In this document: positions 1 through 64,000 of the stretch, piece by piece | How positions within the stretch are numbered: position 1 is the first letter of the stretch | How the letters are laid out: each line of letters begins with the position of its first letter | Assembly: GCA_014695255.1 (NCBI GenBank) | Contig: JACJNX010000064.1 | Coordinates: 62,001 to 126,000, forward strand | Direction: 5' to 3' | Origin: Cyanobacteria bacterium FACHB-63 | Lineage (GTDB): Bacteria; Cyanobacteriota; Cyanobacteriia; Leptolyngbyales; Leptolyngbyaceae | Length of the DNA: 64,000 bases | Notes under the pieces: model-generated | Databases searched by the model: none | The model's input: the letters and a program-made list of their open reading frames with translations, nothing else | Told to the model about the DNA's origin: nothing | Translations under genes and position numbers: made by a program

Positions 1-924
1 ACTTTGACTTATGCAGAAAGCACAAAGTACGCGGCGCAGCTCCAATCAACAAAAGCAACTGCCGTCATTTTGCCTGCTAACGAAACCTTGCAGGCGATCG
101 CCACCGAGCGCGATTTAGCCTGGATTGTTGTCTCTCAGCCGCGTCTTGTTTTTGCTCAAGCGATCGCGCTATTTTACCAACCCTTCAAACCTGCGCCTAA
201 GATTCATCCAACTGCTGTGATCGATCCATCGGCTCAGATTGGCGAAGGGGTTTCGATCGGTGCTCACGTGGTGATTGAATCCGGTGTTAGAGTCGGTAAT
301 CACGCCTGCATTCATCCAAATGTTGTCGTTTATCCAGATGTAAGTATTGGCGATCGGACTGTGCTTCATGCTAACTGCACGATTCACGAACGCACTCAGA
401 TTGGTGCAGATTGTGTCATTCATGCAGGGGCAGTGATTGGATCAGAAGGTTTCGGGTTTGTGCCAACTCGCGAAGGCTGGCTGAAAATGGAGCAATCTGG
501 CTACACCGTGTTAGAAGATGGAGTTGAGGTTGGCTGTAATTCCGCGATCGATCGTCCCGCAGTTGGTGAAACTCGGATCGGACGCAACACCAAGATTGAT
601 AATCTCGCTCAAGTTGGGCATGGCGTGAAAGTGGGTGAAGCTTGTGCCTTTGCGGCTCAAGTTGGCATTGCAGGCGGATCGACGATCGGCAATCGTGTGA
701 TTCTAGGCGGACAGTCCGGAGTCGCGAACGAAGCCAAGATGGGAGACGGTTCGATCGCGTCGGCAAAAGCAGGCGTTCATGCAAACGTGAAACCGGGCGC
801 AATTATGTCAGGCTATCCGGCGGTAGAACATAAAATTTATCTCAAATCCTCAGCGATTTATAGTCGTCTATCTGAGATGTATCAAGCAATCAAACAGATT
901 CAAAAACGTCTCGATAATCATTAG
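1..924 (+). CDS. lpxD: UDP-3-O-acylglucosamine N-acyltransferase LpxD (5' end outside window)
   Basis: LpxD adds the second acyl chain to UDP-3-O-acyl-glucosamine in lipid A synthesis in the cytoplasm. The visible 307 codons hold the end of the N-terminal substrate-binding domain (to about residue 65), then a long run of left-handed beta-helix hexapeptide repeats such as [16 protein letters not shown] and IGNRVILGG, and a C-terminal helical tail. The probable catalytic histidine lies in QVGHGVKVG. The frame is open back to base 1 and full-length family members are about 340-350 residues. The TTG at base 4 is therefore probably internal and the true start lies upstream of the window. The divergent arsenic locus begins beyond its end. 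Confidence 0.93.
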
Positions 925-933
925 CGTGAACCG

Positions 934-1263
934 TTAAGACAATACATCTCGCAATGCTGCAAGTCGTTCCTGAACGATGCGGTAGTAAATCCAAGTTCCA
1001 CGTCGCTCTTTTTCTAGCAAGCCCGCTTCGTACATTACTTTGAGGTGATGACTGACGGTGGGCTGTGCTAACCCTAGCGTTTCGACTAGCTCACAAGCGC
1101 AAACTTCTTGGGTCGGTTGGGCTGCAACGAGATTTACAAGTTGTAGGCGTGCAGGTTCTCCTAACACCCGAAAAATTGCGGCTAACTGAGCCGAGTCTTC
1201 AGGTGTAAGCTTGCCTTGCAGTAAAGGCGGGCAGCAAGGGAGTGGCGTTTTCGATCGTTTCAT
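934..1263 (-). CDS. arsR: ArsR/SmtB family metalloregulator, probable arsenic-responsive repressor
   Basis: Winged-helix repressor of about 109 residues starting at MKRSKTPL. The core LGEPARLQLVNLV, the recognition helix region LAQPTVSHHLKVM and the wing ERRGTWIYY are all present. The cysteine pair in EVCACELVE (C55 and C57) sits where ArsR proteins bind As(III), and a second pair, C10-C11, lies in the N-terminal arm. I chose the ATG at 1261-1263; an in-frame ATG eight codons upstream would overlap the operator. The gene diverges from an aquaporin-arsC pair, and each transcription unit has its own copy of the same inverted repeat. This supports arsenite-responsive repression of both units (inference from context and cysteines). 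Confidence 0.88.
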   Translation of the reverse strand: MKRSKTPLPCCPPLLQGKLTPEDSAQLAAIFRVLGEPARLQLVNLVAAQPTQEVCACELVETLGLAQPTVSHHLKVMYEAGLLEKERRGTWIYYRIVQERLAALRDVLS

Positions 1264-1270
1264 AGCTTTT

Positions 1271-1290
1271 ATATTGACATACATCAATAT
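1271..1290. promoter_or_regulatory. ArsR operator copy 1 (perfect inverted repeat)
   Basis: Arms ATATTGA (1271-1277) and TCAATAT (1284-1290) are perfect reverse complements separated by 6 nt. The site lies 7 bp upstream of the chosen arsR start and is placed for autoregulation. Identical arms and spacing recur at 1318-1337. Dyads of this 7-6-7 form are typical of ArsR/SmtB repressors. Confidence 0.75.
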
Positions 1291-1317
1291 GTTCTGCCAA
1301 AATATCGATGCTTAACA

Positions 1318-1337
1318 ATATTGATCAAAATCAATAT
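1318..1337. promoter_or_regulatory. ArsR operator copy 2, overlapping the aquaporin start codon
   Basis: Arms ATATTGA (1318-1324) and TCAATAT (1331-1337) repeat the dyad at 1271-1290 with the same 6-nt spacer but a different spacer sequence. The right arm runs into the likely ATG of the aquaporin gene (1336-1338). A repressor bound here would cover the start of the transcription or translation unit. Confidence 0.72.
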
Positions 1338-2046
1338 GAGAAGACCAAAGCGGGTTGCGATCGCACTTCCACTCCAAGAGATGCTGGCAGAATTTGTGGG
1401 TACGTTTGCGCTCGTGTTTGCTGGAACTGGAGCGGTGATGGTAAATGCGCTGAGTCAGGGCGCAATTACTCATCTCGGAATTAGCTTTGTTTTTGGTGCG
1501 ATCGTGGCGGCATTGATTTATAGTCTGGGTCACATTAGCGGCGCACATTTCAATCCGGCTGTGACTTTAGCATTTTGGACGAGTGGATTTTTTAAGCGCG
1601 ATCGTGTGTTGCCCTACATTTTGGCGCAAGTAGTTGGCGGAGTTACGGCATCGGTGCTGCTGTTTCTGTCGTTTGGGGCAGTGGCGAATTTGGGGGCAAC
1701 CTTGCCGCTCGATGGAAATTGGCAACAGTCTTTTATTCTTGAAGCGGTTCTGACCTTTATTTTGATGCTGGTGATTTTGGGGTCAGGGTTAGATCGGCGC
1801 GCCCCGATCGGCTTTGCGGGAATCGCGATCGGGTTAACCGTGGGGCTAGAAGCTGCTTGTATGGGAGCAATTACGGGCGCGAGTATGAATCCAGCGCGAT
1901 CGTTTGCCCCCGCGCTGGTGAGTTGGAATTGGCAGGATCACTGGCTGTATTGGGCTGCACCAATTTTAGGAGCACAATTCGCAGTTTGGGTGTATCGGTA
2001 TCTTTCTAATGAATTTTCTGATTTCAAAGACGAGGTAGTGAGATGA
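1336..2046 (+). CDS. MIP-family aquaporin/aquaglyceroporin, AqpS-like, in ars operon
   Basis: Six-helix membrane channel of the MIP family, about 236 residues. Both pore half-helices carry the asparagine signature, as HFNPAVTLAF and SMNPARSFAPAL. The ATG at 1336 is preferred over the in-frame TTG at 1321, which lies inside the operator. The stop overlaps the arsC start by ATGA (2043-2046), so the two genes are translationally coupled. In Sinorhizobium meliloti an aquaporin (AqpS) replaces the arsenite efflux pump: arsenate is reduced by ArsC and the arsenite leaves down its gradient. The same gene order here suggests the same job. The pore selectivity itself was not determined, and a plain water channel remains possible. 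Confidence 0.88.
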   Translation: MRRPKRVAIALPLQEMLAEFVGTFALVFAGTGAVMVNALSQGAITHLGISFVFGAIVAALIYSLGHISGAHFNPAVTLAFWTSGFFKRDRVLPYILAQVVGGVTASVLLFLSFGAVANLGATLPLDGNWQQSFILEAVLTFILMLVILGSGLDRRAPIGFAGIAIGLTVGLEAACMGAITGASMNPARSFAPALVSWNWQDHWLYWAAPILGAQFAVWVYRYLSNEFSDFKDEVVR

Positions 2047-2438
2047 AACGAATCATGTTTGTGTGTAAGAAGAACTCCCGACGATCGCAGATGGCAGAAG
2101 GATTTGCAAAGGCTTTGGGAACTGGTAAAGTCGCGGTAACGAGTTCAGGACTCGAAGCCAGCCACGTTGATTCGATCTTCGTGCAAGTCATGTCAGAAGT
2201 TGGAATCGATGTCACTCATCAGGCTTTTAGAGCACTCAGTGAATTTAAGCCAGAAGACTATGACGGGGTGATTTCGCTGTGCGGTTGCGGGGTGAATTTG
2301 CCAAAAGAATGGGTGTTGCGAGAGGTATTTGAGGATTGGCAGTTAGATGATCCGGAGGGACACTCGATCGACGTTTTCCGACGGGTACGAGATGAAGTGA
2401 AAACGCGAGTGATAACACTAATCGAATCGCTCCCGTAA
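2043..2438 (+). CDS. arsC: Arsenate reductase, low-molecular-weight phosphatase fold, Synechocystis type
   Basis: A 131-residue reductase converting arsenate to arsenite. The phosphatase-type P-loop is VCKKNSRRS with Cys8, and the redox pair is Cys80 and Cys82 in SLCGCGVNLP. The conserved DDPEG follows at about residues 106-110. Length and the three cysteine positions match the Synechocystis ArsC family, which couples a phosphatase-like fold to glutathione/glutaredoxin. The gene overlaps the aquaporin stop codon and ends 1 bp before the convergent M56 peptidase gene. Co-transcription with the aquaporin under the ArsR operator is likely. Confidence 0.93.
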   Translation: MKRIMFVCKKNSRRSQMAEGFAKALGTGKVAVTSSGLEASHVDSIFVQVMSEVGIDVTHQAFRALSEFKPEDYDGVISLCGCGVNLPKEWVLREVFEDWQLDDPEGHSIDVFRRVRDEVKTRVITLIESLP

Positions 2439-2439
2439 A

Positions 2440-3282
2440 TTAGAAGTGAAACGGAATGATGAATAGCGGTAACAGCGCGATCGATAACCAAATCCAAACT
2501 TCATAACCCGTTTTTGGTAGAAACTCAGATTCATCTAATAACGCATCAATTCGCTCATTCAGTCGAGTTTGAGGTGCAGAATCGTTGAGCGCTGCCATCC
2601 AGGGTTCAGATTCAACCTGCGAAGCAGAGACGATCGATAATAACGCTTCCGCAAGTAACAATCCATCGGTTTGCTGCGCAGCCCAACGATCGGCGCGGAG
2701 TTCTCGCAGCAAAATTAATTCTTGCCAAAGTGCTTCCGTATTGGGTAGCCAAGTCGTTAAGCGGCGCAATCCGCCCAACCAGAAAAACCAGAACGTATCG
2801 CGATAATGACGATGTGCTTCTTCATGGGTTAGCGCAACTTGCAAATGCGTTTCGTCTAGCGTGTCTAAAAGCCGATCGCTGATTACTAATTCAGGATTCC
2901 AGAAACCAATCTGAGCAATGAACGGAGTCGAGCTTTTGAGTAATCGCGCGGGTGTTGACAAGATAATTTCTTGCGGCAATTGGTCGATTTCTTTTAGCGA
3001 TCGTCCTGCCTGCATTGCCAACTGAATCATCAAGACAACGCCAAGACCCAAAAATCCGATCGCAATTCCATAACTGCCCCAGCCTTCCCAAGTTTGCACC
3101 ATTTGACCGCGAGGACCCATGCACAAAATCGCAATCGCGCTTGTAATTAACAAAAGCGGCGAAAATAGGAATACGCCTAATGCCATTTGCCAACGGGTAT
3201 TCCAGTCCGAAGCACTCGTTTTCCACGCAAACCGAAACGCGATCGCCACACTAACGGAAATGAGCAATAAAGTGAAGTGCAT
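2440..3282 (-). CDS. M56 family (BlaR1/MecR1-like) membrane metallopeptidase
   Basis: A 280-residue integral membrane protein with N-terminal helices, a cytoplasmic zinc-peptidase motif HEEAH (in ALTHEEAHRHYRD) and a C-terminal hydrophobic helix. In the BlaR1 family this peptidase relays a signal that inactivates the BlaI repressor. No extracellular penicillin-binding sensor domain is present, so the signal is unknown. It lies 2 bp after a blaI-type gene, so the two form an operon and probably one regulatory pair. The beta-lactam link is only by family name. Confidence 0.85.
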   Translation of the reverse strand: MHFTLLLISVSVAIAFRFAWKTSASDWNTRWQMALGVFLFSPLLLITSAIAILCMGPRGQMVQTWEGWGSYGIAIGFLGLGVVLMIQLAMQAGRSLKEIDQLPQEIILSTPARLLKSSTPFIAQIGFWNPELVISDRLLDTLDETHLQVALTHEEAHRHYRDTFWFFWLGGLRRLTTWLPNTEALWQELILLRELRADRWAAQQTDGLLLAEALLSIVSASQVESEPWMAALNDSAPQTRLNERIDALLDESEFLPKTGYEVWIWLSIALLPLFIIPFHF

Positions 3283-3284
3283 AA

Positions 3285-3701
3285 TTATTTCTCCCGCGCT
3301 TGACGAACCGCTTTGAGGCGTTGCGCGATCGCGTCAAGCTGATCACAACTCGCTTGATCCAAACTATCTGCAAATGCCGCAACCACATCTGGATTAGTCA
3401 CCGCTAAAAATTGATTCAGTTGCTCCATTGCCTGAATTGCCTTTGCCTCAGATTGGGAAACGATCGCCGACCAAGTAAACGATCGATTCTGCTTGTTACA
3501 GACTAACCAGCCTTTTTTCACCAATCGATTCAGAACCGTGGTGACTGAAGTGTAAGCTAGTTCTCGATCGGGATCAGCCAGAATGCGATCGTGAACGTCC
3601 TTTACCGTCACCGTTTCGAGTTCCCAAACGATACGGAGAATCTCAGCCTCTAAAGGGCCTAGCGAGAGTTGTTTTGGGCGGTATTCTGGAAGCGGAGCCA
3701 T
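3285..3701 (-). CDS. BlaI/MecI/CopY family transcriptional repressor
   Basis: A 138-residue winged-helix repressor. The N-terminal DNA-binding domain reads SLGPLEAEILRIVWE, then TSVTTVLNRLVKKGWL, the classic BlaI recognition region. The C-terminal half is a helical dimerisation region containing the usual cleavage zone. It is the first gene of a two-gene minus-strand operon with the M56 peptidase and is divergent from ispF. Family members bind dyads in their own promoter. I found no convincing TACA-N2-TGTA dyad in the short space before ispF, so the target is undefined. Confidence 0.88.
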   Translation of the reverse strand: MAPLPEYRPKQLSLGPLEAEILRIVWELETVTVKDVHDRILADPDRELAYTSVTTVLNRLVKKGWLVCNKQNRSFTWSAIVSQSEAKAIQAMEQLNQFLAVTNPDVVAAFADSLDQASCDQLDAIAQRLKAVRQAREK

Positions 3702-3792
3702 GAGTTAAGCAGGTGTGGATCGCATTTGATTGTACTGTCTGCGATCGCTCAGATTCAACTATTCTAAGAATCGCAGTGATTTCTTTAGAATT

Positions 3793-4272
3793 ATGGCAAT
3801 TCGCATCGGCAACGGTTACGACATTCATCGTTTGGTTAGTGGACGAGATTTGATATTGGGCGGCATCAAAATCGAACATGAAACAGGGTTGCTGGGTCAC
3901 AGTGATGCGGACGTTTTGACTCACGCGATCATGGATGCAATGTTGGGAGCGCTAAGTTTAGGCGACATCGGGCATTATTTCCCACCGACTGACCCAAAAT
4001 GGGCAGGAGCCGACAGCATTGTTTTACTTGGACAGGTACATCAATTAATTCAAGATAAAGGCTGGAAAATTGGCAACATCGACTCGGTGATTGTGGCAGA
4101 GCGCCCGAAACTGAAGCCGCACATTGAAGCAATGCGATCGCGTCTCGCTACCGCCCTGAATCTCCCCGCAGATTGCGTCGGAGTGAAAGCCACCACGAAC
4201 GAAAAAATGGATGCCGTCGGACAGGAAGATGCGATCGTCGCTCACGCTGTCGTGCTGCTTGAACACGCCTGA
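3793..4272 (+). CDS. ispF: 2-C-methyl-D-erythritol 2,4-cyclodiphosphate synthase
   Basis: IspF makes the cyclodiphosphate intermediate of the MEP isoprenoid pathway. The 159-residue protein begins [14 protein letters not shown], where Asp and His of the DIH motif bind the metal. It has [13 protein letters not shown], the second metal and substrate site, and the conserved C-terminal [14 protein letters not shown]. An upstream in-frame start at 3730 would add 21 non-conserved residues, so the ATG at 3793 is chosen. It is divergent from blaI. The pathway feeds the carotenoid genes found near 60 kb. Confidence 0.96.
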
Positions 4273-4442
4273 GTTAAGAAACGAAACGTGAAGCTGCGAT
4301 CGATCCCATCCACCCTCTACAATGGCTGAGGGAATCGCTTTGATTCTCATAAACAAAAGTTCTACTACGGTCTGGGTCATTTGCGACCCTAGCTTCTCGA
4401 CCTACTGGAAATTTAACAGTTGGCGGGTTACTTACTATAACA

Positions 4443-6428
4443 ATGATCATTCCTGATTCAGTCCTGGAGATGCTGCTGAAGGCGCTTCCCCAGGTGCGAC
4501 CTCAAATCTACTTCAAGTCTTCCCTCACTGCCTTGTCGCACGCGATGGAAGACCAGGTTTTAGCAGGCAATGATCACCCGCTTGTAATCGCGAGTTTTCA
4601 GCGTGAGCGCTTTTATCGCCAAGAAGCCCATCGGTATCTGAGAATCTCCGATCGTACCGATCAGGTCTATGTGCTTGCGGCTCCAGAAACCGATTTTGCT
4701 AATCGCTCCGAACATTACGAAACGATCGCCTTTGAACCAGAAGATGCGCTGAGTCAGGAATGGCATCTCATTGTCGTCGGCGAACAATACGCCTCTTGTT
4801 TGATTTGCCGGGAGCGCGATCTCAGTGCAGAAAATCAGTCCATTGCGCCCTTGCACGTCGATCAAGCCCGACGATTTGAAGGAATTTGGACATTCGATCG
4901 AGCCGTCGTACTTAAGTCGGCTGAGATTTTGCTGAATCGAATCCTGAAATATCGTCCAGAGCTACAAGGCAAAATTACTCCGATGCTGGCGCGAATTGTC
5001 GCAAGTTCAACCTCAGATATTAATCAAGTTGATCCGGCTCCGTTTGCCGATCGCTTAGTCACCTACTTGCAAGCGGGACAATACAAACTCGCAAAAGCGT
5101 ATCGCTCGATCGCAGAAAAAGAGCGTAAAGAACGTTTGGTGAATTCGATTACGGCAGCAGTCAGGCGATCGCTTGATCCGCATGAAATTCTCAATGTTGC
5201 AGCAGAAGAACTCGGAAAAGTTCTAGGTGCTGGACGCTGTTTAATCTATCGCTGCAAATCAAATGATGCTTCTGCCATTTTGCAGCACGAATATTTACTT
5301 GATTCGGTTCCCTCGCTTGCCGGTCGGACTTGGACACTGCATGGCAATCCCTTGTTTGAAGAAGTCGTACAGCGCCAAGAAGCAGTCTTTATCGAAGACA
5401 CTCAATCCGATGCAAGATTGGCAATGATCAAAGACGGCGATCGCACCCTGCAAGCCTTAACTCAGGAATGGGATGTTCGATCGTGGCTCATGGTGCCGGT
5501 GCTGCATCAGAATCAGCTTTTGGGCATGGTCGAACTGCATTATTGCGGCACGACTCCGCACGTTCTAGAGCGCGATGAAGTCGCCATGATCGAAGCGATC
5601 GCAACTCAAGTGGGAGTTGCTTTGATTCAAGCCGAATCATTTGCCAATCTAGAAGATCTCAATCAGCAACTCGAAGCGCTCGATCGCACCCGCAGCAATT
5701 TGATTGCCATTACCGGACACGAACTTCGCACCCCGCTTTCGACCATTCAAGTGTGCCTCGAAAGCCTTGCTAGCGAACCCGATATGTCTCCCGATCTGCG
5801 GCAAGTGATGCTGAATTCCGCCTTAGCCGACGGAGAACGAATGCGGAAACTGATTCAAGACTTTCTCACGTTGTCGCGGCTCGAAAGCGGACGAGTGGAG
5901 TGGAGAATGGAACCGTTACCGCTTTGGGAATGTGTTGATCTAGCCCTAAGTAGTCTGCAAGCCCGCAGAATGGCAACTGCACTGCCGCAAATTGTTACCC
6001 AAATCTCAACCGAACTGCCGCTGGTTCAAGTCGATGGCGAATGGTTGGTCGAAGTGCTGACCAAACTGCTCGACAACGCCTGCAAGTTTACGGATGCCGG
6101 GGGTAGAGTCACCATTCGAGCAAAGCGGAGCGGTGACACCATGCTCGAAGTAATGGTCGCAGATACCGGACGCGGCATCGAAGAAAATCGACTAGAAACG
6201 GTGTTCGATCGCTTCTATCAAGAAGAAGGCGCACTCCGTCGTACTACAGGCGGAACGGGTCTCGGACTCGCCATCTGTCGCCAAATTATTACAAACTGGG
6301 GCGGACGCATCTGGGCAGAATCGAGCGGCAAAGATCGCGGCAGTGAATTTCACTTTACGATTCCGATCGTGCCAACTGGAGAGTCTAAGCGATCCGCTCA
6401 GAGAAAAAGAACGCGATCGAGAGATTGA
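4443..6428 (+). CDS. DICT-GAF sensor histidine kinase
   Basis: A 661-residue soluble kinase. Residues about 1-160 form a DICT domain, known in cyanobacterial kinases and diguanylate cyclases and possibly light-related. A GAF domain follows at about 235-395, with AAEELGKVLGAGRCLIYR near its start. Then comes HisKA with the phospho-accepting His426 in TGHELRTPLS, and an ATPase domain with LLDNACKFT, DTGRGI and GGTGLGLAI. It has no membrane helices, so the input is cytoplasmic. There is no adjacent response regulator gene; the nearest is the Rre1-like gene at 9.2 kb. It sits upstream of psaD with its own intergenic space. Ligand and partner are unknown. Confidence 0.92.
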   Translation: MIIPDSVLEMLLKALPQVRPQIYFKSSLTALSHAMEDQVLAGNDHPLVIASFQRERFYRQEAHRYLRISDRTDQVYVLAAPETDFANRSEHYETIAFEPEDALSQEWHLIVVGEQYASCLICRERDLSAENQSIAPLHVDQARRFEGIWTFDRAVVLKSAEILLNRILKYRPELQGKITPMLARIVASSTSDINQVDPAPFADRLVTYLQAGQYKLAKAYRSIAEKERKERLVNSITAAVRRSLDPHEILNVAAEELGKVLGAGRCLIYRCKSNDASAILQHEYLLDSVPSLAGRTWTLHGNPLFEEVVQRQEAVFIEDTQSDARLAMIKDGDRTLQALTQEWDVRSWLMVPVLHQNQLLGMVELHYCGTTPHVLERDEVAMIEAIATQVGVALIQAESFANLEDLNQQLEALDRTRSNLIAITGHELRTPLSTIQVCLESLASEPDMSPDLRQVMLNSALADGERMRKLIQDFLTLSRLESGRVEWRMEPLPLWECVDLALSSLQARRMATALPQIVTQISTELPLVQVDGEWLVEVLTKLLDNACKFTDAGGRVTIRAKRSGDTMLEVMVADTGRGIEENRLETVFDRFYQEEGALRRTTGGTGLGLAICRQIITNWGGRIWAESSGKDRGSEFHFTIPIVPTGESKRSAQRKRTRSRD

Positions 6429-6610
6429 ATGCCTGAAGTGCAAAATGTCGCATGAAATTTGGGAGGATTTTGTTGTCACTCCTGCTCAGAAATTTGCAAT
6501 TATTTACGCTAAAACCTAGAGAAATTCGTACCTATTAACAACTGTTACGGAATCGTTAAAGCTGTAAACGTGCGGTGATACGATGCCTAAAACGTTTAGA
6601 GCGAGACCCT

Positions 6611-7033
6611 ATGTCAGAAACTCTTACTGGACAAGCACCTTTGTTCGGTGGCAGTACAGGTGGACTGCTGACCAAAGCCCTAATAGAAGAGAAATACGCT
6701 ATCACCTGGAACAGTCCCAAAGAGCAAGTCTTTGAGATGCCCATGAGTGGTGCAGCCACGATGCGCCAAGGCGACAATCTGCTGTATTTAGCCCGCAAGG
6801 AACACTGCCTAGCTTTGGGTGGACAACTTCGCACGAAGTTTAAGATCACCAACTACAAGGTCTATCGCATTTTCCCGAACGGCGAAATTCAGTACCTGCA
6901 CCCAAATGATGGCGTTTTCCCTGAAAGGGTGAATCCTGGTCGTGTTGCAGTCAATAGCGTTCCGCGCAACATCGGAGCAAACTATGAGCCTGCTAAGTTG
7001 AAGTTTAGCGGTCGTAAACCCTACGATCCTTAA
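6611..7033 (+). CDS. psaD: Photosystem I reaction centre subunit II (ferredoxin docking)
   Basis: PsaD is a 140-residue extrinsic stromal-side subunit that docks ferredoxin on photosystem I. The sequence runs from [20 protein letters not shown] through EEKYAITW and RKEQ-like segments ([17 protein letters not shown]) to the C-terminal GRKPYDP, all family hallmarks. The ATG at 6611 is chosen over an in-frame start 36 nt upstream. It is followed by a strong terminator. In Synechocystis psaD lies directly before trpE; the same order is kept here, with a toxin-antitoxin remnant in between. Confidence 0.98.
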
Positions 7034-7059
7034 ACTTTGATCGTTTCGATCGTGCTTTT

Positions 7060-7100
7060 AGGAGCCAAACTTTAGCCCTCCTGGTTAAAGTTTGGCTCCT
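7060..7100 (+). terminator. psaD transcription terminator hairpin
   Basis: A 15-bp perfect inverted repeat: 7060-7074 pairs with 7086-7100 around an 11-nt loop, 26 nt after the psaD stop. The following bases are only moderately T-rich (cttgctattt). Confidence 0.8.
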
Positions 7101-7159
7101 CTTGCTATTTATGAATAAAAATAGAGAAAAACATCGAGATAAAAACAATAGCAAGAATC

Positions 7160-7354
7160 TTGAGCATCAACCTGCCCGATGAGCTAGAACAAGCTTTAAC
7201 CACTCAGGCCGAGTCCTTAAACAAGTCACCAGAAGAGGGTGTCTTTGATACTTCTGAATGGGCAAATGTTTTTATAGAACAAATGCAGATTCAAACCGCT
7301 CTCATAACCGATCATCATTTTGAACGGGCAGGTTTCATTCGATTGCTCAAGTAG
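7160..7354 (+). pseudogene. Remnant of a VapBC-type toxin-antitoxin module (antitoxin start fused to PIN toxin end)
   Basis: This 64-codon frame joins two unrelated ends. The first 20 or so residues (MSINLPDELEQALTTQAESL) look like the N-terminus of a cyanobacterial VapB-like antitoxin. The last 25 or so (IQTALITDHHFERAGFIRLLK) look like the C-terminus of a PIN-domain VapC toxin. The middle of both genes is missing, so no catalytic PIN aspartates remain apart from the terminal TDHHF. It starts with TTG and has no clear ribosome-binding site. It lies between psaD and trpE, which are adjacent in other cyanobacteria. The simplest reading is a deletion scar of an inserted module. The assignment of each half is by recognition, not by search. 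Confidence 0.6.
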
Positions 7355-7424
7355 GTGGATTTGTTGGAATATCGATTCGCTCGAAAAAGCCTGTATTCTA
7401 GCTATACGATCGTTCTAAGTTGCT

Positions 7425-8957
7425 ATGATTTCTCCCGATTTTTCTCAGTTCAAGGAACTCGCACAGCAAGGCAATTTTGTTCCGGTTTATCAAGAATGGG
7501 TCGCTGATTTGGATACGCCTGTTTCTGCGTGGTATCGCGTGTGTGATGGGCAGCCTTATAGCTTTTTGCTGGAATCGGTCGAAGGCGGAGAAACGATCGG
7601 GCGCTACAGCTTCTTAGGGTGTGATCCGCTGTGGGTTTTGGAAGCGAAGGGCGATCGCACGACACAAATTCACCGAGACGGAACCCAAACGGCATTTGAA
7701 GGCGATCCATTTGCGGTACTGTCTGAATGCTTAGCGCCTTATCATCCGGTGAAATTGCCAGAATTGCCGTCAGGAATTGGCGGATTGTTCGGATTTTGGG
7801 GATATGAATTAATCAACTGGATTGAACCACGCGTTCCCGTTTATCCGGCAACCGAAGAGGATTTGCCCGATGGATTATGGATGCAAATCGATCAGGTGTT
7901 GATTTTTGATCAGGTGAAGCGGAAAATTTGGGCGATCGCTTACGCCGATTTGCGCGATCCAAACGCTGATTTAGAAGCAGCGTATCAGCAGGCTTGCGAT
8001 CGCGTGACGCAACTTGTGAATAAGCTCAAATCGCCGCTTCCTGAGAAAACTCGATTGCTGTCTTGGAAACCACCTGCGAATAATGATTCGTCGATCACTT
8101 GGACAAGCAACACCACAAAAGAACAATACTGTGCCAACGTCGAAACGGCAAAAGCACACATCAAAGCGGGTGATATTTTTCAAGTTGTGATTTCTCAGCG
8201 ATTGAATTCAGAATTTGTCGGAGAGCCGTTTGCATTGTATCGATCGCTGCGATTGATCAATCCCTCGCCGTACATGGCATATTTTCACTTCAACAACTGG
8301 CAGATTATTGGATCGAGTCCAGAAGTCTTGGTTAAAGCCGAACAATCTATTGATCCAACTCAGCCCAAGATTGCTACGGTGCGACCGATAGCGGGAACTC
8401 GTAAACGCGGCAAAACTCATGCAGAAGATCTCGCTTTAGAACAAGATTTGCTTGCCGACCCTAAAGAAGTCGCAGAGCACGTCATGTTAGTCGATTTGGG
8501 ACGCAATGATTTAGGGCGTGTCTGCATTAATGGAAGCGTGAAAGTTGATGAATTGATGGTGATCGAGCGTTATTCTCATGTGATGCACATTGTCAGTAAT
8601 GTAGTCGGAGAGTTATCACCCGATAAAACTGCGTGGGATTTGCTCAAGGCGGGATTTCCAGCCGGAACGGTAAGCGGTGCGCCGAAGATTCGAGCGATGG
8701 AGATTATTCACAGCTTAGAACCTTGTCGGCGTGGGGTGTATTCGGGTGCATATGGGTACTACGACTTTGAGGGGCAACTAAACAGCGCGATCGCGATTCG
8801 GACGATGGTGGTGCGCGATCGAGGTGATGGTAAACACACGGTTCAGGTACAAGCAGGAGCGGGACTGGTGGCGGATTCTGTGCCCGAAAGTGAGTATCAA
8901 GAAACGCTAAACAAAGCGCGGGGACTCTTAGAAGCAATTCGCTGCTTACAGGAGTGA
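7425..8957 (+). CDS. trpE: Anthranilate synthase component I
   Basis: TrpE converts chorismate to anthranilate with ammonia from TrpG. The 510-residue protein has the N-terminal regulatory lobe (VEGGETIGRYSFLG, including the tryptophan-site region) and the chorismate-binding catalytic lobe. The latter contains GDIFQVVISQRL, ATVRPIAGTRKRG, HVMLVDLGRNDLGRV, FPAGTVSGAPKIRAMEII and RGVYSGAYGYY. No amidotransferase is fused. It follows psaD, as in Synechocystis, and is transcribed from its own upstream gap. Confidence 0.97.
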   Translation: MISPDFSQFKELAQQGNFVPVYQEWVADLDTPVSAWYRVCDGQPYSFLLESVEGGETIGRYSFLGCDPLWVLEAKGDRTTQIHRDGTQTAFEGDPFAVLSECLAPYHPVKLPELPSGIGGLFGFWGYELINWIEPRVPVYPATEEDLPDGLWMQIDQVLIFDQVKRKIWAIAYADLRDPNADLEAAYQQACDRVTQLVNKLKSPLPEKTRLLSWKPPANNDSSITWTSNTTKEQYCANVETAKAHIKAGDIFQVVISQRLNSEFVGEPFALYRSLRLINPSPYMAYFHFNNWQIIGSSPEVLVKAEQSIDPTQPKIATVRPIAGTRKRGKTHAEDLALEQDLLADPKEVAEHVMLVDLGRNDLGRVCINGSVKVDELMVIERYSHVMHIVSNVVGELSPDKTAWDLLKAGFPAGTVSGAPKIRAMEIIHSLEPCRRGVYSGAYGYYDFEGQLNSAIAIRTMVVRDRGDGKHTVQVQAGAGLVADSVPESEYQETLNKARGLLEAIRCLQE

Positions 8958-9200
8958 GTCCCTTAGATGCAATGAATGCTGCCATTTCAGCCCTAGAGAA
9001 GACGACGAAAAAGATTCTACGCAAAACTTATGCCACAGGTAGTACAACAGGAGGGAGGATTTACGACTATTTTTAAAGCACAATAAACTAACCGTAGTTC
9101 TGTGGATTTGTAATTAAGCACCGCTCCAACACTGGTGCGGCGCCTTGATGTATTTCTATGCAATTTTGATATTCTCTAAATACTGTGGGAGTTTTTTCGC

Positions 9201-9923
9201 ATGAGTGACATCCGGATTACGCTGATTGAGGATCATGACTTAACCAGGGTGGGAATGAAAACCGCGTTACAGCAGCGTCCAGGGTTTGAAGTCGTGGGAG
9301 AAGCAGCGAATGGCACCGACGGATTGAAAATGCTAACGACCTTGAAACCGGATGTTGCGATCGTCGATATTGGTTTACCTGATATCGATGGCATAGAATT
9401 GACGCGCCGTTTCCGTCAAGCGCAAGCGGAAATGGAAGATCACCCAGATACAAAAGTTCTTATTCTAACGCTACAAGATCAGGAAGATACAGTCCTAGCG
9501 GCGTTTGCGGCGGGTGCTGACTCCTACTGTATGAAAGATGTCAGTTTAGATCAGTTAGTTGATGCGCTGCGTGTCACTCAAGAAGGAAACTCTTGGATTG
9601 ATCCGGCGATCGCTCGCGTAGTGCTGCGTCAAAGCAAGGCAAACGCCCCTCAACCTACGGCTCAATCTGAAGCTCAACAGGTTGCCATTACTGCAACTGA
9701 GCCGGAATATAACCAAATCATTGAGGCATACCCGTTAACGGAGCGTGAACTAGAAGTCTTGCAGTTAATTGTGGATGGTTGTAGCAATGCGGCGATCGCG
9801 GACAAGCTGTATATCACGGTGGGAACCGTTAAGACGCACGTTCGGAATATTCTGAATAAGCTATGTGCCGATGATCGAACTCAAGCGGCGGTGAGGGCAT
9901 TGCGATCGGGATTAGTTGGTTAG
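9201..9923 (+). CDS. NarL/FixJ-type response regulator, Rre1 (Ycf29)-like
   Basis: A 240-residue two-component regulator. The receiver has acidic pocket residues EDHD at 10-13, the phospho-acceptor Asp56 in VDIGLPDIDG and the conserved Lys in YCMKD. A short linker is followed by a LuxR HTH (LTERELEVLQLIVDG to TVGTVKTHVRNILNKL). The wording of the receiver (IEDHDLTR, AAFAAGADSYCMKD) strongly recalls cyanobacterial Rre1 (slr1783), a stress regulator related to plastid Ycf29. That orthology is from memory and not tested. The stop overlaps the convergent Uma2 gene by 12 bp. Confidence 0.88.
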   Translation: MSDIRITLIEDHDLTRVGMKTALQQRPGFEVVGEAANGTDGLKMLTTLKPDVAIVDIGLPDIDGIELTRRFRQAQAEMEDHPDTKVLILTLQDQEDTVLAAFAAGADSYCMKDVSLDQLVDALRVTQEGNSWIDPAIARVVLRQSKANAPQPTAQSEAQQVAITATEPEYNQIIEAYPLTERELEVLQLIVDGCSNAAIADKLYITVGTVKTHVRNILNKLCADDRTQAAVRALRSGLVG

Positions 9924-10610
9924 ACGATCGCGCAACTGCTGCACAAAGGTTTGACGCTCTGGCGAATTTAATCCCTGCTGCAAAACTGCCATGACTTGCA
10001 GCATTTCGCCATTGAGCAGGGAGTCGATCGCAAGCCACAATCCTGGAAACGTTTGACTCCGAATAATCCCCGTTTCATCTGGTAATAGCGGTACATATTT
10101 ATCGTCTTGCAGAGCAAACCAATCGAGCTTGTTTTCAAACATTTGCCAAACGAGGTATTCTCGCACTCCGTTGCGTCGATACGCCTTTTTCTTATCGCCT
10201 AGATCGTAAGCGGCACTACTCGCAGCGATTTCGGCGATGAGTTCTGGTGCGCCTTCGAGATAGTCATCGCTTGAAATTCGAACTTGTCCGCCGAATTCAG
10301 GCTCGATGAACAGCGCGATATCCGGTTGAGGTTCGTTATCGAGATCGAGCCGAACTGTGGTGTTATCCGCTAATGCTGTGCCGATCGTTGCAACCTGGTA
10401 GTTGAATAGCCAACCGAGCAATTGGGCATGAGGTTGACCGTGACTTCTAAAGCGGAGCGCGGCGGGCATATAAACGATTCCTTCGATCAGTTCAGCTTTT
10501 TTGATGTGGGGTGCAGCCGCATAACGCCGCTCGAATTCGGCGCGAGACAATCGATCGCCATTCTCCAAGGGCGGGACAGCGCGATCTGATTTCGAGGATT
10601 GAATCACCAT
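9912..10610 (-). CDS. Uma2 family (DUF820) PD-(D/E)XK nuclease-fold protein
   Basis: A 232-residue member of the Uma2 family, greatly expanded in cyanobacteria. Motifs are EGIVYMPAA, the acidic QPDIALFIEPE and PELIAEIAASSAAYDLGDKKKAY, which supply the restriction-endonuclease-like Asp, Glu and downstream Lys positions, and then REYLVW. Cellular function is unknown; nuclease activity is inferred from the fold. It begins 9 bp after the helicase gene on the same strand and may be co-transcribed with it. Its 3' end overlaps the response-regulator stop. Confidence 0.85.
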   Translation of the reverse strand: MVIQSSKSDRAVPPLENGDRLSRAEFERRYAAAPHIKKAELIEGIVYMPAALRFRSHGQPHAQLLGWLFNYQVATIGTALADNTTVRLDLDNEPQPDIALFIEPEFGGQVRISSDDYLEGAPELIAEIAASSAAYDLGDKKKAYRRNGVREYLVWQMFENKLDWFALQDDKYVPLLPDETGIIRSQTFPGLWLAIDSLLNGEMLQVMAVLQQGLNSPERQTFVQQLRDRLTN

Positions 10611-10619
10611 AGTTTGAGG

Positions 10620-12962
10620 TTAATCGATCGCAGTCAAAGCGCGATCACCGATCGGGAGAATCTTGCGCTTCATTCCAGTTAAGTTATCAAACCGAATCGC
10701 CAAAGTCGCTTTGCTGCCACTGCCGAAAATGTTGGTGATTTCGCCGATGCCAAATTGATCGTGCATGACGCGATCGCCCACGCTCCAATCGGTTTCGGTA
10801 TTCTGAATCACTGGAGCAGGTTTAGAGGCAGGCTTGGTCGTGTATTTGGTTGGAATCGCGGCTTTAGTGTTGCTATCCATCAATTCGCGGGGCATTTCTC
10901 CCAGGAATAACGAGGGGCTGGCGGGTTCCCGGTTTCCATATAAGCGACGTTCGCGGGCGTGAGAAAGGAATAGGCGTTCTTGAGCGCGGGTGATGCCCAC
11001 ATAGCAAAGGCGGCGTTCTTCTTCGATCGCAGCAGGATCATCGAGCGAGCGATAACTCGGAAATAAGCCCTGCTCCAAACCGACTAAAAAGACGATCGGG
11101 AATTCCAACCCTTTCGAGGAGTGCAGCGTCATCAAAGAAACTTTAGTTGTTTCTTCTTGTACGTCATCCAAATCCGAAGCGAGAGACGCGCCAGCGAGAA
11201 AACCGATCAGGCTCTTATCATCTTCGTTTTCTTCCTCAAATTGCAGCACAGCGTTATACAACTCTTGAACGTTTTGCAAACGATCTTCGGCTTCGTCTGT
11301 GCCTTGAGATTTTAGATCGGCAATGTAACCAGAGTCTTCAAGCACACCTTGTACCAGTTCTGAAGCGCTGACTGCATCGAGTTGCGATCGCCATTTCTGA
11401 ATGATTTGGGCGAACTGAATCACACCTTTTGAAGAGCGCCCCGCGAGCGTTTTGATCGAGGTTTCATCGCTGAGAATTTCCCACAAAGGAACACCGAGTC
11501 CAGTCGCCGCTTTTTGCAGGCTTTCGATCGTCGTTTTGCCCACACCTCGACGCGGAGTATTAATCACACGCAGGAGGCTAACCGTATCAGCAGGATTCGC
11601 GATCGCTCTCAAGTACGCGAGAACATCCTTAATTTCTTTCCGGTCATAGAATCGCAACCCACCGACGACTTTGTAAGGCACGCCCCAACGCACCAGAATT
11701 TCTTCAAATGCTCGTGATTGAGCATTGGTTCGGTAGAGAATCGCAAATTTACCCCAATGTAAATCGGAGTTCATCGCTTCGAGTCGTCGCATTTGTTGAA
11801 CAACGAATTCTGCTTCGTCGATTTCGTCTTGAGCGCGATAGCAAAAATTCGGTTCACCTTGTCCGCGAGTCGGTTTGAGAATTTTATCGATGCGTTCGGT
11901 GTTGTTTTCGATCAGTTCGTTCGCGAGTTGAAGGATATTCTCGGTCGATCGATAGTTCTCTTCGAGCTTCACCATTGTTCGGGTGTCATCGTCAGGCAAG
12001 CCATCGCCAAAGTCTTGCTGAAAGCCCATCAGAATGGTGAAGTCTGCCATACGGAACGAGTAGATCGACTGATCTGCATCGCCCACAACAAAGACCGATC
12101 GATGTTCCCATTCATTAAATCGATTTGCTGATTCTCCATTAGTCACTAACAACTGAATCAGATCGTACTGGGTGCGATTCGTGTCTTGATATTCATCCAC
12201 TAAGATGTGTCTAAAGCGTTTGTGCCAGTATGCGCGGATCTGCTCATTCTGACGAAAGAGTTGTACTGGAATCCAGATTAAATCATCGAAATCAACCGCA
12301 TTGTTTTCAGCGAGTTTGTCTTGATACACGCTGTAGACGTTTGCAATCACTTTACCTTTGAAGTTCGATTGCTCTTTCTCGTAATCTCGCGGTGATAAAC
12401 CTTTGTTTTTTGCATTGCTGATTGCATATCGAACCGATCGCGGATCAAATTTCTTTTCATCAATGTTCAATTGATTAATGATGATGTCTTTCACTAAGCT
12501 CTGAGCATCAGACTCATCGAAAATCGAGAACGATCGCGTCCATTTCCGCCCTTTTTCGTCCTGGAATTTCTCAATATCAAAGCGCAGAATCCGACAGCAC
12601 AGCGCGTGAAATGTACCAATCCAGAGATCTTTGGTGATGGTTTTGTAGATGTGCGATCGCAATTTCGTTTGAACATGACCGGGCAGCGATTCAAGTGGCT
12701 TGCCGTGTTCGCTTAGTGCCTCCTGCTCGGTAAACAACCGCTCGATCCGGTCTTTCATTTCTCGCGCCGCTTTATTGGTAAATGTCACCGCCAGAATATT
12801 TTCTGGATCGACGCGATGTTTTAGCACCAGATTGGCGATGCGATACGTCAATGCCCTGGTCTTTCCTGAACCCGCGCCAGCAATCACCAGCAGAGGACCA
12901 CAAAAATGCTGAACGGCTTGCTTTTGGGACGGATTAAGATGGCTGAGAAAATCAACAGTCAT
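10620..12962 (-). CDS. pcrA: UvrD/PcrA-type superfamily 1 DNA helicase
   Basis: A 780-residue 3'-to-5' helicase for repair and removal of recombination intermediates. It has the Q motif region LNPSQKQAV, Walker A AGAGSGKTRAL, motif Ia AVTFTNKAA, DEXX box VDEYQDTN, motif III VVGDADQSIYSFR, motif IV YRTNAQSR, and motifs V and VI MTLHSSKGLEF and VGITRAQERL. The C-terminus (WSVGDRVMHDQFGIGEI) is the Tudor-like RNA-polymerase-interacting tail of PcrA proteins. Start and length fit the family. It is the first gene of the minus-strand pair with the Uma2 gene. Confidence 0.95.
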   Translation of the reverse strand: MTVDFLSHLNPSQKQAVQHFCGPLLVIAGAGSGKTRALTYRIANLVLKHRVDPENILAVTFTNKAAREMKDRIERLFTEQEALSEHGKPLESLPGHVQTKLRSHIYKTITKDLWIGTFHALCCRILRFDIEKFQDEKGRKWTRSFSIFDESDAQSLVKDIIINQLNIDEKKFDPRSVRYAISNAKNKGLSPRDYEKEQSNFKGKVIANVYSVYQDKLAENNAVDFDDLIWIPVQLFRQNEQIRAYWHKRFRHILVDEYQDTNRTQYDLIQLLVTNGESANRFNEWEHRSVFVVGDADQSIYSFRMADFTILMGFQQDFGDGLPDDDTRTMVKLEENYRSTENILQLANELIENNTERIDKILKPTRGQGEPNFCYRAQDEIDEAEFVVQQMRRLEAMNSDLHWGKFAILYRTNAQSRAFEEILVRWGVPYKVVGGLRFYDRKEIKDVLAYLRAIANPADTVSLLRVINTPRRGVGKTTIESLQKAATGLGVPLWEILSDETSIKTLAGRSSKGVIQFAQIIQKWRSQLDAVSASELVQGVLEDSGYIADLKSQGTDEAEDRLQNVQELYNAVLQFEEENEDDKSLIGFLAGASLASDLDDVQEETTKVSLMTLHSSKGLEFPIVFLVGLEQGLFPSYRSLDDPAAIEEERRLCYVGITRAQERLFLSHARERRLYGNREPASPSLFLGEMPRELMDSNTKAAIPTKYTTKPASKPAPVIQNTETDWSVGDRVMHDQFGIGEITNIFGSGSKATLAIRFDNLTGMKRKILPIGDRALTAID

Positions 12963-13064
12963 AGGTTAGACGATCGCACAAATCTACTCCATAGCTAGGG
13001 TATCGTATCTCAGCTTGGAACGTGGCAAAAGATATAGTACGTATCACCGCCCCAAATTTGGACG

Positions 13065-14132
13065 CTAATCTTTTGGGCGGGGAACTCGCAGTCTGGGAGA
13101 TCGCGCTTTCCCTCTCAATTCCTGCCAAAGCTGCTCATATTGCTTTGTCATTGCTTCAACCGTGTAATGTGCCAGTGCCATTTGTCTCGCTTGTTGCCCC
13201 ATTTGCAGACGTAAGGGGACATCATCGCGCGATCGCATCAAGGCTTTTGCCAATCCATCCACATCATTCTTCTCGATCAACCATCCGGTAATCCCATCAA
13301 TCACTGCTTCGGGCATACTTCCAACCCGCGTTGCGATCACCGGACGAGCCGCTAACATTGCTTCAACCATTGCCAGCGGAAAGCCTTCTGAGCGAGATGG
13401 CATCGCGACCACATCAAATTTCGATAGATACGATCGCGGGTTATCCATCCAGCCCAAAAGCTGAACTCGATTTTGAATGCCGAGATTCATTGCCAGCTGT
13501 TCTAAGTTCGATCGCTCTGAGCCTTCGCCTAAAATCACCGCATTGATGTTTTCAGTTTGAGCGATCGCTTTCAATAAAATTTCATGCGCTTTCATTGCAT
13601 CTAATCGCCCGATGCTTCCGACGGTCATAGTTTCTGTGGGTATTGATTCAGGTTCTCCCAAATCTGGAACACCATTCGGAATCGAAATTACTGAATTGCG
13701 ACCGAGTGCGTAAAAGTCTTCCATGCGTTGAGCGCTGGCTCTCCCCACAGCAACATGAGCATCAAGCCGCAAAGATAAAAATCGAGTGCGCCAAAGCCCG
13801 ATCGCATCAGTCGTTCTAAGCGGTAATTGATCCACTCGAACCACTCTAGTATCTGGAATCATCAATGCGGCTGTCAGACCGATCGCACAAGCCCAAGGCG
13901 TACAACAATTGACATGAATGATATCTGGATGCAATCGAGCGAAAGTTAACCAATGCGAGAAAAGTGTTTTAGGCAGAATGAACTTAGGACGATCGTGTGC
14001 TATCGCATTCACGACAGTTTCAGAAACACCAATCACAGTGACATCTGCCGATATTGTTGCAACTAAATGACCTAAGCTAATTTCTGCACCACCAATGCCC
14101 TCAGAATCGGTGTAGACCACAACTTTAAGCAT
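13065..14132 (-). CDS. Glycosyltransferase family 4 protein
   Basis: A 355-residue GT-B fold retaining glycosyltransferase. The N-terminal acceptor domain holds GIGGAEISLGHLV, and the C-terminal nucleotide-sugar domain has VGSIGRLDAMKAHEILLKA, ILGEGSER and the E-x7-E signature EGFPLAMVE. Donor and acceptor are unknown. Its start overlaps the end of the upstream glycosyltransferase by 8 bp (14125-14132), so the two form an operon. They probably act in one extracellular polysaccharide or glycolipid pathway (inference). Confidence 0.9.
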   Translation of the reverse strand: MLKVVVYTDSEGIGGAEISLGHLVATISADVTVIGVSETVVNAIAHDRPKFILPKTLFSHWLTFARLHPDIIHVNCCTPWACAIGLTAALMIPDTRVVRVDQLPLRTTDAIGLWRTRFLSLRLDAHVAVGRASAQRMEDFYALGRNSVISIPNGVPDLGEPESIPTETMTVGSIGRLDAMKAHEILLKAIAQTENINAVILGEGSERSNLEQLAMNLGIQNRVQLLGWMDNPRSYLSKFDVVAMPSRSEGFPLAMVEAMLAARPVIATRVGSMPEAVIDGITGWLIEKNDVDGLAKALMRSRDDVPLRLQMGQQARQMALAHYTVEAMTKQYEQLWQELRGKARSPRLRVPRPKD

Positions 14133-15318
14133 GAGCTAACACCGATCGATAGATTGCAAGATGAGCTTGGGCGATCGTTTTCCAGTTGAACTGCTGCACG
14201 AATTGATATCCTTGTTGAGCAAAGCGATCGCGCTCTGATGTATCTCTAATTAGCTCTAACAGTGCATGAGTTAAGGCATCAGGATCACGCGGTGGAATCT
14301 GTTTAACTAGGTTGGTTAAGGTTGAATCCGTCGATCGAGTCGCAATCACAGGTAACTGATGCGCCATTAATGCGAGTAATGAACCACTTTTCAACGTCAC
14401 GCCATGATTAAACGGCAGCACTCCGATATCAGCACCCGATAGATAAACAGAAGCAACATCGCCCGGAACATAGCCCGTCATATGAACTTTATCGTTGAGT
14501 TGCAACTCAGAAATCATGTTCTCTAGCTTGTTCCAATACTGTTTAGCATCTGCTCCACGCAACGCTAAGCTTTCAACTCCACCTATTAGAATCAATCGCG
14601 CTTGAGGTTGCTGATAAACAACAGTCTGAAAAGCTTTGAGCAATGTTTCCAAACCTTTCACCGGATGCAGAAACCCGAAAAACGCGATCGCAATCACATC
14701 CCCAGACCAACTACAGCTCTCTAATAGCTTTTGTCTTGCAGTCTTACACTCAGTCACATCAATGTTCGCACCGATCTGAATTCGATGTACTTTTGCATTT
14801 GGGAGTCGATCGACAATCACTTTTTCAGCTTCATCATTCGTTGTGATAATTGCAGCACTTTGAGTTAGCAAAAACCCATCCTCACGATCCCACCATTGCT
14901 GTTGTTGACCCCATTGTTTCAAGCTTTCTAACAATGCAGATGGAATCCATTCCGGTTGCCATTCCCACCAGCCGTATTCGTGGGCAGTGGTGATAATCGG
15001 TTTATGCCAACCTGTAGCCCGAAGTACGATCGGTAACAGGAAGATTGAGCGATCGAATCTATAAGTCCCTGCTGCATGTTGAATGTGCAAGAGATCCGCT
15101 TGCGTTTGGTGAATTGCTTGCACCAGTCCAGGTAGATTCTGTAAATCCCAGTCTTCTACAACGCCTAACACGCTCGGATCGTTGGCACTTTTGGCGGCTT
15201 CAGTTGTCGTTAAAACAATAGTGTCGATCGACAACTCGGATCGCAATCGTGCTGTATAGTGTGCTACCCCACAGCGATCGGGTAAATAGGTTCCAGCAAT
15301 CAAAGCAACTTTGGGCAT
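14125..15318 (-). CDS. Glycosyltransferase family 4/1-type protein
   Basis: A 397-residue GT-B glycosyltransferase. The N-terminus LIAGTYLPDRCGVAHYTARL is typical of GT4 enzymes with a glycine-rich acceptor loop. The C-terminal half holds FFGFLHPVKGLETLLKAF, LILIGGVES, MTGYVPGDV, and TLKSGSLLALMAHQLPVIAT in place of the usual E-x7-E segment. The first glutamate of that motif is not evident, which occurs in some GT4 subfamilies. It is translationally coupled with the following glycosyltransferase. Sugar specificity cannot be read from the sequence. Confidence 0.88.
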   Translation of the reverse strand: MPKVALIAGTYLPDRCGVAHYTARLRSELSIDTIVLTTTEAAKSANDPSVLGVVEDWDLQNLPGLVQAIHQTQADLLHIQHAAGTYRFDRSIFLLPIVLRATGWHKPIITTAHEYGWWEWQPEWIPSALLESLKQWGQQQQWWDREDGFLLTQSAAIITTNDEAEKVIVDRLPNAKVHRIQIGANIDVTECKTARQKLLESCSWSGDVIAIAFFGFLHPVKGLETLLKAFQTVVYQQPQARLILIGGVESLALRGADAKQYWNKLENMISELQLNDKVHMTGYVPGDVASVYLSGADIGVLPFNHGVTLKSGSLLALMAHQLPVIATRSTDSTLTNLVKQIPPRDPDALTHALLELIRDTSERDRFAQQGYQFVQQFNWKTIAQAHLAIYRSVLAHA

Positions 15319-15529
15319 TTCTGATATCGCTCACATCCTAGCTAGCGGTATTAAATTTGCTACTTCAGATAGAGCGCAACTACTCTACGGCATAGTCTAT
15401 AAGTTGGCGCTAGTTCTATCACAGGGTTCGATCATCGTTTTAGTTTAGCGACGATCGACTTTCGCCTAGTTTTAAGGTTCAAACTGTTGTTCCTCGTTAC
15501 ACTTAGGCAGATGTGTTACTGATATTTCG

Positions 15530-16564
15530 ATGATGTTTCGCCTCTTTTTGCTTGCGGCTCTCAGTTTGACAACGATCGAAGCTTGCACCGCTTTTCCGAA
15601 AATTGCGATTGCCCAACGCGCTATCGCCATCACGCCCACTCCCCTGACGATTGAAAATCAGTTTGACAGCGCGAGTGACTTCGCTGAGGGTGCAGCTTTA
15701 GTGCAGTTCGGACGAGAATTTCGCTACATCGATCGCGCTGGAAGATTAACCGTTACGCCAAAAATCGAGCTTGAAGCTTACGCACCATTTTCTGAAGGAC
15801 TAGCGATCGTCAAGCTCGGCGGTTTATTCGGTTATTTAAACCGGCAGGGTGAATTCGCGATCGAGCCAAAATTCGAGCAAGTGTCAAAATTTCAAGAAGG
15901 ACTGGCTGCCATTCGCGTCGATCGACGCTACGGATTTATCAAACCCACTGGGGAAGTGGTGATTCCGCCGAAATTTGAACTGACCTCCGGATTCTCTCAA
16001 GGACTCGCAGCCGTAAAATTGGGCGCAAAATATGGCTACATCAACCCAACCGGACAGATTAAAATTGAGCCGAAATTCGATGATGCTTGGCGATTTTCTG
16101 CGGGATTAGCTGCCGCTCGAATCGGCCAAAAATGGGGCTACATTAACCAAAGCGGTCAATTTGTTGTTCAACCTCAATTTGATGGCGCATTCAATTTAGC
16201 CGATGCAATGGGGCGTGTCCGAGTGGGTGAGCGTTGGGGATATGTCGATTCCAGGGGAAAAGTAGCGATCGCACCTCAGTATTCATTCGCCTCTGATTTC
16301 TCTAACGGTTTAGCTTTAGTTCAAAGCAATCAAAAATGGGGCTACATTGATAAGCTCGGTAAATTTGTAATTGAGCCAAAATACGAATTCGCTGGAAGTT
16401 TCCAAGAGGGGTTTGCGCCCGTCAAAATTGGCGACAAATGGGGCTATATCGACTCAACTGGAAGGATTGCGATCGCGCCTCAATTTGAAGAAGCAGGCGC
16501 ATTTCACGAAGGATTAGCGCGAGTCAAACTTAACGATAAATGGGGCTATATCCCTAAGCCTTGA
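15530..16564 (+). CDS. Secreted WG (KWG) repeat protein
   Basis: A 344-residue protein with an N-terminal signal peptide (MMFRLFLLAALSLTTIEA, with a possible lipobox-like SxxxAC stretch) and about nine tandem units of roughly 32 residues. Each unit carries the pattern FxEGLAxVxxGxKWGYIxxxGxxxIxPxF. WG repeats are thought to fold as a beta structure used in binding outside the cell or in the periplasm. No enzymatic residues are visible. Unit order runs nearly to the C-terminus (KWGYIPKP), so it is essentially all repeat. Neighbours give no clear function. Confidence 0.85.
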   Translation: MMFRLFLLAALSLTTIEACTAFPKIAIAQRAIAITPTPLTIENQFDSASDFAEGAALVQFGREFRYIDRAGRLTVTPKIELEAYAPFSEGLAIVKLGGLFGYLNRQGEFAIEPKFEQVSKFQEGLAAIRVDRRYGFIKPTGEVVIPPKFELTSGFSQGLAAVKLGAKYGYINPTGQIKIEPKFDDAWRFSAGLAAARIGQKWGYINQSGQFVVQPQFDGAFNLADAMGRVRVGERWGYVDSRGKVAIAPQYSFASDFSNGLALVQSNQKWGYIDKLGKFVIEPKYEFAGSFQEGFAPVKIGDKWGYIDSTGRIAIAPQFEEAGAFHEGLARVKLNDKWGYIPKP

Positions 16565-16630
16565 GAAAGACTACGAATCTATCAGCAGACGAATAGGACG
16601 CATCCACATGCCCCATTAGAGTAAAGACGA

Positions 16631-17905
16631 ATGCAATGTGGGAAAGCACCTGTGGATGTTTATATTCTTGATTTATTAGTCATCGGCTTACTATTACTAA
16701 CAGTAACGCTGGGATCAGGATTGATTGCCCGCTTACCGCTCTCTTATGCACTGATCTATCTACTTGTGGGTATCGTTTTAAGCCCGTATGGCTTTAATCT
16801 GATTCAGGCTCGCCCAGACGCAAATTTTCTAGAGCGAGTGACGGAGCTGGTGGTCTTGATTTCGCTCTTTAGCTGCGGACTCAAAATGAACCGCCCGATG
16901 CGATTTTGGGCTTGGCGATCGACCACGCGGTTGATCGGTATATTAATGCCGATCACGATTTTTTCGGTTGCCGCGATCGCGCATTTCATTCTCAACCTTG
17001 AATGGGGATTAGCGATTCTGTTAGGCGCAATTCTGGCTCCGACTGATCCCGTTCTCGCGGCAGAAGTACAGCTTGAAGACCCCCAAGATCGCGATGAATT
17101 GAGATTTGGCATCACTTCTGAAGGCGGATTGAATGATGCGCTGGCATTTCCGTTTGTCTACTTTGGCATTCACTCGATCGAAAAAGGCAATTGGCGCGGC
17201 TGGTTTCGAGAATGGCTGATGGTTGATGTGGTGTGGGCAATTCTTGCCGGATTAGTCGCTGGATTTGTAGTCGCAAAAGCAATCAAATGGATCGATAAAA
17301 AACTCGAACGCTTTCGGACTCCCGATGACTTGATGGAAGATTTTGTCGCCCTCAGCGCCATTCTCATCACCTATGCTGTGACAGAGTTAATCAACGGATA
17401 TGGCTTTTTAGCTGTCTTTATTGCAGGAATCGCCATGCGAAGACGACGGAATACTGAGTACACAAAAAATCAACTCCACTTCATCGAACGGTTAGAAAAA
17501 CTATCGGAAATCGGCACCATTCTCCTACTCGGCTCGATGCTGCGATTTCAGCCGATGCTGAAATATGCAGGCGATGCGTTTCTAATTGCCTTTAGCTTAA
17601 TCTTTGTGATTCGCCCCGTGGGAACTTGGATTAGCACGATCGGCTTAAACGCCCATCCCGCAACTCGGCGGCTCTATGGGTGGTTCGGAATTCGCGGAGT
17701 CGGTTCAATTTACTATCTCGCCTACACGTTCGGTCATGGGCTGAAGGGTGAAACGGGTGAACAAATCGCCTGGATTACCTTTTGGACGATCGTCATTTCC
17801 GTCCTGCTGCACGGCGTAACTTCCACCCCCCTGATGCGCTGGTACGAGCGTCACGTCGAACACAACCCGACTTTAGAGCAACATCCAGCCCAGCACGAAG
17901 CTTAA
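16631..17905 (+). CDS. CPA1-family Na+(K+)/H+ antiporter
   Basis: A 424-residue membrane protein with about 12 hydrophobic segments in the Na_H_Exchanger family. The segment AILAPTDPVLAAEVQL carries the TDP unwound motif, and SEGGLNDALAFPFVY carries the Asp of the ion-binding helix. A further conserved stretch is RRRRNTEY after a long cytoplasmic loop. It exchanges monovalent cations for protons across the plasma or thylakoid membrane; the exact ion is not predictable. It sits between the WG protein and psaM, both on the same strand. Confidence 0.88.
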   Translation: MQCGKAPVDVYILDLLVIGLLLLTVTLGSGLIARLPLSYALIYLLVGIVLSPYGFNLIQARPDANFLERVTELVVLISLFSCGLKMNRPMRFWAWRSTTRLIGILMPITIFSVAAIAHFILNLEWGLAILLGAILAPTDPVLAAEVQLEDPQDRDELRFGITSEGGLNDALAFPFVYFGIHSIEKGNWRGWFREWLMVDVVWAILAGLVAGFVVAKAIKWIDKKLERFRTPDDLMEDFVALSAILITYAVTELINGYGFLAVFIAGIAMRRRRNTEYTKNQLHFIERLEKLSEIGTILLLGSMLRFQPMLKYAGDAFLIAFSLIFVIRPVGTWISTIGLNAHPATRRLYGWFGIRGVGSIYYLAYTFGHGLKGETGEQIAWITFWTIVISVLLHGVTSTPLMRWYERHVEHNPTLEQHPAQHEA

Positions 17906-18006
17906 TCAGGACACGCTCTGTTGCATCTTGTTACGAACTACTTCCCGAAATGTGCATTTTCGTTCACATTGAGGAACGATACCCTGAGATAAGGAGTTTT
18001 CACACA

Positions 18007-18102
18007 ATGTCTTTATCCGATACTCAAGTTCTGGTTGCACTGGTCGTGGCTCTCATTCCGGGAGTCCTCGCATTTCGGTTAGCCACTGAACTGTATAAGT
18101 AG
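18007..18102 (+). CDS. psaM: Photosystem I reaction centre subunit XII (31 aa)
   Basis: A single-helix 31-residue subunit of photosystem I: MSLSDTQVLVALVV, then a hydrophobic span, then FRLATELYK. It is very close to cyanobacterial PsaM, which begins M-x-LSDTQ and ends FRL-x-TELYK. PsaM sits at the monomer-monomer interface of PSI trimers. The ATG at 18007 follows AAGGAG at 17990-17995. A longer in-frame opening runs back into the antiporter gene, but the codons before 18007 are not PsaM-like. Confidence 0.93.
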   Translation: MSLSDTQVLVALVVALIPGVLAFRLATELYK

Positions 18103-18124
18103 GTTCCGAATCAGTAGGTTCCGA
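18098..18124 (+). repeat. Tandem 12-nt direct repeat at the psaM stop
   Basis: AGTAGGTTCCGA occurs at 18098-18109, overlapping the psaM stop, and again at 18113-18124, 3 nt later. It is a small recent duplication with no evident function. Confidence 0.6.
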
Positions 18125-18651
18125 CCAAAGCAGGAAACTCGCCTTAATAGTGAACAGGCAAATCGTTAAAAGAAAACTGTCAATTCAGTGCTCATTTTTC
18201 GATTCAGCTAGTAAACTATCTAGGCGAGTTTCCTGTCTGAATGGGTTTTTCCGAGTAAGCAGGCGAACCTATCGCGATCGAAAAGCACAAAAAAGCGCCA
18301 TTCAAGACTGCGAAAAAAATCAAATCTTTTCTCTCAGTTTTCAGTTCTTTTTTGTTGTAACTGTGCTTAGTTCACTCGTACTTCTTGATTTTGGGTGCCA
18401 GATTTGCAATCTTGGATAAGCTCTACTGACAATCAAATTTTGAAAGTCAATCCTTTGATGAATTAAAGTTTGATATTCTTCCATTCAACGGTGAGAAATT
18501 TTGGTCAGTTTTCTATACAAGAACATCGAACTCAGTTAAGTTGCAGGAATTCACGTTAAAAGTGAAGCCTAATCGTGAATACTTCTGGATGAAAGTTTTT
18601 TGTGCTTGAGTGATTTTCTTTTGCTATCTGCTATCACACGGTAACGAACCC
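18103..18651. other. 549-bp region with a long-arm inverted repeat, no convincing gene
   Basis: AT-rich spacer between psaM and the next gene. It holds an inverted repeat whose 14-nt arms match perfectly: CAGGAAACTCGCCT at 18131-18144 and its reverse complement at 18222-18235, separated by 77 nt. Each arm extends to about 20 nt with two mismatches. An 89-codon opening at 18150-18419 crosses it but has the composition of noncoding DNA. The repeat could fold a transcript downstream of psaM or be the remains of a small mobile repeat. Confidence 0.5.
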
Positions 18652-19068
18652 ATGAATGCACTTCCTCTTCCACAGCCACCTGAATCTCCCAAACCTCGCC
18701 GCACTCGACAGTCTGCCCGTCGTGCCCGTCCGCAGCATCAACAGTCACGCAGCCATCGTATTTTAGCGGCTGAAGCGATCGTGAAACTGAGTGTAAATGC
18801 TGTAATTTCTAGCGCCGCGATCGCGGCATTGGTGCAGCTTATTCCTCAGAGCATCAGCCAACAGACAAAACTCAAAGAAATTCAAGCGGAAGTCCAGATC
18901 GCTGAGACGCGAGTGACTCGCTTGAAAGCAGACTTTAATCGCTATTTTGACCCGCAGCAAGCAACCGCGATCGTTCAGGAGCAAACGAATCGAGCAGACC
19001 CGAATCAGCGCTTGGTTGTGTTAGATGGTGCAGAACCCACGCAACCAGCTCCCGCTCAAAATCCCTAG
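18652..19068 (+). CDS. Conserved cyanobacterial single-pass membrane protein with coiled coil (FtsL/DivIC-like topology)
   Basis: 138 residues with no recognised named family. The basic cytoplasmic N-terminus is rich in Pro, Arg and His (PKPRRTRQSARRARPQHQQ). It is followed by one transmembrane helix (VISSAAIAALVQLIPQSI) and a predicted coiled coil (QQTKLKEIQAEVQIAETRVTRL). The tail reads FNRYFDPQQATAIVQEQTNRADPNQRLVVL. This size and order resemble bitopic divisome proteins such as FtsL or DivIC, but there is no sequence proof. The ATG at 18652 is preferred to an opening 42 nt upstream. Confidence 0.72.
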   Translation: MNALPLPQPPESPKPRRTRQSARRARPQHQQSRSHRILAAEAIVKLSVNAVISSAAIAALVQLIPQSISQQTKLKEIQAEVQIAETRVTRLKADFNRYFDPQQATAIVQEQTNRADPNQRLVVLDGAEPTQPAPAQNP

Positions 19069-19069
19069 C

Positions 19070-19111
19070 GATTCACAATTCTGAAGTCCAGATTCACAAT
19101 TCTGAAGTCCC
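19070..19111. repeat. Tandem 21-nt direct repeat
   Basis: Two adjacent 21-nt units (19070-19090 and 19091-19111), beginning GATTCACAATTCTG and identical except for the last base, just after the stop of the preceding gene. This is probably replication slippage. Confidence 0.7.
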
Positions 19112-19162
19112 AACAGAATTCGATTGAATGTCGAGGTCAGCCTGATTTCGGCGCTTTTGCAT

Positions 19163-19195
19163 GAAAAAATCGCACCCTTGATATGAGGATGCGAT
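19163..19195 (-). terminator. Terminator for the cysteine-rich protein gene
   Basis: Read on the minus strand, ATCGCA at 19195-19190 pairs with TGCGAT at 19174-19169. The stem is extended past one mismatch by CC/GG and followed by TTTTT. It lies 20 nt after the stop of the gene at 19215-19520. Confidence 0.65.
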
Positions 19196-19214
19196 GCACG
19201 ATTTTGTTTAACGC

Positions 19215-19520
19215 TTAGAGCGAAGAAGCCGTAACTTCCGACTCTGAAAGCATTGACCCTGACTCAATCACACAAGGAAATGCGCTGGTAAATGAGTTTC
19301 CTCCAGCGCTGGTCGTACTGCGCGATCGAGCAAATGCTACTTCAGGATGCCAGGGGGCGACTTCCCATTCTGGTTCAAAAATTGGAGTTGCCAGAGAACA
19401 AGATTTCCAGGTACTTTGAACGGCGACATTGAGTTGATTACAGTGTCCACCGCGCCGTCCTTCAGGAGAATAAAACCGACAGTGGCGACAGATTGAGGTC
19501 AAGGCATCGTTATTGTTCAT
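19215..19520 (-). CDS. Conserved cyanobacterial cysteine-rich protein of unknown function
   Basis: 101 residues starting at MNNNDALTS. The N-terminal half is dense in conserved-looking residues: CRHCRFYSPEGRRGGHC, then QLNVAVQSTWKSCSLATPIF. The cysteines (a C-x2-C pair, then two single ones) could bind zinc or an iron-sulfur cluster. The C-terminal half is low in pattern. I recognise this as a recurrent cyanobacterial hypothetical family but know no function. A longer in-frame start 28 codons upstream adds residues unlike the core, so the internal ATG is used. A terminator follows. Confidence 0.72.
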   Translation of the reverse strand: MNNNDALTSICRHCRFYSPEGRRGGHCNQLNVAVQSTWKSCSLATPIFEPEWEVAPWHPEVAFARSRSTTSAGGNSFTSAFPCVIESGSMLSESEVTASSL

Positions 19521-20204
19521 GTTCTCGGACAGGTTAGAGTGCGAATGTGAAACAGCAGCGCTACTTCTTATGAAGTATTTTGGTTTGTTATTGAATGAAA
19601 TCAATTAAGAAATATTGAGTTAAGTTGCCTGCACTCAATACCGATCAGAACGATTAATCGGAGTTCACAATTAATGTGCCTCTAATTCTTATTGTTAAGC
19701 AGGGTCACAGGAATATGTGTTTATAAAAACCTTGGAAATCGTTGGTATATCTTGTTTCTAGCAATCAATTGCAAAAATGGAGTTTCATATTAATTTTAGA
19801 TTTCGGGGATCGCTCTAAATCGCAAAAAATAATTGTTTAGAGCCGTACAAAAGCGAACTAGAAGTGCAAAAACAGGATGGGGATCAGAGAGAACCACACA
19901 ACAAACTCACTTATTACAAATCAGATTTTTTGAACGTGACGAAACAAGAAAACTATTTTTAGCGTCATTTTTTGAGTGCACCCTACGATAAGTATCCCCA
20001 AAGTATCGCCAGCAGAATCGCTGTATTCCTCTAGCAAGAGTTAGAAATGGGGATCGCTAAGTGGAGAGTTTACAAATGAACGCAACTATGAATAGAAAAG
20101 CAACGATCGTGCTCATTACAATCCGTAAAAACTCCTAAATTTGGCAATTTTCCGTTTTCTTAAGAAAGAGGTCATGATCGGAATGCGAGTGAATTGAGTG
20201 TGAT
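19521..20204. other. AT-rich intergenic region, no feature recognised
   Basis: About 680 bases between the divergent cysteine-rich protein gene and the cobalamin riboswitch. I see no open frame with coding character and no tRNA. The right-hand part presumably contains the promoter for the riboswitch transcript, but no clear -10/-35 pair stands out. Confidence 0.5.
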
Positions 20205-20300
20205 ATGCTGCATTGGCTTAGGATTGGGAAAGTCCGGTCAGATTCCGGCACTGTGGCGCAACTGTGATGAACGAGAGTTCGAGTCAGAATGCCAATCTTG
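20205..20300 (+). ncRNA. Cobalamin (adenosylcobalamin-type) riboswitch
   Basis: Conserved blocks of the cobalamin aptamer are present in order: GGGAAAGTCCGG (20226-20237), ATTCCGG (20242-20248), the B12-box-like TGTGGCGCAACTGTGATG, and the 3' block GAGTCAGAATGCC (20281-20293). It lies 54 nt upstream of cobG and heads a four-gene cobalamin operon. Binding of B12 is expected to reduce expression. The boundaries are approximate. Confidence 0.88.
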
Positions 20301-20314
20301 AGCAGTCTGTTTAA

Positions 20315-20335
20315 TTCTCTGCGACCCACGGAGAA
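20315..20335 (+). promoter_or_regulatory. Expression-platform hairpin sequestering the cobG ribosome-binding site
   Basis: TTCTCTG (20315-20321) pairs with CGGAGAA (20329-20335) around a 7-nt loop, with one G-U pair. The right arm contains the GGAG of the Shine-Dalgarno region (20330-20339) of cobG, whose ATG is at 20347. No T-run follows, which favours translational rather than transcriptional control. Confidence 0.65.
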
Positions 20336-20346
20336 GGGGCATATTC

Positions 20347-21648
20347 ATGAGTTGGTTGGCTGCATCAAATCCCTGTCCAGGCTTGTTTTATGGCACCGCT
20401 GCTCAAGATGGAACGTTGATTCGGATTCGCGTTCCGGGCGGTTGTTTAAGTCGTGATCAAGCGGTGGCGATCGTCCAGATTGCCGATCGCTGGCAGACTT
20501 CTGTGGTTCAAGTGACGAATCGCGCTAATCTCCAGTTTCGAGCGCTGCGATCAATTCCAAGTCCCGAAGTGTTTAGCACGCTGCAATCGGTCGGACTTGC
20601 ATCTCAGAATCCGCACCTGGATCACCTCAGAAATATCATGGCAAGCCCAACGGCAGGAATTGATCCTGCCGAGTTAATTGATGTGCGATCGCTGGTTCAG
20701 GCAATTGATACTGATCTTCAGAACACGCCCGAATTGATCGGACTGCCGCCCAAATTCAGTATTGGAATTGATGGCGGTGGGACGATCGGGATTGGGGCGA
20801 GATCCGAATCAGCTTGGCAGCATCGGTACAATGAGATTCAGCTTTCAGCCGTGACGAGCGATCGGTTTAAGTTGACGCTGGGAAGCAATCGGCGATTCTA
20901 TGAGACAGATGTGCTGATCAAGAAATCGGATTGTCGATCTGCGATCGCAGCACTGACGCAAACCTATCTCACCTACGTGCAGCAGTCCCAAAGCCAGAAA
21001 AAGCCCCGTCTGCGAGATTTATTAAAAGATTGGGGAATTGAACAGTATCTTGAGCGCGTTCCGTTTCAGTTTGAGCGTGATTCAGGGGTTTCGATTTCGC
21101 CTGCTCGCGTGCAGCACTTAGGCATTCAACCGCAGCGCCAATCTGGACAAGCTTATATTGGAATTGCCCTCAAACTGGGATGGATGACGATCGCTCAGCT
21201 TCGAGGCTTGATTCAACTGGCGGAAACTTACGGTTCTGGAGAATTGCGGCTCACACCTTGGCAGTCTATTTTGCTTCCTGATGTAGCGATCGACCAGACT
21301 TCAATCGTGCTTGACGCGATCGCAGCGCTTGAACTATCTACCAACCCGATTGATTCTACAGTCGTTGCCTGTGCTGGAAAACCCGGCTGTGCAGCCTCAG
21401 AAACTCACACTCAAACCCATGCGTTAACCTTGATCGATCAATTAAAACATCCCGTTAACATTCATATCACTGGCTGCCCCAAAGGTTGTGCCCAACCCAG
21501 TCCCGCAGAATTCACGCTGCTTGGCACAACCCTGCAAGGCTCTGAAGCTTATACTTTGTTCGCAGGCGATCGCCCCCTCAGCGATCGTCCAATTTTCGCG
21601 AATGAACTTTCGACGATCGTAGAGTTAATTAATACGCTACATGATTGA
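20347..21648 (+). CDS. cobG: Precorrin-3B synthase CobG (siroheme/ferredoxin-type fold)
   Basis: A 433-residue homologue of sulfite/nitrite reductases that in the aerobic B12 pathway hydroxylates precorrin-3A with O2. It has two half-domains: LIRIRVPGGCLSRDQ at the start and VTNRANLQFRAL. The [4Fe-4S] cysteine set C-x5-C (ACAGKPGCAAS) and C-x3-C (GCPKGCAQPS) near residues 340-380 is intact. It is the first gene after the cobalamin riboswitch, and its stop overlaps the cobH start by 8 bp (21641-21648). An O2-dependent step sits in the same operon as a CbiG domain (see the cbiG-cobJ entry). Confidence 0.92.
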   Translation: MSWLAASNPCPGLFYGTAAQDGTLIRIRVPGGCLSRDQAVAIVQIADRWQTSVVQVTNRANLQFRALRSIPSPEVFSTLQSVGLASQNPHLDHLRNIMASPTAGIDPAELIDVRSLVQAIDTDLQNTPELIGLPPKFSIGIDGGGTIGIGARSESAWQHRYNEIQLSAVTSDRFKLTLGSNRRFYETDVLIKKSDCRSAIAALTQTYLTYVQQSQSQKKPRLRDLLKDWGIEQYLERVPFQFERDSGVSISPARVQHLGIQPQRQSGQAYIGIALKLGWMTIAQLRGLIQLAETYGSGELRLTPWQSILLPDVAIDQTSIVLDAIAALELSTNPIDSTVVACAGKPGCAASETHTQTHALTLIDQLKHPVNIHITGCPKGCAQPSPAEFTLLGTTLQGSEAYTLFAGDRPLSDRPIFANELSTIVELINTLHD

Positions 21649-22270
21649 TTACATTCGTAACGGCGATGATATCTACCGCAAATCTTTTGCCATCATTCGC
21701 GCAGAAGCTCAACTCGATCGCTTACCTGCGGATCTGGCTCATGTCGCAGTCCGGTTAATTCATGCTTGCGGGATGACTGATTTGGCTGAAGATATCGAGG
21801 CTTCTCCAGATGCAGTGGAAGTGGGGCGATCGGCGCTTGTGATCGGCGCTCCGATTTTATGTGATGCTCAGATGGTGGCAAATGGAGTGACCCGCAAACG
21901 ATTACCTGTGGATAATCAGGTGATTTGTACGCTGAATGATCCGACTGTTCCAGAACTTGCACGATCGATCAACAACACGCGATCGGCTGCGGCTTTAGAA
22001 CTTTGGAAACCCATGTTAGGCGGATCAGTCGTCGCGATTGGCAATGCTCCGACAGCGTTGTTTCGGTTGCTGGAGTTGTTAGACGAAGGTGCGCCAAAAC
22101 CCGCGCTGATTTTAGGGTTTCCAGTCGGATTTGTCGGAGCCGCAGAATCAAAGGCGGAACTGGCGGCAAATAGTCGCGGTGTTCCGTTTATCACCCTGCA
22201 TGGGCGGCGGGGTGGAAGCGCGATCGCGGCGGCGGCGGTAAATGCTTTAGCAAAACAAGAGGAGATATAA
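21641..22270 (+). CDS. cobH: Precorrin-8X methylmutase CobH/CbiC
   Basis: A 209-residue enzyme moving the C11 methyl group to C12 to give hydrogenobyrinate or the cobalt form. The catalytic histidine is in AVRLIHACGMTDLAEDI, with conserved GAPILCDAQMVANGV and GFPVGFVGAAESKAEL downstream. It overlaps cobG by 8 bp and is 2 bp from cobI, so it is translationally coupled in the B12 operon. Confidence 0.95.
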   Translation: MIDYIRNGDDIYRKSFAIIRAEAQLDRLPADLAHVAVRLIHACGMTDLAEDIEASPDAVEVGRSALVIGAPILCDAQMVANGVTRKRLPVDNQVICTLNDPTVPELARSINNTRSAAALELWKPMLGGSVVAIGNAPTALFRLLELLDEGAPKPALILGFPVGFVGAAESKAELAANSRGVPFITLHGRRGGSAIAAAAVNALAKQEEI

Positions 22271-22272
22271 AT

Positions 22273-22968
22273 ATGACAGGTCGGCTTTATGGAATTGGCA
22301 TTGGTCCTGGAGATCCGGAACTACTCACGATGAAAGCGTTTCGGGTGCTGCGATCGTCCTCAGTCGTGGCTTACCCGATGTCGGATAGTGGGCGCAAATT
22401 GGCACGATCGATCGTGGCGGAATATCTCCGACCCGAACAAATCGAAGTGCCGATGTATTTTCCGTTTAAGCTCGAAGAATCAGCACAGCCTTACTACGAC
22501 AAAGCAGCAGAAACGCTGGCAGAACATCTAGAAGCAGGGCGTGATGTGGCGGTTCTGTGTGAAGGTGATCCCTTCTTTTTTGGATCGTTTATGTATCTGT
22601 ACAATCGATTGTCCGATCGATTTCCTACTGAGGTCGTTCCAGGTGTGTCTTGCGTTATGGCAAGTCCAGCAATTCTAGGAACGCCTTTAACTTACCGCAA
22701 TGATGTGTTTATGGTAGTTTCTGCAATTCTTCCCGAAGAAGAGTTAGCATCGCGGTTATCCGTCGCTGATGCTGCTGCAATCATCAAGCTGGGGAAGCAC
22801 TTCAATAAAGTTGTGGGTGTTCTGAAACAGTTAGGACTGTACGATCGTGCCAAGTACATTGAACGTGCAACCATGCCCGATCAGCGCGTTGTGCCGATCG
22901 ATGAAATGAATCCGGCTGAAGTTCCTTATTTCTCAATGATTGTAATTCCGAGCCAATGGCAGCCTTAA
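22273..22968 (+). CDS. cobI: Precorrin-2 C20-methyltransferase CobI/CbiL
   Basis: A 231-residue SAM-dependent tetrapyrrole methylase. The opening GRLYGIGIGPGDPELLTMKA is the family glycine-rich motif. VLCEGDPFFFGSFMYLY and VVPGVSCVMASPA follow as the substrate- and SAM-site loops. It lies 2 bp after cobH, and its stop overlaps the next gene by 13 bp (22956-22968). Confidence 0.95.
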   Translation: MTGRLYGIGIGPGDPELLTMKAFRVLRSSSVVAYPMSDSGRKLARSIVAEYLRPEQIEVPMYFPFKLEESAQPYYDKAAETLAEHLEAGRDVAVLCEGDPFFFGSFMYLYNRLSDRFPTEVVPGVSCVMASPAILGTPLTYRNDVFMVVSAILPEEELASRLSVADAAAIIKLGKHFNKVVGVLKQLGLYDRAKYIERATMPDQRVVPIDEMNPAEVPYFSMIVIPSQWQP

Positions 22969-24353
22969 CTTCTTCTCCGATCGCAGTAATGGTCTTGAGT
23001 CAAGCCAGCGTTCCGATCGCTCGTGAGATTGTAAATGCTTTCCCGAATGCAACCTTGTACGGTTTAGAGCATCGGACTCATGGAGTCGATCGCGCCTTTA
23101 CTCAGTTCGGGGAAACTGTACGCGAATTGTTCAGTCAAGGAACTGCGATCGTGGGAATTTGTGCTGCAGGAATTTTGATTCGCACCATTGCACCTTTGTT
23201 AAACAATAAATGGCAAGAACCCCCTGTGTTGGCGATCGCAGAAGATGGTAGCGCAGTGGTTCCCTTACTGGGTGGATTACAGGGTGTGAATGATCTAGCG
23301 CGTCAAATTGCTGCAATTTTTGAAGTCGCGCCTGCGATTACAACGAGCGGAGACATTCGATTTCGTACCGCATTGCTCTCTCCGCCAAGGGAATATCGCT
23401 TGCTCAATCCTGATGATGCAAAGACGTTTCTAGCAGATTTACTTGCAGGAGCAACCGTTAAGATTGAGGGCGATGCGCCTTGGCTTGTGGAGAGTCAGTT
23501 ACCGATCGCGCCTGATGCCCGATTAACGATCAAGATCACAGAGCAATCCATGACAGGTCGTTCAGATTGTTTGGTCTATCAGCGAACTCCGATTAAGCGG
23601 CTTGCTATTATTGGCACAGGTCCCGGATCGGCTGAGTGGATGTCTCCCCAAGTCAATGAGGTGCTGCGATCGGCGACCGATTGGATCGGCTATCAAACTT
23701 ATCTGAACTTAGTCGAACCGCTTCGCACAACACAGCGCCTTCATGTTTTTGATAACCGTGAGGAACTAGAACGGGCAGCATTGGCGTTAGATTTGGCGGC
23801 GGAGGGGCGATCTGTCGTGATGGTGTCATCCGGTGATCCAGGCATTTACGCAATGGCGGCGGCGGTTTTTGAGGTGTTAGAGCGCGACAATAAACCAGAA
23901 TGGAACGCGATCGACCTGCAAGTTTGCCCCGGAATCTCTGCGATGCAAGCGGCGGCGGCTCAAGTCGGCGCACCGTTGGGACATGATTTCTGCGCAATTT
24001 CGCTCTCAGACATTCTCAAACCTTGGGAAACGATCGCCGATCGCATCTCTGCTGCCGCTCAAGCAGACTTTGCGATCGCCTTTTACAATCCCGTTTCTAA
24101 AATGCGCACTTGGCAACTTGAGAAAGCAAAAGCTTTATTGTTGAACGCTCGATCGCCTGACACTCCAATTGTTCTCGCTCGTAACTTAGGCAGACCCGGA
24201 CAACAGATTCAGGTGAAAGCTTTAGGGGATTTAGCGATCGACGATGCCGATATGAGAACGGTGATTTTGATTGGCTCAAGCAAGACGCGAATCATCGATC
24301 GCGCAGACGGCGGAGTTTGGGTCTACACGCCGCGCCGCTATGATGCTCAATAA
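22956..24353 (+). CDS. cobJ: CbiG-CobJ fusion: cobalt-precorrin-5A hydrolase domain plus precorrin-3B C17-methyltransferase
   Basis: A 465-residue two-domain protein. Residues about 1-150 are CbiG-like (AIVGICAAGILIRTIAPLL, VVPLLGGLQGVNDLAR), the lactone-opening domain of the anaerobic route. Residues about 210-465 are the CobJ/CbiH methylase (LAIIGTGPGSAEWMSPQV, VSSGDPGIYAMAAAVFEVL, VCPGISAMQAAAAQVGAPLGHDFC). Such fusions are known in cyanobacteria. It ends the riboswitch-controlled operon. Its anaerobic-type domain next to the O2-using CobG makes the ring-contraction route ambiguous. Confidence 0.92.
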   Translation: MAALTSSPIAVMVLSQASVPIAREIVNAFPNATLYGLEHRTHGVDRAFTQFGETVRELFSQGTAIVGICAAGILIRTIAPLLNNKWQEPPVLAIAEDGSAVVPLLGGLQGVNDLARQIAAIFEVAPAITTSGDIRFRTALLSPPREYRLLNPDDAKTFLADLLAGATVKIEGDAPWLVESQLPIAPDARLTIKITEQSMTGRSDCLVYQRTPIKRLAIIGTGPGSAEWMSPQVNEVLRSATDWIGYQTYLNLVEPLRTTQRLHVFDNREELERAALALDLAAEGRSVVMVSSGDPGIYAMAAAVFEVLERDNKPEWNAIDLQVCPGISAMQAAAAQVGAPLGHDFCAISLSDILKPWETIADRISAAAQADFAIAFYNPVSKMRTWQLEKAKALLLNARSPDTPIVLARNLGRPGQQIQVKALGDLAIDDADMRTVILIGSSKTRIIDRADGGVWVYTPRRYDAQ

Positions 24354-24517
24354 GCACAAAGACGCTGAATTAGATCTTCGTGCTTTGCAGTCGGTTCTGA
24401 AAGTGGCATGGGCAATCCGTCTCTGAGTTCAAAGCTTCTACCTGTTCCATCGTCCCAAGCAAGAAACGCTTCAAACGTTAGTGACGCGGCTACTGTTGCA
24501 TCCATCGCGGGTTCTTC

Positions 24518-25903
24518 CTATGAGGGTGGAGTATTTCCTCCAGCGTAAGGCTTCGGTTGAAGATGTAACTTCGGGACGATCGCATCATACAGTCGATTCG
24601 AGATCGCACCGTTGGCACTATCGGTTAAATGAATTGCGTCTTGGAACACTTCATCCTGAGTAGTATTCAAAGCCTCAGCGAGATTCAGCGTTGAAATTCC
24701 AGGGGTATCACGCTTCACTTGCTCGATCGCGCCTTGTAGCTTGCCATAACCTGCTTGAATCTGCTGGGGATAACGCGATCCTAACTGATTCAGAATCTCT
24801 TTTTCCCGCCCCGCAGGCTTTCCGGCGCGAGTAGACACTTCAGGCTGAAGCGCAACAAACAGCGAAATTTTAGCAGCCGTCGCCAAGCGCGAAACCTGCT
24901 GAAGATTCTGGCGATAGCGATCGGCGCGGCGTTCTAGCTCTTTAGTATCCGTCGTTAATCGCTCCTGTACAGGGTCTTCAGCCGGAGGAATGAGCTGCTT
25001 GAATGCAGTATGCGGACGAGCAATCCAGTATTGGAACCCTTTCACCAGATAGAACTGATTGAAGAAATCATTGGTTTGCTTGCCCCAACTTGTCATCAGA
25101 TGCCGAGGCGCACTTTCCAACAAGGCTTCTACTTGTGGCACATCGACCGCATCTTGATCGCTAGGAAGCAACAAGTCAGAATAGCCATTGATTAGCACGA
25201 TCGCATCAGGCTTGTAAGGCAGCACTTCAAACGCTAATTGCGCTAACTCATTGCCTGACGCATATCCCGGAACGGCTGCGTTGATCACCCGATAGCGAGT
25301 TTCTCGAATTCGGGGCGGCAGTTTCAGCGCCTTTTCTAGCTCATCGGCAAAGTAGGGCAGCGTATCGGGGCGAAACTTATTCGGGTTAGACTTTTGGGCG
25401 GCAACTTGTTGGTTGAGACGGGATTCAAGCTGAGTCGCGATCGTCGCTTGATTGTTAGAGCTGAGTTGTCCAAACGCTGCTGAACCGCCAAGCAGGAAGA
25501 TTCGCACTTCATCTTTGGGTTTATCGGTGCTGATGGGCTGATCGGCTCTAAATCCTTGCTCGTTAATTTTCCAGGCTGAGTTTTGCTGATTGCCAACGAG
25601 CCGATAGCCCAGAACAGGGCTGCGTTTTACGGTCAGTTGTCCATGGTCTGGAAGTCCATCGAAGGGTTTTCCCTGCTGATCGAGAAACTTGAGCCGATAG
25701 GCTGTGAGATTTAGAGGTTCGCCTTCAAAGGCGTTTAATTCTGCGGTTTTTCCTGTAGCACTCACAAATAGACGCAGCAGCAATTCTAGCCCCACCAAAG
25801 CGAGTGGAATCGACAGAAAAATCCACCGTTTTGGAAACGCCTTTTTCTTCTGATATAGCGAACGGCTAGACCAGGAAGACTTTCGGCTATGCCTAAAAAA
25901 CAT
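24518..25903 (-). CDS. Membrane-anchored SGNH/GDSL-type hydrolase-like protein
   Basis: A 461-residue protein with a basic N-terminus and one transmembrane anchor (WIFLSIPLALVGLELLLRLFV), so the bulk is extracytoplasmic. The SGNH blocks are visible: GGSAAFG at about residues 139-145 (block I serine), INGYSD (block III asparagine) and DAIHLTDSANG near the C-terminus (block V Asp-x2-His). Such proteins act as esterases or acyl transferases on glycans. The substrate is unknown. It stands alone between the B12 operon and the M50-like gene. Confidence 0.8.
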   Translation of the reverse strand: MFFRHSRKSSWSSRSLYQKKKAFPKRWIFLSIPLALVGLELLLRLFVSATGKTAELNAFEGEPLNLTAYRLKFLDQQGKPFDGLPDHGQLTVKRSPVLGYRLVGNQQNSAWKINEQGFRADQPISTDKPKDEVRIFLLGGSAAFGQLSSNNQATIATQLESRLNQQVAAQKSNPNKFRPDTLPYFADELEKALKLPPRIRETRYRVINAAVPGYASGNELAQLAFEVLPYKPDAIVLINGYSDLLLPSDQDAVDVPQVEALLESAPRHLMTSWGKQTNDFFNQFYLVKGFQYWIARPHTAFKQLIPPAEDPVQERLTTDTKELERRADRYRQNLQQVSRLATAAKISLFVALQPEVSTRAGKPAGREKEILNQLGSRYPQQIQAGYGKLQGAIEQVKRDTPGISTLNLAEALNTTQDEVFQDAIHLTDSANGAISNRLYDAIVPKLHLQPKPYAGGNTPPS

Positions 25904-26221
25904 TTACAATTTCCTCTTTCTATGATCGCACTAGGTTACTTAGAACTCGTATTAAACCCGATAGATGTACCAGAGTTAAACATTCAGAGCAGCACCCATT
26001 CGATGATTGACGGTTAAAGTTGATTCGATCTCACCTGATGATTTTTCAATACTTTAGGACAGAGTTCAAGTCTGTCTGCAAACTGCACAGCCTTTAGATA
26101 TCGGTTTCAAATCCTATTACCATACAACGAAGTCGCACCGAATTTGCTGATATCTTGGAATCTTTGAATAAGATTTGTGCTTGACAAGTTGATCGTCAAA
26201 TCGGGAATTCTAGCCAGGAAA

Positions 26222-27460
26222 ATGAGTGAACTTCCCGATATGAATGAGCTAACGCTTGAGCAATGTTATGCGCTATTAGAGTTAAGTCCGGGAGCTTCGA
26301 TCGTCGAGGTTGATGCGGCCTACTCGAAAAAGGCTTTGGAGAAAATACAGCAAGGTGCAAAGCAAGAAAAAGCTTTGCTCAAGGTTGCTTATGAGCAAAT
26401 AAAAGCGCATCTCTACGAAACGGCTCAATCTGAACCCAGATCTTTCGCTGATCAAATCGTAGAATTTTTAGAACGTCTCAATCCAGAGCCATTCCATGTC
26501 AAAGTTCAAGCCGAAACGCTCCAGATTTTTTTCAAAACGAACTTAAAGCAAGATTATGGCAACTTTATTTATCAGCATCTCCGCACCTTAGAGCTACCCG
26601 AAATTAAAACGATCGTGATTTACGGAATGCGATCATCAAAGCTCGTGATTTGGAAAAAACAATTCACGATCGGTACAGTTTCTCAAGAGGATTGTGATCC
26701 GTATTCATTCAAGAATCGCTATGTGTTGCTTTTAGCATTTCCGGTAGCAATTTGTTCTGCAATTCTGTTTCAATCGCTTGGCTTCACAAAATTATTGTTA
26801 TTTCCGTTGCAGCTTTGGGTGCATGAAGTCGGTCATGCAACAGTCGCTTGGTTCTCCGGACGACGCGCTTTGCCGCTACCGTTTGGCTGGACGAATGTGT
26901 TGTTAGATCGATCGCTGTTTGTTTATTTTGGAATGCTGCTACTGTTGGGGTTATTGTTCTGGGCAGGTTGGAAAGAGAAAAAACGATCAACAATGCTGTT
27001 TACGGTCATTTGTGCGATCGTACAGTTTGTGATGACTTGGATACAGACGGCAGATCAGTTTGAGATGTGGCTTGCTTTTGGCGGTGTGGGCGGAGAGTTT
27101 TATCTCAGCGCCTTAATGATTGCTGGCTTTTATTTTCAACTTCCGAACTATTGGCGATGGGACTTTTGGAGATACCCCTTAATGATCGTCGGGGCGAACA
27201 CACTCTGGGGAACCTTCTCAATGTGGCAGGACATCCAGAAAGGCACACGATCGATTCCTTGGGGGTCACTTTTACTTGGAGAGGAAGTGGGTGATATGAA
27301 TACACTCAGCGAAGCGTACAACTGGAGCGATACAACAATTATCACAACCTACAACACTTTAGGTAATGTTTGTTTCATCGCTCTGATTAGTCTCTACATC
27401 TTTTTCTTGATCAAGCATCGTCGCTGGATTGTTGAGCGCATTACCAACAAACCACTCTGA
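26222..27460 (+). CDS. Membrane metalloprotease-like protein (M50-type HEVGH) with J-like N-terminal domain
   Basis: 412 residues. Residues about 10-70 resemble a degenerate J-domain (LTLEQCYALLELSPGASIVEVDAAYSKKA) without the HPD tripeptide. A soluble middle domain follows. From about 165 the protein is membrane-embedded, with the zinc motif HEVGH at 201-205 in a hydrophobic helix followed by FSGRRALPLPFGW. A possible third ligand is in GEEVGDMN (353-360). This matches the plan of site-2-type (M50) proteases, but no substrate is known. ATG 26222 has AGGA just upstream and is preferred to the GTG 45 nt earlier. The HTH-GrpE-like gene follows after 34 bp. Confidence 0.72.
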   Translation: MSELPDMNELTLEQCYALLELSPGASIVEVDAAYSKKALEKIQQGAKQEKALLKVAYEQIKAHLYETAQSEPRSFADQIVEFLERLNPEPFHVKVQAETLQIFFKTNLKQDYGNFIYQHLRTLELPEIKTIVIYGMRSSKLVIWKKQFTIGTVSQEDCDPYSFKNRYVLLLAFPVAICSAILFQSLGFTKLLLFPLQLWVHEVGHATVAWFSGRRALPLPFGWTNVLLDRSLFVYFGMLLLLGLLFWAGWKEKKRSTMLFTVICAIVQFVMTWIQTADQFEMWLAFGGVGGEFYLSALMIAGFYFQLPNYWRWDFWRYPLMIVGANTLWGTFSMWQDIQKGTRSIPWGSLLLGEEVGDMNTLSEAYNWSDTTIITTYNTLGNVCFIALISLYIFFLIKHRRWIVERITNKPL

Positions 27461-27494
27461 TACAGTGAAAACAAGATGTTCGATCGCGCCTCAT

Positions 27495-28094
27495 ATGACC
27501 GACTACACGCCAAAAATCCGAGAATTAATGCGATCGCGGAATCTCGCTACTTTTCGAGCATTGCGCGATCGTACAGGTATGACTGAAAAGCAGCTTACTA
27601 AACTGCGTCAGGGTCAGCTACAACAATTACGTTTAGAAACACTCATACAATTTGCAGCACGCTTAGAGATTTCTTTGAGCGATCTGCTTACACTATTCGA
27701 TCTGATTCCAGCGAGCACCCTTCAGAAAGAATACGATCGACTCCAAACGCAACTCACAGAACAACGCGAAACTCTGCTGCAAGAATTCCAACAATCGAGC
27801 CTACAAACCTTAGAGCCGTGGTTAATTCAATGGTCAGCCGCCGCTTATGCAGCCCAACAAAATCCTCAAGCGCCTGCGGTGAAACTTCTACCATTGTTGC
27901 GTCCGATCGAACAACTGCTTCAACAATGGGGCATCGAGCAAACTGCGATCGTGGGTTCTGAAGTGCCTTATGACCCGCAACAACATCAACTCATGGGCGG
28001 TGCGGCTGAACCTGGCGATCCGGTACGCGTTCGATATGCAGGGTATCGACAGCACGATCGACTGTTGTATCGCGCCAAAGTGAGTCCGATTTAA
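27495..28094 (+). CDS. HTH domain protein with GrpE-like C-terminus
   Basis: 199 residues. The N-terminus (residues 1-65) is a Cro/XRE-like helix-turn-helix: FRALRDRTGMTEKQLTKLRQ, then ARLEISLSDLLTLFD. A coiled-coil stretch (KEYDRLQTQLTEQRETLLQEF) leads to a C-terminal beta domain, SEVPYDPQQHQLMGGAAEPGDPV and VRYAGYRQHDRLLYRAKV. This resembles the nucleotide-exchange head of GrpE (compare PFDPxxHEAV and GYxxxDRVLRPAxV). Such HTH-GrpE proteins occur in cyanobacteria, but their role is undefined. It lies just after the J-like/M50 gene, so a chaperone-linked pair is possible. Confidence 0.75.
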   Translation: MTDYTPKIRELMRSRNLATFRALRDRTGMTEKQLTKLRQGQLQQLRLETLIQFAARLEISLSDLLTLFDLIPASTLQKEYDRLQTQLTEQRETLLQEFQQSSLQTLEPWLIQWSAAAYAAQQNPQAPAVKLLPLLRPIEQLLQQWGIEQTAIVGSEVPYDPQQHQLMGGAAEPGDPVRVRYAGYRQHDRLLYRAKVSPI

Positions 28095-28139
28095 CAGTAC
28101 AAAAATTCTACTTTAGAATAAACTTATCTCAACGGCATT

Positions 28140-28165
28140 CAGGAGTCACACGCAGGAGTCACACG
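28140..28165 (+). repeat. Tandem 13-nt duplication containing the ribosome-binding site
   Basis: CAGGAGTCACACG is repeated exactly (28140-28152 and 28153-28165) directly before the ATG of the Uma2 gene at 28166. This gives two AGGAG motifs; the nearer one ends 8 nt from the start codon. Confidence 0.8.
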
Positions 28166-28771
28166 ATGGTACAAGCCGAAGCCAAGCGCAAATACACCGC
28201 GGAAGAATATTTGGAAGCCGAAGCAAAATCCGATGAGAAGCACGAATACATTGACGGTGAGATTGTTCTAATGCCCGGTGAACTTCCGAATCACAACGTA
28301 ATCGCGGGCAACCTTCACACTGAGTTAAATGTTGCTCTAAAGCGTCATCCTTACAAAATCTTTGTCACTGATCAACGACTTTGGATTCCTGAGAAGCGAA
28401 TTTATACTTATCCAGATGTTACGGTCGTGGCACAACCCCTGCAATATCAACCCGGTCGGCGCGATACGATTATGAATCCTTGTTTTATTGCAGAAGTATT
28501 ATCTAAATCGACTCGTAGTTACGATAAAGATCAGAAGTTTACTGCTTATCGCACTATTCCAGAATTTCGAGAATATTTATTAATTGATCAGTACACCATT
28601 CATGTCGAACACTATGTCAAAAGTGACGATCGACGCTGGATTTTAGTCGATTATGATGATGAAAATGCAGAAATTTCACTTTCGTCTGTTTCCTGTCGAT
28701 TTATAGTATCTGACCTCTACAACAAGGTCGATTGGACTGAGCCACAAGAAGAAGCAAGCGAACCAACCTAA
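28166..28771 (+). CDS. Uma2 family (DUF820) PD-(D/E)XK nuclease-fold protein
   Basis: A 201-residue Uma2 protein, distinct from the one at 9.9 kb. It has the N-terminal YTAEEYLEAEAKSDEKHEYIDGEIV motif, the active-site acidic residue in YTYPDVTVV, the Glu in FIAEVLSKSTRSYDKDQKF with a downstream Lys, and YLLIDQ. Its start is fixed by the adjacent AGGAG, which lies in a duplicated 13-nt element. Function is unknown; these genes are abundant in cyanobacteria. Confidence 0.87.
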   Translation: MVQAEAKRKYTAEEYLEAEAKSDEKHEYIDGEIVLMPGELPNHNVIAGNLHTELNVALKRHPYKIFVTDQRLWIPEKRIYTYPDVTVVAQPLQYQPGRRDTIMNPCFIAEVLSKSTRSYDKDQKFTAYRTIPEFREYLLIDQYTIHVEHYVKSDDRRWILVDYDDENAEISLSSVSCRFIVSDLYNKVDWTEPQEEASEPT

Positions 28772-28885
28772 AACACTCTGAAGATGGAATTGACAAATCC
28801 CTCCTTCCTTCCTTCGACTGATGCCCTCACAACAGAAATTTGGTGAACTAACAGAAGAAACCCGATAAGGTAAAAAGTGATTGTC

Positions 28886-29428
28886 ATGCGTAAAATTAAC
28901 ATCGGCTTAACTGATGAGCAGCGCCAAGGCGTATGCGAAATGCTGAACCGCGACTTGGCAGATGAAAACTTGCTGTTGATCAAAACGAAAAAGTATCACT
29001 GGGATGTCACAGGTCCTGAATTCCGCTCTCTACACCAAATCTGGGAAGAGCAGTACACCATCCTAAACGAAGCGATCGACCAACTTGCTGAGCGCGTTCG
29101 TCAATTGGGCGAATACCCGGTTGGAACAGCGGCTGGCTTCATTCAATATGGCTCCATCCAAGAACATACAGGTGAAGTTCCTCCTGCCTCGAAAATGGTC
29201 GAAAACTTGGTTGATGATCACGAAATGATCATCCGCAACTTGCGCGAACACATCGATCGTTGTTCTGAAGAATTCCACGATGAAGGAACGGCTGACTTCC
29301 TCACCGGAATGATGGAACAGCATGAAGAAATGGCATGGATGCTGCGATCGTTCATTCAGGGCAAGCGCGTTGAATCCGACAACGTAACCCCGAACGAAGT
29401 GAAGTTCCCCGCAGGCGTTGCAAACTAA
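28886..29428 (+). CDS. dps: Dps-family ferritin-like DNA-protection protein
   Basis: A 180-residue Dps-type four-helix protein that stores iron and consumes H2O2. The ferroxidase-site motif is split between subunits: KKYHWDVTGPEFRSLHQIWEEQY, and AIDQLAERVRQLG with the conserved Asp and Glu. An acidic C-terminal part (MEQHEEMAWMLRSF) follows. ATG 28886 is preferred to the GTG at 28877. A very strong terminator hairpin lies after it, consistent with a highly expressed single gene. Confidence 0.92.
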   Translation: MRKINIGLTDEQRQGVCEMLNRDLADENLLLIKTKKYHWDVTGPEFRSLHQIWEEQYTILNEAIDQLAERVRQLGEYPVGTAAGFIQYGSIQEHTGEVPPASKMVENLVDDHEMIIRNLREHIDRCSEEFHDEGTADFLTGMMEQHEEMAWMLRSFIQGKRVESDNVTPNEVKFPAGVAN

Positions 29429-29448
29429 CTTCTAATTTGCGAATACTC

Positions 29449-29477
29449 GCCCCCAGTGTTCTAGCAACACTGGGGGC
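29449..29477. terminator. Bidirectional terminator between dps and the convergent acetyltransferase
   Basis: A 12-bp perfect stem: 29449-29460 (GCCCCCAGTGTT) pairs with 29466-29477 around a 5-nt loop. It lies 20 nt after the dps stop and 7 nt from the end of the convergent gene. Confidence 0.85.
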
Positions 29478-29484
29478 TTCGCTT

Positions 29485-29949
29485 TTACCTACCGATATCA
29501 CATTCCACTTCGGGTGCAGGAGTCGGCAACACCAAGGGCTGATTAAAATACACCATGGTTGTCGTCTGATTGATCTCAAATCCGATCCGCTTGTAAAACT
29601 CTTGCTGATTCGTCGTCATCAAATACAGCCGCTCAACCTTCGAGACATGCGGATGACTCAATACGGTTTGCACTAACTTGCGTCCGAGACCTGCTCCTTG
29701 ATAGTCTGGATGGACGACAACATCCCAAATCGTAGCGCGGTAAACTCCATCCGAGGTCGCTCTTGCAAACCCAATCAGACGATCGTGATCCCAAGCCGAA
29801 ATCACCGGATCACTATTTTTAATCGCGATCGCTAAATCTTCGAGCTTGCGATCGCTTGCCCAAAATGCGGCAACTTTAAATAGAGATTGAAGCTGAACGA
29901 GATCGACCTGGCTTTTGCGATCGCAAAACTGAACGTGACTACAATCCAT
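29485..29949 (-). CDS. GNAT acetyltransferase, Ycf52/plastid NSI-like
   Basis: A 154-residue GNAT enzyme. The acetyl-CoA site is VVVHPDYQGAGLGRKLVQTVL; the preceding SDGVYRATIWDVV and the following VERLYLMTTNQQEFYKRIGF are near-signature for the Ycf52 group. Plant relatives act in chloroplasts on proteins and on serotonin. The cyanobacterial substrate is not certain. The ATG at 29949 is chosen because the 26 residues before it are not conserved in character. It is convergent with dps. Confidence 0.85.
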   Translation of the reverse strand: MDCSHVQFCDRKSQVDLVQLQSLFKVAAFWASDRKLEDLAIAIKNSDPVISAWDHDRLIGFARATSDGVYRATIWDVVVHPDYQGAGLGRKLVQTVLSHPHVSKVERLYLMTTNQQEFYKRIGFEINQTTTMVYFNQPLVLPTPAPEVECDIGR

Positions 29950-30177
29950 CGTGAAAATTCCTGAAATTGAAGGTGAGGTTATGTGTGATCGAACAGGGAT
30001 TTCGAGTGATCGTAGCGCCGATCGCACTTTGACCGCAGAAATCTTCTCGATTATTCTATGAATTGCTTAGAGACCTCATCACACTGATGTTAGATTCCGA
30101 AACAAATCAAGTCCAGCATAAGTCGGTGTCTCTACAGAAGAAAAACAAACTCACCGGATTCACGTCAGAATCACCGT

Positions 30178-30717
30178 ATGCCAAACTCATCTCAGTCTAA
30201 ATCGCGTCGGATTCGCAGACGTTCTCCGGTCATTCTCATCCTGATTTTGCTGCTCTGGAGCCTAATTTTAGGTTGGGGACTGGCTCAAGCTGTGGAAAAA
30301 CCTCAAAACTCCGCCGAAATTGGAACCGTTGATGTCGTTTCAGGTAATCTCCAACTCGCACAGCAAACTTATCTCCAAAACTGCGCGACTTGTCATATTG
30401 GCATTCCTCCCGCCGCTTTCCCAACCCAAACCTGGCGCGATTTGCTCCAAGACTCCCAACACTACGGCGCAACCCTGACTCCGCTGGGTGAGCCGGATCG
30501 ATCGCTCGTCTGGACTTACCTCAGAACCTTCTCCCGCCAAGCCCTCGAAGACGAGCGGATTCCTTACCGTTTTGGCGAATCGAAACCGTTTAAGATTCTG
30601 CATCCAAAAGTTGAGATTTCGCGATCGATTTCCCTATCTAGCTGCGCCACCTGCCACACCGGAGCCAATCAGTACAATTTCCGCAAACTTACTCCTAACT
30701 GGGAAAACGCCCCTTAA
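30178..30717 (+). CDS. Membrane-anchored diheme cytochrome c
   Basis: A 179-residue protein with a basic N-terminus, a hydrophobic signal or anchor (VILILILLLWSLILGWGLA) and two CATCH heme-binding motifs, at residues 69-73 and near the C-terminus. It belongs to the diheme DHC type found in cyanobacteria and sits on the periplasmic or lumenal side. A role in respiratory or photosynthetic electron transfer is inferred; the partner is unknown. Confidence 0.88.
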   Translation: MPNSSQSKSRRIRRRSPVILILILLLWSLILGWGLAQAVEKPQNSAEIGTVDVVSGNLQLAQQTYLQNCATCHIGIPPAAFPTQTWRDLLQDSQHYGATLTPLGEPDRSLVWTYLRTFSRQALEDERIPYRFGESKPFKILHPKVEISRSISLSSCATCHTGANQYNFRKLTPNWENAP

Positions 30718-30766
30718 ACTTGATTGTGCTACCGTGAGTGGTAAATAAAGTGCTACCAAAACTTCG

Positions 30767-30988
30767 ATGAAAATCTCTGTTTCAATCTCTGATGATTTGA
30801 TTGCCTACGTCGATCAGCACGTCGAAAATCGTAGTCAACTGATTGAATCGCTTCTACACCGATGGCGAAAGCAGCAAGAGCGACAAGTTTTAATCGAAGC
30901 TGCTCTGGCGCTAGACGAACTCGACGATGATTGGAGTGAAGAATGGGAACAAGCAGAGATTACCGATTGGGAAGCCTCTGGCTTGTGA
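30767..30988 (+). CDS. Ribbon-helix-helix antitoxin, MazE-type
   Basis: A 73-residue protein. The N-terminal ribbon-helix-helix (KISVSISDDLIAYVDQHVENRSQLIESLL) binds DNA as a dimer. The acidic tail (LDELDDDWSEEWEQAEITDWE) is expected to occupy the toxin's RNA site. Its end overlaps the toxin start by 46 bp (30943-30988), typical of coupled toxin-antitoxin pairs. The module probably represses its own promoter. Confidence 0.88.
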   Translation: MKISVSISDDLIAYVDQHVENRSQLIESLLHRWRKQQERQVLIEAALALDELDDDWSEEWEQAEITDWEASGL

Positions 30989-31311
30989 GATTTGACCCTG
31001 CAATCGGCTCAGAGATTCGGAAAACTCGCCCAGCAGTCATTATCTCTGCAACTGCTTTTAATCAACGTAGTAAAGTGACCGTCCTGCCCATTACTTCTGC
31101 AACTCCCAGCTCCAAAATGCTACCTGTCCTGGTTGCGATCGCTCCTTCTGAAGTGAATGGACTCGACGTGGAAAGCTATGTCGTTTGCATCGCTCTCATG
31201 ACGTTTGACAAACAGCGATTACTGAAACGCTTAGGAAAATTAGAGCCTGAGCAAATTCAGCAGATTCAACAGGTCATCACCACTTATCTAGATCTAGAGC
31301 CGCTAACATGA
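30943..31311 (+). CDS. mazF: MazF/PemK-family endoribonuclease toxin
   Basis: A 122-residue toxin of the PemK/MazF fold that cleaves mRNA at short sequences. Motifs are RLGSLWLVRFDPAIGSEIRKTRPAVIIS, with the catalytic-loop Arg, then VTVLPITSA and LDVESYVVCIALMTFDKQRL. The frame is intact and the full length fits, so the pair with the upstream antitoxin is probably active, unlike the two decayed modules elsewhere in the window. Confidence 0.9.
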   Translation: MGTSRDYRLGSLWLVRFDPAIGSEIRKTRPAVIISATAFNQRSKVTVLPITSATPSSKMLPVLVAIAPSEVNGLDVESYVVCIALMTFDKQRLLKRLGKLEPEQIQQIQQVITTYLDLEPLT

Positions 31312-31481
31312 AATAATTTCGCTTTGTTCGGCTTTCCCCCGATGCCAATGCCCGTTCAGGTTTCGTTCTGAGTGATAGGATTGGAATACCTTTATCGGGA
31401 TCGGAATAAATGTGCAACTCTGCACGTTTTGGTCGATCGCACCACCACACCCACATTCAGAAGCTCTGATTTTCCCCTGTC

Positions 31482-34400
31482 ATGCTTAAATCTCTCCTGG
31501 GCGACCCCAATCAACGCAAGCTCAAGAAATACAAACCGCTGGTCAATGACATCAATCTTTTAGAAGAAGAGATTGAGCCGCTCTCAGATGACGCATTGAG
31601 AGCCAAGACCACTGAATTTAGAGAGCGACTCGCCAAGGCAAAGAATAGAGACGAAGAAAAGCAAATTCTCGATGACATTCTGCCGGAAGCGTTTGCGGTC
31701 GTGCGTGAAGCGGGCAAGCGAGTTTTAGGGATGCGGCACTTCGATGTGCAGCTCATCGGCGGTATGGTGCTGCACGATGGACAAATTGCTGAAATGAAAA
31801 CTGGGGAAGGAAAAACCCTGGTTTCGACACTGCCTGCTTATCTGAATGCGCTGTCAGGAAAAGGCGTTCACGTCGTCACAGTGAACGATTACCTGGCAAA
31901 GCGCGACGCGGAATGGATGGGACAAGTTCACCGCTTTTTAGGCTTGAGCGTGGGGCTAATTCAGCAGAATATGAGTCCGATCGAGCGTCAGAAAAACTAC
32001 GCTTGCGACATCACTTACGCCACCAACAGCGAACTTGGATTCGACTACCTGCGCGATAACATGGCGACTGCGATGGAAGAAGTCGTGCAGCGTCCGTTTA
32101 ACTACTGCGTCATCGACGAAGTGGATTCGGTGCTAATTGATGAAGCCCGGACTCCGTTGATTATTTCAGGTCAAGTTGAGCGTCCGACTGAAAAATATAT
32201 GCAGGCGGCAGCAGTGGCACGATCGCTCAAACGCGATGACCATTACGAAGTCGATGAGAAGCAGCGTAATATTTTGCTCACTGATGAAGGCTTTATTGCG
32301 GCAGAACAAATTCTAGGTGTTTCTGACTTATTCGACCCGAATGATCCTTGGGCGCACTACACTTTCAATGCAATTAAAGCCAAAGAACTGTTTATCAATG
32401 ATGTGAATTACATCGTCAGAAACGGCGAAATTGTGATTGTGGATGAATTCACTGGGCGAGTCATGCCGGGTCGTCGGTGGAGCGATGGACTGCACCAAGC
32501 GATCGAAGCCAAAGAAGGAGTTGAGATTCAAAACGAAACTCAGACCTTAGCGACAATCACCTATCAAAACTTCTTCTTGCTCTATCCCAAGCTTGCGGGG
32601 ATGACCGGAACCGCGAAGACCGAAGAAGCGGAACTTGAGAAAATTTACAAGCTCGAAGTGACGCTGGTTCCGACTAACCAACCGCGCCGCCGGATCGATC
32701 TGTCGGATGTGGTTTACAAGACCGAAGCAGGCGATCTAAAAGTGTTTGCGCGGGAGTGTGCAGAAAAATCGGCTCAAGGTCGCCCCGTTCTCGTTTGGGC
32801 GATGAACCTAGAAGCATTAAGTAATCTATCTCAACTGCTGGATGAACAAGGACTTGCCCATAATCTCTGTCCGGGTCTACCTCAAAGCAGCGATCAGGCG
32901 AGAGAAATCGTGCGGCAAGCGAAGCATCCAGGCATGATTACCGTGACGAACAGTTACGAAGTCTATCGGATGATTCGACAAGCCGTTCCCGAAGGCGAAG
33001 ACGGGCTGTTTGTGTTGGGCATCACCGGAAAATGGAGCGCGATCGCGCTTGAATGCGAGGAAATGCACCGTACCGGTCGCCCCGTCCTGGTTGGAACCAC
33101 CAGCGTTGAGAAGTCTGAACTGCTGTCTCAACTGCTGCAAGAATTGAACGTTCCTCACAATTTGCTGAACGCAAAACCAGAGAACGTGGAGCGGGAATCT
33201 GAAATCATTGCTCAAGCAGGTCGAACAGGCAAAGTGACGATCGCCACCAACATGGCGGGACGTGGAACCGACATCATCTTGGGCGGTAACTCCGATTACA
33301 TGGCGCGTTTGAAGATTCGAGAATACTTCATGCCTCGAATTGTCGAACCCGAGGACGACGATGATTTTTCGGGTATGGGCTTTGGCGATTCACGCGGAGG
33401 CGGACAAGGCTTTGAACCCGGACGTAAGATCAAAACCTGGAAAGCCAAGTCTGATATTTACCCGACCGAACTTTCCCAGGAAACGGAGCAGGCATTAAAA
33501 GATGCCGTTCACTTTGCAGTCCAGCAATACGGTGAACGCAGCCTGCCAGAACTGGAAGCCGAAGACAAAATCGCGACCGCAGCCGAAAAAGCTCCGACAA
33601 CTGATCCCGTGATTCAAAAACTGCGGGAAGTGTATAAACGAATTCGGGTAGAGTATGACGCTTACACCGATCGTGAACACGAAGAGGTTGTACAACTCGG
33701 TGGACTGCACGTGATTGGAACCGAGCGCCACGAATCGCGGCGGATCGACAACCAGCTGCGAGGACGAGCCGGACGACAAGGCGACCCTGGGTCAACCAAG
33801 TTTTTCCTCAGCTTGCAGGATAACTTGTTGCGGATCTTCGGCGGCGATCGAGTCGCGAACATGATGAATATGTTCCGGGTCGAAGAAGATATGCCGATCG
33901 AGTCGAAAATGCTGACTCGATCGCTCGAAGGCGCTCAGAAGAAGGTTGAAACCTATTACTACGACATCCGGAAGCAGGTGTTTGAATATGACGAAGTGAT
34001 GAACAATCAGCGTCGTGCCATTTATGCTGAGCGTCGTCGGGTGCTAGAAGGACAAGACCTCAAAGAGAAAGTAATTGAATACGCAGAACGCACGATGGAC
34101 GACATTGTGGAAGCGTATATCAACCCCGAACTGCCGTCGGAAGAGTGGGAACTCGATAAGCTTTTGAGCAAAGTGAAAGAGTTTGTTTACCTGCTGAGCG
34201 ATCTTGAACCCAAGGATCTTGAAGACATGAGCTTGGGTGAACTGAAAGCGTTCTTACACGAGCAGGCTCGAATTGCTTATGACCTGAAAGAAGCGGAAGT
34301 CGATTCTGTGCAACCGGGATTAATGCGTCAGGCGGAACGGTTCTTTATTCTCAATCGGATTGATACCCTGTGGCGCGAACACCTGCAATCAATGGATGGC

Positions 34401-34580
34401 TTGCGTGAATCTGTTGGCTTGCGGGGTTACGGACAGAAAGATCCGCTGATTGAGTATAAGAGCGAAGGCTATGAATTGTTCTTGGAGATGATGATTAATA
34501 TCCGTCGCGATGTGGTCTACTCGCTGTTCCAATTCCAGCCACAGCAACAACAGCCACAGGTTGAAGTTGAAGTCGTTTAA
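31482..34580 (+). CDS. secA: Preprotein translocase ATPase SecA with an extra repeated NBD2 segment
   Basis: SecA drives export through SecYEG. The 1032-residue sequence has Walker [10 protein letters not shown] (105-113), [14 protein letters not shown] (212-225), the cross-linking domain, the motif [19 protein letters not shown] and the C-terminal scaffold. Cyanobacterial SecA is usually about 930 residues. Here residues about 418-516 (bases 32733-33029) are additional. They align with 517-590 at about one third identity by eye, sharing AxEC, GRPVLV, LSQLL and HNL. The true NBD2 copy ([10 protein letters not shown] and onward) is complete. It has no zinc-binding C-tail. A strong terminator follows. 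Confidence 0.95.
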
Positions 34581-34595
34581 GGCGTGTTGATAGAA

Positions 34596-34634
34596 AAGAC
34601 GATCGCGGTTCTCAAACTGCGATCGTCTTTTTTT
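34596..34634 (+). terminator. secA terminator
   Basis: A perfect 11-bp stem, AAGACGATCGC (34596-34606) with its complement at 34619-34629, followed by an uninterrupted T-run to 34634. It lies 15 nt after the secA stop. Confidence 0.9.
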
Positions 34635-34710
34635 GTGCGGGTTTGCCTGATTAGAGCGAGTGGATTTATACACCAGTTTCTAAAAGCCGCGAGTATTTCG
34701 AGAGTTGGGA

Positions 34711-35895
34711 TTAACGATCGACTGATCCCATCACCAAATCGATGCTTGCCAAAATCACAAAAATATCAGCAACTTTACAGCCTTGAATTAACTGAGGCAA
34801 CAATTGCAAATTGTTGTAATCTCCGGAACGAATTTTCCAGCGCCACGGAAACACATTGTCATCGCCAATAATAAAAATTCCCAGTTCACCTCGACCCGAC
34901 TCGACTCGAACATAGTGTTCGCCCTTGGGGATTTTGAAGGTTGGCGCAATCTTTTTGGCAATAAATTGATAATCAAACGCATTCCACTCGGATTTTGGTC
35001 CTGATTCAATTCGTTTTGCTTCAAGGTTCTCATAAGCTCCACCTGGAAGCGCTTTTAGAGCTTGCTGAATAATTTTGATTGACTCTCGCATCTCTCGAAT
35101 TCGCACCGCGTATCTCGCAAAACAATCGCCTGCCGTTTCCCACTGAATCTCCCAATCTAATTCGTCGTAACATTCATAGCGATCGACTTTGCGTAAGTCC
35201 CATTTCACCCCCGAAGCTCGTAGCATAGGTCCTGTTACACCCCAATTGATCGCAGTTTCGCGATCGAGTACCCCAACCCCTTCGGTACGTCGTCGGAAGA
35301 TGGGATTATCGCTCATCAACCGTTCATACTCATCCAAAATGGGCGGCATATAGTCACAGAAATCTGCACATTTATCCGTCCAACCATACGGTAAATCTGC
35401 AGCAACGCCTCCCACGCGGAAGTAATTGTGATTGATCATTCGGTAGCCTGTGACGGCTTCAAACAAATCGAGGATGAGTTCTCGATCGCGCAGGGTCAGA
35501 AAGAATAATGCTTGTGTGCCAACATCTCCGACAAATGGGCCTAACCACAATAAATGATTCACAATGCGGGTGAGTTCCAGCATGATCATCCGAATATAGC
35601 TGGCACGTTTTGGAACTTCGATCCCTGCGAGTTTCTCAACGGCATTCACAGTGACGGCTTCGTTGAACATTCCACCGTAATAGTCCCAGCGGCTCGTATA
35701 GGGAACAAACATCGTCGTGGTGCGGTTTTCGGCGATCTTCTCCATGCCGCGATGCAGATAGCCAATCACAGGTTCACAATCGATCACATCTTCTCCATCT
35801 AACGTGACAATAATGCGAAAACACCCGTGCATTGCTGGATGGTGAGGCCCCATGTTGATCACCATCGGTTCTGTTTTGGTTTCGATCCAGCCCAT
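34711..35895 (-). CDS. ndhH: NAD(P)H-quinone oxidoreductase (NDH-1) subunit H
   Basis: NdhH is the 394-residue 49-kDa-type subunit of the NDH-1 hydrophilic arm near the quinone site. Signature stretches are [57 protein letters not shown] and [12 protein letters not shown] at the C-terminus. It is a lone gene, convergent with secA and followed upstream on the same strand by an AraC regulator. NDH-1 serves respiration, cyclic flow and CO2 uptake. Confidence 0.97.
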
Positions 35896-35981
35896 AAGTT
35901 GAACTCCTGATGTTTATTCTGACTATCAGAAATTGGGAGTGCGATCGTCTTGTAGATTCTTCCGATTTTTGTAAATTCTTC

Positions 35982-36872
35982 TTATGAGTTTTGAATCATT
36001 TTGGGTGTGATACCTAATAGCTTTTTACAGTGCCGATGCAAGTGACTTTGATCGACAAATCCGACTTGTTTTGCAACTTCTGCGATCGGTAACCTTCCTG
36101 CAATGAGCAATTCCTTTGCTCGCTCTACTCGCGCTCGAATCACGAACTGATGCGGTGTCACTCCAGTTGATTGTTTGAACAACTGCAAGAAATAGTGCGG
36201 ACTCATTTTTGCGATCGCAGCCAGTTCACCTAGACTTAAATCTTGATCTAGGTGAACTTGAATATAATCTAGAACACAGCGTAGACGAGCTTGTGATAAC
36301 CCGTTTGCATAGTCTCGAATAGAAAGTCTTTGTGCTGAATAATGTTGGAGAAGATGAACAATCAGCGCATTGGATAAGGACTCAGCATATAAACGACTTG
36401 CAACTTGATCGCGCTCCAAAACCGTTTTTAGGGAGAGTCCAATCTGATAAACCAACGGGTCATTCAGAGCAAATTGTGGCAAAAGTTCAGTGAGATCGAT
36501 CCCTTCAACGGCTTGAGCAATTTTAATTGAATCAAACCCAAAGAACATTACTCCACCCCAGTCAAACCAGCGACTTTGACAACCGATCCCGGCGGGAACC
36601 AAGACCATATTGCCGTTTGCCACCTGTTCTCGATGAAACTTGCCGTCAATCGATCGCTCTGCCATCTGTGACTTAGCAGTATGTGTAAAGATTGCTAGTG
36701 TATGTTGCAAAGAAAAAACTTCTGTTGTCTCTCCGGGTGGCATATAGTCATAGCCAAAACAAACTCCGTCCCACCCTGCTGCCAGACTCGTTAGTTGAGG
36801 CGATCGCGCAAAAATTCGCCGATAGCCTGCCTCTCCTTCTTTTGCAAAGTCGATCGTGAGTGCATTGCTCAT
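35982..36872 (-). CDS. AraC family transcriptional regulator
   Basis: A 296-residue regulator with a cupin-like sensing N-terminus (residues about 1-180) and two C-terminal HTH motifs: DLSLGELAAIAKMSPHYFLQLFKQSTGVTPHQFV and LPIAEVAKQVGFVDQSHLHRHCKKLLGITP. The ligand is unknown. It is divergent from ureG with 84 bp between, so it might act there, but no site supports this. Confidence 0.9.
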   Translation of the reverse strand: MSNALTIDFAKEGEAGYRRIFARSPQLTSLAAGWDGVCFGYDYMPPGETTEVFSLQHTLAIFTHTAKSQMAERSIDGKFHREQVANGNMVLVPAGIGCQSRWFDWGGVMFFGFDSIKIAQAVEGIDLTELLPQFALNDPLVYQIGLSLKTVLERDQVASRLYAESLSNALIVHLLQHYSAQRLSIRDYANGLSQARLRCVLDYIQVHLDQDLSLGELAAIAKMSPHYFLQLFKQSTGVTPHQFVIRARVERAKELLIAGRLPIAEVAKQVGFVDQSHLHRHCKKLLGITPKMIQNS

Positions 36873-36956
36873 AGCGCTAACTTAAGAGTTTCTTTCACCG
36901 TAATCCAGAGCGATCGTGATAAGTCATTATGATCAGCAAAATTTTAAGAAGCTCCC

Positions 36957-37589
36957 ATGACGCATACTCTGGTTTCTACTGCCTTTCGCGTTGGAATTGC
37001 GGGACCTGTCGGTTCTGGTAAAACCGCGCTCGTCGATGCACTCTGTAAAGCAATGCGCGATCGAGCCTCAATCGCGGTCGTCACCAATGATATTTACACC
37101 CAAGAAGATGCAAAGTTCTTGGTGCGATCGCAAGCATTGACTCCTGATCGCATTCTCGGAGTTGAAACCGGAGGCTGTCCACACACGGCAATCCGTGAAG
37201 ATGCGTCGATGAATTTAGCGGCGATCGACCAGCTTGAGCAGCGATTTGAGAACTTAGAGTTAATTTTTGTCGAGAGTGGCGGAGATAACTTAGCGGCAAC
37301 CTTTAGCCCTGAATTAGTTGACTTGAATATTTATGTGATTGATGTTGCAGGCGGCGACAAAATCCCCCGCAAAGGGGGTCCTGGAATTACAAAATCTGAT
37401 CTGCTTGTGATTAACAAAATCGATCTTGCTCCGTATGTAGGCGCAGATTTAGGCGTGATGGAGCGAGATGCAAAACAGATGCGGGGAGAAAAACCATTCG
37501 TGTTCACAAATCTCAAAACCCGTGTGGGACTAGATACAGTGATCGACTTTGTGACAACCTACGCAGGGATGAACCTAAAGCAAAAATAA
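36957..37589 (+). CDS. ureG: Urease accessory GTPase UreG
   Basis: UreG is the 210-residue GTPase that, with UreF and UreH, inserts nickel into urease. It has P-loop [18 protein letters not shown], the metal-site [19 protein letters not shown] (Cys-Pro-His), and the G-motifs FVESGGDN and [15 protein letters not shown]. It lies upstream of a urea transporter operon, so uptake and use genes are linked. The NtcA promoter lies between ureG and urtA, so ureG is probably transcribed separately. Confidence 0.97.
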
Positions 37590-37607
37590 CAAAACAATCA
37601 TTAAAAG

Positions 37608-37649
37608 GTAGTCTCGTATACAATCCCCTGAAAACCCAAGCCCTAGTAT
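37608..37649 (+). promoter_or_regulatory. NtcA-activated promoter of the urt operon
   Basis: GTA-N8-TAC at 37608-37621 matches the NtcA consensus exactly. The -10 element TAGTAT (form TA-N3-T) at 37644-37649 begins 22 nt after it, the canonical class II spacing. Transcription would begin near 37656, about 115 nt upstream of urtA. Confidence 0.85.
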
Positions 37650-37770
37650 TTCAGAGTTATTACTTAAAGCTTGAAACCGCGATGATTCTGCGACTCGCTC
37701 CTCCGCAGAAGCAATCTCGATTGGGATTGTCGATCGCCTGAGCTTGGATCAACCCTCTACACCTTTGGAT

Positions 37771-39090
37771 ATGACAAAATCATTTGGACGGCGCGAATTT
37801 ATTATCCTTGGCTCCACGGCGGCAGGAAGCGTTCTGTTAAAATCTTGTGGCGCTCCGCCTCAACAGGGATCAACGTCTGCAAGTTCTCCCGCAGCTTCGC
37901 CCGCAGCCAATACGACTGCATCAGGTAACACGATTAAAGTCGGCATTCTGCACTCGCTGTCGGGCACGATGTCGATCTCTGAAAAGAGCGTCGTCGATGC
38001 AGAACAACTTGCGATCGAAGAAATCAACAAAGCGGGCGGCGTGTTAGGTAAGCAAATCGAAGCAGTCATTGAAGATGGCAACTCCGATTGGCCCACCTTT
38101 GCTGAAAAAGCGAAGAAATTGATCGATCAAGACAAAGTAGCAACCGTCTTTGGCTGCTGGACTTCGGCAAGCCGCAAAGCGGTTCTGCCTGTGTTCGAGT
38201 CGAAGAAGCACTTGCTGTGGTATCCGGTGCAGTATGAAGGGCAAGAATGCTCGAACAACGTGTTCTACACGGGTGCAGCTCCCAACCAACAAATTGAGCC
38301 TTCAGTGGAATGGCTGCTGAAGAACAAAGGCAAAGAGTTCTTCTTGGTGGGTTCAGACTACGTGTTCCCACGTACCGCAAACACCATCATCAAAGCGCAA
38401 CTTGCGGCATTGGGCGGCACAACCAAGGGTGAAGATTACATTCCGCTCGGCAACACCGATGTTAAACCCGTTGTGGACAAAATCAAGCAAGCTCTGCCGA
38501 ATGGTGGCGTGATTTACAACAGCTTGAACGGTGACACCAACGTTGCCTTCTTCAAAGAACTGCAAGCATCGGGCTTGACTCCGGATAAGTATCCGTCGAT
38601 GTCGGTCAGTATCGCAGAAGAAGAAGTCAAAGCGATCGGTGTGGAATATCTCAAAGGACACTACGCCGCTTGGAACTACTTCCAGACTGTAGACACGCCC
38701 GCCAGCAAGAAGTTTGTTGACGCATTCAAGGCGAAATACGGCAGCGATCGCGTGGTCAACGACCCGATGGAAGCAGCTTACATCATGGTTTACCTGTGGA
38801 AGCAAGCGGTCGAAAAAGCCGGAACCGCTGACGATCTTGCGAAGGTGAAAACCGCCGCTTACGGTCAAACCTTTGATGCACCAGAAGGCAAGGTGACGAT
38901 GAACTCGAACCACCACTTGTCGAAGTTCGTGCGGATTGGTGAAGTCGCGCAAGACGGTCTCTTCAAGATCGTATCCGAAACCAAGGATGCGGTGAAACCT
39001 GTGCCGTGGAACCAGTTTGTGACAGAAACGAAGGGCTTTGCGTGCGACTGGTCTGACCCGGCGAAGGGCGGTAAGTATAAGACCACTTGA
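37771..39090 (+). CDS. urtA: Urea ABC transporter substrate-binding lipoprotein
   Basis: UrtA is the periplasmic urea-binding component. The 439-residue protein begins [14 protein letters not shown], a twin-arginine-like signal, and continues to LLKSCGAP, a lipobox-like site, so the mature protein is probably a lipoprotein. The Leu/Ile/Val-binding fold follows ([49 protein letters not shown]). ATG 37771 is preferred to the in-frame TTG at 37744. It is the first gene of urtABCDE behind an NtcA promoter. Confidence 0.95.
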
Positions 39091-39098
39091 TGAGTGGC

Positions 39099-39157
39099 AA
39101 GTAGGGAGTAGGGGAGTGGGGAGAGAAGAAGTCGGTTTTCTCCCCACTCCCTACTTT
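39099..39157. repeat. GC-rich imperfect hairpin between urtA and urtB
   Basis: Left arm 39099-39125 is built from AGTAGGGAGT and GGGGAGTGGGGAG units. The right arm, 39140-39157, carries the complement CTCCCCACTCCCTACTT. Short repeats of this composition are scattered in many cyanobacterial genomes. Within the urt operon it could lower downstream expression relative to urtA or protect its mRNA end. Confidence 0.65.
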
Positions 39158-39188
39158 TAGGAACACGGATTTAGACACGGAGAAAGCT

Positions 39189-40349
39189 TTGCTGTCAGGA
39201 CTTCTAAACGGGATTTTTAGCGGTGTTAGCGTTGGCTCGGTGTTGTTGTTGGCAGCATTGGGACTGGCGATCGTCTTCGGACTGATGGGCGTGATCAACA
39301 TGGCTCACGGGGAGTTGATGATGCTCGGTGCTTACACAACCTTTGTGGTGCAAAATGCGCTCAGACCGATGGGTGGAGTTTGGTTTGATATCTACATTTT
39401 TGTGGCGTTAATTGCAGCGTTTATTGTTACGGCGCTGTTTGGCATTGTTCTAGAACGCGGCGTGATTCGATATTTGTATGGGCGACCGTTAGAAACACTG
39501 CTGGCAACTTGGGGCGTGAGCTTGATTCTGCAACAGTTGGTGCGGAGTGTAAGTTGGCAATTAGTCACGCTGATCGCAATGTTTTGTGTGCTGTTTTTTG
39601 GCGCACTGTGGATTCTGGCGCGTCGTCCCAACTATGAGCAGATTCGCGGCTGGTCGATCGCAATTCTGCTGCCGCTATCGGCTGCGATCGCAATTGTCAC
39701 GGGCAATACGGTTGGGCAACTCTATGGATTAGCTGTCACCAAACCCTGGTTTGGCGCACAAAACGTCGATGTCACGGCTCCGCGTTGGCTGCGGGGGGGA
39801 TTGTCGATCGCGGGAACACAGCTATCGTATGCGCGGATTTTCATTATTGTGTTGACGATCGTGGCAGTGTTGGGTGTGTTTTGGTTCCTGAATAAAACGC
39901 CTTGGGGTTTGAGAATTCGGGCGGTGACTCAAAATCGCAGTATGAGCGCTTGTCTTGGGATTCCGACTCAGAAAGTGGATGCGCTGGCATTTGCGCTGGG
40001 ATCAGGACTGGCAGGAGTTGCGGGATGTGCGGTGAGCTTGCTCGGATCAGTGGGACCCAACACCGGACAGAACTATATTGTGGATACGTTCATGATCGTG
40101 GTCGTGGGTGGAGTCGGAAAGCTGGTCGGCAGCATTATTGCGGCATTAGCGATCGGCACTGCTAACTACATCATCGGATCGAATGTGTTAGTCGATGCGT
40201 TTAGCTTCTCTCCGCAACTGTCTGAATTTTTCAAGTTTTTCTCGACGATCAGTATGGCAAAGGTGATGGTGTTTGCATTGATCATTGTGTTTCTGCAATT
40301 CCGTCCAGCTGGGCTATTTCCGCAGAAAGGACGAACCGTGGATGCTTAG
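39189..40349 (+). CDS. urtB: Urea ABC transporter permease
   Basis: UrtB is one of two branched-chain-type permeases of the urea transporter, 386 residues with about 8-9 membrane spans. The typical openings are SVLLLAALGLAIVFGLMGVINMAHGELMMLGAY, and near the end GGVGKLVGSIIAALAIG. It uses a TTG start with GGAG upstream; no suitable ATG precedes the conserved MLSGLLNG-like opening. It is separated from urtA by a hairpin region. Confidence 0.95.
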   Translation: MLSGLLNGIFSGVSVGSVLLLAALGLAIVFGLMGVINMAHGELMMLGAYTTFVVQNALRPMGGVWFDIYIFVALIAAFIVTALFGIVLERGVIRYLYGRPLETLLATWGVSLILQQLVRSVSWQLVTLIAMFCVLFFGALWILARRPNYEQIRGWSIAILLPLSAAIAIVTGNTVGQLYGLAVTKPWFGAQNVDVTAPRWLRGGLSIAGTQLSYARIFIIVLTIVAVLGVFWFLNKTPWGLRIRAVTQNRSMSACLGIPTQKVDALAFALGSGLAGVAGCAVSLLGSVGPNTGQNYIVDTFMIVVVGGVGKLVGSIIAALAIGTANYIIGSNVLVDAFSFSPQLSEFFKFFSTISMAKVMVFALIIVFLQFRPAGLFPQKGRTVDA

Positions 40350-40361
40350 GGAGAAGTTGAC

Positions 40362-41537
40362 GTGAATAAAGAAGCGCCTTGGTGGAAGCAGAGATCGCTT
40401 TTAATTGAAGCGGGAGCCGTCGTGGTGATCGCGCTTGCGCTCATTTACATTGTGCCGAATTTGCTGGTCGGCATTGGGCAAGGGTTTCGAGTCGGATTGC
40501 TAGGGCGGTTTTTAGCGCTGGCGATCGTGGCTTTAGGAATTGATTTGATTTGGGGCTATACCGGAATTCTCAGCTTGGGACACGGTTTGTTTTTTGCGCT
40601 GGGCGGCTATAGTTTGGCGATGTTTTTGCAGTTGCAGATTCCGGCTGGTCAGTTGCCCGACTTCTTTACGCTGTATGGTGTGACCGAGCTTCCGGCGTTT
40701 TGGCTGCCGTTTTATTCGCTGCCGTTTACCGTATTTGCGATCGTGTTGCTGCCTGCGATCGTCGCGGCGATTCTTGGCTATTTGGTGTTCCGTAACCGGA
40801 TTCGCGGCGTTTATTTCTCGATCCTGACGCAAGCGGCGTTGATTGTGTTTTTTAACTTCTTCAACGGTCAGCAAAAGCTCATCAATGGTACGAACGGCTT
40901 GAAAACCGATACGACAACCTTTATGGGTCAAACGGTTGGCGATCCGTCGTTGCAGTGGTCGTTTTACATCCTGACCGTTTGGCTATTGGTGGGGGCTTAT
41001 GCGCTGTGTCGGTGGCTGACGAGCGGCAGACTGGGAAGGCTATTGGTTGCGATTCGCGACGATGAACCCCGGCTGAGATTTTCCGGCTATAACCCGACTG
41101 TGTTTAAGGTGCTGGTGTTTGCGGTGTCTGCTGGGCTTGCAGGAGTTTCGGGGGCATTGTTTACGGTGCAGTCTGGAATTATTTCACCGAAAGCGATGGA
41201 TATTGCGTTTTCGATCGAGATGGTGATCTGGGTGGCGGTTGGGGGTCGTGCAAGTTTAGTCGGCGCGATTCTGGGCGCATTGATTGTAAACTTCGCGAAA
41301 AGTATTCTCAGCGAACAGTTTCCGCAGTTCTGGTTCTTTTTCCAGGGTGCATTGTTCCTGATTGTGGTGACGCTAGTACCGGGCGGACTGATTGGATGGC
41401 TGCGTACCGATGGATTGGAGCTAGTTCGATCGCGGTTCCTCGGCAAGCGCAGACTAATGACCTATCCCAGCTTAGAAGAAGATCCGGAAGTGCAATATGA
41501 GCGAGAAAATCTTACAAATCGAAAATCTGACAGTTAG
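40362..41537 (+). CDS. urtC: Urea ABC transporter permease
   Basis: UrtC is the second permease, 391 residues. The start is GTG (MNKEAPWWKQRSL). The conserved LALAIVALGIDLIWGYTGILSLGHGLFFALGGY is early, and VFAVSAGLAGVSGALFTVQSG with GGRASLVGAILGAL are late. The gene lies 12 bp after urtB and its end overlaps urtD by 41 bp (41497-41537), consistent with tight coupling. Confidence 0.95.
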   Translation: MNKEAPWWKQRSLLIEAGAVVVIALALIYIVPNLLVGIGQGFRVGLLGRFLALAIVALGIDLIWGYTGILSLGHGLFFALGGYSLAMFLQLQIPAGQLPDFFTLYGVTELPAFWLPFYSLPFTVFAIVLLPAIVAAILGYLVFRNRIRGVYFSILTQAALIVFFNFFNGQQKLINGTNGLKTDTTTFMGQTVGDPSLQWSFYILTVWLLVGAYALCRWLTSGRLGRLLVAIRDDEPRLRFSGYNPTVFKVLVFAVSAGLAGVSGALFTVQSGIISPKAMDIAFSIEMVIWVAVGGRASLVGAILGALIVNFAKSILSEQFPQFWFFFQGALFLIVVTLVPGGLIGWLRTDGLELVRSRFLGKRRLMTYPSLEEDPEVQYERENLTNRKSDS

Positions 41538-42252
41538 TTTTGATGGCTTTAAGGCGATCAATAATCTCAACTTTGATCTCGATCGTGGCGAGTTGCGCGT
41601 TGTGATCGGACCTAACGGAGCCGGGAAAACAACGTTCCTAGATACCATTACAGGCAAAACGCAGCCGACGGTTGGAACGGTTTATTTCAAAGGACGCAAT
41701 ACCAAAGGCTTGAAAGAGCATGAGATCGCTCGGTTGGGTGTCGGGCGCAAGTTTCAGACTCCGCGTGTTTATCTCAATCTCACACCCCGCGAGAATTTGG
41801 AACTATCTTGCACTCGCGATAAGAATCTGTGGAATGCGATCGTGGGTAAGCGTCCGGTTGCAGAACAGCGCACTGTGGCGGGGTTGCTGGAAACGATCGG
41901 GCTTGACCTCAAAGCCGATATCAAAGCTGCATTGCTCTCTCACGGTGAAAAGCAACGTCTAGAAATTGGAATGCTCGTGGCTCAGTCACCGGAATTGCTT
42001 CTAGTCGATGAGCCTGTCGCGGGACTCACCGACGAAGAAACCGAGAAAGTCGGAGATTTGCTGTTAGCGCTGGCTGAAAGTCATTCGATCGTCGTGATCG
42101 AACACGACATGGAATTCGTTAGGCAGATCGCTCGGAGAGTGACGGTACTTCACCAAGGCAGTGTCTTATGTGAAGGCACAATGGACGAAGTCCAAAGCGA
42201 TCCGCGAGTGATTGAGGTTTATCTGGGTCAACAAGAAGATCACGCTGATTAG
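41497..42252 (+). CDS. urtD: Urea ABC transporter ATPase
   Basis: A 251-residue ATPase of the LivG type. Walker A is GPNGAGKTTFLD. The signature loop is LLSHGEKQRLEIGM, with SHGEKQ in place of LSGGQ, common in this family. Walker B is LLLVDEPVAGL and the switch is VVIEHDME. It pairs with UrtE at the inner face of the membrane. Confidence 0.96.
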   Translation: MSEKILQIENLTVSFDGFKAINNLNFDLDRGELRVVIGPNGAGKTTFLDTITGKTQPTVGTVYFKGRNTKGLKEHEIARLGVGRKFQTPRVYLNLTPRENLELSCTRDKNLWNAIVGKRPVAEQRTVAGLLETIGLDLKADIKAALLSHGEKQRLEIGMLVAQSPELLLVDEPVAGLTDEETEKVGDLLLALAESHSIVVIEHDMEFVRQIARRVTVLHQGSVLCEGTMDEVQSDPRVIEVYLGQQEDHAD

Positions 42253-42258
42253 AACACT

Positions 42259-43011
42259 ATGAGCTACACGAACACCACGCTAGAGCCAATGGGATCAAGT
42301 ACAGCAGCGCCAACGCTGCAAGTTTCTGATCTGAATGTGTATTACGGAGAAAGCCATATTCTTCGTGGCGTTGATATGACGGTGCAACCGGGCAAAATGG
42401 TTTGTCTGATCGGGCGAAATGGGGTTGGTAAAACGACGCTGCTGAAGTCGATCATGGGATTGCTGAAACCACGATCGGGGTCGATCGTGTTTGCCGGAGA
42501 ATCCGTCACCGCGAAGTCTCCGGATCAACGCGCTCGTCTTGGAATTGGCTACGTTCCACAAGGGCGAGAAGTGATTCCGCGCCTGACGGTGAAAGAAAAT
42601 CTGATTCTCGGACTCGAAGCGCTCCCGAAGCGGAAGAAAACGGCTGAGATTCCCGATGAGATCTTTGAACTGTTTCCGGTACTGAAAACGATGCTATGGC
42701 GCATGGGCGGAGATTTGAGCGGCGGACAACAGCAACAACTCGCGATCGCTCGTGCCTTGATGGGTCAGCCGCGCTTACTGGTGCTGGATGAGCCGACTGA
42801 GGGGATTCAACCGTCGATTATTCTGGAGATCGAAGCGGCTGTGCGTCGGATTATCGAAACGACTGGGATCTCGGTTTTGCTGGTGGAGCAGCATTTACAT
42901 TTTGTGCGCCAAGCGGATTGGTACTATGCGATGCAAAAAGGTGGAATTGTGGCATCGGGTTCGACTGAAGAACTGAGTAAAGATGTGGTGCAGCGATTTT
43001 TGGCGGTTTGA
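42259..43011 (+). CDS. urtE: Urea ABC transporter ATPase
   Basis: A 250-residue ATPase of the LivF type: Walker A GRNGVGKTTLLKS, signature DLSGGQQQQLAIARAL, Walker B LLVLDEPTEGIQ and switch VLLVEQHLH. The first 15 residues are not conserved in character, so the start could be MGSSTAAP at 42289. It is the last gene of urtABCDE and is followed by a repeat-rich tract. Confidence 0.95.
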   Translation: MSYTNTTLEPMGSSTAAPTLQVSDLNVYYGESHILRGVDMTVQPGKMVCLIGRNGVGKTTLLKSIMGLLKPRSGSIVFAGESVTAKSPDQRARLGIGYVPQGREVIPRLTVKENLILGLEALPKRKKTAEIPDEIFELFPVLKTMLWRMGGDLSGGQQQQLAIARALMGQPRLLVLDEPTEGIQPSIILEIEAAVRRIIETTGISVLLVEQHLHFVRQADWYYAMQKGGIVASGSTEELSKDVVQRFLAV

Positions 43012-43072
43012 TTTTGGTGGGGGTTTTATTCTGGGATTTTTCGCTTCGTTGGGGGGTGGTTTGCCCCCTAAA

Positions 43073-43090
43073 TCCCCCACTCGTGGGGGA
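43073..43090. repeat. Palindromic GC-rich hairpin after urtE
   Basis: TCCCCCAC (43073-43080) pairs with GTGGGGGA (43083-43090) around 2 nt, within a tract of C and G runs from 43052. This composition is typical of dispersed cyanobacterial repeats and may also end the urt transcript. Confidence 0.6.
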
Positions 43091-43108
43091 CTTCGAGCCG
43101 TAGAGCGA

Positions 43109-43318
43109 GATTTTGGTTTTTTGGAGCAAGGTTTCGGCTTTTCAGAACAAGGTTTTGATTTTTCAGACCAACGTTTCGGTTTTTTAGAGCAAGGTTCCGG
43201 TTTTTCACAGCAAGGTTTCGGTTTTTTAGAGCAAGGTTTTGATTTCTTAGAGCAAGATTTTGGTTTTTCACAGCAAGGTTTCGGTTTTTTAGAGCAGGGT
43301 TTTGATTTCTTAGAGCAA
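43109..43318. repeat. 21-nt minisatellite, ten units
   Basis: Ten contiguous 21-nt units between urtE and the convergent gene, for example 43214-43234 and 43277-43297. In one frame the unit would read G-F-(G/D)-F-(L/S)-(E/Q)-Q and on the other strand N-L-A-L-K-N-R. Units 6-8 (63 nt) are nearly duplicated as units 9-10, so the array grew in 63-nt steps. No start signal or known family supports translation. Confidence 0.85.
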
Positions 43319-43350
43319 CTTTGCTGTAAACGATCGCAACTTTCCCACCC

Positions 43351-43385
43351 AAAAAAGAAACGTTCCTACCGCGAAGATAGGAACG
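43351..43385 (-). terminator. Terminator for the gene at 43413-43904
   Basis: On the minus strand, CGTTCCTA (43385-43378) pairs with TAGGAACG (43368-43361) around 9 nt and is followed by TTTCTTTTTT. It lies 28 nt after the stop. Confidence 0.82.
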
Positions 43386-43412
43386 CTCTAAACTCGTCTT
43401 TTAGAGTGTAGA

Positions 43413-43904
43413 TTAAGCGGGGGTCGCCTCCAATTCTGCGCTAGTCTCAGCCGCTTCTTTTTTATTGCGACGCGCAAACTGCTGCTTTAGCTGATCCACG
43501 ACAATCTTCATTCCAGGCTGATCATCATGTGATTTCACCGCATCATAGACTTTCAGCGCTGCAACATACGCTTCACTGTGGGCAGCAAGATAGGTGTCAT
43601 CAACCAAGCTATGCAGTTCAGTTACTGCCATCAACACAGGGTAGAGATCCTCGACCAAGCGAATATCTTTCTGCATTTCCTCAACGTTGAACGATCGCGG
43701 TAAACAATCCGTATGTTGCTGTGCGGCATCCAAGCAATTGAGCATAAAGCCGCGACCCCGATCGCCCGTTTTCGGTAAGCTCTTGCGTTCTTCTTTCGAC
43801 AAATGCACCAGAAACGGCATCGCTTGTTTGATCGTGTCGATCGCGCTCATGATCTTCTTGCGGTCTTCGGCACTTAAGGTGGCACTGATTCGATTGGTTG
43901 TCAT
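43413..43904 (-). CDS. Conserved hypothetical helical protein
   Basis: 163 residues, mostly alpha-helical, with no membrane span or signal. Stretches such as SAEDRKKIMSAIDTIKQAMPFLVHLSKEERKSLPK, LPRSFNVEEMQKDIRLVEDLYPVL and DDTYLAAHSEAYVAALKVYDAVK look conserved in character and recall a hypothetical family also seen in other phyla. No function is known to me. It has its own terminator and lies downstream of the rhodopsin gene on the same strand, separated by 267 bp in which I see no gene. Confidence 0.75.
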   Translation of the reverse strand: MTTNRISATLSAEDRKKIMSAIDTIKQAMPFLVHLSKEERKSLPKTGDRGRGFMLNCLDAAQQHTDCLPRSFNVEEMQKDIRLVEDLYPVLMAVTELHSLVDDTYLAAHSEAYVAALKVYDAVKSHDDQPGMKIVVDQLKQQFARRNKKEAAETSAELEATPA

Positions 43905-44171
43905 ATTTAATACTATCTAATTCGATTAATATTTAAGTAGCTTTATTGATTCGCGATCGTCGAGGGGGTGAGATACCCTCAAGTCGCTTCTTTGGTTCGC
44001 TTCGCTCCGAAGCCGTATATATTTTCTTTATCGTCTCCAAAAAGACGATCGCAAAATGGTAACAGAAGCGGCAAAGTAGACAGTTCGTTTCGGGGTGAGA
44101 GTGGCAGGTTGATTGCAGTTCTCCGAGTCGCAAATCCAGCCTCCTCCATCCCCGCTTGATCCTTCTTGACG

Positions 44172-44882
44172 CTAACGCGAAACCTCAATGCGATCGAACT
44201 CCCCCTGTCTCACATCCGCCTGCTCTAATTTCTGCAACGAACTCAGCGCCAAAAATCCAAATCCCACTTTTGCCGCAACATCGAGAATGGTATAAAACGC
44301 TGTCTCAGTCGTACTGTTAATGGCATTGATTCCAGTTCCCGCCAGAATCCACACGACCGGATACAGCGACCAAATAACTAAATGCACAGTAAGCAAGCGA
44401 TTAAACACAGACTTCGATCGTGGATAAGCGTCGATCGCTTGATTGCGATAATGCTTTAGCAATAAATACGCCAGCCCCAAATAAAAACCACAACTGACGA
44501 TATACCAAAGGTTCGTAATCGGCTTCGGCGAAATCGCAGCTACAAACCCCGTCGCAATCATCAACACATCCGCCCCGATCATACTGGCAAGAATAATCGG
44601 CTTTGTTTTGCCTAAATAACTCAGCAATACGATCGTCAACGGAGTCGAGAACGTCCAAGTGATATAGCGCACCCAGAAGGTGGGACGATCGAAGATCACG
44701 TTAAACCCTTGGCGCTGCGTCATTGCGAGATATAGCACTGCTGCGATCGCGCAGATAAAAAAGTTCAGTACATAAACGACTTGCCAGCGATCGTTTTTCG
44801 CTCGTTCTGCTCCAAATCCGAAAAAGATTGCTCCTGCGGTCATACTGAGACAACCGAGCCAAAGCCATGCCTGTTGTGTCAT
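44172..44882 (-). CDS. Microbial (type 1) rhodopsin, probable light-driven anion pump with T-S-L motif
   Basis: A 236-residue seven-helix retinal protein. The Schiff-base lysine is K205 in LDVAAKVGFGF, with the counter-ion Asp D201. Helix C reads RYITWTFSTPLTIVLL: R72 is conserved, and the positions of bacteriorhodopsin D85, T89 and D96 are T75, S79 and L86. Helix F has IWSLYPVVWILAGTG. Thr-Ser at the first two positions is the hallmark of chloride-pumping halorhodopsins (TSA in archaea, TSD in known cyanobacterial pumps). Leu at the third is neither. Proton pumping is unlikely without D85. It is a lone gene with no retinal-forming oxygenase nearby. Confidence 0.92.
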   Translation of the reverse strand: MTQQAWLWLGCLSMTAGAIFFGFGAERAKNDRWQVVYVLNFFICAIAAVLYLAMTQRQGFNVIFDRPTFWVRYITWTFSTPLTIVLLSYLGKTKPIILASMIGADVLMIATGFVAAISPKPITNLWYIVSCGFYLGLAYLLLKHYRNQAIDAYPRSKSVFNRLLTVHLVIWSLYPVVWILAGTGINAINSTTETAFYTILDVAAKVGFGFLALSSLQKLEQADVRQGEFDRIEVSR

Positions 44883-44974
44883 TGCGCCCTACTCTGAGAA
44901 TGGTCTATCAGAACTGTAGAGCGTGTTTGACTGATATACCTCTGACTAACGAATGACAATTTGAATGACGATTG

Positions 44975-45610
44975 TTACCGCCGTTCTTGCAGCTTGCGAT
45001 ACACCGCTTTGAGATCGACATTGTGATGAGCCAGCGCCACCAGCGTATGAAAGAATAAATCTGCTGCTTCTCCGGCGATCGCCTCTTTGTCATCGTCTTT
45101 ACAAGCCATCACGACTTCTGCCGCTTCTTCTCCGATCTTCTTGAGAATTTTGTTATCTCCACCCGCAAACAAGGTTCGCGTGTAAGATCCTTCAGTGGGA
45201 TTATCGCGACGATCGCACACCACCCCAAACACTTGCGACAACGTATCCGCAGGCGGCGGCGTAACCTTGCCATCGACTTGATGAAAACAGCTTCGCTCTC
45301 CGGTGTGACACGCGATATCCCCGATTTGCTCCACCGTGACGAGTAGCGCATCGCTGTCACAATCGTATCGAATCGCTTTCACCTTTTGCGTGTGTCCTGA
45401 AGTCGCGCCTTTGTGCCAGAACTCCTGCCGCGATCGACTCCAAAACCAAGTCTCTCCCGTAGAAAGCGTTTTCTGCAAAGATTCCTGATTCATCCACGCC
45501 ATCATTAACACGGTGCCATCGAGGTAGTCTTGAACGATCGCAGGCACTAAACCACGATCGTCATATCGAATTGCATCGGTGGGAATTGAATCAGCAAAAA
45601 TCGGAGCCAT
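44975..45610 (-). CDS. hisIE: Bifunctional phosphoribosyl-AMP cyclohydrolase / phosphoribosyl-ATP pyrophosphatase
   Basis: A 211-residue fusion carrying out two histidine-pathway steps. The HisI domain (about 1-115) has [35 protein letters not shown] and DCDSDALLV, with zinc-site residues [10 protein letters not shown]. The HisE domain (about 120-211) has [26 protein letters not shown] and [14 protein letters not shown]. The ATG at 45610 is chosen; a TTG five codons upstream is possible. It lies 27 bp after the nucleotidyltransferase gene on the same strand. Confidence 0.95.
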
Positions 45611-45637
45611 AGAGGAGTTGTGCAATCAGGGCATTTT

Positions 45638-47365
45638 TCAGTTTAGCGGGTAATGTTCAGCTACATACTGTTCGGCAGTGCTGCGATCGCAAATCTCACC
45701 GTCTAAAGTCGCCCTCAGCAACTCTTCAAGCATCAGTTTGAACCGTTTACCAGGTTTGTAGCCGAGTGTTTTCAAGTCTGAGCCATCAAGCGGCGCTTTC
45801 ACCTGTAACCAAACCGTGAAATATTGCCAGATCGATCGACGCAGCGATCGCGTTCCTCGTGCCGCGACTAATCCCAGCGTTTCAGAATCAAACGGCTTCA
45901 ACAACTGCACAATCTGACTGGGTTTCTCACACTGCGGCAGTTTTTGCCCGATCGTTTGCTCAATTTCAGAGAGATGAGTTAATCGCTGAATTGCATCCTG
46001 TGGTAGTTGTAGCGTTTGAGCAACGAGAGTGCGCTCCTCGATTCCCGCAATCAGCACCTCTAATAACAATTGCCAATGCGGAATCGAAAAATCATACCGC
46101 TGGAACCGATCCGCCCATTTCAACTGTCGCCAAAGTTCACGATCGAGCCTCAATTGCGGATGAATGCAAACTAACGCATCGAGATTCGCTAACTTTCGGA
46201 TCGCAGCTTTCCAGTAAGCCGCTTGCAAAATGTATTTTAGTTCTGCTCTCAAACGACTTTGTAAGGCTGGAACAGGACGATTCCGAAACTGATAGATACC
46301 AGATGCGATCGCATGACGAATATACAGTTCCGTTTGCGGCTCAATCTCAAATCCCAACCGCACCGCAAACCGGACGGCTCGATAAATCCGAGTGGGATCT
46401 TCGATAAAGCTATTTGGATGTAAAACGCGAATCTGTTTCGATCGCAAATCCGCCACGCCACCAAAGAAATCGAGAAGCTCTTGCGTTGCCTCTGGCGCAC
46501 GGGTACGTGTTCGTGGATTCGTCAATCTCAACGCCAGCGCATTCACCGTAAAATCCCGACGATAGAGATCCTGCCGAATCGAACTCGATTCCACCTCCGG
46601 ATTTGCGGCTGGATACAAATAGAATTCAGTCCGCGCCGTTGCAATATCAATCCACAGCGAACCCAACTCCGGATCGTTGTGCCAAAGGACAGCCGCAGTT
46701 TGAAACTTCCCGTGAATTTCAAGTCGTGCTTGTGGATAAATCGTCTGAAGTGCTTTCGCTAACTCAACCCCCGCCCCCACATCCGCCGATCGGTGAAATC
46801 CATCCACAACTAAATCGATATCACTCAAACTCACTTCCGCACCCGGATCAGCGAGGAGCAAATCTCGCACTGCTCCTCCGACTAAATAAAGATGCCATCC
46901 TCGTGTTTCTGCTGCTTGAGCCGCGATCGTCAAAATTTTCTGAAACGGCACTGCCAACCGCTCTAATTGCAACCCTTCTGGCACCGATTGCATCTGCCGT
47001 AACACATCCGTCCGGGTCACAATTCCCACTAATTGCCCGCGATCGATCACCGGAAGCCGCCCGATATCATACGTTCCCATCAGCGCTTGAATCTGGGACA
47101 TTGGCGTATCGGGCGCGATCGTTCTCACCTGCGTCACCATCACCTTCTCGACAGGCATCTGCTTCAACCCATGATGCGCCGCCAGATCCACATCCCGCCG
47201 TGAAACGATCCCGACTAATCGATCGCCCTCCACGATCGGCAATCCCGAATGTCCGTAGCGCAACAGCAACTTTTGTGCTTCCTCGATCGTCGTCTCCGGT
47301 CGAATCGTTCGCACAGGTGACGACATCAACTCACGGGCAGATTGCTCTGGATTGATATGAGGCAT
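45638..47365 (-). CDS. CBS-domain tRNA nucleotidyltransferase/poly(A) polymerase (A-adding type likely)
   Basis: A 575-residue protein. Two CBS domains occupy residues about 10-125 ([37 protein letters not shown]). The class II nucleotidyltransferase head follows ([14 protein letters not shown], with catalytic SDIDLVVDG), then the [12 protein letters not shown] and [19 protein letters not shown] segments that bind the tRNA end and nucleotide. In cyanobacteria CCA addition is split between CC- and A-adding enzymes, and CBS domains go with the A-adding type. Many relatives carry an N-terminal DHH domain, which is absent here; the start is only 99 bp from divergent psbZ. Confidence 0.88.
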
Positions 47366-47464
47366 AGAATCGCGTCCGCCTTTTCTGATAACGTACTATT
47401 GAGGACTTTCGATCGCGTCTTAAGAACATTGAGACACTAAAAACGCTGTTTTAGGGAGAGACAC

Positions 47465-47653
47465 ATGACCTTTATTTTCCAGCTAGCGCTGTTGGCACTG
47501 GTTCTATTCTCGTTTGTGATGGTCGTCGGCGTTCCGGTCGCTTATGCAACGCCGCAAAACTGGGATACCTCCAAGAAATTGCTCTATCTTGGTTCGGGCA
47601 TCTGGTTCATTCTAGTGATTACGGTCGGCGTTTTAAATTATCTTGTGACCTGA
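47465..47653 (+). CDS. psbZ: Photosystem II core protein PsbZ (Ycf9)
   Basis: A 62-residue protein with two membrane helices that stabilises the PSII core near CP43: [18 protein letters not shown], the loop [18 protein letters not shown], then a second helix ending VGVLNYLV. Size and loop are characteristic. GGAGAG precedes the ATG. It is followed by a terminator-like hairpin, then ribH, an order also found in Synechocystis. Confidence 0.97.
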
Positions 47654-47665
47654 ATCCCGATTGAT

Positions 47666-47694
47666 CTGGGGAGACATCTAAGGTTCATCCCCAG
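47666..47694 (+). terminator. psbZ terminator hairpin
   Basis: CTGGGGA (47666-47672) pairs with TCCCCAG (47688-47694) around 15 nt and is followed by TTTCTTT, 13 nt after the psbZ stop. Confidence 0.65.
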
Positions 47695-47835
47695 TTTCTT
47701 TGATCAAAGGTCTAGACCCCTCAGCACGATCGAATCTAGAGCGATCAAGCTAGAGTGAAAGAAGCCTTTGAGCAAGAGTCTCTAGGGCACAAGCACTGAA
47801 ATTACGCAGTCGAGAGTAGGACTCGCACAAAAACA

Positions 47836-48411
47836 ATGGCTATTTTTGAAGGAACATTTGCTCAGGCTGAGTCCCTACGGTTTGCGATCGTCGTTGGTCG
47901 CTTTAATGATTTGGTGACAACGCGATTGCTCGAAGCCTGTCAAGATTGTCTGAAGCGTCACGGCATCGATGTTGAGCCGCACGGAACGCAAGTCGATTAT
48001 GCCTGGGTTCCGGGCGCGTTTGAGGTGCCCTTAGTCGCGCGTCAATTTGCGCTCTCCGGTCGCTACGATGCGGTGATCTGTCTGGGTGCCGTGATCAAAG
48101 GACAAACGCCTCACTTCGATCATGTCTCATCAGAAGTCTCGAAAGGAATCGCGGCGGCAGGATTTCAAACGGGCGTTCCAGTAATTTTCGGCGTGCTGAC
48201 CACCGATACGATGCAGCAAGCGATCGAACGCGCTGGAATCAAGAGCAACCTCGGTTGGGAATACGCCATGAGCGCGATCGAGATGGCGAGCTTGATGCGG
48301 CAAATCCGCGCAGGGGGAGAAATGCCGTCCGCGCAGTCCAGTATCACCGCAGCTTCAATTCCGCAGGCGACGCTCTCCCCAGCACATACCGAGAGCCAAA
48401 ACGCGCATTAA
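47836..48411 (+). CDS. ribH: 6,7-dimethyl-8-ribityllumazine synthase
   Basis: RibH joins ribityl-aminouracil and dihydroxybutanone phosphate in riboflavin synthesis, acting as a 60-mer or smaller shell. Motifs are [55 protein letters not shown] and [17 protein letters not shown]. The catalytic His is in the HFDH loop. At 191 residues it has a roughly 30-residue low-complexity C-terminal tail beyond the usual fold. It is downstream of psbZ on the same strand. Confidence 0.97.
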
Positions 48412-48539
48412 ATCTGAATTGAAGTGTCTCATCAGGGATCCCTTTTTATTTTTGTGAGGTCTTAGAAAACGATCGCGGCTTTATGCTATAAAACTACAGT
48501 AATCTTGTCGGAAAACCGGGATTCCTTGAGGTCATTGCT

Positions 48540-49556
48540 GTGGGTATCGTAGTACAGGACGTTTCTAAACGCTTTGGGAGCTTTCAAGCGGTCGATCAGG
48601 TCAGTTTAGAAATTAAAAGTGGTTCGCTGGTGGCGCTGTTAGGTCCGTCAGGTTCAGGCAAATCAACGCTGTTGCGCTTGATCTCAGGGTTAGAGAATCC
48701 CGACTCCGGACGAATTTTCCTTACTGGTGAAGATGCCACCGATCGCAGCGTCCAAGACCGCAACATTGGCTTTGTGTTCCAGCATTACGCCCTGTTCAAG
48801 CATTTGACTGTACGGAAAAACATCGCCTTCGGCATGGAGATTCGCAAGTATCCTCCTGATAAAGCGAAGAAGCGAGTCGAGGAGTTGCTGGATTTGGTGC
48901 AGTTAGCGGGAATGGGCGATCGCTATCCGTCTCAGCTCTCGGGGGGCCAACGGCAACGCATCGCCCTAGCTCGCGCGCTCGCGGTCGAACCGAAAGTCCT
49001 ACTGCTCGATGAACCGTTCGGAGCGCTCGATGCCAAGGTGCGGAAAGATTTGCGGGCTTGGCTGCGACGACTGCACGATGAAGTCCATGTCACGACCGTA
49101 TTTGTGACGCACGACCAAGAAGAAGCAATGGAAGTCGCCGACGAGATTGTGGTGATGAATAAAGGCAAGGTTGAGCAAATCGGAACGCCTGCGAATGTTT
49201 ATGATCATCCGGCGACTGCATTTGTGATGAGCTTTATTGGTCCTGTGAATGTGTTGCCGAGTTCGTCGCGAATCTTCCAAAACAACGGCTTTGACTCTGC
49301 GCATCCTGAAATGTTCTTGCGTCCGCATGATGTCGTTGTAGAAACGTCTCCGAACGGATCAACGGTTTCAGCGCGAGTCACACGATTAATTCACCTGGGC
49401 TGGGAAGTTCAGGCAGAATTGACGCTCGATGATGGGCAAGTGGTGACAGCGCATTTGACCCGCGATCGCTTCGATGAGTTGAAGCTCTCCCCGGATCAGC
49501 GTGTCTACGTCAAACCCAAGGACGCAAAATCATTTCCGCTGTACTATTCAATCTAG
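48540..49556 (+). CDS. cysA: Sulfate/thiosulfate ABC transporter ATPase
   Basis: A 338-residue importer ATPase: Walker [14 protein letters not shown]-loop [13 protein letters not shown], signature [16 protein letters not shown], Walker [19 protein letters not shown], and a C-terminal regulatory TOBE-like domain with [11 protein letters not shown]. The [20 protein letters not shown] stretch is typical of CysA. The GTG start at 48540 is used. No cysT/W/P genes are adjacent, so it must assemble with permeases encoded elsewhere. Confidence 0.93.
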
Positions 49557-49564
49557 ACAGAATC

Positions 49565-49963
49565 ATGCGGATCTATCTCACACACTGTTCTAAGGAAAAA
49601 GATCCAGCCTTCAAAGAACCTGGGAATACCGCAACACCCGATCAGCTTTACATTGAGACTGGAATTCAACAGTTTATGACACGCTGTAAATTAACGGGCG
49701 TGAATTGGGCAGTGCTGTCCGATTTATATGGGGTGTATCAAGCTGATGAGCAGTACAGTTGGTATGAGAAGCATCCTGATACAGTGCTGCCGCATGAGGA
49801 AGAGAGGATCATTCAGGATTTCAATCGCAAGCTCAATGGCTACGACGAAATTTGGTTTTATGTCAGACCTGAATCCTTTCATCCCTTCTACGAAAAAGTC
49901 CTGAAACGAATAGTGCTTGCAAAGAGAGTACAGACTTTTGAAGATCTTGAATTGATTCGGTAA
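49565..49963 (+). CDS. Conserved hypothetical protein, DUF6884-like
   Basis: 132 residues beginning MRIYLTHCSKEKDP, with TPDQLYIETGIQQFM, then WAVLSDLYGVYQADEQYSWYEKHPDTVLP. The pattern of an N-terminal SCSKxK-like motif, an LY segment and a (V/I)LSxxYGL-like motif recalls the DUF6884 group, related by fold to the accessory domain of archaeosine-type transferases. That link is tentative. It starts 8 bp after cysA and may be co-transcribed. Confidence 0.7.
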   Translation: MRIYLTHCSKEKDPAFKEPGNTATPDQLYIETGIQQFMTRCKLTGVNWAVLSDLYGVYQADEQYSWYEKHPDTVLPHEEERIIQDFNRKLNGYDEIWFYVRPESFHPFYEKVLKRIVLAKRVQTFEDLELIR

Positions 49964-49987
49964 AACTAAGGGATTCGAGTTTAGTGG

Positions 49988-50213
49988 TATTAGATTTCAT
50001 CAGGAAGTAATGCTTCTAGCTGAGTTAACAATGAATTAACTCTACTGTCACGATCGCCCAGATTCGGTCTTGTTGAACTTGTTCATATCGATGATTGAGA
50101 TACTCCTCATAGCTCAAAGATGTAAGAAATTCCTGAATTAGTCGGATTGCTTGCACCATGTCCCACAAAGCGGCATAGTCTCGAACTCTATAGTCTCGAT
50201 CGCTAAACTGCAT
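49988..50213 (-). pseudogene. Decayed HepT-like HEPN toxin gene
   Basis: The opening MQFSDRDYRVRDYAALWDMV and AIRLIQEFLTSLSYEEYLN is a HepT-type N-terminus. It then jumps directly to HRYEQVQQDRIWAIVTVEL, which resembles the HepT C-terminal region, so about 50 core residues including the Arg of the R-x4-6-H motif are missing. After VEL the frame breaks. The last conserved residues, LLTQLEALLPDEI, are in another frame ending at 49988, consistent with a 1-nt loss near 50038. The partner gene upstream is also broken. Confidence 0.65.
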
Positions 50214-50532
50214 AAATTACTTGGTGAGTCCGGAGAATCTCAGAACGACGAAACGGATTTTTGAGATCACGCTTTTCAAGTAAATCAATGGGTCTACCAA
50301 CGATCGGTTCAAGTTCTCGCTGTAAATTCATCAAATCAGACAGCGACCAGCCATCATTTGGTGCAAAAGTCACCAACATATCAACATCACTATCAGGGCG
50401 AAAGTCTTCTCGTAAAATAGACCCAAACAAGGCAAACTCCGTAATTTTTCAGCGTTGACAGAGTGCTGCGACTTGCTCAGATGTGATTCCCAAACGCTCT
50501 ACAAGCTGTCCTGGAAGATGTGATGTTAGCAT
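50203..50532 (-). pseudogene. Nonsense-mutated MntA-like minimal nucleotidyltransferase (antitoxin)
   Basis: From the ATG at 50532 the minus strand encodes MLTSHLPGQLVERLGI, EQVAALCQR, then TGA at 50449-50451, then KITEFALFGSILRED, FRPDSDVDMLVTFAP and on to 50203 in the same frame. The nucleotidyltransferase motif GS-x10-DxD is intact after the stop. Family members usually have Trp here (QRW-x-ITEFALFGS), so a TGG-to-TGA change is the simplest lesion. It precedes and overlaps the decayed HepT-like gene by 11 bp. Confidence 0.75.
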
Positions 50533-50657
50533 TTTGACTCTTTGCCCTTCAGCGTTCCGCTAAATCTATTCTGTCAAATTCAGACTGATTTCTAGTCGAG
50601 CGCTTAGCACTTGCTGATCATGAATTCGGATCGGGACTCACACCCGATCCGAATTCA

Positions 50658-52103
50658 TTAAGAATGTACAGGCTGCTTCTGAGCTTGGGTGCGACGTTCT
50701 TTCAGGTAGTCGAAGAATTCGCGACCTTCTCGTAACCGTCGAATTAGCATTTGGCGATCGCTCAACATTTCCCGCACAATCGGGACGATCGCTTTCGGTC
50801 GGAAGTAAAAGCGGCGATACATCTGCTCGACCGCAGCTTCAATATCTGCACTCGACATCGCGGGATAGTGCAAAGTTGAAGTCTGAATACCTGAATCCGT
50901 CACCATTGCTGAATCGCTGAACCAACCGTTGGCTTGCGCTTGGGCATAAAGTTCAGTTCCGGGATACGGAGCCGCGATCGACACTTGAATCGTGTGGGGA
51001 TTGATTTCACAGGCAAATCGAATCGTTTCTTCGACCGTTTCAGGAGTTTCGATCGGCAATCCGATAATGAATGTGCCGTGTACCGTAATCCCTAAATCAT
51101 GGCAATTTTTCATAAATTGCCGCGCCACTTCTAGCTTGACTCCCTTGCGGATGTTATCCAGAACCTTTTGATTACCCGACTCAAACCCGACCAGCAACAG
51201 CCGCAAACCATTATCCCTAAGTTGTTTTAGAGTGTCATAGTCGAGATTCGCACGAGCGTTACAACTCCAAGTCAGCTTCAATCGCTTCATGTGTTCACTA
51301 ATGGCGATCGCTCGCTGCTTGTCGATTGTGAACGTATCATCATCGAACATATATTCGCGCACTCGATCGCCAAAAATTGCTTTCGCCTCTTCCATTTCGC
51401 GCCCAACCACACCGGGGCTTTTAGCACGGTATTGATGACCACCGATCGTTTGAGGCCAAAGACAGAAAGAGCATTTTGCAGGACAGCCGCGACCTGTGTA
51501 GAAAGAAATGTAAGGATGCAGCAGATAGCCAATAAAGTATTTGTTGATATCGAGATCGCGATCGTAAACCGGGAGAACACTCGGCATCTGATCCCAATCG
51601 TGAATCAGGGCACGATCTGGGTTGTGGTGAATCGTGCCAAATTGATCCCGGTAGCTCAGACCATCAATCTGATCCCAAGGTTTACCTTCTGCGAGTTCTT
51701 TGCAGGTGTAGTCGAACTCATTCCGACAGACGAAATCGATAATCGGGTGCTGTTGTAAAGTTGGCTCCGGTAGCACGGCAACGTGAGCGCCGATCAGTCC
51801 CACTTGAGTATCGGGATTTTGAGCTTTGATTGCGGCTGCAACTTTCGCATCATTCACAAGCGTGGGAGTGCTAGTGTGCATGATCACCAGTTCGTAATCT
51901 TTGGCGATCGCTAAGATATCTTCAAGTGTTTGATAATGAGGGGGTGCATCTACAAGACGGCTTCCTGGAACGAGGGCAGCAGGCTGAGCGAGCCAGGTTG
52001 GGTACCAAAATGAAGTGATTTCCCGTTTTGCCTGATACCGGGCACCTGCACCGCCATCAAACCCATCAAAGGAAGGTGGACTAAGAAATAAAGTCTTTTT
52101 CAT
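50658..52103 (-). CDS. hpnJ: Hopanoid biosynthesis B12-binding radical SAM protein HpnJ
   Basis: A 481-residue enzyme with an N-terminal cobalamin-binding-like domain (about 1-180) and a radical SAM domain whose cluster motif is CPAKCSFC in GRGCPAKCSFCLWPQTIGGHQYR. Downstream MFDDDTFTID, CNARANLD and LLVGFESGNQ follow. The opening LFLSPPSFDGFDGGAGARYQAKREI is characteristic of HpnJ, which acts on the bacteriohopanetetrol side chain to form the cyclitol ether head group. ATG 52103 is preferred over an upstream in-frame start. No other hopanoid genes are in the window. Confidence 0.9.
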   Translation of the reverse strand: MKKTLFLSPPSFDGFDGGAGARYQAKREITSFWYPTWLAQPAALVPGSRLVDAPPHYQTLEDILAIAKDYELVIMHTSTPTLVNDAKVAAAIKAQNPDTQVGLIGAHVAVLPEPTLQQHPIIDFVCRNEFDYTCKELAEGKPWDQIDGLSYRDQFGTIHHNPDRALIHDWDQMPSVLPVYDRDLDINKYFIGYLLHPYISFYTGRGCPAKCSFCLWPQTIGGHQYRAKSPGVVGREMEEAKAIFGDRVREYMFDDDTFTIDKQRAIAISEHMKRLKLTWSCNARANLDYDTLKQLRDNGLRLLLVGFESGNQKVLDNIRKGVKLEVARQFMKNCHDLGITVHGTFIIGLPIETPETVEETIRFACEINPHTIQVSIAAPYPGTELYAQAQANGWFSDSAMVTDSGIQTSTLHYPAMSSADIEAAVEQMYRRFYFRPKAIVPIVREMLSDRQMLIRRLREGREFFDYLKERRTQAQKQPVHS

Positions 52104-52272
52104 CGCCGGTTCACACCTCAAGTTGACTGCACTATCGAGAATGGTAAGCGAATCTTTTGACTTGAGCAATCTTCGAGCAGACTTAAGCGCGATCGTCTAA
52201 AGCAGATGCAGCTTGCATCTCAAACAATTTTCTAAAGGGGGTTTACAAATATAAATTTATGAGACAGAATTT

Positions 52273-52290
52273 ATAACAAGCGTTCGATAT
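52273..52290. promoter_or_regulatory. TetR-type operator box 1
   Basis: ATAACAAGCGTTCGATAT. The right half CGTTCGATAT matches the boxes at 52371 and 54163; the left half is degenerate. It lies about 110 nt upstream of the tetR start. Confidence 0.5.
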
Positions 52291-52370
52291 AAATAGAACG
52301 ACCAAACAAGGAGCATCAAAGAACAGTTGCAGAAGACATCGGGGGTTTCTCAATGTTTAGCCAGTAAAAT

Positions 52371-52388
52371 ATATCGACCGTCCGATAT
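52371..52388. promoter_or_regulatory. TetR-type operator box 2, adjacent to the tetR start
   Basis: ATATCGACCGTCCGATAT is a near-perfect 18-bp dyad. It ends 14 nt before the regulator's ATG, as expected for autoregulation. Confidence 0.7.
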
Positions 52389-52402
52389 CTCAATTCGCCT
52401 GT

Positions 52403-52990
52403 ATGCCTAAGATTGTTGACCACGATCGCTATCGCAAGGAACTGTTAGTTAAATCATTTGATCTGTTTGCCGAGAAAGGATATGCCGCGATCACAATGCG
52501 GCAGATTGCTCAAGGGTTAGGCGTTTCGACTGGCACGCTATATCACTATTTTCCAAGTAAGGAGGCATTGTTCGAGCAGTTATTGGAGGAACTTTCTGAG
52601 TTAGACATTCGCAATTTTTCGACTCAATTAGAAGGGAAAAGCTTAGCCGAGCAAACCCAAGCAGCATTCACAATCTTTGAGAAGCATCGGGACTATTTTC
52701 TAAAACAAACATTACTGATGATGGATTTTTATCAACATCAGCAACGAGAAGGAAAAGAAGTCAGTGAAGTCTTCAGACGGATTTGTGACCAGGTTGAAAA
52801 GATTATGTCTGGATTGCTTGGAATTGATGATCCACAGATTTTGATATTCATGATGAGCTTTACGGATGGATTGTTACTGCAAGAGCTTTATGGGCATCGA
52901 AAGATTGATTATCAAGCACAAGCAAAATTGTTATCGGAAATGCTAACGCTGTACTTAGAGAAACACAAACTCAAACCGAAAAAACCATGA
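52403..52990 (+). CDS. TetR family repressor
   Basis: 195 residues. The N-terminal HTH is AAITMRQIAQGLGVSTGTLYHYFPSKEALFEQLL; the helical C-terminus is a ligand and dimer domain with no recognised ligand. It is the first gene of a cluster encoding a DevBCA-like exporter, and its stop overlaps the devB-like ATG (52987-52990). Three 18-nt dyads of shared sequence (52273, 52371, 54163) are probable binding sites, so it likely represses itself and two downstream units. Confidence 0.92.
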   Translation: MPKIVDHDRYRKELLVKSFDLFAEKGYAAITMRQIAQGLGVSTGTLYHYFPSKEALFEQLLEELSELDIRNFSTQLEGKSLAEQTQAAFTIFEKHRDYFLKQTLLMMDFYQHQQREGKEVSEVFRRICDQVEKIMSGLLGIDDPQILIFMMSFTDGLLLQELYGHRKIDYQAQAKLLSEMLTLYLEKHKLKPKKP

Positions 52991-54159
52991 GTCTTGACAT
53001 CTTTCTGAAACCTAAGAATCGCCTTTGGCTTGGAATCGGGATTGCGACGTTGATTACAGGTGGAACGTCATTTTATGCTGTTTCTCAGTTCAGCCCGAGA
53101 CCTGCTGCTCAGCCTGTCGAAGCCGCTCCGACCGCTAGGAAGATTGCCGCACTGGGACGACTTGAACCGGAAGCTGAGATCATTAAGTTATCCGCTCCGA
53201 TCGCATTAGATGGCGATCGCGTTTCTCAACTCTTAGTCAAGCAAGGCGATCGCGTTTCAAAAGGTCAAATCATTGCGATTTTAGATTCGCGTGACAAGCT
53301 ACAAAATGCGCTAGACCAAGCTCGCGAACAAGTCCAAGTCGCACAAGCTAAACTTGCACAAGTTAAAGCAGGCGCAAAGACGGGAGAGATTGAAGCTCAG
53401 CAAGCAACAATTACTCGACTGCAAGCCGATCGACAAGGTGAAATTGCAGCCCAAGCCGCAGAGATCAATCGCTGGCAAGCAGAAGTCAGAACGGCGCAAG
53501 CGGAATTCGATCGCTTCAACAAACTCTATCAGCAAGGTGCGATCGCAGCTTCTAACTTGGATAGTAAACGCCTTGCACTTGACACAGCACAAGCCCAACT
53601 GAGACAAGCACAAGCTAAACAGAATCAAGCTGCAAATTCACTCGAAGCACAGTTGAGTGAAGCTAGAGCAACATTGAATCGAATTGAAGAAGTTCGACCT
53701 GTGGATGTGAAAACCGTTGCGACCGAGGTCAGTAGCGCGATCGCAGCAATGAAACGTGCCGAAACTGAGCTAGAGCAAGCTTACATTCGCGCACCGATCG
53801 CGGGTCAAATTCTCAAGGTTCATACTCGTACAGGTGAAAAAATTAGCGATTCTGGAATTGCAGATCTAGCACAGAATGCGCAGATGGTTGCTGTAGCTGA
53901 AGTTTATCAAAGTGACATTGCTAATGTGAAAGTTGGGCAAACCGCAACGATTACGGGACAAGCTTTCTCAGGAGAATTGCAGGGAACTGTTTCTGAGGTT
54001 GGATTACAAGTCAATAAGCAGGAAGTGTTTAGTAATCAGCCAGGGGAAAATCTCGATCGACGTGTGATTGATGTAAAAATTCGCCTAACACCAGAAGCGA
54101 GTCAACGAGTTTCGAGCCTAACCAATTTGCAAGTTCAGACTGCAATTAAGCTGGACTAA
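52987..54159 (+). CDS. DevB-type membrane fusion (HlyD) protein of an ABC exporter
   Basis: 390 residues: one N-terminal membrane anchor (LWLGIGIATLITGGTSFYAV), a biotinyl-lipoyl-like half-motif (LGRLEPEAEIIKLSAP and GDRVSQLLVKQGDRVSKGQIIAILDS), and a long coiled-coil hairpin rich in Ala and Gln (about 100-250). The second half of the lipoyl domain (YIRAPIAGQILKVHTRTGEKI) and a beta-barrel domain follow. DevB proteins link the DevCA pump to TolC across the periplasm; the Anabaena one exports heterocyst glycolipids. It is translationally coupled to tetR. Confidence 0.93.
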   Translation: MSLDIFLKPKNRLWLGIGIATLITGGTSFYAVSQFSPRPAAQPVEAAPTARKIAALGRLEPEAEIIKLSAPIALDGDRVSQLLVKQGDRVSKGQIIAILDSRDKLQNALDQAREQVQVAQAKLAQVKAGAKTGEIEAQQATITRLQADRQGEIAAQAAEINRWQAEVRTAQAEFDRFNKLYQQGAIAASNLDSKRLALDTAQAQLRQAQAKQNQAANSLEAQLSEARATLNRIEEVRPVDVKTVATEVSSAIAAMKRAETELEQAYIRAPIAGQILKVHTRTGEKISDSGIADLAQNAQMVAVAEVYQSDIANVKVGQTATITGQAFSGELQGTVSEVGLQVNKQEVFSNQPGENLDRRVIDVKIRLTPEASQRVSSLTNLQVQTAIKLD

Positions 54160-54162
54160 TGG

Positions 54163-54180
54163 ATAACGAACGTTCGATTT
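54163..54180. promoter_or_regulatory. TetR-type operator box 3, before the acetyltransferase gene
   Basis: ATAACGAACGTTCGATTT differs from a perfect 18-bp dyad at two positions and shares CGTTCGAT with box 1. It lies between the devB-like stop and the ribosome-binding site AAGGAGGGAGG. This implies a second regulated promoter inside the cluster. Confidence 0.65.
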
Positions 54181-54192
54181 AAGGAGGGAGGA

Positions 54193-54810
54193 ATGGACAT
54201 TGTTAAGCTAAACCCGTCGGATTTTGCGATCGCATCGAATCAACTTGCAGCCGCTTTTAGTCAAGATCCACTGATTGAGCAGTTTTTACCCGAAGAAAGT
54301 ACCGCAAAGCAAACGGCTCTGAAGCAAATCAGCCAAGCCATGCTCAATTACGGGCAATCGTACAACCAGATCTATACGACTGCTGAATCTCCCAAAGGGG
54401 TTGCAATGTGGCTGCCTCCGGAAGCAACTCGAATTACCCTATCTCAACTGTGGCAAGTCCTGACATCAGGATTGCTCTTTGTCCCGTTTTATCTGCGTTG
54501 GAATCGCATTCTTGATTTTGCTTCGTTTATCGGTACAGAGATTCGATGGCACGATCGCACCGCTTCAGAACCACATTGGTACTTAGCGATGTTAGGGGTG
54601 TCGCCTGAGTGTCAAGGTCAGGGTATTGGTGGACAGTTACTTCAGCCTGTTTTGCAAGAAGCCGATCGCGCAAAGCTACCTTGCTATCTAGAAACATCAA
54701 CTCCAGGCGGAGTGCGGTTTTATCAGCGTCATGGCTTTGTGATTGCTCATCATGGAACCTTTGCGGGTCGTGATTACTGGGCAATGAAACGCGAATCCCA
54801 AGGAGCCTAA
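54193..54810 (+). CDS. GNAT family N-acetyltransferase
   Basis: A 205-residue GNAT enzyme. The acetyl-CoA loop is [21 protein letters not shown], followed by [21 protein letters not shown]. An extended N-terminal half ([20 protein letters not shown]) is typical of the subgroup that acetylates small amines. The substrate is unknown. A consensus Shine-Dalgarno AAGGAGGGAGG precedes it. It starts 1 bp before the sigma factor gene region and lies inside the exporter cluster, so the product may modify the exported compound (inference). Confidence 0.88.
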
Positions 54811-54811
54811 G

Positions 54812-55720
54812 ATGGACACAATCAAGCTCTATTTAGATGAGATTGGACGAATTTCTCGTTTGACTCCAGAACAAGAAGTTGAATTGGGTCGGCAAGTGCA
54901 AACCTTACAAAAGCTGTATGCAATTCAACAGCCTAGCCTCGAGCAATGGCAACAAGCTGCGAATTTATCACGGGATGAGTTGCAAAGCGCGATCGCACAA
55001 GGAGAACGTGCTAAACGCAAGATGATCGAGGCGAACTTACGTTTAGTTGTCTCGATTGCCCAACGCTTCCAGAATCGCAATCTAGACCTCTCAGATTTGA
55101 TCCAAGAAGGCAACTTAGGCTTACAGCGTAGTGTCGAGAAGTTTGATCCAAGCAAAGGCTATCGATTTTCAACTTACGCATATTGGTGGATTAGACAAGC
55201 CATTAGGCGAGCGATCGCACTGAAAAGCCGTTCGATCCGGATTCCAACGCATCTCACCGAAAAGCTCAATCTGATTCGGAAAACGCAGCGATCGCTTTCG
55301 CAAACATTAGGTAGAACTGCAACAATTACAGAAATTGCTCAGGAACTCTCTGTTTCAGAAACAGAGATTCGAGATGCTTTGTTCGCAGTGCAGCGCTTAG
55401 TCTCTTTAGATTTACCGATCGGTCAGGATCAAGACGGAAATCTGGGTGAACTGCTGCAAGATGAAGGGGAAATGCCAGAGGAAAGTGTTACGCGATCGCT
55501 GCTTCGAGAAGATTTATTGAACTTACTAGGACTACTCCCTTCAAACCAGCGTGAAGTTATGACTTTACGGTTTGGGCTGGAAGATGGAGAGGCACTGAGC
55601 TTATCTCAGGCGAGTCGGAAGATGAATTGTAGCCGAGAAACGGTGCGACTGCTGGAGAAAGCAGCCATGAAAACATTGCAGCAGTACAAGACGCGATTGC
55701 GAGAGTATGTGATGGTGTAG
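54812..55720 (+). CDS. Group 2 sigma-70-type RNA polymerase sigma factor
   Basis: 302 residues. Region 1.2 is [25 protein letters not shown]. Region 2 is [58 protein letters not shown]. Region 3 starts [10 protein letters not shown], and region 4 is [15 protein letters not shown] with the recognition helix [23 protein letters not shown]. It is a group 2 (non-essential) factor by size and region 2. Placement inside a TetR-controlled exporter cluster is unusual. It follows the acetyltransferase by 1 bp. Confidence 0.92.
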
Positions 55721-55787
55721 TGTCGCTGCGGTTTGGGCGACTCCCTAACAATCTGAACAAAAAACAATCTATAGCTGAGATTCTTCT

Positions 55788-56156
55788 ATGCTCTTTCTAG
55801 GAATTGGATTTCTAATCTGGCTCGTTGCAACGATCGCATTTCGCCTAATTGGTCAGTATCTTCTTGATCCAACAAACATTGCATTATCGATTGGACTGTT
55901 CTTAGCCACAACACTCTCAATGTTCATCATTGTTACAGGAGTCTACTTTTGGCAGCAAGTCAAAGCGATCGAACGTCCTAAAGCAGCTTTACTCATCGCC
56001 CTACCCGGAATGCTCCTGGATGTTGGAAGTGTCCTATTTTTTCCAAAAGTCTTTCCAAACATTGATCCAAGTGCGAACGTTTTGTTTGCTGGATTGATGC
56101 TGTGGGGTTATTCATCCATTCTAGTGACTAGCTTTTTACCGCGAAATGAACTGTAG
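55788..56156 (+). CDS. Small membrane protein, DUF5367-like
   Basis: 122 residues with four hydrophobic segments (LFLGIGFLIWLVATIAFRLIG, NIALSIGLFLATTLSMFIIVTGVYF, AALLIALPGMLLDVGSVLFF, NVLFAGLMLWGYSSILVTSF). I associate this pattern with the DUF5367 family, whose function is unknown. It lies between the sigma factor and the devC-like permease, so co-expression is likely. Confidence 0.75.
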   Translation: MLFLGIGFLIWLVATIAFRLIGQYLLDPTNIALSIGLFLATTLSMFIIVTGVYFWQQVKAIERPKAALLIALPGMLLDVGSVLFFPKVFPNIDPSANVLFAGLMLWGYSSILVTSFLPRNEL

Positions 56157-56358
56157 ATCTCTTTTAGTATGGGGGCGCTTTGCGCGGATGCAGATTTCAC
56201 CATGGGTTACGTTAATCCGATCGAGCTATCAAGCAATCCGAGGCTGTCCCTACGGTCAATCTCGTCTCATGATGTCGATCGCGAAACTCAATCTGCTAAC
56301 TATCTACGATCTGCTCGATGACTTGATCCGATATCCACCGTATTAGGGAAGCTCTGAT

Positions 56359-57510
56359 ATGCCTCGTAAAACACCGCTGGCATGGTTCCAGTTAATGAAA
56401 GAGAAAGCCCGCTTAGTTGTTGCGATCGCGGGAATTGGCTTTGCAGACATGCTGATGTTTATGCAGCTCGGATTCCAAGATTCGTTGTATGACAGTGCTA
56501 CAGTTCCTCATCGATTGTTGCAGGCGGATCTCGTCCTGATTGATCCACAGTTCAAAAGCTTAGCTTCATTCACGCCGTTCTCGCGTGAGCAGCTTTATCA
56601 AACGAAAAGCAACGATCGTGTGCAATCCGTCAGTTCGATCCGGATTGCAATGGGACAGTGGAAGAACCCAGAAACTCGCTTAACTCGAAGCATTCTAATT
56701 TGGGGAATTGAACCCGATGCACCCAGCTTTAAGCTATCAGGATTGCAAGAAAACTTAGAGCCGCTCAAGCTATTAAACAATGTTGTGTTTGATCGGGTCG
56801 GTCGTCCTGAATTTGGCGCGATCGCAGATACATTCCAAAAGCAAGGCACAGTTACGACTGAACTCAATCAGCAAGTGATCCAAGTGAGCGGACTCGTCAC
56901 AATGGGCGCATCCTTTACCGCAGATGGAAATGTGTTCATGAGTGATTCAACTTTCTTGAAGCTCTACAACGATCGACAAGCAAGCAAAATCGATATTGGA
57001 CTGATTCAACTCAAACCAAACTCAGATATCAAAGCAGTTCAGGAACAGCTGAGCGCAAAGTTACCCAATGTAAAAGTGCTGACTCCTCAAGAGTTTGCAG
57101 CGATCGAACGGAACTACTGGGAAAGTCAAGGAACAATCGGATTTATCTTTGGAATTGGTGTCGTTGTAGGCTTTATTGTTGGAACAGTGATTGTTTATCA
57201 AATTCTCTACACTGATGTTGCCAACCACTTACCTGAATATGCCACATTGAAAGCAATGGGATACAGCGATCGCTTCCTACTCAATGTCCTACTTCAAGAA
57301 GCCTTAATTCTTGCTGTTCTCGGCTTTATTCCAGGTTTTGCGGTTGCGGTTGGACTGTACCAAATTACCTATGCTGCAACATTGTTACCGATTGCAATGA
57401 CTACCAATCGTGCAATTACAGTATTTGTCCTCACTGTTGCGATGTGTTCAATTTCGGGCGCGATCGCAATGCGAAAACTCCAAGCTGCTGATCCTGCTGA
57501 CATCTTCTAA
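56359..57510 (+). CDS. DevC-type ABC exporter permease
   Basis: A 383-residue MacB/FtsX-type permease. It has one N-terminal helix (ARLVVAIAGIGFADMLMFMQLGF), a large periplasmic domain, and three C-terminal helices from about 275 (GTIGFIFGIGVVVGFIVGTVIVYQIL). These are followed by LPEYATLKAMGYSDRFLLNVLLQEALILAVL, the DevC signature. About 200 bp without a credible gene separates it from the DUF5367-like gene, and the ATPase gene follows 4 bp later. Confidence 0.93.
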   Translation: MPRKTPLAWFQLMKEKARLVVAIAGIGFADMLMFMQLGFQDSLYDSATVPHRLLQADLVLIDPQFKSLASFTPFSREQLYQTKSNDRVQSVSSIRIAMGQWKNPETRLTRSILIWGIEPDAPSFKLSGLQENLEPLKLLNNVVFDRVGRPEFGAIADTFQKQGTVTTELNQQVIQVSGLVTMGASFTADGNVFMSDSTFLKLYNDRQASKIDIGLIQLKPNSDIKAVQEQLSAKLPNVKVLTPQEFAAIERNYWESQGTIGFIFGIGVVVGFIVGTVIVYQILYTDVANHLPEYATLKAMGYSDRFLLNVLLQEALILAVLGFIPGFAVAVGLYQITYAATLLPIAMTTNRAITVFVLTVAMCSISGAIAMRKLQAADPADIF

Positions 57511-57514
57511 ACCT

Positions 57515-58222
57515 ATGCAACCTGTCATCTCTGTCAAAAACCTAAATCATTACTTCGGTCAAGGAAGCCTGAAAAAGCAAGTCTTATTTGATGTCAATCT
57601 AGACATCCATGCAGGCGAAATTGTGATCATGACTGGTCCTTCTGGATCAGGTAAAACGACGCTGTTAACGCTCTTAGGCGGCTTGCGATCGGCTCAAGAA
57701 GGTAGCTTAACGATTCTAGATCAAGAGATCCGTGGAGCCACAAAGCAACGGCTTACTCAACTTCGTAAAAACATCGGCTACATCTTCCAAGCACATAATT
57801 TAATGACATTTCTCACAGCAAAGCAAAACGTCAGAATGTCGCTGGAATTACACGATCGCTATCACAATCAAGACTTGGATGCAATGGTCGTTTCAATGTT
57901 AGAAACCGTTGGACTCGGACATCGAGCAGACTACTATCCTGACGGACTCTCCGGTGGTCAAAAACAGCGAGTTGCGATCGCTCGCGCTCTGATTAGTCAT
58001 CCTAAAATTGTGCTTGCCGATGAGCCAACTGCCGCACTCGATAAAAAATCCGGTCGTGATGTGGTTGAACTGATGCAGAAACTTGCAAAAGAGCAGCACT
58101 GTACAATTTTGCTCGTCACGCACGACAACCGGATTCTAGACATTGCCGATCGCATTGTTTATATGGAAGATGGGCGTTTAGTGAGTGATGGGAAAAGCGC
58201 GATGAGTATGACACCAGCATGA
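57515..58222 (+). CDS. DevA-type ABC exporter ATPase
   Basis: 235 residues: Walker A MTGPSGSGKTTLLTLLGGL, Q-loop IFQAHNLMTFLTA, signature GLSGGQKQRVAIARAL, Walker B IVLADEPTAALDKKSG, switch LLVTHDNR. The N-terminal VLFDVNLDIHAGEIVIM is typical of DevA. The ATG at 57515 is chosen because the preceding in-frame codons overlap the devC gene and are not conserved. It completes the DevBCA set, in the order B, three other genes, C, A. Confidence 0.94.
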   Translation: MQPVISVKNLNHYFGQGSLKKQVLFDVNLDIHAGEIVIMTGPSGSGKTTLLTLLGGLRSAQEGSLTILDQEIRGATKQRLTQLRKNIGYIFQAHNLMTFLTAKQNVRMSLELHDRYHNQDLDAMVVSMLETVGLGHRADYYPDGLSGGQKQRVAIARALISHPKIVLADEPTAALDKKSGRDVVELMQKLAKEQHCTILLVTHDNRILDIADRIVYMEDGRLVSDGKSAMSMTPA

Positions 58223-58317
58223 CCACGGCAGCTTAATCTGTTCGCAAGACTTTCCAGAATTGGGACAAATACAACTGTAGCTAAATAGAGCAACCGCATA
58301 GATTGATGTTCCTGTAA

Positions 58318-59646
58318 ATGTTCACACCACCTAAAGTACAGTCGTATCTTCTCCGTTCTTTATTTCCGATTCTCTTACTTGCAAGCCTCACTACAGTTTC
58401 AAAACCTGCTCTTGCAAACTGTGCGGGCTATGGTCGCCCACCCGAACAAGTCAACCTTGAAGTTAGACAACGCGCCAATCAACTTAAAAATGATCCCAAT
58501 GAGTTCTTTGGGAAAAAGATGTTAGACACGATCGCAGAGCGCCGCATCACTCTGACTCCGGCGTTCGATCGTTTAACTGGACTCGAAAAACGGCAAGTTC
58601 TAACTACGCTGAGATTAGAAGGCTCTACCTATGAAGTTTATGCAGCCGATGGGCGATTAGTCTCGGCTCAGTATGATGGCTGTACTCGAACCCATCTAAT
58701 GACCGAGCACGATCGCTATAGCTGGTATCTCAATCGTCCCCCTGTACAGATGCCTTTACCGATGCTGCGCGATGCCTTACGGAATCCAGGACAACCCCGT
58801 TGGCGCAAAGTCAACCAAAGTATCCATCCTGAAGACGAACGCAGAGCGCGGTTTAAGTTTTGGGAAACGGTCGGCTACGCTAAAGCAAATCAGGGCTGGT
58901 GGATTGCTTGGGTTCCTGAAGGAGGCTACTTTGAAGTAGCTGTTCGCAATGCTGATGATCTCAACCAACTCAAGCCTTACCTAACTACTGCATTTCGCCA
59001 GTACCGCTATGTCGTGTTGGCGACAGACGGAACACCGCTTTATGACACACAGAAAGCATTGAACAATGCGTGGATTTCTCTACTCGGTAAAACGTCTGCG
59101 CCTGCGGGATGGCAGGTTCGCCCCTGCGATGGTGAAGCTCCCTTTTTGTGCGTCGATCGCAATCAAGCTTATCTAGGCAGCGTCGAACTCCAGCGCTGGA
59201 CATACGACAAGTCTCCGATCTTGCAGGCTCAGTTTGACAAGCTTGGCTTAGTTCCGGGACTATTTACCTACAGTAATCCGAACGATAAAGCAAAGGTGCT
59301 AACAGCATTGAAAGCTGTAATCGCAGACTACTACAAAACCATTCAAGCCGATCGAGCTTCAACTTACGGTAAAGATTACAAAGTTCAGGTACAATCCCCC
59401 GAAGAAGTTAGAGTTGGTACGCTACCCGGATTAAGGTATGGCTTTAAGGGAATTGATCGGTCTGGAAAGGTTCAAGAGAAGTACGTCAGCTACATGGCGT
59501 TTGACGGCAATTTGAACATCATCGTCACGGGTTACGACCCAGCAGCACAGAGTAGTGTGTTCAAAGAGCTGAGCAACTTAGAGCAGTTTGAGCCTCACTT
59601 AAAGACGATCGTCGAGAATCTCAAACTATCTGAAGGCGATCGCTAA
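58318..59646 (+). CDS. Secreted protein of unknown function
   Basis: 442 residues with a signal peptide (SLFPILLLASLTTVSKPALA, cleavage after ALA, then NCAGYG). No domain is recognised. There are three soluble parts rich in Tyr and Trp, for example ARFKFWETVGYAKANQGWWIAWVPEGGYF and LQRWTYDKSPILQAQF. Cysteines at the mature N-terminus and in RTHL-, RPCDGEAPFLCVD-like segments may form disulfides. It lies after devA with a 95-bp gap and is transcribed in the same direction, but nothing ties it to the exporter. Confidence 0.75.
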   Translation: MFTPPKVQSYLLRSLFPILLLASLTTVSKPALANCAGYGRPPEQVNLEVRQRANQLKNDPNEFFGKKMLDTIAERRITLTPAFDRLTGLEKRQVLTTLRLEGSTYEVYAADGRLVSAQYDGCTRTHLMTEHDRYSWYLNRPPVQMPLPMLRDALRNPGQPRWRKVNQSIHPEDERRARFKFWETVGYAKANQGWWIAWVPEGGYFEVAVRNADDLNQLKPYLTTAFRQYRYVVLATDGTPLYDTQKALNNAWISLLGKTSAPAGWQVRPCDGEAPFLCVDRNQAYLGSVELQRWTYDKSPILQAQFDKLGLVPGLFTYSNPNDKAKVLTALKAVIADYYKTIQADRASTYGKDYKVQVQSPEEVRVGTLPGLRYGFKGIDRSGKVQEKYVSYMAFDGNLNIIVTGYDPAAQSSVFKELSNLEQFEPHLKTIVENLKLSEGDR

Positions 59647-59751
59647 CTCCAAACCTCTGATTTCCTCTGGAAAAGGTTAGAGCAAGCCCGAAATTTTTCA
59701 ATTTCAGGAAAAATTCACACCCGCGATCGCACTCCGTTAATTGTGCGATTG

Positions 59752-60687
59752 CTACAGTACCTTCGCTCTCAACCAAGAAATCGGCAACAGCGACAACTTC
59801 CGAATTCCCGGCACATATGCCCGACGATTGAAGTTGTCGTAGTTGTTGTTCTCGATCGCATTCAAAATTCGGCTATACAGCATCAATGCTGACCAAACGG
59901 GCCAGCGCGCATCTTCACTCAGCGTAGCGATTCCGCGTTCTGCCTGCGTGTAAAACTGCCGCGCTCGCTCAATCTGAAACTGCATCAGCGCTTTCCAGCG
60001 ATCGTCGTTCACGCCCTTGAACAAATCATCTTCGCCATACCCAAAGCGCTCTAGATCTTCAAGCGGCAAATAAATTCGCCCGCGCCGCGCATCTTCACCC
60101 ACATCGCGCAAAATATTCGTCAACTGTTTCGCTACACCGAGCGCGATCGCATCATCCAGCGGTGAATATCCCGACTCTGGGCGATACCAAGGTGCAGAAG
60201 TATCCGGCTCAATCAGTCCCATGACTGAAGTAGACATTAGCCCAACCGTACTTGCCACCCGATAGCAATAGAGATAAAGATCATCAAACGTCTCATAGCG
60301 ACTGCGATAGAGATCCATCCGTTGTCCCGCAACCATGTCGCGGAACGGCTGAATCTCGATCGGGAATCGCTCTACCGTGTCTACCAGTGCCACATCAAAA
60401 TCATCTTCCGGGTAGCCTGCGAAGATTTTTTCGAGTCGTGTTTCCCACTCGTCCAGCGTGTCCATCGTGGCGGACTTACCGTTGAAGCCATCGACTAACT
60501 CATCGGTGCGACGACACCAGACATAAATTGCCCAGATCGCACGTCGTTTTTCAGCCGGAAATAACAAGGTCGCCAAGTAGAAAGACTTGGTGAAGTGTTC
60601 CATCAATTGGCGGCACTGTTCGTAAGCTTCATCGACAGAAGCCAGCGATCGTACACAGGAGGAGGGTTGTTCGGGCAATTGCAGCAT
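59752..60687 (-). CDS. crtB: Phytoene synthase
   Basis: A 311-residue enzyme that condenses two geranylgeranyl diphosphates. The two aspartate-rich sites are RRTDELVDG and LRDVGEDARRGRIYLP. The remaining helices (FYLATLLFPAEKRRAIWAIYVW, YCYRVASTVGLMSTSVMG) are typical. It lies 32 bp downstream of the phytoene desaturase gene on the same strand, the cyanobacterial crtP-crtB order. Confidence 0.97.
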   Translation of the reverse strand: MLQLPEQPSSCVRSLASVDEAYEQCRQLMEHFTKSFYLATLLFPAEKRRAIWAIYVWCRRTDELVDGFNGKSATMDTLDEWETRLEKIFAGYPEDDFDVALVDTVERFPIEIQPFRDMVAGQRMDLYRSRYETFDDLYLYCYRVASTVGLMSTSVMGLIEPDTSAPWYRPESGYSPLDDAIALGVAKQLTNILRDVGEDARRGRIYLPLEDLERFGYGEDDLFKGVNDDRWKALMQFQIERARQFYTQAERGIATLSEDARWPVWSALMLYSRILNAIENNNYDNFNRRAYVPGIRKLSLLPISWLRAKVL

Positions 60688-60719
60688 TCGTTAGGACAAA
60701 TGGAAGGGTTGACAAAGCG

Positions 60720-62147
<1,428 letters not shown>

Positions 62148-62187
62148 TCACCTAACTTGTGATCGACAATTCGCTCCCAATTATACG

Positions 62188-62359
62188 TTGCGAACCGTTA
62201 CATTTTTAGACTTTGTGCAAAAACTTAGGCGCAGTTGGGTAGAGCGTCATCGGTTTACCCTAACTGAACTCACACCAAACATCAGCATTGGAAACCTAGC
62301 TGCTAACGTAGATCTGACACTGCTCAATGAGCAGGGCAATATTATTAACACCTCTGCCT
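62188..62359 (+). pseudogene. Frame-shifted remnant of a pre-peptidase C-terminal (PPC) domain
   Basis: In the first frame the DNA encodes RHRFTLTELTPNISIGNLAANVDLTLLNEQGNIINTSA, the first strands of a PPC domain. The domain then continues in the next frame as PMIESIAAVLSAGTYLLQVFSG, which leads into the hydrolase gene. The two halves meet near 62355-62362, so a single net 1-nt insertion, or a 2-nt loss, separates them. There is no ATG for the first half; the nearest start is TTG at 62188, close to the divergent crtP promoter. Confidence 0.6.
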
Positions 62360-63646
62360 ATGATCGAGTCGATCGCTGCTGTTTTGAGTGCTGGAACTTA
62401 TCTGCTGCAAGTGTTCTCTGGTCAACCGGTAGACACAAGCTTTGTCATGACGAGCGCGATCGCTAACACGATTCGAGAAAGAGCAAGACCCGCAGATACG
62501 TTTATTGACTCGATCGGCATGAACGTGAATCTACGCTATACGGGGATTAGTTATCATGACCGTTACGCCGATGTCTTCGAGCCGCGTTTACGAGAATTGG
62601 GCGTTCGACATATTCGCGACGGTGGAAACAAGCCAGAAGTGTTCACCAAGCTGCGACGACTGGCAAGGTTTGGAATTAAGTCTGCGTTGATTGTCGATCC
62701 GCGACTCGGCGGTACACCCGACAACGTTGTACAGCAAATCAAACAAGCATTACCAGGAATTGAAACTGTCGAAGGACCAAACGAGTGGGATGCTAACCCT
62801 GAAACGATGAGCTACAAAGGTAAGTCTTTCCCAGAGGGGCTACGGGAGTATCAAGCCGATCTGTATCGTGCCGTAAAAAGCGATCCGGCGACGGCTCATA
62901 TTCCGGTGCTCGTTCCATCGATGGCACAACCAGAGAACGGGCAACGAGTGGGATCGTTGGCTGAATTTAGCGACTTCGGGAATATGCACAGCTATTCAGG
63001 CGGGCGAATTCCGAGTTTTGATTTCGATCGTCGTTGGCTTCCATTGGCCAGAGAGTATTCTGGCAATCAACCGATCATCGCGACGGAAACGGGATATCAC
63101 AATGCCGTGAACGATCGTGAAACGGGTCACAAAGCGGTGACTGAGCAAGTGTCCGCGAAATACATTCCGCGAACGTTCTTGGAGTTTTTCAATCGCGGCG
63201 TGAAGCGGACGTATCTTTACGAATTCATGGATCAGCGACCTTTACCAGATGCTGAAAACAACTTTGGCATCATTCGCGCTGATGGAACTCCGAAACCTGC
63301 GTTTTATGCGCTGCGAAATCTGATTCGCATTCTGAAGGATACGCCTGGAAGTACAGCAAGCGGAGGATTATCCTATTATTTCAGTGGAAATGTGAAAGAC
63401 TTGCGCCACACGCTTTTACAAAAGAGCAATGGGGAATTTTATCTGGTGATGTGGCTGAATTCTGAAAGTACCGATGCGCCCAAAGCTCAGCGAGTCACAG
63501 TGAATTTGTTAACGCCAACTCAGAAAGCCGCGACCTTTTTACCGAACCGATCGCCGAATGCCACTGCTACGTTTGCGACACCAAGGCGCATTACGATGGA
63601 CGTACCCGATGCCCCAATCATCTTGAAAGTGGTGCCAAAAGCCTAG
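62360..63646 (+). CDS. Glycoside-hydrolase-like protein with truncated PPC domain
   Basis: About 428 residues. The first 30 are the end of a PPC domain (IESIAAVLSAGTYLLQVFSG), then a linker and a TIM-barrel-like region. That region has FIDSIGMNVNLRYTGISYHDRY, LGVRHIRDGGN, the putative acid/base in VEGPNEWD, GNMHSYSGG, and the putative nucleophile in PIIATETGYH. This pattern matches clan GH-A type hydrolases. The substrate is unknown. With the 5' frameshift, translation could start at ATG 62360 or 62447, which leaves the catalytic part intact. Without a signal peptide it might not be exported. Confidence 0.68.
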   Translation: MIESIAAVLSAGTYLLQVFSGQPVDTSFVMTSAIANTIRERARPADTFIDSIGMNVNLRYTGISYHDRYADVFEPRLRELGVRHIRDGGNKPEVFTKLRRLARFGIKSALIVDPRLGGTPDNVVQQIKQALPGIETVEGPNEWDANPETMSYKGKSFPEGLREYQADLYRAVKSDPATAHIPVLVPSMAQPENGQRVGSLAEFSDFGNMHSYSGGRIPSFDFDRRWLPLAREYSGNQPIIATETGYHNAVNDRETGHKAVTEQVSAKYIPRTFLEFFNRGVKRTYLYEFMDQRPLPDAENNFGIIRADGTPKPAFYALRNLIRILKDTPGSTASGGLSYYFSGNVKDLRHTLLQKSNGEFYLVMWLNSESTDAPKAQRVTVNLLTPTQKAATFLPNRSPNATATFATPRRITMDVPDAPIILKVVPKA

Positions 63647-63691
63647 AGTGATCCAGTTGGGGCTGTACAACTTGTATCGCCCCAAAGGAAA

Positions 63692-63787
63692 CTAGATCAG
63701 CTTGATGGCGCGGAAAGTAAAGAACAGTGCATAAGCAAGCGCGATCGCGCCACCGACCATCAAGAAATAAGCAATGACTGCCGACAT
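63692..63787 (-). CDS. petL: Cytochrome b6f complex subunit PetL (31 aa), probable
   Basis: A 31-residue single-span protein: MSAVIAYFLMVGGAIALAYA, then LFFTFRAIKLI. AGGAGA lies 9-14 nt upstream of the ATG. The length, the one helix and the C-terminal (R/K)xIKLI-like end fit PetL, the small peripheral subunit of cytochrome b6f. Other tiny photosynthetic subunits fit less well. It is a lone minus-strand gene between the hydrolase and aroB. Confidence 0.68.
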   Translation of the reverse strand: MSAVIAYFLMVGGAIALAYALFFTFRAIKLI

Positions 63788-63906
63788 AAATTGTGTCTCC
63801 TAACCTCTCTAACAAAACTATACAAAAAAACGGAGGGCGTTTGATCGCTTCATGCGGTTCGATCGCTTGATAAGATCACCCTAAACGCTGTTTTTGAGAG
63901 CGACTC

Positions 63907-64000
63907 ATGCCGTCTGTTATTCCCGTTACGCTACCCCAAAACTCCTATGACATCGCGATCGCGGCGATTGATGAAATTGGCGATCGAATGCAGGCTTTGA
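63907..64000 (+). CDS. aroB: 3-dehydroquinate synthase AroB (3' end outside window)
   Basis: The first 31 codons, MPSVIPVTLPQNSYDIAIAA and DEIGDRMQAL, match the N-terminal strand and helix of AroB (IPVxLPxxSYDIxI), the second shikimate-pathway enzyme. The gene continues past base 64000. The identification rests on this short piece. Confidence 0.75.
   Translation, partial: MPSVIPVTLPQNSYDIAIAAIDEIGDRMQAL

Follow-up and report, generated by a model that had tools for sequence, protein, structure and literature searches.

A conserved TSL branch of the cyanobacterial halorhodopsins and its suggestive association with urea genes

Introduction

The closest described systems to the protein analysed here are two cyanobacterial halorhodopsins (CyHRs) that carry Thr, Ser and Asp (TSD) at the three motif positions of helix C, MrHR (MastR) of Mastigocladopsis repens, which pumps Cl- and Br-, and SyHR of Synechocystis, which takes Cl-, Br- and sulfate. 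In SyHR the chloride is coordinated by T74, by S78 and by a water bonding with the Schiff base and D201, and N39 bonds with both the motif Asp and S212 (PMC9617919; here and below, citations refer to parts of the texts concerned). The role of this cytoplasmic Asp in cyanobacterial anion pumps was described as unclear in the same source.

Variants at the third position have already been described. TSL, TSV and TSI were named as variants of the TSD clade in PMC5877348 and PMC9617919, the former crediting the TSL variant to Harris et al. 2018. The TTV protein of Myxosarcina sp. GI1, which has no Asp at the third position, is a Cl- pump (557 nm), and the TSV CyHR of Cyanothece PCC 7425 binds retinal (566 nm) without transporting ions to a substantial extent in E. 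coli; both were placed in the subfamily of MrHR-type pumps (PMC7979833). RmHR, a TSA rhodopsin from a marine bacterium, pumps Cl- inward (PMC5877348). In the parts of the literature on TSL and cyanobacterial rhodopsins that we covered, the TSL variant was named only in PMC5877348 and PMC9617919, and we found no transport test of any TSL protein; the sections of two papers that count 31 (PMC11528372) and 24 (PMC7541481) CyHR genes name no TSL protein. The motifs TST and SSI are likewise not mentioned in the text covered. The original prediction had placed the TSL motif outside the known types, a claim that is not supported, since the motif was already in print in PMC5877348 and PMC9617919.

Here we describe a TSL rhodopsin encoded in a 64,000-nucleotide stretch of a cyanobacterial genome (hereafter the window). 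The new elements are a set of co-varying residues, a TST sister group with Gln at the colour-switch position and a urea-gene neighbourhood, and not the motif itself.

A TSL Rhodopsin With an Unshifted Motif

An open reading frame on the reverse strand of the window (44172-44882; 236 codons from an ATG start) encodes a retinal protein of 236 aa and seven helices, a TSL-type CyHR. The frame, its strand and residues R72, T75, S79, T83, L86, D201 and K205 were all present as predicted. Bac_rhodopsin (PF01036; E 5.5e-47, residues 2-217) was the one Pfam family recovered, and no NCBIfam family matched. The best five PDB sequence matches were MrHR, MrHR mutants and SyHR (E 1.2e-83 to 1.9e-82, with MrHR at 1.2e-83 and SyHR at 4.4e-83), and the next PDB family, a cyanorhodopsin, followed at 5.6e-44. 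Residues 4-223 aligned without gaps to residues 3-222 of MrHR, and the alignment to SyHR contained a single gap, well after helix C.

An AlphaFold model was computed from a 50-row alignment from which some near-copies and all PDB sequences were left out (mean pLDDT 93.3, pTM 0.88). The predicted model superposed on MrHR (6xl3; residues 2..224 on 1..223) with an rmsd of 0.6 and a Z of 36.8, and on SyHR (7zou) with an rmsd of 0.9 and a Z of 36.3; fold Z values were 36.0-36.9 against MrHR and SyHR entries and 34.5 or lower against all others, and Foldseek agreed with these superpositions. Since sequence alignment and model superposition agreed, T75, S79 and L86 correspond to T74, S78 and D85 of MrHR, and they occupy the positions of D85, T89 and D96 in bacteriorhodopsin (BR). 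A shift of the motif register was ruled out by the gapless helix C alignment and the structural superposition, and the T-S-L reading of the original prediction held.

The codons of the main functional positions all lie on the reverse strand. R72 (44667-44669) corresponds to SyHR R71, the anion-binding arginine (PMC11995866); T75 (44658-44660; BR D85, SyHR T74) provides a neutral side chain at the position of the carboxylate counterion, and S79 (44646-44648; BR T89, SyHR S78) belongs by homology to the Cl- site. T83 (44634-44636) sits at the colour-switch position, BR L93 and proteorhodopsin 105, and L86 (44625-44627; BR D96, SyHR D85) is the third motif residue. D105 (44568-44570; SyHR N104) matches BR D115, H167 (44382-44384; SyHR H167) is a hallmark of the clade (PMC9617919, PMC11995866), and T183 (44334-44336; SyHR T183, MrHR E182) lies at the position that governs sulfate pumping (PMC9525653). 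The codons of D201 to K205 (44268-44282) cover the counterion Asp and the retinal lysine, with A204 (BR A215) between them.

The protein is 57% identical to SyHR in the Foldseek alignment and shares with it the Cl- site, H167, T183 and E193, but differs (SyHR residue first) at D85/L86, L82/T83, N104/D105, S204/A204, T137/L137 and S212/A212. With MrHR (55-56% identity, rmsd 0.6-0.8) it has in common the Cl- site and the His, and the differences are D85/L86, L82/T83, N104/D105, S203/A204, E182/T183 and N63/F64.

Phylogeny and Class Assignment

Overlapping genome searches by order, class and family, covering at most 719 distinct genomes, some of them sampled from larger groups, yielded 43 CyHR proteins, which with MrHR and SyHR made 45 rows. 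Their motifs were TSD in 21 rows (MrHR and SyHR included), TSL in 13, TSI in four, TST, TSV and SSI in two each and TTV in one. Seven TSL rows, including that of the window itself, are from as many genomes of its genus; four are from genomes of two other genera in the same family, and the others from one genome each in two further families (G414, G684). The TSL carriers named in the genome_contigs scan were Phormidium tanganyikae FI6-MK23 and Pseudanabaenaceae cyanobacterium LEGE 13415, whose proteins are identical to rows L014 and L015; their duplicates (L005, L006) were omitted, as were a 41-residue TSL-like fragment (L029) and two broken or partial TSD-like sequences (L064, L075). Distant rhodopsin loci such as L027, L028, L030, L031, L033, L034 and L038-L041 lie outside the tree described below. 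A viral or plasmid origin was rejected: no relative was found in viral_contigs, and plasmids gave only distant rhodopsins (24-37% identity).

In the 62-row maximum-likelihood tree, the 45 CyHR rows formed a clade with support 100/100, apart from archaeal halorhodopsins and cyanorhodopsins (CyR), which bears out the proposed membership of the cyanobacterial anion-pump clade; the long branches at the CyR-CyHR junction leave the CyHR clade itself unaffected. The 13 TSL rows were monophyletic (98/91) and the TST pair was their sister group (91/94, below the tool's star). A second tree, with columns 75, 79, 83, 86, 105 and 204 blanked and the long outgroups removed, again recovered the TSL clade (99/93), the TST sister group (87/85) and the CyHR clade (100/98). 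Leu at the third position thus marks a distinct subgroup, as had been suggested. The accompanying statement that known cyanobacterial chloride pumps have Asp at this position is incomplete, as some known cyanobacterial relatives carry another residue there. The blanked-column tree required at least three changes for the acid at the third position, two for residue 105 and two for residue 83, although the CyHR backbone is weak and, counting starred branches only, a single change is required, that of the TSD group. It is likely that the Asp was lost repeatedly within the CyHRs.

Several characters concur in placing the window rhodopsin among the CyHRs: K205 in helix G of a Bac_rhodopsin fold, the Thr-Ser pair (T75, S79) replacing the Asp-Thr of proton pumps at BR 85/89, the grouping with MrHR and SyHR, and the His at SyHR 167. 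The latter was present in 45/45 CyHR rows and absent from two archaeal halorhodopsins, four BR and four CyR, and it is said to be confined to the CyHR clade (PMC9617919). With Thr, Ser and Leu at BR 85/89/96 the protein is of the TSL variant, and because of L86, where MrHR and SyHR have the Asp of the TSD subtype, we filed it outside that type. The two archaeal halorhodopsin rows (TSA; L082, L085) share the Thr-Ser pair, D105 and A204 with the TSL proteins, but they form a separate branch, with Thr at the H167 position and Ala where the window rhodopsin has L86. An archaeal halorhodopsin origin was ruled out by the tree, though these sequences sit on a long branch.

Proton-pumping cyanorhodopsins have Asp at BR 85, where the window rhodopsin has T75. 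That it should be an outward proton pump is extremely improbable: a single T-to-D change converts MrHR into one (PMC9617919) and CyR relatives pump protons, but neither the BR D85 nor the BR D96 position carries an acidic residue here. The window rhodopsin is a member of a real, conserved TSL branch of a known pump family.

Residues Marking the TSL Clade and Colour Tuning

L86, M101 and L137 were each found in 13/13 TSL rows and in none of the 30 CyHRs outside the TSL and TST groups. Position 83 is Thr in all 13 TSL rows, Gln in both TST rows and Leu in all 30 others, so that Thr at the BR Leu93 position is indeed unusual, as first pointed out from the sequence. D105 is shared by the TSL (13/13) and TST (2/2) proteins and replaced by Asn in the 30 others, Asp being also present in two archaeal halorhodopsins, four BR and four CyR. 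A204 occurs in 13/13 TSL, 2/2 TST and 2/30 other rows, and A212 in ten of the 13 TSL rows, the remaining three having Ser. Compared with the Asp-N39-S212 chain of SyHR, the TSL clade thus retains N40, without the Asp and mostly without the Ser. Besides N40, invariant residues in the 13 TSL rows were R72, Y73, T75, W76, S79, T80, H167, W171, Y174, W178, T183, E193, Y197, D201, K205 and F208, T183 being also present in 12 of the 21 TSD rows. The Myxosarcina TTV and Cyanothece TSV proteins likewise have a non-acidic third position, but with Val instead of Leu; the TSV and TTV rows of our set, which are unmatched to the accessions of PMC7979833, have Leu at 83 and Asn at 105. In the two SSI-motif CyHRs (L062 and L063, from genomes G498 and G509), the first motif residue is Ser instead of Thr, and Y197 is exchanged for Val.

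L86 is encoded by five different Leu codons across the 13 orthologous rows. The dN/dS ratio (Nei-Gojobori) was 0.041-0.078 in 12 pairs, 11 within TSL and one TST, values that are rough, with dS ranging from 0.31 to 2.86 and exceeding 1 in nine of the 12; dS was saturated in a thirteenth pair. The TSL genes are maintained under purifying selection. A sequencing error, a chance occurrence or a pseudogene was ruled out by the conservation of L86 and T83 in orthologues together with the low dN/dS. A natural Leu clade that keeps the rest of the anion site under purifying selection tests the role of the Asp beyond what a point mutant can do.

At the position equivalent to 83, BR Leu93 and proteorhodopsin 105, a change from Leu to Gln shifts absorption from green to blue (PMC10807816, PMC6197263), and a polar residue at 83 should produce a blue-shift. 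SyHR and MrHR absorb maximally at 536-537 nm. Ala instead of Ser at 204 is expected to give a red-shift of 9-20 nm (PMC7979833). BR Asp115 bonds with Thr90 beside the retinal (PMC3411786); D105 and T80 are the counterparts of these two residues. Blue proteorhodopsin, defined by the L/Q switch at 105, has the same Gln as the TST pair but is a proton pump, and the TSL proteins have Thr. The TST pair could be used to test the L/Q colour rule in anion pumps.

Urea Genes Around TSL and TST Rhodopsins

In the window, a ureG-urtA-urtB-urtC-urtD-urtE array (36957-43011, forward strand), coding for a urea ABC transporter and a urease accessory GTPase, is the convergent neighbour of the rhodopsin gene, whose end lies 1,160 bases past urtE (42259-43011). 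We surveyed 42 rhodopsin contexts, including flanking sequence up to about 10 kb long. The ureG-urtABCDE genes adjoin the rhodopsin in five orthologues as well (89-97% identity), thus in 6/6 with the window; the four orthologues with long flanks show the same convergent gene set as the window, the nearest urt gene being at most 2.5 kb away, and the fifth, on a 3.4-kb contig, includes only urtE and the start of urtD. In both TST genomes (G133, locus L101, 8546-17811; G150, locus L102) the order was ureE-ureF-rhodopsin-ureG-urtABCDE on a single strand, the gap between ureF and the rhodopsin gene being 143 and 145 bases and that between the rhodopsin gene and ureG about 570 and 450 bases. Among the other TSL contexts, G414 has a lone ureE 4.7 kb off with other genes between, and in G037 (L095, 5590-10301) genes for CbiM, CbiQ and an ABC protein are adjacent and convergent to the rhodopsin. 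By family the latter is a metal uptake system, which may handle cobalt rather than nickel.

No ure or urt genes were present in the flanks of the TSL rows G038, G684, G029, G030 and G022, nor in any of the 28 contexts of other CyHRs, flanks being cut by contig ends in G684, G030 and several of the 28. With placements grouped by eye and gene families picked after the neighbours had been seen, urea-gene placements numbered 3/8 for TSL/TST (4/8 with CbiMQ, the CbiM/CbiQ and UreE_b queries deriving from the loci they match) against 0 of about 17 for the others. Fisher's test gave p 0.028 (0.0066 with CbiMQ) against 16 others, uncorrected for the post hoc choice of families. Two genomes were sampled at even intervals in 40 stretches of 20 kb, one of which had a match, to Urt-like paralogues at 48-49%; compared with these stretches, p was 0.012 (0.0017 with CbiMQ), again uncorrected for that choice.

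The gene for urease itself, ureC, lies on another contig of the window's genome. GTAN8TAC, which we take to be the NtcA-type motif, was found twice within 350 bases upstream of the 43 loci, against 4.3 expected by shuffling, and hence gave no sign of nitrogen control; promoter and terminator scans gave no excess over shuffles. In L101 a terminator-like stem follows the rhodopsin gene, which makes a single transcript into ureG doubtful at that locus. The link between rhodopsin and urea genes is thus a suggestive association, a post hoc lead and not one demonstrated system.

A broader reading, quite unlikely in our opinion as a whole, is that the TSL and TST proteins make up a physiological class of their own among anion pumps, connected with the use of urea. 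They would have dropped the cytoplasmic Asp, gained a polar colour-switch residue and, with D105, a buried Asp, and on more than one occasion come to lie next to genes for urea uptake, urease maturation or metal uptake; there, anions imported in the light could offset the charge of the ammonium released from urea. If the urea link is real, it would give a hint to the cellular role of TSL and TST pumps.

Proposed Function

The window rhodopsin, a CyHR, probably uses light to pump anions into the cell, Cl- and Br- being the most likely ones. Inward pumping of these ions is the best inference because the matching residues of SyHR and MrHR are kept. The Cl- pumping of the Myxosarcina TTV protein, which also lacks the Asp (PMC7979833), and the inward Cl- pumping of the TSA protein RmHR (PMC5877348) speak in its favour. 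Sequence, register, predicted fold, clade, residue conservation and purifying selection were established on the window rhodopsin and its relatives, and binding, direction, ion and mechanism were carried over by inference from MrHR and SyHR. In the dark, T75, S79, R72 and D201 would hold an anion next to the protonated Schiff base of retinal, and this anion would stand in for a carboxylate counterion. In the light, retinal would isomerise on K205, the anion would move to the cytoplasmic side and exit near H167, and a fresh anion would enter on the external side; at this entrance T183 replaces the acidic residue of MrHR. The cytoplasmic-side helix C Asp of MrHR and SyHR being Leu, the TSL branch would have to pump without it. 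Four carotenoid oxygenase-family genes in the same genome could provide the retinal.

The differences of the TSL proteins beyond the motif (T83, M101, D105, L137, A204 and mostly A212) count against a pump. Moreover, a protein without the Asp is not necessarily a functional pump, since the Cyanothece PCC 7425 TSV protein lacked substantial transport (PMC7979833), and this Asp has been proposed to block chloride back-flow (PMC9617919). The protein could bind retinal and an anion while pumping weakly or not at all, as a light sensor or slow switch, the more so as T83 sits at the position of BR L93, where substitution by Ala gives a long-lived O state (PMC3411786). We consider this unlikely: the TTV relative pumps without the Asp (PMC7979833), and all 13 TSL rows keep H167, R72, E193 and the Cl- site unchanged. 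No transducer-like gene recurred among 13 TSL/TST contexts, in which the families present in at least four, besides rhodopsin, were ureG, urtA, urtB, urtC, merged ABC ATPases and two genes beyond urt. BR L93A did not lose transport efficiency (PMC3411786; this mutant is also treated in PMC10743670, and the cytoplasmic pathway in PMC12538430), and TSL kinetics may differ because T83 occupies this position.

T183, a non-acidic residue tied to sulfate pumping, is found in 13/13 TSL rows; making it acidic in SyHR lowers sulfate activity (PMC9525653). R72 and E193 are also kept. In SyHR, sulfate transport falls to 8% and chloride transport to 65% with R71A, and both fall to about 30% with H167A (PMC11995866). 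Sulfate transport by the window rhodopsin is thus possible, judging from these residues, and less likely than chloride transport. Together with the urea and urease neighbours in several lineages, T183 could even suggest that another anion, whether sulfate, nitrate or a product of urea use, is the main cargo. This appears very unlikely, given that the Cl- site residues are the same as in MrHR and SyHR and that T183 is not peculiar to the TSL clade, being shared with the majority of TSD rows. Furthermore, making MrHR E182 neutral (E182T) raised relative sulfate activity only from 0.008 to 0.092 (PMC9525653). F64 and P119, which replace A63 and A118 of SyHR, also count against sulfate, although altering A63/A118 in SyHR left sulfate pumping unaffected (PMC9525653). 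Import of Cl- or Br- remains our preferred reading.

Other Features of the Genome and the Window

Three more rhodopsin loci were found in the same genome (L001, L002 and L003, on contigs C57, C128 and C61). Two of them are xenorhodopsin-like DTS copies, their loci being 95% identical over 2,253 aligned bases, and the third extra copy has an internal stop. Within the window, a 21-base tandem array of 10.4 copies (43101-43318) lies between urtE and a 163-codon open reading frame; both of its strands are open and would encode a low-complexity peptide. A sulfate-type ABC transporter ATPase by sequence, presumably CysA-like, is encoded at 48540-49556, 3.7 kb from the rhodopsin gene.
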